Virus record (IMG/VR): IMGVR_UViG_3300009512_000109
Coordinates: 1 to 20,830 of that record
Strand: one strand, 5' to 3'
DNA from: a virus
Length of the DNA stretch: 20,830 bases
Shown: one piece after another, positions 1 to 20,830 of the stretch
Layout: each line of letters opens with the position of its first letter
How positions within the stretch are numbered: position 1 is the first letter of the stretch
Translations under genes and position numbers: made by a program
The notes under the pieces: generated by a model
Told to the model about the DNA's origin: nothing
Database searches by the model: none
What the model saw: the letters and a program-made list of their open reading frames with translations, nothing else

Positions 1-208
1 CTAGAGCTTTTACTTTTTATGGGGCAAACCCCCGCGCTCCACGGTCGCGACCCCCTGCTCACGCACCTAATTTAGTAGTTTGAAAAACTACACTACACTA
101 TGCCCCACAGCCCGCATTAGTAGGTCGTAACACCTTGATATCCTTAAGGAAAAATTACTAATACACTGGCACATTTCCATTTCATGCTAGCCACACAAAG
201 GGTTGTTT

Positions 209-335
209 ACGTATAAGGGTTTCATCCATTTCCACCATACGTAATGTGCATAGTCCGTATCGTCATCTCACGTATAAGGGTTTCATCCATTTCCACATAA
301 AGGGTCGTTCACGTATAAGGGTTTCATCCATTTCC
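209..335. repeat. Three 25-bp direct repeats (iteron-like)
   Basis: Three identical 25-bp copies lie at 209-233, 270-294 and 311-335. They begin ACGTATAAGGG and end CATCCATTTCC. Start-to-start spacing is 61 then 41 bp. Copies 1 and 3 are also preceded by a related stretch, AAAGGG(T/C)...GTT, so their similarity extends about 12 bp further to the left with two mismatches. The block ends about 25 bp upstream of promoter P1. It could be iterons for an origin-binding protein or operators for a regulator. The unequal spacing and only three copies argue against a CRISPR array. Confidence 0.7.
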
Positions 336-360
336 TGTTAGAGGCATCGTTTTCCTACAC

Positions 361-389
361 TTGACATCACCTTCAATCTATGTCATAAT
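361..389 (+). promoter_or_regulatory. Promoter P1, sigma70 type
   Basis: The -35 hexamer TTGACA (361-366) is a perfect consensus match. It is followed by a 17-bp spacer and the -10 hexamer CATAAT (384-389), which matches at 5 of 6 positions. Transcription should start near 396 and read the small-gene operon from 472. Promoter P2 at 2733-2761 is nearly the same, including the shared GTTCTCAGGTGGTA just downstream, so both probably answer to the same control. Confidence 0.8.
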
Positions 390-426
390 GTGTTCTCAGG
401 TGGTATTTCGATAGGGAGGGACGTAT

Positions 427-445
427 CTATCGGTGCCACCGATAG
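427..445 (+). promoter_or_regulatory. 19-bp palindrome, leader copy 1
   Basis: CTATCGGTGCCACCGATAG is a perfect palindrome with 9-bp arms and one central base. As RNA it can fold into a 7-bp hairpin with a 5-nt loop (UGCCA). It lies about 38 bp beyond the P1 -10 box and ends 26 nt before the first ATG. Identical copies are at 2806-2824 and 3985-4003. A CGATAG at 409-414 could pair with the left arm and form an alternative fold at this copy only. Confidence 0.75.
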
Positions 446-457
446 TTAGCAACCAAA

Positions 458-471
458 ACTGGAGAGTAAAG
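458..471 (+). promoter_or_regulatory. Repeated RBS leader ACTGGAGAGTAAAG
   Basis: GGAG at 461-464 sits 7 nt before ATG 472 and decides the start of the first gene. The same leader recurs before ATG 852, 1330 and 1964 (at 838, 1316 and 1950), and as CTCTGGAGAGTAAG before ATG 2852 and 4033. Reading through it in frame gives a spurious N-terminal NWRVKM in three open frames, which is why the longer upstream starts are rejected. Confidence 0.8.
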
Positions 472-849
472 ATGATAAGTAAACACTTAGGTAACATTCT
501 CGATATCACGCGCGATCTCGGTGATCATATCTGGAACGGTAAAGATCCTTCCGTCTTTAGGATGATCCTTTTAAAAGACTTTAGAGGTACAGAACGCGCA
601 GCAGCTTGCGCCATGATCCACGACCGCATACTAAACAGACTGCCCCGCGACATCCAACTGCTAGTAGTTCCTAGCCCCCTGCAAGATTTAGAAGTAGGTG
701 ATACGTTTCGCTTCCTTGGAGATTCAGGCATCAACAATGTAGTTACTGATACAGACGATGTTGGTTGTATTGGGTATCAGGATGAGGATACCTACTACCA
801 TGAAATCCCCGCTAGTACTGTTGTAATAAAACTTAAAACTGGAGAGTAA
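472..849 (+). CDS. Hypothetical protein, first gene of the P1 operon
   Basis: The product is 125 aa starting MISKHLGNIL. I do not recognise its family. It looks soluble, with no signal peptide or membrane segment. The N-terminal half is mixed charged and hydrophobic (LLKDFRGTERAAACAMIHDR, likely helical) and the C-terminal half is acidic (VVTDTDDVGC...DEDTYY). The frame is open further upstream from a GTG at 433, but that codon lies inside the 19-bp palindrome; the ATG at 472 has GGAG at ideal distance. The stop codon lies inside the RBS leader of the next gene (GGAGAGTAAAGATG), so translation of the two is probably coupled. As the first gene behind a strong promoter it is likely expressed early. 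Confidence 0.75.
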   Translation: MISKHLGNILDITRDLGDHIWNGKDPSVFRMILLKDFRGTERAAACAMIHDRILNRLPRDIQLLVVPSPLQDLEVGDTFRFLGDSGINNVVTDTDDVGCIGYQDEDTYYHEIPASTVVIKLKTGE

Positions 850-851
850 AG

Positions 852-1283
852 ATGAATAGAGAAGACCTAGAGTTATGCATAAGCGGTCGAGAGCTGATCA
901 GCCTAAACCGTAAGATGCGAAGGAAGGTAGCACTGAGCAAGATCGAATGGCGGCAGAATATACGCGAGGACATGCCCAACATAAAGCTGCGCAACGCGAT
1001 GGTTAACCGGCTATCTGGCGACGATAATCTAGACCGCACTTATACCGACAAACTCGATGCTGACACACTGGAGCGTAACGGTATGTCATTGCTGCGTAGT
1101 TCACATCAACCCTGCCCACCCCTGCCCTGTGGTGCTGACGATAGCTGGATAGAAAATGCCGAGTACGCAAGGTTAGAGGCGTTCGCAATGCTAGATGCTG
1201 CAGCCATACTCAGAACACGTGAGGCCCACAGTAACGCGCCCAACATCCATGCGTTCGATGAGCAGTACTACGGCGGCGACTAA
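852..1283 (+). CDS. Hypothetical protein
   Basis: The product is 143 aa starting MNREDLELCISG. I do not recognise a family. Residues 1-50 are strongly charged and helix-prone (GRELISLNRKMRRKVALSKI), and a short CPPLPC motif occurs near residues 87-92. No membrane segment is seen. It starts 2 nt after the previous stop, using the repeated GGAGAG leader, so it belongs to the same early operon. Small early phage proteins in this position are often host-takeover or anti-defence factors, but nothing in this sequence shows that. Confidence 0.7.
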   Translation: MNREDLELCISGRELISLNRKMRRKVALSKIEWRQNIREDMPNIKLRNAMVNRLSGDDNLDRTYTDKLDADTLERNGMSLLRSSHQPCPPLPCGADDSWIENAEYARLEAFAMLDAAAILRTREAHSNAPNIHAFDEQYYGGD

Positions 1284-1329
1284 AAGTTATGGGCAACCCA
1301 TAACAAAACACGTTAACTGGAGAGTAAAC

Positions 1330-1950
1330 ATGAGTATGAAAGTATCGGAAGCAAGGCAGTTAGTAGGGGGGCTATCTAATACATCAAAGATACCCGGCAA
1401 ATCAACAGGGCTACCCGCACAGGCTTGTAAGGTCGGCGGTAAACTTCGTAAGGTCAAAGGGTCTACGTGTGAGAAGTGTTACGCCTATGATCGTGGTATG
1501 TATGGATTTCCAATAGTCAAAGCCGCACAAGCTAGGAGGTTAGCAGCCATTACTGACGAGGGCTGGGCTGTCAACATGGCACGAGCAATCAACAAGGGTA
1601 AGCTCTTTAGGTGGCATGATAGTGGCGACATTCAGAGCGCCGAGCACTACCAAAAGATCATAGAGGTCGCCCGACTCACGCCCGACTGCCAGCACTGGTT
1701 GCCAACACGGGAGGCCCAGATAGTCGCAAGCTATAAGGGGGAGCTACCAGATAACCTAGTCGTGCGCGTATCTGCACCTATGGTGGATGGCCCAGCACCT
1801 AAACGGTTTGCTAACACGTCAACAGTACACGCCAACACCATACCCGTGAACTCACATGTATGCCCAGCCCCCAAGCAGGACAACACATGCGGCGATTGCC
1901 GAGCATGCTGGGACAAATCCGTACCGAACATTAGCTACCACCAACATTAA
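1330..1950 (+). CDS. Cys-rich GP88-like phage protein
   Basis: The product is 206 aa. It resembles the phage gene product 88 (GP88) type of protein, whose function is unknown. Visible landmarks are C33, a CEKCYAYDRG box (C47, C50), an FRWHDSGDIQS motif with HDSGD at 96-100, WLPTRE near 123-128, and a C-terminal cluster C178, C187, C190, C193 in TCGDCRACWDKS followed by a His-containing end. The paired cysteines suggest a zinc or iron-sulfur site. The conserved HDSGD may be catalytic; both are inference. ATG 1330 follows the repeated GGAGAG leader; an in-frame upstream start at 1195 would run through the previous gene and the leader and is rejected. It lies in the P1 operon. Confidence 0.6.
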   Translation: MSMKVSEARQLVGGLSNTSKIPGKSTGLPAQACKVGGKLRKVKGSTCEKCYAYDRGMYGFPIVKAAQARRLAAITDEGWAVNMARAINKGKLFRWHDSGDIQSAEHYQKIIEVARLTPDCQHWLPTREAQIVASYKGELPDNLVVRVSAPMVDGPAPKRFANTSTVHANTIPVNSHVCPAPKQDNTCGDCRACWDKSVPNISYHQH

Positions 1951-1963
1951 CTGGAGAGTAAAG

Positions 1964-2317
1964 ATGAGTAGGAAGGTATATCTATGTAATTACTTAAGTG
2001 AAGACTTCGATGAGGAGTTTTGGATGGCCTTGTCAGATGTCCGAGAGGCAGTCCTGTATGGGGCCGATGTGCTCCGCGAAGCCACTAGTGAAGAGTGGGG
2101 GATACATATAATAGAGTGGCTCGACGATATGGATCTTCAGGAGAACGCATTAGACGATGGCATTAAGACGAGATTAATTCAGGAGTGGGACAGACAGGCA
2201 GAGAGCGACCCAGATCGGGAGTTGTGGGCCGACTACATGCGTGGAGGATACCCAGACCGACAGCCGTGGGCTGACTACATGACACACTTAATTCAAAAGA
2301 GGGAGAACGATGAGTAA
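1964..2317 (+). CDS. Acidic hypothetical protein with internal repeat
   Basis: The product is 117 aa, very acidic and Trp-rich, starting MSRKVYLCNY. I do not recognise a family. It contains an 11-residue duplication, DPDRELWADYM then YPDRQPWADYM, encoded by 33-bp units at 2207-2239 and 2249-2281 (42-bp period). An 18-bp piece of the same unit reappears outside the gene at 2636-2653. ATG 1964 follows the repeated GGAGAG leader, which overlaps the previous stop. The longer in-frame start at 1856 lies inside the previous gene and is rejected. The end overlaps the next gene by 8 nt. Confidence 0.7.
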   Translation: MSRKVYLCNYLSEDFDEEFWMALSDVREAVLYGADVLREATSEEWGIHIIEWLDDMDLQENALDDGIKTRLIQEWDRQAESDPDRELWADYMRGGYPDRQPWADYMTHLIQKRENDE

Positions 2318-2653
2318 CCCATACATAGAAGTTGTTAGGAGATGGCTGGCAGATAACGACAGCGTCAGCCTAGAAGAATTGAAGGCGAATTATGAGGCTG
2401 CATCTGACGACTGTAACGAGATAGATGAGCTGGAAGAGGCGAGTCAGGCTTGGCATGCTGCTAGCGCCGCTTACACTGCTGCTGATGCCCACACTACTAT
2501 CTATCCTTGGGCTGACCCCGATACTGCTTACGCTAGGTACGCCGATGAGGCTGCTGCACATGTCAAATACCACGAGGAAGACGAACTGGTAACTCTACTA
2601 GCGCGATGGATACAACAACTGTAACCACGGGGAGAAGCGACCCAGATCGGGAG
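2207..2653 (+). repeat. Dispersed PDR..WADYM-encoding repeat
   Basis: Two 33-bp units inside the 1964-2317 gene (2207-2239, 2249-2281) are related at DNA and protein level. The first unit shares the exact 18-mer AGCGACCCAGATCGGGAG (2204-2221) with a site after the next gene (2636-2653). The last copy is in a short open frame (ATG 2606 to stop 2710) without a convincing RBS, and looks like a fragment left by duplication. Confidence 0.6.
2310..2624 (+). CDS. Ala-rich repeat protein, paralogue A
   Basis: The product is 104 aa. The N-terminus (IEVVRRWLADNDSVSLEELKAN) matches the N-termini of the two Ala-rich proteins at 8283 and 8482 (V-K/R-x-WLA, V-S/T-x-E-x-L-K/R-AN). The middle is rich in Ala with Tyr, Asp, His and Trp (AWHAASAAYTAADAH), and a distant AAAHVKYHEE recalls the AA-x-WVK-x-YEEL tail of the paralogues, with an extra 14 residues after it. 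Function is unknown; the Ala-rich heptad-like region is probably helical. Start ATG 2310 has GGGAG 4 nt upstream and overlaps the preceding stop. This is the last gene before promoter P2. Confidence 0.7.
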   Translation: MSNPYIEVVRRWLADNDSVSLEELKANYEAASDDCNEIDELEEASQAWHAASAAYTAADAHTTIYPWADPDTAYARYADEAAAHVKYHEEDELVTLLARWIQQL

Positions 2654-2700
2654 CTGGTATTGCGAGGGCGCGACTACGCGACCTTACCAATAGAACACCG

Positions 2701-2728
2701 TAGTACATAGTAGTACATAGTAATACAT
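2701..2728. repeat. Tandem TAGTACATAG repeat upstream of P2
   Basis: TAGTACATAG occurs twice exactly (2701-2710, 2711-2720), followed by a degenerate TAATACAT. This AT-rich tract ends about 5 bp before the P2 -35 box. It could be an UP-element-like or regulator-binding tract, or simply a slippage product. Confidence 0.5.
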
Positions 2729-2732
2729 CAAC

Positions 2733-2761
2733 TTGACATCATGTTTAATGTATGTCATAAT
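2733..2761 (+). promoter_or_regulatory. Promoter P2, sigma70 type
   Basis: TTGACA (2733-2738), a 17-bp spacer and CATAAT (2756-2761) form the same architecture as P1, with closely similar spacer and downstream sequence. A 7-bp inverted repeat TCAGGTG / CACCTGA (2768-2774 and 2785-2791, 10-nt loop) starts 7 nt after the -10 and may be an operator or 5' hairpin; P1 lacks the second arm. P2 should drive the 302-aa protein, the AAA+ and VWA genes and perhaps everything downstream. Confidence 0.8.
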
Positions 2762-2805
2762 GGGTTCTCAGGTGGTAATTCAATCACCTGAAAGCCACAC
2801 CCTAT

Positions 2806-2824
2806 CTATCGGTGCCACCGATAG
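2806..2824 (+). promoter_or_regulatory. 19-bp palindrome, leader copy 2
   Basis: This is a second exact copy of CTATCGGTGCCACCGATAG, 45 bp beyond the P2 -10 box and 27 nt before ATG 2852. From about 2801 to the ATG the leader is nearly identical to the one at 3980-4033, differing by a 2-nt insertion and one substitution just before the ATG. Confidence 0.75.
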
Positions 2825-2851
2825 TTAACTTAAATACTCTGGAGAGTAAGT

Positions 2852-3760
2852 ATGAATAGCACAGCACCTGTAGTACCTAACCGCGTTTCCATTGCATCAT
2901 CATGCAGTAACGTAGAGTTCACCGTGTCGCTTTGGACAGGACGCAAGAAAGACAAACGAGCATCCGCTCAGGTAACGAATGACAACAACGCCGAATCTGG
3001 ATCGGCAGGGGTATACAAGAAGTTGTTTGGTAACTGCCCTGAGTTGGAGGCGATCACCAAACACGTTGGACACGTACGTAACCACATCCACTACAAGCTG
3101 ACCATGCCGTGGTCTGACCTAGGCCAGCGTCTACTTGCTACTGCGATGCTCCCCGACTATCAGCTCTTGATGAGTGAGGCCGAGGTCGAGTTCTGGCGGT
3201 TGGTCAAGGAGTTCATGAAGGTCTATCAGTGGGAGGTGTCGCAAGCTGGGGCCAAGATGGGTACGTTACACCGTCCCGAGGACTATCCCTCCGAGGATGA
3301 GATACGTGAGAAGTTCGCGTTCAGGGTGATGTACACACCTGTAGCCGAGAATGATTTCCGCTGTGATGTAGGTAATGAGCAGTTACAAGAGATGCAGGAG
3401 CTTTACGATACGCACTACCCTGCGATGGTTAATGCAGCGATGCGCCACGTCCATGACGTTACTGTTAAGACGTTAACCAAGCTGCACGACTCGATTGATT
3501 GGCAGGAGGGTGAGCGGAAGGGCAAGATATATGAGTCAGTCTTCGACTCTTGTCTGGATCAGATCGACATGCTGGAGACGTGTAATCTTACCGGCGATAC
3601 GCAGATGGCAGCCATACATGCCAAGCTCAAGGCACAGTTTGCTGGGGCCGGTATGCAGGGACTATCACCCGAAGCACTCAAGGAAGATGCCGTATTACGC
3701 CGCCAAACCAAGGCTGTGCTGGCAGATGCTATCAGTGCTCTACCTTCGTTGGGGATGTAG
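2852..3760 (+). CDS. Hypothetical protein of the AAA+/VWA operon
   Basis: The product is 302 aa, predicted soluble. I do not recognise a named family. The N-terminus has VEFTVSLWTGRKKDKRAS (about 22-39), then a central helical section containing HIHYKLTMPWSDLGQRLL (about 78-95), a FWRLVKEFMKVYQWEV helix and PVAENDFRCDVGNEQLQEMQ. The C-terminal third is helical with regular charged heptads. It is the first gene behind P2 and the palindromic leader and shares its operon with the MoxR-type ATPase and VWA protein, so a partner, substrate or adaptor role is plausible but inferred. The start follows CTCTGGAGAGTAAGT. Confidence 0.7.
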   Translation: MNSTAPVVPNRVSIASSCSNVEFTVSLWTGRKKDKRASAQVTNDNNAESGSAGVYKKLFGNCPELEAITKHVGHVRNHIHYKLTMPWSDLGQRLLATAMLPDYQLLMSEAEVEFWRLVKEFMKVYQWEVSQAGAKMGTLHRPEDYPSEDEIREKFAFRVMYTPVAENDFRCDVGNEQLQEMQELYDTHYPAMVNAAMRHVHDVTVKTLTKLHDSIDWQEGERKGKIYESVFDSCLDQIDMLETCNLTGDTQMAAIHAKLKAQFAGAGMQGLSPEALKEDAVLRRQTKAVLADAISALPSLGM

Positions 3761-3762
3761 AC

Positions 3763-3978
3763 ATGAGGTATACACAAGCTGAAAACGCGTTATGGGTACG
3801 TGAAGGTAAGTTCCGAGACATGGTGCATCCACGTGATGCCTTTCGAGACTTACCCCTACCCGAAGCCGAGAAGGAAGATTGGATGTACATGTACAGCCGA
3901 GGCAGTAAGCACTTCTTTAAACATATCGACACCCGTGAATACCTCACGGTGACTCGACCACACCGCAACAAGCGGTAA
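3763..3978 (+). CDS. Small basic hypothetical protein
   Basis: The product is 71 aa starting MRYTQAENALW. It is rich in charged and aromatic residues, with a basic C-terminus (TVTRPHRNKR). No family is recognised. The start lies 2 nt after the previous stop, so it is likely translated by re-initiation; no strong separate RBS is visible. It is followed by the third palindromic leader. A role in nucleic-acid or partner binding is possible from its charge only. Confidence 0.55.
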   Translation: MRYTQAENALWVREGKFRDMVHPRDAFRDLPLPEAEKEDWMYMYSRGSKHFFKHIDTREYLTVTRPHRNKR

Positions 3979-3984
3979 CCCTAT

Positions 3985-4003
3985 CTATCGGTGCCACCGA
4001 TAG
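3985..4003 (+). promoter_or_regulatory. 19-bp palindrome, leader copy 3
   Basis: This is the third exact copy of CTATCGGTGCCACCGATAG. It lies between the 71-aa gene and the AAA+ ATPase gene, 29 nt before ATG 4033. Unlike copies 1 and 2, no promoter-like hexamers lie upstream, so this copy sits inside a transcribed operon. That favours an RNA role (processing, stability or translational control) over a simple transcription operator. Confidence 0.75.
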
Positions 4004-4032
4004 TTAAACCTTAAATACTCTGGAGAGTAAGC

Positions 4033-5166
4033 ATGAATAACTACGCACTATCACATACACAGATCTGCAACCCACTCGTTGCGCAATCAATGAACCCGGT
4101 CAAGGATAAGAAGCGACGAACCATCCTCGTCGAGGGCCGGATGGGTTGGGGTAAGTCCTCGATACTACACATGCTAGCCGAGCGTCTACCTAACCACTTA
4201 CCCTGTTACTTTGACTGCACGACCAAGGATCTTGGTGACATCACCATCCCCGATCTCAGGAAGATGGATGACGGCAGCGGGTTCGTACGGTACCTGACCA
4301 ACGAGGAGCTGGGCATCCACACCAACAAGCCCGTCATCCTCATGCTAGACGAGTGGGGTAAGTGTAACCCCGCAGTACTCAACGCTACGCTGCGTATTGT
4401 GCAGGAAGGTAAGATTGGGTCATACACGTTACACCCTGACTCTGTGGTGTTCTGCACGACTAACCTCGCAGCGGAGGGTGTAGGTGACAGGCTGTTAGCG
4501 CATCAGCATGACAGGGTGACCACAGTTGAGCTGGCTAACCCCACGCCCTCCGAGTGGGTAGAGTGGGGGTACAACAACAATATCCACACGACTGTACTGG
4601 CGTGGGTCAATGGCAACGAGAAGATCTTTGCCGACTTCCGTGACTTGGAAGATCCCGAGGAGAACCCGTACATCCCACACCCACGGTCTAGCCGGAAGCA
4701 TGGGGTAACAGGTCGCTCCCTTGAAGCAGCATCAGGATGGTTGCACTTAAGTGATCAGTTTGATGAGCCTACGCTAATGAGTTTACTCATCGGTACGATA
4801 GGCAATGCCGCAGCAGGTGACCTCATGACGTTCGCCAAGCTGGCGGGTGACCTGCCTTCCATCGACTCGATCAGGACTGACCCACATGGTGCGAAGGTAC
4901 CCGTTACGGCAGCGGCACAGATGATGGTGATCTATCGGGTGATGGACGTGCTCAATGACCCGCAGATGATAGACCCTTGGTTCACCTACATGATGCGTTT
5001 ACCCCGTGAAACACAGACGGTATTCGTGTCACGTTGTAGGCAGTTAAGCAGTGACCTCAAGCTCCACCCGAAGGCCGCCAAGCTCAAGAATCGTATCCTC
5101 CAGAACAGGGTGTATACAGATTGGGCGGTCGAGAACAACTACCTATTCACAGCAGACAAAGTATAA
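4033..5166 (+). CDS. MoxR-type AAA+ ATPase
   Basis: The product is 377 aa. It has a clear AAA+ core: Walker A GRMGWGKSS (35-43, Lys41), Walker B VILMLDEW (101-108, Asp106-Glu107), sensor-1 Asn144 in FCTTNL, and DRLLAHQHDR (152-161) at the arginine-finger region. About 200 C-terminal residues are helical. The layout matches MoxR/RavA/CobS-type ATPases, which as hexamers remodel partners carrying a von Willebrand A domain; such a partner is the next gene, 9 nt downstream. The target here is unknown. Its own palindromic leader and GGAGAG RBS precede the ATG, so it may be expressed differently from the genes before it. Confidence 0.88.
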   Translation: MNNYALSHTQICNPLVAQSMNPVKDKKRRTILVEGRMGWGKSSILHMLAERLPNHLPCYFDCTTKDLGDITIPDLRKMDDGSGFVRYLTNEELGIHTNKPVILMLDEWGKCNPAVLNATLRIVQEGKIGSYTLHPDSVVFCTTNLAAEGVGDRLLAHQHDRVTTVELANPTPSEWVEWGYNNNIHTTVLAWVNGNEKIFADFRDLEDPEENPYIPHPRSSRKHGVTGRSLEAASGWLHLSDQFDEPTLMSLLIGTIGNAAAGDLMTFAKLAGDLPSIDSIRTDPHGAKVPVTAAAQMMVIYRVMDVLNDPQMIDPWFTYMMRLPRETQTVFVSRCRQLSSDLKLHPKAAKLKNRILQNRVYTDWAVENNYLFTADKV

Positions 5167-5175
5167 GGAGATAAC

Positions 5176-6519
5176 ATGTTAGCGTTTAACACAAACTTAA
5201 CAGTAGAACAGCGCATTGCAAAAGCCACTATGGCACTTGATGCGCACCGGAAATGGGTACCCTTCATGGCAGTGGGTATGATCGGACGGAGTTACGTTGT
5301 AGAAGATGGCGTACTACCTCATGACACGATGGCGACCGATGGCAGGGACGTGTGGTACTGCCGATCCTTCGTTGACAGTATTCGTGACTCAGACTTACGG
5401 TTCGGTATCCTCCACGAGCGATACCATAAAGCCCTTGAACACCTTACTACATGGGATTACCTGACCAAGATAGATCCCCAGTGTACTAACGTGTCTATGG
5501 ATCATGTCATCAACCTACAGATCATGGACATAGATGACGGCGAGGGGTTCGTGACCCTACCACTCAAGGCGGACGGCACGGTGATGGTCTGCTTTGATGT
5601 CAAGTACAGGGGTATGGATACGCTACAGATATTCAATATCCTCAGAGAACAAGAAGGTGATGACCCTGACGGCCCTGCTGGTGGTGGTGGTGATAGCCTT
5701 GATGGTGGTGATAGTGAGGATGACCCTGACGGCCCTGCTGGTAGTGGTGGTGATGGCCCTGAAGGTGATGATAGTGAGGATGGCCCTAGTGGTAACGGGG
5801 GTGGCTACGGAGGGTTTGACGATCATGATTGGGAGGGTGCGAGGAAACTAACTACCGAGGAGGTAAAGAAGTTAGGTACTGAGATAGCCGAGGCACTACG
5901 TGAAGGTTCGATGGCAGCAGGGCAGTTGGGTGGTTCAGGGGCTGAGGTAGGGTTCGATAAGATGCTTGAACCCCAAGTCGATTGGCGTGAGGTACTACGT
6001 GACTTTATCAGCAGCACGTGTTCAGGCAATGACTTCTCTACCTACGCACGGCCCAACCGACGATACATGTCTACAGGGGTGTATATGCCTAGCGGGATCA
6101 GCCAACGTGTTGATACGTTAGTGCTAGCCATCGACACATCAGGATCGGTATCGCAGCCAGAGATATCTTTGATGCTAGCCGAGGTCAAGTCTATCTGCGA
6201 TATCGCCAGACCAGAGAAGGTTACCATCTTGTACTGGGGCAGTAGTGTGGTGCGCCGTGAGGACTACGACGACACCAACATGCACACGCTGATCGACAGC
6301 ACCAAGCCGAAAGACGGTGGGGGTACGCGAGTTGAATGTGTACCGGACTTCATGCGCGAGCACAACATAGAGGCACAAGCTGTTGTCGTGTTTACAGATG
6401 GGTACGTCTATGCCGGATGGGGTAAGTGGGATTGTCCAGTGCTCTGGACGGTACTCGACAACAAGCAGTGCCAGCCTGACATAGGTAAGGTATGTCACGT
6501 CAGCACACAAACACGTTAA
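5176..6519 (+). CDS. DUF2201-type metallopeptidase-like/VWA protein
   Basis: The product is 447 aa. The N-terminal domain carries HERYH (80-84, an HExxH zinc-peptidase motif) and SMDHVINLQI (108-117), the pattern of DUF2201 N-terminal putative metallopeptidases. A disordered Gly/Asp/Pro linker (about 160-215) follows, built from 20-aa repeats. The C-terminal VWA-like domain has a MIDAS DTSGS (320-324), a GGGT loop and FTDGY. Families of this kind pair with MoxR-type AAA+ ATPases, and the ATPase is directly upstream. The motif set supports metal binding in both domains; peptidase activity is unproven. RBS AAGGAG lies 6 nt before the ATG. Alternative: a CobT-like chelatase subunit. Confidence 0.85.
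   Translation: MLAFNTNLTVEQRIAKATMALDAHRKWVPFMAVGMIGRSYVVEDGVLPHDTMATDGRDVWYCRSFVDSIRDSDLRFGILHERYHKALEHLTTWDYLTKIDPQCTNVSMDHVINLQIMDIDDGEGFVTLPLKADGTVMVCFDVKYRGMDTLQIFNILREQEGDDPDGPAGGGGDSLDGGDSEDDPDGPAGSGGDGPEGDDSEDGPSGNGGGYGGFDDHDWEGARKLTTEEVKKLGTEIAEALREGSMAAGQLGGSGAEVGFDKMLEPQVDWREVLRDFISSTCSGNDFSTYARPNRRYMSTGVYMPSGISQRVDTLVLAIDTSGSVSQPEISLMLAEVKSICDIARPEKVTILYWGSSVVRREDYDDTNMHTLIDSTKPKDGGGTRVECVPDFMREHNIEAQAVVVFTDGYVYAGWGKWDCPVLWTVLDNKQCQPDIGKVCHVSTQTR
5659..5778 (+). repeat. 60-bp in-frame tandem repeat in the VWA gene
   Basis: Two 60-bp units (5659-5718, 5719-5778) start GATGACCCTGACGGCCCTGC, and a degenerate third begins at 5779. They encode 20-residue units of the DDPDGPAG...GGDSE type in the linker between the peptidase-like and VWA domains. 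Each unit contains GGT-rich runs. The period is an exact multiple of three, so gain or loss of a unit would change linker length without breaking the frame. Confidence 0.85.
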
Positions 6520-6531
6520 GAGGAAGACACA

Positions 6532-6996
6532 ATGAGTAGAAATAAATTACCACCAATGATGGGTGAGTCCCTACGTTGCGATGACGAAGAGGCTTACCAC
6601 TATGTAGCAAAGCGCACACCGTTTAACGGTAACGTGTTTAGTTCTAAATGGCATAGCAACGACCACGTCCGTGGCGAGAGGTATGTAGTGAGTGCTTGGA
6701 GATACGCGAGGGGAGGTAGCCAGTTCATCCCGCTGCTGATATGGGAGGGGCGGTACGGTCGGGATCGTGGCATGTGGTACTCAGTCACTGGAGAAGATTC
6801 GTGGATGTGTAACGCCCTTAACGCAGGGATCTTCAACGATGGTGATAGCACCACGCCGCTCACACCAAAGGACATGCGCGTGATGGTGAATTATGGTATC
6901 GGTGGGGTAGCCCTCGACATGGGAGCTGGTATTGAGGAAGAGAGGAAGCCAACGGGCATATACGCCCTAGACAACAACGAAGGAGAAAAGAAATGA
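6532..6996 (+). CDS. Hypothetical protein
   Basis: The product is 154 aa starting MSRNKLPPMMGE. I do not recognise a family with confidence. The middle (RYVVSAWRYARGGSQFIPLLIWE, then MWYSVTGEDSW) is rich in Tyr and Trp and predicted beta, loosely like small phage proteins with a Y-V-V-x-S-Y-G core. There is no membrane segment. The RBS is AGGAAG 6 nt before the ATG, 12 nt after the VWA gene, so it probably rides on the same transcript. Its last four bases overlap the next start (ATGA). Confidence 0.65.
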   Translation: MSRNKLPPMMGESLRCDDEEAYHYVAKRTPFNGNVFSSKWHSNDHVRGERYVVSAWRYARGGSQFIPLLIWEGRYGRDRGMWYSVTGEDSWMCNALNAGIFNDGDSTTPLTPKDMRVMVNYGIGGVALDMGAGIEEERKPTGIYALDNNEGEKK

Positions 6997-8036
6997 CTGT
7001 ATATTTTAACGGCGCATTAATGCGGAGTAATAGACCAAGGGTGTCAACTATTGTGGCTCCGAAGTACCTACCCGACTTCGATCTGGACAGGTATATACAT
7101 GAGGTTAACGTGTCACTAGCTAACACGCCGCACGATGACGCACCCAAAATAAAGGACTTCCTTGTATTCTTACAGCAGCTTAAGAAGTCATTTAGGTGGT
7201 GCTCATTTGCGATAGCTGCCCCAACGCTATACGCCCAACGACTAGCAAAGGAGACGCAGGGGGCAATGGATGCGTACAAAGCTAGTGCCCATCTGATACG
7301 TTCCCCTTATACAATGGCACCCAAGATACTAGTGTACCTACCTTCAAACAGGTATGTATCTGGGTGGGTATCTCTTGGTGACTTCCGTATGGGAGATAGC
7401 GCCCCCATACCTAAGATCGCGGTGTGGTCTCCCCATATCACTAACGGGAGTACTGGCAACGATAACATGCAGCACTCGCTGAAGGTCTCAACCAAGGTGA
7501 AGACAGCGATATCCACTGCGAAGCGGTACTTCAAGGATGAGAATATGGGGGAGATAGCTAGATCCCTAAGCAACGAGCCGAGCCACGCGGTGGCGAGTTA
7601 TGATCGTGATCTAGCACAACTTGTAGCCGAAGCAAAAAAATCCCTCTGTACTGATGCCGCATTCCCAGCAGCAATGGCCCAACTCGCAGCTAGTGGGTAT
7701 ACGTTTACGGATCTAGGTCTGAAAGAGAAGCTGCAGACGTACATCACGGAAATGGAATACCAAGCCGAAAACAGTACGGGAGGCAACCCTGAGCTTATGT
7801 ATATCCGAGGGTATGTTAAGGGTGGTGTGCAGATGTTTGATCGTGTCAAACGCCCCTTTGGTTATGGTTATGGCTCCCACAATGATAAATCCGAAGTCCT
7901 TGGGACGTGTAGAGAGGAGGATCTATCGGAGGATATTAAGCGCAAGTTGTCGACCCTGATGATGGGGGAGGATATGTCTTTTGTTGCAGGGGCGGGGTAC
8001 AAGCTAGACGAGGAAATTTACTATGTCTACACCTAG
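6993..8036 (+). CDS. Hypothetical 347-aa protein
   Basis: The product is 347 aa, soluble, and not recognised. The N-terminal half contains KDFLVFLQQLKKSFRWCSF and VSTIVAPKYLPDFDLDRY, and the central section includes a helical stretch (VSTKVKTAISTAKRYFKD). The C-terminal 45 residues (EEDLSEDIKRKLSTLMM...GAGYKLDEEIYYVYT) resemble the end of the next small protein. It overlaps the previous gene by ATGA and the next by 14 nt. The RBS GGAG lies about 10 nt upstream (AAGGAGAAAAGAAATG). Confidence 0.7.
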   Translation: MTVYFNGALMRSNRPRVSTIVAPKYLPDFDLDRYIHEVNVSLANTPHDDAPKIKDFLVFLQQLKKSFRWCSFAIAAPTLYAQRLAKETQGAMDAYKASAHLIRSPYTMAPKILVYLPSNRYVSGWVSLGDFRMGDSAPIPKIAVWSPHITNGSTGNDNMQHSLKVSTKVKTAISTAKRYFKDENMGEIARSLSNEPSHAVASYDRDLAQLVAEAKKSLCTDAAFPAAMAQLAASGYTFTDLGLKEKLQTYITEMEYQAENSTGGNPELMYIRGYVKGGVQMFDRVKRPFGYGYGSHNDKSEVLGTCREEDLSEDIKRKLSTLMMGEDMSFVAGAGYKLDEEIYYVYT

Positions 8037-8286
8037 TGTGGATGTGGACGGTATGTACCGTGTAGCTGTTAACGTGTCTTCTGGTAACGTACAAGTGGTA
8101 TGTATTGGCCTATGGTGCGTTGACAGCCCTGATGAAGGGGAGTACAGTGATGTAGATGCCCTGCCGAGCTGGATACAGAGGAGACTAGCCGTGCTGATGA
8201 CAGTCGATACTCTAGAGCGGGTGCGAGGTGTCGGACGGCGTGTTTCCCATAACGTGTTTTATGTATACGAGGAGTTAAACAAGTGA
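8023..8286 (+). CDS. Small protein related to the C-terminal domain of its neighbour
   Basis: The product is 87 aa. Its residues 45-82 (ALPSWIQRRLAVLM...VRGVGRRVSHNVFYVYE) line up with the C-terminus of the 347-aa protein just upstream (DLSEDIKRKLSTLMM...VAGAGYKLDEEIYYVYT), sharing L-x4-I-x-R-x-L-x2-LM, G-x-G and YVY. It looks like a free-standing copy of that domain. The start overlaps the upstream gene by 14 nt in another frame, with GAGG 9 nt before. It ends YEELNK, whose codons supply the GAGGAG site for the next gene (GTGA overlap). Function is unknown. Confidence 0.65.
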   Translation: MSTPSVDVDGMYRVAVNVSSGNVQVVCIGLWCVDSPDEGEYSDVDALPSWIQRRLAVLMTVDTLERVRGVGRRVSHNVFYVYEELNK

Positions 8287-8489
8287 ACAAACACATTGAA
8301 CTAGTAAAGAAATGGTTGGCAGGTGAAGTAGTTAGTGTAGAAGCACTAAAGGCAAATGCTGTCGCCGCCGATGTTGCTGCCGATGTTGCTGCTGCTGCCA
8401 ATGCTGCTGCTGCTGCTGCTGCTTATGCTGCTGCTGCTGAAGCCGCTGCTTACTGGGTTAAACAATACGAGGAGTTAACAAGTGAATAA
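8283..8489 (+). CDS. Ala-rich repeat protein, paralogue B
   Basis: The product is 68 aa. Start is GTG 8283 with GAGGAG 10 nt upstream, overlapping the prior stop. The order is a conserved N-terminus NKHIELVKKWLAGE...VEALKAN (1-26), an almost pure Ala tract with occasional Asp, Asn, Tyr and Glu (about 27-57), and a tail YWVKQYEELTSE. It is clearly homologous to the next gene and, at the N-terminus, to the gene at 2310. The Ala tract is encoded largely by GCT runs, so strand slippage is likely. Function is unknown; the tract should be helical. No signal peptide or membrane segment. Confidence 0.75.
   Translation: MNKHIELVKKWLAGEVVSVEALKANAVAADVAADVAAAANAAAAAAAYAAAAEAAAYWVKQYEELTSE
8354..8455 (+). 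repeat. GCT/GCC microsatellite-like tract
   Basis: The Ala tract of paralogue B is mostly consecutive GCT codons with scattered GAT, TAT, AAT and GAA codons; the longest uninterrupted GCT run covers about 8402-8422. All interruptions keep the frame, so this is a slippage-prone trinucleotide tract within a gene. Confidence 0.75.
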
Positions 8490-8733
8490 ACATATTGCGC
8501 TAGTTAAACGCTGGTTGGCAGGTAAGGACGTTACCACAGAAGAACTGAGGGCTAACTCGATTGCTGCTGATGCGGCTGATGCTAGGGCTGATGCTAGGGC
8601 TGATGTTGTCTGGGCTGCTGCTAGGGCTGCCCATGCTGCTGCCCATGCTACTAGGGCTGATGCGGCTGATGCTAGGGCTGATGCGGGGGATGCTGCCCAC
8701 TGGGTTAAACGATACGAAGAGTTAAGTGAATGA
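8482..8733 (+). CDS. Ala-rich repeat protein, paralogue C
   Basis: The product is 83 aa. Start is GTG 8482, 199 bp after the start of paralogue B, with the same GAGGAGTTAACAAGTG signal. The N-terminus is NKHIALVKRWLAGKDVTTEELRAN. The centre is a repeat of A-D-A-R-A-D-A units with Ala, Arg, Asp, His and Trp, coded by GCTAGGGCTGATGC repeats around 8578-8690. The tail is HWVKRYEELSE. The mix of Arg and Asp spaced along an Ala helix would give salt-bridged helix faces. It overlaps the previous gene by 8 nt and the next by ATGA. Function is unknown. Confidence 0.75.
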   Translation: MNKHIALVKRWLAGKDVTTEELRANSIAADAADARADARADVVWAAARAAHAAAHATRADAADARADAGDAAHWVKRYEELSE

Positions 8734-8918
8734 AAGAGATGGGCGACAACATGAAAATCACAAAGCCAAAAAAGAAAAATACAGGTGACAGCCCCTATGA
8801 AATAGTTAGCCCCGGTATGCAAGAGAGGGAGGAGCGGATGGCGGTAGCCTTAGAACGTATTGCCACTACGCTTGAACGCATTCTAAAGATAGTAGAGAAG
8901 GGAGTAGCTGATGAGTAG
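8730..8918 (+). CDS. Small coiled-coil hypothetical protein
   Basis: The product is 62 aa. The basic N-terminus (KITKPKKKN) is followed by a C-terminal amphipathic helix, REERMAVALERIATTLERI, with a leucine/isoleucine heptad pattern typical of a short coiled coil. It may act as an oligomeriser or adaptor. ATG 8730 overlaps the previous stop; in-frame ATGs at 8739 and 8751 are possible alternatives. The GAAGAG of the previous gene's tail serves as RBS. Confidence 0.6.
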   Translation: MKEMGDNMKITKPKKKNTGDSPYEIVSPGMQEREERMAVALERIATTLERILKIVEKGVADE

Positions 8919-9123
8919 TAGGGCTAGAGAACACAAGCAGGTGATAGTAGCTAAGTGCTACGAGTTAGCATTGATTAGTCTTCAGGGTAACGAGTTAACA
9001 TTGGTTGATACGTTAGCGATGAGCTACTTGGATAAGATCATTGCGGCTGCCGATATATGGGCACGTAACGAGAGCGGTGCAGTGGGTCAAGTTCACTGGC
9101 AACGAGTGGGCGGAGATGAGTGA
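8911..9123 (+). CDS. Small hypothetical protein
   Basis: The product is 70 aa starting MSSRAREHKQVIVA. The N-terminal two thirds look like two helices (VIVAKCYELALISLQG and LAMSYLDKIIAAADIWAR). No family is recognised. It overlaps the previous stop by 8 nt, with GGGAG 6 nt before the ATG. Its tail region carries the RBS and start of the HNH gene, giving an 8-nt overlap. Confidence 0.55.
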   Translation: MSSRAREHKQVIVAKCYELALISLQGNELTLVDTLAMSYLDKIIAAADIWARNESGAVGQVHWQRVGGDE

Positions 9124-10012
9124 ACAAGGAACTGGTATTAGAGTGGGGGCTAACCAAAACCCCACGCAAGCCGAAGTCCATGCCCTGTTCAATTACTGCC
9201 CTGATCGTGGGCTTCTCACAAACAGGTTTACACGTAATAGAACATCTAAAATAGGTGATCAAGCAGGGCGGTTCGTCAGCTCAGGGCGGCTAGTCACAGT
9301 GAACGGGGGGAGTTACCTCGTTAGGAAAATAGTGTGGTTGTACGTTACTGGGGAGTTCCCAAGTGGTGGGTATGTCATCAACAAGAACGGCAACAATCAA
9401 GATGACCGGATAGATAACTTAGAGTTCTTTGAAGGTGAGAAGACGGCTATCCTCTTTGAAAACCCAGACCTGCCAACACAAAAAGAAGTTATGGAGTACT
9501 TTAACTATCACCCCCGATCCGGGCGAATGACATACCGTATGACCTATGGGCCAACACGTCTGGAAGGTCAGATTGTAGGGCGACCCCATAACAAGTTCCT
9601 CATTGGCTGGTTGGGTGCATACTACTACCCGGTGGCCCGTCTTGTATGGTTGGGACATAAAGGGGAGTGGCTACGTAACGAGAGCCGCATAAGAAACTAC
9701 GCTGAGGAAGACGTGTTAGGGCATAAGAATGGTTGCCAAACGGATAACCGGATTGAGAACCTCGTGCGAGGCCCACTATCAATCGTTGATGATGAAGAAC
9801 GGCGGGTAGCACTACTCAACATCAACCGTACCGAAATTGCAGGGATCAACTGGGATACAGGGAGACAGAAGTTTATCGTACGTATCGTGGTGGATGGTAG
9901 AAACATGTTAGTAGGTGCCTACGATACGATAGCAGAGGGGGAGGCTGCTAGGCTCGATGCGATCTTGGAGATCGAGGAGTCGGATAAAATCTTAGCTAGG
10001 ATAGGAGGTTAG
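9116..10012 (+). CDS. Two-module HNH endonuclease-like protein with AP2-type domain
   Basis: The product is 298 aa. Two related modules, starting PTQAEVHALFNY (16-27) and PTQKEVMEYFNY (120-131), each end in an HNH_3-like core. The first reads VINKNGNNQDDRIDNL (87-102) and lacks the usual catalytic His (Asn89). The second reads VLGHKNGCQTDNRIENL (200-216) and keeps His203. The C-terminus (239-285, AGINWDTGRQKFIVRI...LVGAYDTIAEGEAARL) matches an AP2-type DNA-binding domain. Such proteins are free-standing homing or nicking endonucleases in phages. The frame is open from a TTG at 9041, but ATG 9116 has GGCGGAG directly upstream and is preferred. Confidence 0.8.
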   Translation: MSEQGTGIRVGANQNPTQAEVHALFNYCPDRGLLTNRFTRNRTSKIGDQAGRFVSSGRLVTVNGGSYLVRKIVWLYVTGEFPSGGYVINKNGNNQDDRIDNLEFFEGEKTAILFENPDLPTQKEVMEYFNYHPRSGRMTYRMTYGPTRLEGQIVGRPHNKFLIGWLGAYYYPVARLVWLGHKGEWLRNESRIRNYAEEDVLGHKNGCQTDNRIENLVRGPLSIVDDEERRVALLNINRTEIAGINWDTGRQKFIVRIVVDGRNMLVGAYDTIAEGEAARLDAILEIEESDKILARIGG

Positions 10013-10013
10013 G

Positions 10014-10211
10014 GTGCTTAAGTCTGAATGCACACCAGAAGAGTGGGCAGTTTTTGCTGCCGAAAGAAGGAAGAAAGATGCTAGTTCAGATGCCCCGATC
10101 AAGGGTGCAGACGTGTGGCTAAGTAAGGGGTGGCTTAAACTGAAGCCTCAAGCTAAGGCGCGGCAAGATGCCAAGCCGAGTCGGTTCTCTGCAGGGGAGT
10201 GTCCACTATGA
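10014..10211 (+). CDS. Small basic hypothetical protein
   Basis: The product is 65 aa from GTG 10014, 1 nt after the HNH stop, with a strong AGGAGG at 10003-10008. It is basic, with TPEEWAVFAAERRKKD at the N-terminus (helical) and WLSKGWLKLKPQAKARQ in the middle. No family is recognised. It leads into the VRR-NUC gene, separated by 19 nt. Confidence 0.55.
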   Translation: MLKSECTPEEWAVFAAERRKKDASSDAPIKGADVWLSKGWLKLKPQAKARQDAKPSRFSAGECPL

Positions 10212-10230
10212 GTGAATTTAGGAGAAAAGG

Positions 10231-10554
10231 ATGACACCAGAAGTAAAAGTTAAACGGAAAGTTACGGCACAGCTTAAGGCGTTAGGGTGCTACTACTTCT
10301 TCCCTGCGACAGGGGGTTACGGGAGGTCAGGCGTACCGGATATCGTTGGCTGCTACAACGGTAGGTTTTTCGGTATTGAGTGCAAGGCAGGTAAGAACAA
10401 GCCAACGGCGCTACAGGAAAAGAACCTAGCCGAAATAGCTGAGGCGGTAGGTATCGCGTTGGTCGTTAACGAAGAGAATATGAATGACATAAACACGTTA
10501 CTAGGTGCCCCAGTAAAGGACACTAATCAATTAGAATTAGACTTAGGAGTATGA
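10231..10554 (+). CDS. VRR-NUC domain nuclease
   Basis: The product is 107 aa, close to a minimal stand-alone VRR-NUC (PD-(D/E)xK superfamily). Catalytic residues are readable: GVPDIVG (Asp37), IECKAG (Glu50, Lys52), and P-x-ALQ (Gln62) on the following helix, with Glu4 in the N-terminal helix. Phage members of this size act on branched or structured DNA, which fits recombination or replication-fork processing. RBS GGAGAAAAGG precedes the ATG. The rest of its likely DNA-processing set (SNF2-like helicase, RecB-like nuclease, polymerase) lies downstream. Confidence 0.88.
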   Translation: MTPEVKVKRKVTAQLKALGCYYFFPATGGYGRSGVPDIVGCYNGRFFGIECKAGKNKPTALQEKNLAEIAEAVGIALVVNEENMNDINTLLGAPVKDTNQLELDLGV

Positions 10555-10558
10555 AGGT

Positions 10559-10822
10559 ATGGCTACTAGAGAAGCTAAGAGAGCAGGTCTAACTGGGATC
10601 AACTTCACGAGAGGTCGAGAGTTTAGGCCGATCAAGAGTCCAGAAGATAAGGAACTGGAAGCGGCGGAGACTGCCCGATTGATAGCTGAATGGTTGGAGG
10701 CTGGCAACCTCCCCTATGTTGGGGAGTATGGCCCGAGAGAGAAGGATGAAAGGGCATACAAACCCGTAGGCGACACTAGGCACTTCTTCCTCGCGTCTAG
10801 CGGGAAACACATAAGGAGATAG
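10559..10822 (+). CDS. Hypothetical protein
   Basis: The product is 87 aa, charged, starting MATREAKRAGLTG. A central acidic helix (PEDKELEAAETARLIAEWLE) is flanked by Gly/Pro-rich segments; the C-terminus is RHFFLASSGKHIRR. No family is recognised. It begins 4 nt after the VRR-NUC stop, with AGGAG 11 nt upstream, so it is co-translated with the nuclease. Confidence 0.6.
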   Translation: MATREAKRAGLTGINFTRGREFRPIKSPEDKELEAAETARLIAEWLEAGNLPYVGEYGPREKDERAYKPVGDTRHFFLASSGKHIRR

Positions 10823-10826
10823 GTTA

Positions 10827-11465
10827 GTGAAAGCCCCTTACAATGTTAAAGCCGTAGCACGAGCCGACTGCGCACAATTTATCCTAGACATACACTACGC
10901 TAAACGGTGGCCTAGCATTAGTTATGCTTTTGGACTTTTTAAGGATGTCAGATTGGTAGGTGTAGTGACATACGGTACGCCTTTCAGCTCTACTTTACGC
11001 CGTGGTATAGCTGGCCCAGATAACGCGAGTTCAGTGTTAGAACTAAACCGTCTATGCCTACTAGAAAATAATAAGAATGAGGCAAGTATGCTAGTCGGTC
11101 GGTCTTTAAGGCTCCTCCCGCGAGGTAAGATAATAGTAAGTTTTGCTGATACTTCTCAAGGGCACGTGGGTACTGTGTATCAGGCAGCTAACTTTCTTTA
11201 TTGTGGACTTAGCGCGAAACGAACCGATTGGAAGATTAAAGGTCGAGAGCATCTCCATGGGCAAACCATATCAGACGAGTTCAGGGGTGTAAAAAACAGA
11301 GCGCAAGCTGCAAGGGTTAAGTATGGGGACGATTTTTATTTAGCCCCCAGACCAAGGAAGCATAGGTACGTGTTTGTAACTGGCGGGGCTAAGTTCAAGG
11401 CCAACATTAAAAGTCAGATACGATACCCCATAACTCCCGCACCCACTCAGAGGCCGACCTTATAG
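10827..11465 (+). CDS. Mom-like DNA adenine modification protein
   Basis: The product is 212 aa. It matches the pattern of the phage Mu Mom-like family (GNAT-type acyltransferase fold): HYAKRWPSISYAFGLF (23-38), LVGVVTYGTPFSSTLRRG (43-60), VLELNRLCL (70-78), IIVSFADTSQGHVGTVYQA (102-120) and FLYCGLSAKRTDWKIKG (123-139). Mu Mom modifies adenines in DNA to a carbamoylmethyl form, blocking host restriction. Here it would protect phage DNA after synthesis by the neighbouring replication genes. The C-terminal 70 residues are basic. Start is GTG 10827 with AAGGAG 9 nt upstream. Which residue is modified here is unknown. Confidence 0.7.
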   Translation: MKAPYNVKAVARADCAQFILDIHYAKRWPSISYAFGLFKDVRLVGVVTYGTPFSSTLRRGIAGPDNASSVLELNRLCLLENNKNEASMLVGRSLRLLPRGKIIVSFADTSQGHVGTVYQAANFLYCGLSAKRTDWKIKGREHLHGQTISDEFRGVKNRAQAARVKYGDDFYLAPRPRKHRYVFVTGGAKFKANIKSQIRYPITPAPTQRPTL

Positions 11466-11554
11466 AGGAGGGGGTTGTTCCCCGAAATGCATCACGCTGG
11501 CTCTGATGTCCTCATTAAAAACCAGCACTAATTTAGATACGTTATTGGAGAAGT
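11466..11554. other. Short intergenic gap before DUF6378/polymerase genes
   Basis: These 89 bp hold no gene. A GGGG-TTGTT-CCCC hairpin occurs near 11471-11483 but has no T-run after it, and GCTGG / CCAGC arms at about 11499 and 11521 enclose a long loop. I cannot call a terminator or promoter. Confidence 0.4.
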
Positions 11555-11872
11555 ATGATGAACGAAGAAAGTAAGGCGTGGGTGGAAGAAGATCTACCTA
11601 TCAGGTCTGATCGAGCGTTAATCTTAGATACGGCAAAAATGTATGTGACCCGAGACCGACAAGCTACCCACGGGGAGCCTGAAGATAGTTTCAGCAGGAT
11701 CGCTGCTTACTGGGGCGTGTACCTTAACAGGGACATAAGCTCAAAAGACGTTGCCATAATGATGACCATGCTGAAGATCGCAAGGCTCGATGAGAATCCG
11801 GGCAACAGGGACAACTGGATAGACGCTTGTGGGTACCTCGCATGTGGTGGGGAGATAAGCACATCGACATAA
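11555..11872 (+). CDS. DUF6378-type phage protein
   Basis: The product is 105 aa. The pattern RQATHGEPEDSFSRIAAYW (about 35-53), then SSKDVAIMMTMLKIAR, then NRDNWIDACGYLACGGE matches the small all-helical DUF6378 family, common in phages next to nucleotide and replication genes. The conserved Asp, Glu and Lys positions recall MazG-like folds, but no activity is shown. RBS GGAG precedes an ATGATG doublet; either ATG (11555 or 11558) could be used. Its end overlaps the polymerase reading frame by about 30 nt. Confidence 0.7.
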   Translation: MMNEESKAWVEEDLPIRSDRALILDTAKMYVTRDRQATHGEPEDSFSRIAAYWGVYLNRDISSKDVAIMMTMLKIARLDENPGNRDNWIDACGYLACGGEISTST

Positions 11873-13716
11873 TCACAGTAGACTTTGAGACTTACTACGA
11901 TAGTAAGTTCTCACTACGAAAGTTAACAGTTGAGGAATACGTTCGGTCATTAGAGTTTGAGGTTATCGGTGTAGGGGTCAAGGTAAACAATGGCCCAACC
12001 GAGTGGGCGAGTGGCACTCACGAACAGATGAAGGAATACCTAGATGGTTTCGCTTGGGAAGAGAGTTCTCTACTATGCCATAACACTATGTTTGACGGTG
12101 CTATACTCAATTGGATTTATGATATTCGTCCTCACGTTTACTTCGACACTCTTTGTATTGCTAGGGCTTTACACGGCGTGGAAGTTGGAGGCAGTCTTAA
12201 GGCACTCGCTACTCGATACAACATTGGAGCGAAAGGAACAGCAGTTGCCGATGCTATAGGGGTACATCGTTGTGATTTTACTGAGGAAGCGTTAGACCTG
12301 TACGGCGACTACTGCATCAATGATGTTGAGTTAACGTATGAACTGTTCGGACTTATGGCAAACGCGTTTCCTCGTACTGAACTAAAGATTATAGACCTGA
12401 CCCTACGGATGTTCATCGAACCCATACTTGAGCTAGATGTGTCACTGTTGGAAGAGCATATTGCGGACACCAGAAACCTTAAAGAGCAGCTAATCTTAGA
12501 TGCTGGGGTCACCAAGAAAGATCTTATGTCTGGGGATAAGTTCGCTGCGTTACTTGAAGGTCTAGGGGTTAAGCCTCCGACGAAGGTGAGTCCGACAACG
12601 GGGAAAAAGACGTTTGCGTTTGCTAAAACAGATCAGGGGTTTATAGACCTACTGGATCATGAAAACATCATGGTGCATATGCTTGCCCATGCACGACTAG
12701 GTAACAAGTCTACGCTTGAAGAGACACGTACTCAGAGGTTTATTGATATCGCGGGGCGGGGCGAGCAGGGTAAGCCGTGGCTCCCTGTACCTATAAAATA
12801 CTACGCTGCCCACACGGGTAGGTTCGGAGGCGATGACAAGATCAACCTACAAAACTTACCTAGCCGAGGGGCAAATGGTAAGAAGTTAAAGCGTAGTATG
12901 GTCGCCCCACGTGGGTACGTAGTGATAGATTGCGACTCTAGTCAGATTGAGGCGAGGGTACTTGCGTGGTTGGCAGGGCAGGATGACTTAGTCCAAGCGT
13001 TTGCCGATGGTAAGGATGTCTATAAGAAGATGGCAGTTATAATCTACGGCGGTCAGGATGAAGATGCAGTAACAAAACCCCAACGGTTTGTCGGTAAGAC
13101 TACGATACTGGGGGCAGGTTATGGCATGGGGGCTGTCCGGTTCGTGGAGCAGCTTAAGACTTTCGATTTTGAGATGGACATTAAGGAAGCCCGTAGAGTT
13201 ATTAGCGTCTACCGTGATACGTATCACCACATAGTGCGTTTATGGAACGATGCGGCCTTTACTATTCAGAACCTAACAGACGGTAACCTCACTACACTAG
13301 GACGAGAGGGTGTACTGAAGGTACGTCCTGAGCTATCTGCTATCGAGTTACCCTCTGGTTTGCTTATGAGGTATGACGATCTAACGTGTACCCCCGCTGA
13401 GGATGAGGGTGAGCGCCCCGAGTACACCTATAAAACACGTAAAGGCCGAACAAGGATCTACGGTGGCAAGCTGATAGAGAATGTGTGCCAAGCTATCGCC
13501 CGGTGTATTATCGCGGAGCAGATGCTAAAAATTAGTGATCGGTATAAGGTGGTGTTAACAGTACATGACTCTGTTGCGAGTTGCGTTCCGGCGGAACAGG
13601 GAGAGGAAGCTCGTGCATACATGGAGGAGTGTATGCGCTGGTTACCCGCATGGGCTGAAGGCTTACCTATCGACTGTGAATCAGGTACAGGGTTATCTTA
13701 TGGAGACTGCGAATGA
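11842..13716 (+). CDS. polA-like: Family A DNA polymerase with 3'-5' exonuclease
   Basis: Counted from ATG 11842 the product is 624 aa. Exonuclease motifs are DFET (Asp14, Glu16), HNTMFD (80-85) and YCIND (157-161). Polymerase motif A is DSSQIEAR (365-372), motif B is K-x3-L-G-x2-YG (Lys419, Leu423), and motif C is HD (575-576). There is no 5'-nuclease domain, as usual in phages. It is the replicative polymerase. Leu occupies the place of E. coli Phe762. The start is uncertain: the best RBS (GGGGAG, 11849-11854) lies downstream of ATG 11842 and TTG 11827, and points at an in-frame ATC at 11863, just before the conserved IITVDFET. Confidence 0.93.
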   Translation: MWWGDKHIDIITVDFETYYDSKFSLRKLTVEEYVRSLEFEVIGVGVKVNNGPTEWASGTHEQMKEYLDGFAWEESSLLCHNTMFDGAILNWIYDIRPHVYFDTLCIARALHGVEVGGSLKALATRYNIGAKGTAVADAIGVHRCDFTEEALDLYGDYCINDVELTYELFGLMANAFPRTELKIIDLTLRMFIEPILELDVSLLEEHIADTRNLKEQLILDAGVTKKDLMSGDKFAALLEGLGVKPPTKVSPTTGKKTFAFAKTDQGFIDLLDHENIMVHMLAHARLGNKSTLEETRTQRFIDIAGRGEQGKPWLPVPIKYYAAHTGRFGGDDKINLQNLPSRGANGKKLKRSMVAPRGYVVIDCDSSQIEARVLAWLAGQDDLVQAFADGKDVYKKMAVIIYGGQDEDAVTKPQRFVGKTTILGAGYGMGAVRFVEQLKTFDFEMDIKEARRVISVYRDTYHHIVRLWNDAAFTIQNLTDGNLTTLGREGVLKVRPELSAIELPSGLLMRYDDLTCTPAEDEGERPEYTYKTRKGRTRIYGGKLIENVCQAIARCIIAEQMLKISDRYKVVLTVHDSVASCVPAEQGEEARAYMEECMRWLPAWAEGLPIDCESGTGLSYGDCE

Positions 13717-14030
13717 GTCAGAAGCGTCCAGTTGAACACCGTGCTAAGGCAGAGGTTATCGACTTCTTAAAACGTAAAGCGGAGTACGCGGAACGTAGGC
13801 TTGTAAGTACTGTTAGGTTACCCCCACTAGATGAAGAAGTTATGACTACTAGTGATGTGGGGGTGCTTAAGGTACGGAACAAAATAATAGTAGTGATTAC
13901 CCAGTGTGATTACGGGGATAACCCCCCGCGAGTTGACACTGTGACGTTTGATGTAGACGAGTTACCAGATGTAATTCAAACACTGACAGACGCTTATGAG
14001 TTTGTAACTGGGAGGGATGGAGAAGAATGA
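13713..14030 (+). CDS. Hypothetical protein
   Basis: The product is 105 aa starting MSQKRPVEHRAKAEV. A basic helical N-terminus (VIDFLKRKAEYAERRL) is followed by a predicted beta region (VGVLKVRNKIIVVITQCDYG) and an acidic tail. No family is recognised. Its ATGA start overlap with the polymerase stop and its ATGA overlap with the next gene indicate tight translational coupling. Confidence 0.6.
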   Translation: MSQKRPVEHRAKAEVIDFLKRKAEYAERRLVSTVRLPPLDEEVMTTSDVGVLKVRNKIIVVITQCDYGDNPPRVDTVTFDVDELPDVIQTLTDAYEFVTGRDGEE

Positions 14031-14449
14031 GTTCATCGAAAGTATGTGATACCTGTGGGGCAAAATTAGTCGAGTATAAACACGGCCTCTCGAAAGGGTT
14101 ATGTCGTGCGCTTATTCAGGTGGCTATAGCCTTTAGGGATACAAAGGCGCACGAGATAAAGGAGATGGGGCTTGACTACAACCATCGGTGCAACTTCCAG
14201 AAACTTAAATACTGGGGGCTTGTTGAGAAGGTTGGAGAGCAGACAGGTAAGGGAGGGCTATGGCGAATAACAGAGGACGGGAAGGAGTTTGTTCAAGGGA
14301 AAATATCTGTACCAAAATTCGTCTGGACGTATCGCGGCAAAGTTGAAAGGTATGATGGCGACCACATCACTATTTTTGACGTGTCAGGAGGGTGGAAATC
14401 CAGATCACAATACGCCAAAGAAAGTAGGTCGTGGGCAGGGGTGACATAA
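14027..14449 (+). CDS. Winged-helix protein with N-terminal CxxC
   Basis: The product is 140 aa. CDTCGAKL (Cys7, Cys10) is half of a zinc knuckle, followed by a winged-helix pattern: GLCRALIQVAIAF (helix), HEIKEMGL...RCNFQKLKYWGLVEK (recognition region) and GGLWRITEDGKEFVQGK (wing). The C-terminal part (VPKFVWTYRGKVERY) is beta-rich. Likely binds DNA or acts as a small regulator. The start overlaps the previous stop by ATGA; the next gene begins 1 nt after its stop. Confidence 0.65.
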   Translation: MSSSKVCDTCGAKLVEYKHGLSKGLCRALIQVAIAFRDTKAHEIKEMGLDYNHRCNFQKLKYWGLVEKVGEQTGKGGLWRITEDGKEFVQGKISVPKFVWTYRGKVERYDGDHITIFDVSGGWKSRSQYAKESRSWAGVT

Positions 14450-14450
14450 G

Positions 14451-15122
14451 ATGAGTATAGCCCCGTGGTCGTTCAGTAAAATAAAGTCGTTTGAACAGTG
14501 CGCTAGGCAGTTCCAACACCTTAAGGTTCTTAAGACATACAAAGAAAGTGAGACAACGGCGATGCTCTATGGCACCGCGTTTCACGAAGCAGCAGAAGAG
14601 TACATACGGGATGAGACCCCTATGCCACCCCAGTTTGCCTACGCAAAAGAGGCATTGGATAACCTCAACGCCAAGCAGGGGGATAAGTTATGCGAGTTCA
14701 AAATGGGTTTGACCGAGAACCTAGAACCCTGTGACTTCTTTGCAGATGATGTGTGGTGGCGGGGGATTGCTGACTTAGTGATCATTGATGAAGAGGAAGA
14801 CCTTGCATGGGTCATTGACTATAAGACTGGGAAGAGTGCTAGGTATGCTGATAAAGGGCAGCTTGAGTTGATGGCCTTGGCTGTCTTTAAGTTCTTCCCC
14901 AATATCAAAACCGTTCGTGGGGGGTTATTGTTTGTAGTCTCAAACGAGTTAGTGAAGGATAGTTACGTGAACCTTGACCAAGGGCACCTGTGGGAGAAGT
15001 GGTTAGGTGGGTATGCGAAGATGGAAACCGCGTTTGCGAAGGATGTCTGGAACCCCAACCCCTCTGGCCTTTGCAAGGCGCACTGCATAGTACTTGAATG
15101 TGAACATAACGGGAGAAACTAA
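14451..15122 (+). CDS. RecB/Cas4-like PD-(D/E)xK exonuclease with Fe-S cysteines
   Basis: The product is 223 aa. N-terminal WSFSKIKSFEQCARQF (Cys17) and YGTAFHEAAEEY carry the first conserved His. RGIADLVIIDEEE supplies the active Asp and VIDYKTGK the D-x-K, followed by a Q-x-E-L-M-A-L helix. The C-terminus has Cys208, Cys212 and Cys217. With Cys17 this is the four-cysteine layout of Cas4/AddB-type iron-sulfur nucleases. Phage members are thought to process DNA ends for recombination or packaging; no cas1/cas2 or array is nearby, so a CRISPR role is unlikely. It overlaps the next gene by TAATG. Confidence 0.85.
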   Translation: MSIAPWSFSKIKSFEQCARQFQHLKVLKTYKESETTAMLYGTAFHEAAEEYIRDETPMPPQFAYAKEALDNLNAKQGDKLCEFKMGLTENLEPCDFFADDVWWRGIADLVIIDEEEDLAWVIDYKTGKSARYADKGQLELMALAVFKFFPNIKTVRGGLLFVVSNELVKDSYVNLDQGHLWEKWLGGYAKMETAFAKDVWNPNPSGLCKAHCIVLECEHNGRN

Positions 15123-15337
15123 TGGTTTACGTAGTACGGCAAGTAAATAACGATGCCCTGATAGACGGATACTACAAGCGTGAAGTAGATGCGGAAGAAG
15201 CTGGGTGGCGTTGGGCGAAGAGGACGCAAGCTAACATGTATATATCAAAAGAACCATTCAGGAGGCGACCTCCAGAATTTAAGTGGCCCCATCAACCCAC
15301 TTCCAAAGATAAGGAGGGAGAAACTAATGCCATATAA
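15122..15337 (+). CDS. Small hypothetical protein
   Basis: The product is 71 aa starting MVYVVRQVNNDALIDGYYK. A beta-hairpin-like N-terminus is followed by DAEEAGWRWAKRTQANMYI, reminiscent of small phage proteins of the kind that display amino-acid-rich surface strands, but no family is recognised. The C-terminus is basic and Pro-rich. ATG 15122 shares its A with the previous stop, with GGGAG about 7 nt upstream. Confidence 0.55.
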   Translation: MVYVVRQVNNDALIDGYYKREVDAEEAGWRWAKRTQANMYISKEPFRRRPPEFKWPHQPTSKDKEGETNAI

Positions 15338-15608
15338 AAACAAAGAAGACCGAAAGAAACAAACGAACAAGCCAGTAGGTAGTAAAGAGTTTACAGCAAG
15401 GATGGAACGCCAACGCGCTAGGCAGAAGATGGATGCTGAGGCAAAGAAAAACGGGGGTGATAAGAACAAGAACGGCAAGGCCGACAAGCGAGAGGGGAAG
15501 GACGTTAGTCACAAAAAAGCACTGAGTAAGGGTGGCAAAAATAAGGACGGCGTGACGATTGAGAGTAAAGCAAAGAACCGTAGTCGTAACTACGCGAAGA
15601 AGAAGTAA
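15327..15608 (+). CDS. Small Lys-rich HNH-like protein
   Basis: The product is 93 aa, very basic, starting MPYKNKEDRKKQTN. Residues 58-93 (GKDVSHKKALSKGGKNKDG, then KAKNRSRNY) resemble the V-D-H-K-x-P-L-S-K-G-G...N-R-S core of small phage HNH-like proteins, with one His and a C-terminal N-R-S; here Ser replaces the usual Asp before His. It may bind or cut nucleic acid. ATG 15327 has AAGGAGGGAG just upstream and is preferred over the in-frame ATG at 15189, which lies inside the previous gene. Confidence 0.6.
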   Translation: MPYKNKEDRKKQTNKPVGSKEFTARMERQRARQKMDAEAKKNGGDKNKNGKADKREGKDVSHKKALSKGGKNKDGVTIESKAKNRSRNYAKKK

Positions 15609-15749
15609 CTACTAACACGATGCCTAACCTGATGCATCGTTAAATAAAATCGGGTTAGCCAAAATTGATTGGTAAGTGCAGACCTAGCCCTATCTGTTGG
15701 CGAAGCAGGGCTAACACGTTTATACGTTGCGAATTAAAAGAGAGAAAAT
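15609..15749 (+). promoter_or_regulatory. Structured intergenic element before the SNF2-like helicase gene
   Basis: These 141 nt hold no standard gene but several competing hairpins. CGATGC / GCATCG (15619-15624, 15635-15640) competes with a 9-bp stem 15625-15633 / 15651-15659. TAGCCCT / AGGGCTA (15686-15692, 15708-15714) competes with GTTAGCC / GGCTAAC (15655-15661, 15710-15716). A tiny frame ATG CCT AAC CTG ATG CAT CGT TAA (15621-15644) lies across the first hairpin without a good RBS. Such mutually exclusive folds fit an attenuator, RNA element or processing site. Confidence 0.5.
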
Positions 15750-17285
15750 ATGCAAATCGTTGATAACAAAGCGGTGCTGCTACGACTGCGGCACCCAGCA
15801 AAAGTAACGGCTGTTATACCAAGAAGCCAAATACTACCTAATAATCAAGTCATCGTTAAGTGGGGTATTGATGAAGCCCACGTCCTGAAGAACCTTAATA
15901 TAAAAGTCCCGTCACCTATCGAGGGCAAGTACACGTGGACAGGTAAATACGCCCCGTTCGACCATCAGAAGACTACCGCTGCCTTCCTCACCATGCACAA
16001 ACGTGCTTTCTGCTTCAACGAGCAGGGTACAGGTAAGACCGCGAGTGCTATCTGGGCATCAGATTATCTAATGAACGTGGGGGCTATACACAGAGTCCTC
16101 GTGATATGCCCTCTATCTATTATGGATTCGGCTTGGCGTAACGACCTGTTTACCTTTGCCATGCACCGTAGGGTAGATGTGGCATATGGCTCTAAGAAGA
16201 AGCGAACCGAAGTTATAGAGGGTGACGCTGAGTACGTAGTGGTCAACTATGACGGTGTGCATATAATAGAAGATGCCATAGTGAAAGGGGGGTTTGACCT
16301 GATCATTGTAGATGAGGCAACCCACTATAAGAACGCACAGACTAAACGGTGGAAGGCGCTTAAACGGTTGATGGCTGCAGAACCGTGGCTATGGATGATG
16401 ACAGGAACCCCCGCTGCACAAAGCCCAGTGGATGCTTTTGGACTAGCAAGGTTAGTCAACCCCACTGCCGTTCCTAGGTTTGCGGGAGCCTTTAGAGATC
16501 GTGTGATGACCAAGGTAACCAATTTTAGGTGGGTACCAAAACCAGACGCAACCGAAACAGTGTACCAAGTGCTGCAACCCGCTATTAGGTACACCAAAGA
16601 CGAGTGCCTAGACTTACCTCCTATGGTGTACGTCAAGCGTGAGGTGGCACTAACCCGGCAACAGAATAAATACTATAAGCTGTTGAAAGATAGTCTAGTC
16701 ATGGACGCTGGGGGTGAGCAAGTTAGCGCGGCTAACGCAGCAGTTGCTATGAACAAGCTCCTGCAAATATCATGCGGGGCAGTCTATACCGATAGTGGAG
16801 ACACGTTAGAGTTTGATATTACGCACCGATACACCGTCCTGCGGGAAGTGATTGATGAGTCGAGTAAGAAAGTGTTGGTGTTCGTACCCTTTAAACACGT
16901 TATAGACATCCTTGTAGATAAGCTAGAAGCGGACGGCATAACAACTGAAGTGATACGTGGGGATGTACCTGCCCCTAAACGTACGGAAATATTTAGCCGA
17001 TTCCAGAAAGCCGATAACCCTAGGGTGTTGGTCATCCAGCCACAAGCCGCTGCACATGGGGTCACACTAACCGCAGCTAACACGGTAGTCTGGTGGGGGC
17101 CGACTAGCTCCCTAGAAACTTACCTACAGGCTAACGCACGAGTGCATAGGGCGGGGCAAGATCACAAATGTACCGTGGTACAGTTGGAAGGGTCAGCCAT
17201 AGAAAAACGTGTTTACGCTATGTTAGACAATAAAATCAACATACATACAAAGATGATAGATTTATACAACGATATACTTGCGTAG
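15750..17285 (+). CDS. SNF2-type superfamily 2 helicase/ATPase
   Basis: The product is 511 aa. Motifs in order are FDHQ (70-73, Q motif), NEQGTGKT (90-97, Walker A), VICPLSIMDSAW (Ia region), IIVDEAT (185-191, motif II as DEAT rather than DEAH), MTGTP (217-221, motif III), then GVTLTAANTVVWW (motif V) and ARVHRAGQ (motif VI). It is of typical phage SNF2 length, with no extra nuclease domain. It probably translocates on duplex DNA in replication or recombination; VRR-NUC and RecB-like nucleases in the same cluster are natural partners. RBS AGAGAG lies 8 nt before the ATG. Confidence 0.9.
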   Translation: MQIVDNKAVLLRLRHPAKVTAVIPRSQILPNNQVIVKWGIDEAHVLKNLNIKVPSPIEGKYTWTGKYAPFDHQKTTAAFLTMHKRAFCFNEQGTGKTASAIWASDYLMNVGAIHRVLVICPLSIMDSAWRNDLFTFAMHRRVDVAYGSKKKRTEVIEGDAEYVVVNYDGVHIIEDAIVKGGFDLIIVDEATHYKNAQTKRWKALKRLMAAEPWLWMMTGTPAAQSPVDAFGLARLVNPTAVPRFAGAFRDRVMTKVTNFRWVPKPDATETVYQVLQPAIRYTKDECLDLPPMVYVKREVALTRQQNKYYKLLKDSLVMDAGGEQVSAANAAVAMNKLLQISCGAVYTDSGDTLEFDITHRYTVLREVIDESSKKVLVFVPFKHVIDILVDKLEADGITTEVIRGDVPAPKRTEIFSRFQKADNPRVLVIQPQAAAHGVTLTAANTVVWWGPTSSLETYLQANARVHRAGQDHKCTVVQLEGSAIEKRVYAMLDNKINIHTKMIDLYNDILA

Positions 17286-17306
17286 TTCACCGTCATACAT
17301 TATAGT
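17278..17306 (+). promoter_or_regulatory. Possible weak promoter before the replication-accessory genes
   Basis: TTGCGT (17278-17283, 3 of 6) and TATAGT (17301-17306, 5 of 6) are 17 bp apart, at the end of the helicase gene and in the 50-bp gap that follows. The position is sensible, the -35 is poor. P1 and P2 are much stronger. Confidence 0.35.
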
Positions 17307-17335
17307 CTGTCGTTCGATAAGTAAAGGAGGGCGAA

Positions 17336-17752
17336 ATGAGCAACACTGCTACTAACATACTGCCAGATGTGTCTCTAGACAAGTTGGTGAAAGCCTATGT
17401 CAAGATACGCGACCACCGTTCAGAAATTAAGAAGGCCTATGATGCAGAGGATACGGTACTTGTAGATCAACTTGATGCGGTTAGGGCAGCGTTACTAGCT
17501 CACTGCAAAGAGCATGGGGTCGATAGTGTCAGAACTGCAGAGGGTTTGTTTTACCGCACGGTTAAGCAGACTTATTGGACTAGCGATTGGGAACAGATGC
17601 ATAAGTTTATTCTTGAGCATGAGGAACCTTCGCTACTGGATAAGCGGATTAACCAGAAACACATGAGAGAGTTCTTGGAGGATAACCCTGACCTGCTACC
17701 TAAAGGGCTTAACTCTAACTCTACATACACAATTTCAGTAAGGAAGAAGTAA
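17336..17752 (+). CDS. Phage replication-cluster protein, function unknown
   Basis: The product is 138 aa. The pattern SLDKLVKAYVKIRDHRSEIKKAYDAEDT (helical, coiled-coil-like, about 13-40), LDAVRAALLAHCKEHGVDSVRTAEGLFYRTVKQ and a C-terminal beta tail STYTISVRKK is one I associate with small phage proteins found beside SSB and polymerase genes; I know no established function. A strong AAAGGAGG lies 7 nt before the ATG. It is followed at 2 nt by an HTH gene and then by the SSB cluster. Confidence 0.7.
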   Translation: MSNTATNILPDVSLDKLVKAYVKIRDHRSEIKKAYDAEDTVLVDQLDAVRAALLAHCKEHGVDSVRTAEGLFYRTVKQTYWTSDWEQMHKFILEHEEPSLLDKRINQKHMREFLEDNPDLLPKGLNSNSTYTISVRKK

Positions 17753-17754
17753 CT

Positions 17755-18075
17755 ATGACAACCGAATTCGTTAACGTCAAAATATTGGCTGACCACTTTA
17801 AGGTATCAGAGAGGCTAATCCGCACTTGGGTAAACCAAGGTAAGATCCCTAAAGATACCTACGTACATATCCAACAGACGTACAGGTTTAACCTCCCTGC
17901 AGTTGAGGCCGCACTACTGTATGGGCAGACCACTCCGAGCCACGTCGAGACAACACCCGTTTTGGAGCATGACGCAGGGGATACCCCAAACCTTGATGAA
18001 GGGGGAGATAGGGTATTAACAGCAGATAACATAGGTACATGGGGGGATATCGTAGAATCTGACGATGACATATGA
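17755..18075 (+). CDS. Helix-turn-helix protein with acidic tail
   Basis: The product is 106 aa. The N-terminal half (FVNVKILADHFKVSERLIRTWVNQGKIP) is an HTH of the MerR/excisionase type: helix, V-S-x-R-x-I-R-x-W, then a wing (YRFNLPAVEAALL). The C-terminal 45 residues are acidic and disordered. It could be a regulator or, from its acidic tail and neighbours, an accessory at the replication fork. It starts 2 nt after the previous gene and overlaps the next by ATGA. Confidence 0.7.
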   Translation: MTTEFVNVKILADHFKVSERLIRTWVNQGKIPKDTYVHIQQTYRFNLPAVEAALLYGQTTPSHVETTPVLEHDAGDTPNLDEGGDRVLTADNIGTWGDIVESDDDI

Positions 18076-18719
18076 ACAGGATTAGTATCCGCGACAACAC
18101 CTTTAGTGGGGTACCTACTCAAGGGTTAACCAGCATACCTATAGTGATTGTAGGTGTAGCCTTCGTATCACGTATGTACTACGCAGATGCTTATAGCTCG
18201 GAGAGGGTATCTAAGCCTACTTGTTGGTCGAGTGATACGGAGACACCAGCGTTAGATGTGCCAGATGATCAACGGCAATCGGGACGTTGTATAGATTGTA
18301 CCCAAAACATTAGGGGTTCAGGTAGGGGTACAGGACGTGCATGTAGGTTTGTGCAACGTATAGCCCTTGTTCTAGAGGGTGATCTGAAAACAGTTTACCA
18401 GCTACAGTTACCTCCCACTTCTATATTTGGGGATGCAGTAAAGGGGGGTATGCCCCTTCGTGCTTACGCACGATACCTTGAGGCGAGGGAAACGCCTTTC
18501 GTTGCTCTGGTTACAGACATGTATTTTGATGCTGAGAGCAACACCCCGAAACTTTTCTTTAAGCCAGTACGGCCTTTAGAAGAGCGGGAGCTAGAGACAG
18601 TCAAAGGGACGATGAATCACGAGGATACTGCTGAGGCGTTAACATTAAATATCACCTTAGTAGAAGATAGAAATGATTCCCCGTTCGCAGTAACTGACGG
18701 TTTCACAATTAAAAACTAA
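18072..18719 (+). CDS. Four-Cys protein adjacent to SSB
   Basis: The product is 215 aa. Cys51, Cys73, Cys76 and Cys91 (CWSSDTETP, CIDCTQNI, RACRF) make a credible zinc site. The following LALVLEGDL...YQLQLPPTSIFG...MPLRAYARYLEAR region and TPKLFFKPVRPLEERE look like an OB-like or beta domain. I recognise the layout as a phage protein usually placed next to a DUF2815-type SSB, of unknown function; a DNA-binding role is inferred. No membrane segment is convincing, though residues 21-34 are hydrophobic. Confidence 0.7.
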   Translation: MNRISIRDNTFSGVPTQGLTSIPIVIVGVAFVSRMYYADAYSSERVSKPTCWSSDTETPALDVPDDQRQSGRCIDCTQNIRGSGRGTGRACRFVQRIALVLEGDLKTVYQLQLPPTSIFGDAVKGGMPLRAYARYLEARETPFVALVTDMYFDAESNTPKLFFKPVRPLEERELETVKGTMNHEDTAEALTLNITLVEDRNDSPFAVTDGFTIKN

Positions 18720-18735
18720 ATTGGAGAAGACACAT

Positions 18736-19515
18736 ATGAGTTACCTCATAAAGAAAGTTAGCATTTTATACCCCCGTCTTGATAAGACATACAGGTTCGA
18801 TAACGCAGAGAATAGGAGCGTCCCGTGCGACCCTACAGAAACTGGCGCTAAGTACGAGACTAGTTTCGTGATGGATGGGGATACCGCCACGGCCCTGATG
18901 GGAGAGATGGCTGTTGCCTACAATACTGCCCGGAAGCCTAGCTGGCCCGAAAAAGTACCCATGCCTTTCTCTAGGGAGGAAGAAGCGTATGTAGGTAAGT
19001 GTAACCTCAAGGGATCTTTTGATGGTAAGCAAGCGACACTGCCACCTAGGCACTTCGATGCTAAGAATAACCCGTTAGAGTCGGGGTTTCAGTTGACCTC
19101 TGGCAGTACCGCTAACCTGTTCGTAGAGTTTGTACCCTACCATAGTAGTGGTATCGGGACGGGCGTGTCTTTACGACTACGTGCCGTGCAGGTTCTGACC
19201 TACAAACCACTTGAAGCAGCATCTCCGTTTGAGGCTACTGATGGTGATTTTGATACGGGGTCACCGTTTGGTGAGGGTACCTCGGGGTTTGATTCCGCAG
19301 ACGAAGCTCCTGCGGCAGTGGCGAATGCCACTGTTAACGTTGTCGGCGGCTACCTCGCTCCTGATAACCTGTTTGTTGAAGAGCCAGAAGTAGCGGAAGT
19401 AGCGGAAGTGGTAGTACCTATAGAAACACCAAAGAAGAAAGTGAAGTCCAAGACGGCTCCTGCACCTAAAGATGAAGTTGATCTTAGTGCTCTTGTTGCC
19501 AACTGGGACGATTAA
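18736..19515 (+). CDS. ssDNA-binding protein, DUF2815/T7 gp2.5-like
   Basis: The product is 259 aa. The core (SYLIKKVSILYPRLDKTYRF ... GKCNLKGSFDGKQATLPPR ... GVSLRLRAVQVLTY) matches the DUF2815/gp2.5-like ssDNA-binding family. A long disordered acidic/Pro/Ala tail ends in DLSALVANWDD, the acidic tip by which such proteins contact polymerase and primase-helicase. It coats single-stranded DNA during replication and recombination. ATG 18736 has GGAGAAG upstream; the in-frame TTG at 18721 lies on the RBS itself and is rejected. It is positioned directly before the primase. Confidence 0.85.
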   Translation: MSYLIKKVSILYPRLDKTYRFDNAENRSVPCDPTETGAKYETSFVMDGDTATALMGEMAVAYNTARKPSWPEKVPMPFSREEEAYVGKCNLKGSFDGKQATLPPRHFDAKNNPLESGFQLTSGSTANLFVEFVPYHSSGIGTGVSLRLRAVQVLTYKPLEAASPFEATDGDFDTGSPFGEGTSGFDSADEAPAAVANATVNVVGGYLAPDNLFVEEPEVAEVAEVVVPIETPKKKVKSKTAPAPKDEVDLSALVANWDD

Positions 19516-19635
19516 TCTAGGGTAGTTGCTGGGCTTCTAGTAGCAGAAGCCTATACTCTAAAACACCACGGCTAGAATTATCGAAAAGGGTAGACACTTA
19601 CCCCTGCCGTGGTCACTTTCGGTTTTGGGAAAGCT
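19516..19635 (+). promoter_or_regulatory. Nested-hairpin intergenic element before the primase gene
   Basis: A 7-bp hairpin GGCTTCT / AGAAGCC (19532-19538, 19545-19551) is followed by an 8-bp perfect stem ACCACGGC / GCCGTGGT (19565-19572, 19606-19613) enclosing a second hairpin GGGTA / TACCC (19588-19592, 19599-19603). No U-run follows, so intrinsic termination is unlikely. It could be an RNA processing or control element for primase expression. The primase RBS (GGGAAAG) follows. Confidence 0.6.
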
Positions 19636-20830
19636 ATGGAAACAAAAATATTTCTAGAAAAAGCCTTAGCAGAGGATGGACTATATTGTATTTTCGCATC
19701 AAACACACAGACAGATAGGCGCGTACAGCGGTTTTTCACCTCGGTTGATGCGTTAATTGATAGTGCAGTGTCCCTAGATAGCCAAGGGTTTAACGTCTAC
19801 TTTGCGTTGTCCACGTTTAACGAGATAAATTCTCGCAAGGTAGATAATGTAAAGAACGTAAAGTCTTTCTTTTTAGACCTAGACTGCGGCCCAACCAAAG
19901 AGTTCCCCACGCAAGGGGAGGCTATATCAGCCCTAATGCGGTTCTGTTCTACTAACGATCTACCACGTCCAACGATTATAAACTCTGGGCGTGGTGTACA
20001 CGTTTACTGGATACTAAAAGAAGCCGTCTGCCTTGCAGATTGGTTGCCCGTTGCGGAGCGTTTAAAGGCGCTATGTAACAAGAACAACTTTGAGGCCGAT
20101 CCCTCAGTTACCGCCGATGCCGCACGTGTACTGCGCGTCCCTCAAACACATAACTACAAACCGGACACCCCCGTTGAAGTAACTTTTATCGGCAGTCCTT
20201 CTGTACCCCCCGTCGACTTCGATAACTTTAGTGCGTTACTTGGCGCTAATGTAATACCAGTTCCCTCTAAAAGAGTGGAGGGTGCAGACCCAATGATGCT
20301 TGCCGCGCTTGATAACCGCGAGTACAAGTTCAGAGATATCTTAGCTAAATCAGATAATGGTAAGGGCTGTTTGCAGATAGCTAACACGCTCAACAACCCT
20401 AGTGAGGTAGCTGAACCCGTGTGGCGTGGGGTGCTGTCTATATTAAAAGCGTGTAGTGATGGTACAAGGGAGAGAGCGCACAAGATATCTAGGGGTTACG
20501 AGGGGTACGACCCCCAAGAAACTGACTCAAAATGGGACAACCTGACTCCAGATAAGCGGTACACATGTAACACGTTTGAAGCAGCTAACCCCGAGGTCTG
20601 CAGGGCTTGCCCTAATCGAGGTAAGCTCCGTAGTCCTTTATATATAGGGCAGTCAATTAGGGAGGCCACAGCAGAAGATAACATTGTTACGGTGGAAGCT
20701 CCTGCATACAACCTACCAAATACCCCAGTCACTACATACACCATACCTGAGTTCCCTAAGCCCTACATTCGGGGCGCTAGTGGTGGGGTCTATGTACGGA
20801 CGCGAGATAAGGACGGGGATGTAGAAGAGA
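19636..20830 (+). CDS. AEP-type primase (primase-helicase), 5' portion
   Basis: This frame stays open from ATG 19636 to the window end: at least 398 codons, C-terminus missing. Residues 78-83 (FFLDLD) give the catalytic D-x-D, SGRGVHVYW (117-125) the conserved His and nucleotide-binding region, and ARVLRVPQTHNYK (163-175) the third motif: an archaeo-eukaryotic primase core as in many phage primase-polymerases. A Cys-rich segment (CNTFEAANPEVCRACPNRGK) occurs near 315-335, perhaps a zinc site. A superfamily 3 or DUF927-like helicase part may follow beyond the window. It primes DNA synthesis for the polymerase and works beside the SSB. RBS GGGAAAG. Confidence 0.85.
   Translation, partial: METKIFLEKALAEDGLYCIFASNTQTDRRVQRFFTSVDALIDSAVSLDSQGFNVYFALSTFNEINSRKVDNVKNVKSFFLDLDCGPTKEFPTQGEAISALMRFCSTNDLPRPTIINSGRGVHVYWILKEAVCLADWLPVAERLKALCNKNNFEADPSVTADAARVLRVPQTHNYKPDTPVEVTFIGSPSVPPVDFDNFSALLGANVIPVPSKRVEGADPMMLAALDNREYKFRDILAKSDNGKGCLQIANTLNNPSEVAEPVWRGVLSILKACSDGTRERAHKISRGYEGYDPQETDSKWDNLTPDKRYTCNTFEAANPEVCRACPNRGKLRSPLYIGQSIREATAEDNIVTVEAPAYNLPNTPVTTYTIPEFPKPYIRGASGGVYVRTRDKDGDVEE

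Follow-up and report, generated by a model that had tools for sequence, protein, structure and literature searches.

A DUF3150-MoxR-VWA gene module heads a phage replication operon and has relatives in N4-like phages and on plasmids

We analyzed a 20,830-nucleotide (nt) stretch of viral DNA, positions 1 to 20,830 of IMG/VR record IMGVR_UViG_3300009512_000109 (hereafter, the window). Three genes in it, encoding a DUF3150-like protein, a MoxR-type AAA+ ATPase and a metallopeptidase-VWA protein, head a replication operon that includes genes for VRR-NUC, PolA and a Cas4-like nuclease. The initial annotation had put these genes forward as the best candidate for an undescribed system. Instead, the triad is a member of an already known kind, the ATPase/VWA pair being known in N4, Schitoviridae and jumbo phages and under the name cobST, and the full triad on plasmid pCAR1. 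Judging from sequence comparison, we tentatively suggest, at a little below an even chance, that the products may form an early ATP-driven MoxR-VWA remodeling complex with DUF3150 as its third subunit, and that its most likely clients would be replication or recombination proteins.

Results

Identity of the encoded proteins

All four ORFs of the region are open at their annotated coordinates and lie on the plus strand. A megablast search of the whole window against phages gave no match. The 377-aa ATPase (positions 4033 to 5166, plus strand) carries Walker A (G35xxGxGK41) and Walker B (D106-E107) motifs, whose residues are invariant in related loci. It is matched by the PHROG family "ATPase" phrog_1297 (1.4e-39) and, below the cut-off, by Pfam AAA_5; its nearest solved chains are the AAA domains of Midasin, and its family profile finds N4 gp24 at 5e-32. 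The 447-aa protein (positions 5176 to 6519, plus strand) combines a metallopeptidase domain with HERYH at residues 80-84, an acidic Gly-rich linker, and a VWA domain with the MIDAS motif DTSGS at residues 320-324. It matches DUF2201_N (PF13203; 1.4e-18, 67.9 bits, curated cut-off 23.2) and the DUF2201 VWA domain (PF09967; 6.9e-12, 46 bits, curated cut-off 26.4), and its family profile finds N4 gp25 at 5e-43. Structure matches were confined to the VWA half (Z 13.0, rmsd 2.4, 136 residues aligned to 3zqk_B), the metallopeptidase half being without one. H80, E81 and H84 are conserved at 1.00 in 108 relatives, and across about 105 related loci the catalytic residues and those of the MIDAS show no or almost no variation. 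PHROG labels the VWA family "HNH endonuclease", which has no Pfam support and was taken as a mislabel. Intact Walker A/B motifs thus stand beside a VWA domain with a MIDAS, the signature of a MoxR AAA+/VWA pair. These motifs and domain matches confirm the earlier reading of a MoxR-like ATPase next to a DUF2201-type protein with HExxH and MIDAS, and the chaperone-like nature of the pair is supported.

Pairs in tailed viruses have been described as cobST (PMC8651126), and a role with host CobN was proposed for pairs so annotated (PMC8651126; PMC11288001), by which a viral CobS/CobT cobaltochelatase would raise the cobalamin supply. We consider this extremely unlikely here. No CobS/CobT model of Pfam or NCBIfam matched up to an E-value of 0.1, and cobaltochelatase membership was rejected on this ground. 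Moreover, the VWA protein is, unlike CobT, a DUF2201 protein with an HExxH domain, DUF3150 has no place in the cobalamin pathway, and no cobalamin genes were seen in the window, which is a fragment.

The 302-aa protein (positions 2852 to 3760, plus strand) had been called unrecognized, but it can be recognized through its relatives: it is probably a divergent DUF3150 protein. PF11348 is matched by 30 of 54 relatives (best 5.4e-10); the window protein itself reaches 13.3 bits, below the cut-off of 24.9. A tblastn search with it found the DUF3150 protein of cyanophage MinM2 at 4e-15, and its best viral fold match in BFVD carries the name DUF3150 (E 1e-15). In the AF2 model (pLDDT 90) the protein is predicted to fold into a helical bundle that carries a beta element at its N-terminus. 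Solved relatives of DUF3150 were sought by sequence and by fold, and none was convincing; the helical-bundle matches reached Z 10.2 or below, which is the range of unrelated bundles.

Linkage of three genes, and an optional fourth

Viral loci were counted as well flanked when at least 3.5 kb was available on each side. ATPase and VWA genes were present in 24 of 24 such loci anchored on DUF3150; among those anchored on VWA, the ATPase was found in 36/36 and DUF3150 in 33/36. In these loci the three genes always lie on the same strand and within 6 kb, in two orders, and a third order occurs in MinM2 and on plasmids. The proposed linkage of the 302-aa gene to the ATPase/VWA pair is therefore borne out, and co-occurrence in other phages, which had been suggested as a check for all four genes, was confirmed for three of them, DUF3150, ATPase and VWA. 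The 71-aa gene (positions 3763 to 3978, plus strand) had been listed as one of two extra genes of the module. It is optional, being conserved only in one subgroup of related phages; its relatives occur at 35 loci, none of which has the AAA-VWA-DUF3150 order. A HicA toxin assignment was rejected, as one of 17 members matched, below the cut-off (0.0047).

DUF3150 was not detectable in N4 (whole genome), CRP-7 or RHph_TM3_14A, all of which carry the ATPase/VWA pair, indicating that DUF3150 is not always needed or that an unrecognized substitute is present. KPP25, which has a related DNA polymerase, gave no DUF3150 or VWA match.

The linkage could mean little, if it reflects shared ancestry only and each product works alone. 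Most viral loci do come from a single broad lineage that shares this operon, and since the neighboring replication genes are co-inherited, synteny by itself is no proof of function. We nevertheless judge this explanation very unlikely: adjacency is kept although the order changes, and the genes are neighbors again in MinM2 and on unrelated plasmids. Distances among the three proteins correlate beyond the PolA, TerL or VRR reference (partial r 0.49-0.77), in a rough test that removes relatedness only partly.

Position at the head of a replication operon

A sigma70-like promoter with an extended -10 (TTGACA-17-CATAAT, 11 of 12 consensus matches) lies upstream of the module at positions 2733 to 2761 on the plus strand. 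A near-copy is found at positions 361-389, the promoter being part of a 54-nt repeat that is 87% identical. Downstream of the module, all on the plus strand, are genes for a fast-evolving conserved 347-aa protein (positions 6993 to 8036; 65 of 76 long related loci), a VRR-NUC-type endonuclease (positions 10231 to 10554; phrog_93, 1.2e-16; 62/76), a family A DNA polymerase with 3'-5' exonuclease (positions 11866 to 13716; 49/76), a Cas4/RecB-like exonuclease (positions 14451 to 15122; phrog_69, 4.7e-19; 47/76) and a Gp2.5-like ssDNA-binding/annealing protein (positions 18721 to 19515; phrog_112, 4.1e-15). The arrangement in the 76 long loci is portal and TerL on the opposite strand, then DUF3150, ATPase and VWA, followed by VRR, PolA and Cas4. 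Relative to the module, TerL was on the opposite strand in 54/54 cases and PolA on the same strand in 49/49. With a promoter upstream, replication genes on the same strand and late genes on the other, the early-operon placement made in the initial annotation is supported. The genes that usually surround the module speak for a job in early DNA replication or recombination, and not in particle building or vitamin B12 synthesis.

This position also bears on a role as virion-assembly chaperone, in which the MoxR-VWA pair would assemble, and the metallopeptidase trim, virion parts. Such a role was proposed for jumbo phages, whose MoxR-vWA pair has the same domains and architecture, including the N-terminal metallopeptidase, and no DUF3150 partner described in the accessible text of that report (PMC7824862). 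Roseophages of the N4 group have a second structural module near their gp24/gp25 homologues (PMC4193335), and a GroES relative is found among the late genes in 24 of the 76 related loci. However, the module lies in the replication operon and opposite to terminase and portal wherever these are found, and a related three-gene cluster is widely distributed among plasmids, which do not produce virions. We regard virion assembly as quite unlikely.

Repeated palindromes in early leaders

The palindrome CTATCGGTGCCACCGATAG is located in the leader of the 302-aa gene (positions 2806 to 2824), with another copy at positions 427-445 and a third in the leader of the ATPase gene (positions 3985 to 4003), near which no promoter-like site was found. 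The pattern CTATCGGTG-N-CACCGATAG has three matches in the window (428-444, 2807-2823 and 3986-4002), compared with 0.02 expected by chance. The ATPase had been credited with a palindromic leader of its own; the palindrome is real but occurs three times in the window and is not specific to the ATPase, and the RNA fold of the whole ATPase leader is unremarkable (z -1.1).

In related phages, repeated dyads with lineage-specific sequence precede many early genes, the MinM2 palindrome being GGTTCAGNCTGAACC. These dyads were the least expected feature of the analysis. They resemble stoperators in that early-region intergenic gaps hold many copies of one lineage-specific site. Unlike stoperators, which are short, asymmetric, oriented with transcription and bound by a known repressor, the sites here are perfect palindromes. 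No candidate regulator stood out, and among 11 families there was no gene whose divergence follows the palindrome switch. A single-subunit RNA polymerase as palindrome reader gave no match in 12 genomes, and neither did the control. Since the sites differ between lineages, they may lead to a regulator whose specificity changes quickly.

Related clusters on plasmids and integrating conjugative elements

DUF3150 alone was found in 1118 plasmid records. An ATPase-DUF3150-VWA cluster on pCAR1 (ORF101-103) was reported to be conserved in R478, Rts1, SXT and R391 (PMC2642839). It shares with the viral module a MoxR-type AAA+ ATPase, DUF3150 (PF11348, 8.3e-92) and a VWA protein in which an N-terminal HECSH is followed by an acidic low-complexity linker. 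It differs in that the ATPase is of the CbbQ/NorQ class, the VWA protein is not DUF2201 and the gene order is another; viral profiles match the pCAR1 proteins weakly or not at all. Triads on Burkholderiaceae and Rhodovastum plasmids have an ATPase, a DUF3150-like protein matched by the viral profile at 1e-50 to 1e-68, and a DUF2201-type VWA protein, but in the order ATPase-DUF3150-VWA.

On an IncC plasmid, ssb-bet-exo lies between the ATPase and DUF3150-VWA genes, and a 304-kb Escherichia coli plasmid has the order RecT-exo-MoxR-DUF3150-VWA. The Burkholderia plasmid copies adjoin PRTRC and T4SS genes instead of recombination genes, which counts against a recombination client. Deletions of bet, exo, s067, s068 and s070 in SXT lower transfer 10-fold or less (PMC2791158), and these genes may include members of the module.

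The complex could instead be directed at a host enzyme or an immune protein, unfolding or cleaving it soon after infection begins, and plasmids would profit likewise on entry. Such a role would agree with the early promoter and operon position, the intact protease motif and the presence of the module on both phages and conjugative plasmids. Yet the ATPase and VWA proteins evolve slowly and their active sites are invariant, unlike typical counter-defense genes, and the plasmid neighbors are recombination or transfer genes. Host takeover or counter-defense appears rather unlikely.

Discussion

The remodeling complex that we favor is inferred from the gene identities, the invariant catalytic residues, the three-gene linkage, the position at the operon head, and the bet/RecT and lambda-type exonuclease neighbors on two plasmids. 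The three genes would give rise to one ATP-driven protein-remodeling complex made early in infection. Its MoxR-type ATPase would form a hexameric ring, on which the 447-aa protein may dock through its VWA domain, the MIDAS metal holding an acidic client residue. The HERYH domain may then cut the remodeled client, and the DUF3150 protein could act as a dedicated third subunit or adaptor. Probable clients would be DNA-processing (replication or recombination) proteins of the element or the host, not of the virion.

MIDAS binding of the client has been described for NorQD as part of the mechanism of MoxR/VWA pairs (PMC9976466). NorQ/NorD, CbbQ/CbbO and RavA/ViaA are likewise MoxR AAA+ plus VWA remodeling pairs, but their clients are metalloenzymes or Rubisco, and the available text describes no DUF3150 partner. 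VMAP-MoxR-vWA ternary conflict systems (PMC7159879) share with the window the order third gene, MoxR, vWA; general Pfam and PHROG scans found neither VMAP nor a C-terminal effector domain here. Among the closest described phage counterparts are N4 gp24/gp25, which belong to the core gene set of N4-like phages and Schitoviridae (PMC4193335, PMC7650795) and are middle genes in N4 (PMC4193335). These are homologous adjacent genes for an ATPase and a DUF2201 metallopeptidase-VWA protein upstream of replication genes, differing in that the N4 genome has no detectable DUF3150 gene.

A broader reading, which we consider unlikely, is that the triad might be a general DNA-processing machine of mobile elements (phages, plasmids and integrating conjugative elements), placed in phages in an early regulon whose immunity-operator-like palindromes switch between close relatives and would be read by a phage regulator.

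The core of N4-like phages comprises 14 genes; gp24 and gp25, both among them, have no known function, and the plasmid cluster is likewise without a known role. Our comparison names one module for both, with DUF3150 as the usual third gene. Its plasmid distribution and its phage operon position fit neither virion assembly nor cobalamin synthesis and give a testable direction, for which cultured systems are at hand in N4, cyanophage MinM2, Rhizobium phage RHph_TM3_14A and pCAR1.

A conserved DUF3150, ATPase and metallopeptidase-VWA module

We confirmed by checking open frames in the window, a viral fragment of 20,830 bases, that four ORFs lie on the + strand where the initial annotation had placed them, encoding proteins of 302 aa (2852..3760), 71 aa (3763..3978), 377 aa (4033..5166), and 447 aa (5176..6519). 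The 302-aa protein falls below the Pfam DUF3150 cut-off and had been described as unrecognised, a label that no longer fits. A tblastn comparison matched it to a protein of the cyanophage MinM2 annotated as DUF3150 (4e-15), and PF11348 matched 30 of 54 of its relatives (best E, 5.4e-10). Its AlphaFold model (pLDDT 90) had a DUF3150 protein as the top viral fold match (E, 1e-15); none of the solved structures compared with the model was convincingly similar. From these profile and fold matches, we read the 302-aa protein as a divergent DUF3150. The term "DUF3150" gave zero matches in the open-access literature, which is no proof of being undescribed.

We assign the 377-aa protein to the AAA+ ATPases on a PHROG ATPase match at 1.4e-39, with a weak Pfam AAA_5 match (0.0056). 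The 447-aa protein contains the Pfam domains DUF2201_N and DUF2201 and is a putative metallopeptidase fused to a VWA domain. The two parts are joined by an acidic, glycine-rich linker, which is predicted to be disordered (pLDDT <50) and whose coding stretch contains a 60-nt tandem repeat. Over about 105 related loci, the Walker A/B, HExxH, and MIDAS residues show little or no variation, so we expect the ATPase/metallopeptidase-VWA machine to be active. The DUF2201 metallopeptidase-VWA protein is also matched at 1.6e-73 by phrog_1314, labelled "HNH endonuclease," the name it bears in many phage records. One in-frame TAG is present in the VWA reading frame of three contigs (G020, G021, and G022; loci L132, L133, and L143), possibly reflecting stop-codon reassignment.

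Linkage of the module genes

Viral loci were gathered twice independently, by the 302-aa protein and by the VWA protein, and linkage was counted in loci flanked by 3.5 kb or more on each side. ATPase and VWA genes were present in 24/24 loci found by DUF3150, and the 36 loci found by VWA contained the ATPase in 36 cases and DUF3150 in 33; since the viral loci are mutually related, these are not independent events. The module genes present shared one strand in every well-flanked locus counted. Two viral orders were seen, DUF3150-ATPase-VWA and ATPase-VWA-DUF3150, with adjacent genes in both; MinM2 and plasmids have the order ATPase-DUF3150-VWA. Pairwise distances among the three proteins were correlated beyond the level accounted for by PolA, TerL, or VRR (partial r, 0.49-0.77), although the sequences are related and the test is a rough one. 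The proposed co-occurrence of four genes in other phages thus held for these three but not for the 71-aa gene, which is confined to one subgroup of 35 loci.

DUF3150 was absent from the whole contigs of the three exceptions, L132, L133, and L143, which carry the VWA protein, and was not found in the genomes of Escherichia phage N4, CRP-7, and RHph_TM3_14A, where the VWA protein is present. DUF3150 is therefore the usual, not a universal, partner in this phage lineage. The module is unlikely to work in cobalamin synthesis (PMC8651126), as its proteins fail to match the CobS/CobT family models and that pathway makes no use of DUF3150.

Plasmid relatives and genomic position

In the conjugative plasmid pCAR1, the gene for a Pfam-type DUF3150 (8.3e-92) is flanked by those for a MoxR-class ATPase and a VWA protein, the latter having an N-terminus with HECSH and a long acidic linker. 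The ORFs of this cluster are reported to be conserved in R478, Rts1, SXT, and R391 (PMC2642839). The pCAR1 proteins give weak matches or none to the viral profiles, so the suggested link between the two forms rests on the Pfam family, gene content, and the common HExxH-linker-VWA layout. Relatives of DUF3150 were found in 1118 plasmid records, including 969 typed as conjugative; we viewed the full cluster in only a few. An IncC plasmid carries ssb, bet, and exo between the ATPase and DUF3150-VWA, and a 304-kb E. coli plasmid has RecT and an exonuclease ahead of MoxR-DUF3150-VWA. Nearer relatives of the viral form occur on Burkholderiaceae and Rhodovastum plasmids. The ATPase (L164:7676-8862) that precedes DUF3150 on a Paraburkholderia acidisoli plasmid may be broken: its sequence is unannotated and divided between two overlapping frames.

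A recurrent gene order was found in 76 long viral loci: genes for GroES, portal, and terminase come first, on the strand opposite the module, and are followed by DUF3150, the ATPase, VWA, a 309-aa gene, a 347-aa gene, VRR-NUC, PolA, and a Cas4-like nuclease. Terminase was on the strand opposite the module in 54/54 long loci and PolA on the module strand in 49/49. The 347-aa family (window 6993-8036) accompanies the module in 65/76 long loci and the about 309-aa family (L109:12414-13793) in 48/76; both are fast-evolving and of unknown function. In the cultured relative Rhizobium phage RHph_TM3_14A, the ATPase/VWA pair lies upstream of PolA, a RecB-family nuclease, VRR-NUC, and an SNF2 helicase. 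The N4 homologues are middle genes (PMC4193335) and map upstream of replication genes. Because of this operon position and the plasmid distribution, a role in virion assembly (PMC7824862) is less likely.

A sigma70-like promoter with 11/12 consensus bases lies upstream of the module in the window, where two near-identical sigma70-like promoters (361-389, ahead of an earlier gene, and 2733-2761) are contained in a 54-nt repeat. The window also contains a 43-nt direct repeat (three copies at 191-335, ending ACGTATAAGGGTTTCATCCATTTCC), a Mom-family DNA-modification protein (10827-11465; Pfam Mom, 3.8e-40; phrog_1384, 3.5e-48), and three small, apparently paralogous proteins (2310-2624, 8283-8489, and 8482-8733), alike at the start (such as NKHIELVKKWLAG) and with Ala-rich low-complexity tails.

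Repeated palindromes in leaders

The initial annotation gave the ATPase gene its own palindromic leader. A palindrome does precede this gene, but it is not the ATPase's alone: copies of this perfect palindrome are present at 427-445, 2806-2824, and 3985-4003 (3 versus 0.02 expected). Five copies are found in contig L007, which encodes a 302-aa protein identical to that of the window. Of 160 related loci, 110 have their own perfect palindrome in repeated copies, versus 0/480 single-base-shuffled sequences. The sequence is lineage-dependent, with 44 distinct 7-base arms having at least three copies; L002 and L003 have the arms TTATAAGT, versus TATCGGTG in the window, although they are close relatives (ATPase identity, 83% and 81%). 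Palindromes stand before early genes, mostly directly upstream of ribosome-binding sites and often touching the preceding stop codon, and this position is conserved while the sequence differs between phage lineages. On the 63.6-kb contig G006, all 11 copies lie within 26.4-41.5 kb, and G009 shows similar clustering; in MinM2, GGTTCAGNCTGAACC is present 17 times, with 11 copies grouped around the module (45.6-57 kb). In G006, the arms are invariant while the two-base centre is free to vary, which argues for a sequence-specific reader, either a dimer that binds DNA or an RNA-binding protein. The nearest described analogue is the mycobacteriophage stoperator, which, unlike the palindromes, is asymmetric (PMC6550527).

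Proposed mechanism

In NorQ/NorD, the ATPase ring serves as the docking site of the VWA domain, whose MIDAS engages an acidic patch on the client (PMC9976466). By analogy, the phage complex would exert a pulling force on a client bound at the MIDAS, and the HERYH domain could next cut it, with DUF3150 as a possible adaptor or regulator. A role in host takeover or counter-defence is a possible alternative. Judging from the gene neighbourhoods on plasmids and phages, the clients of the complex would be replication/recombination proteins.
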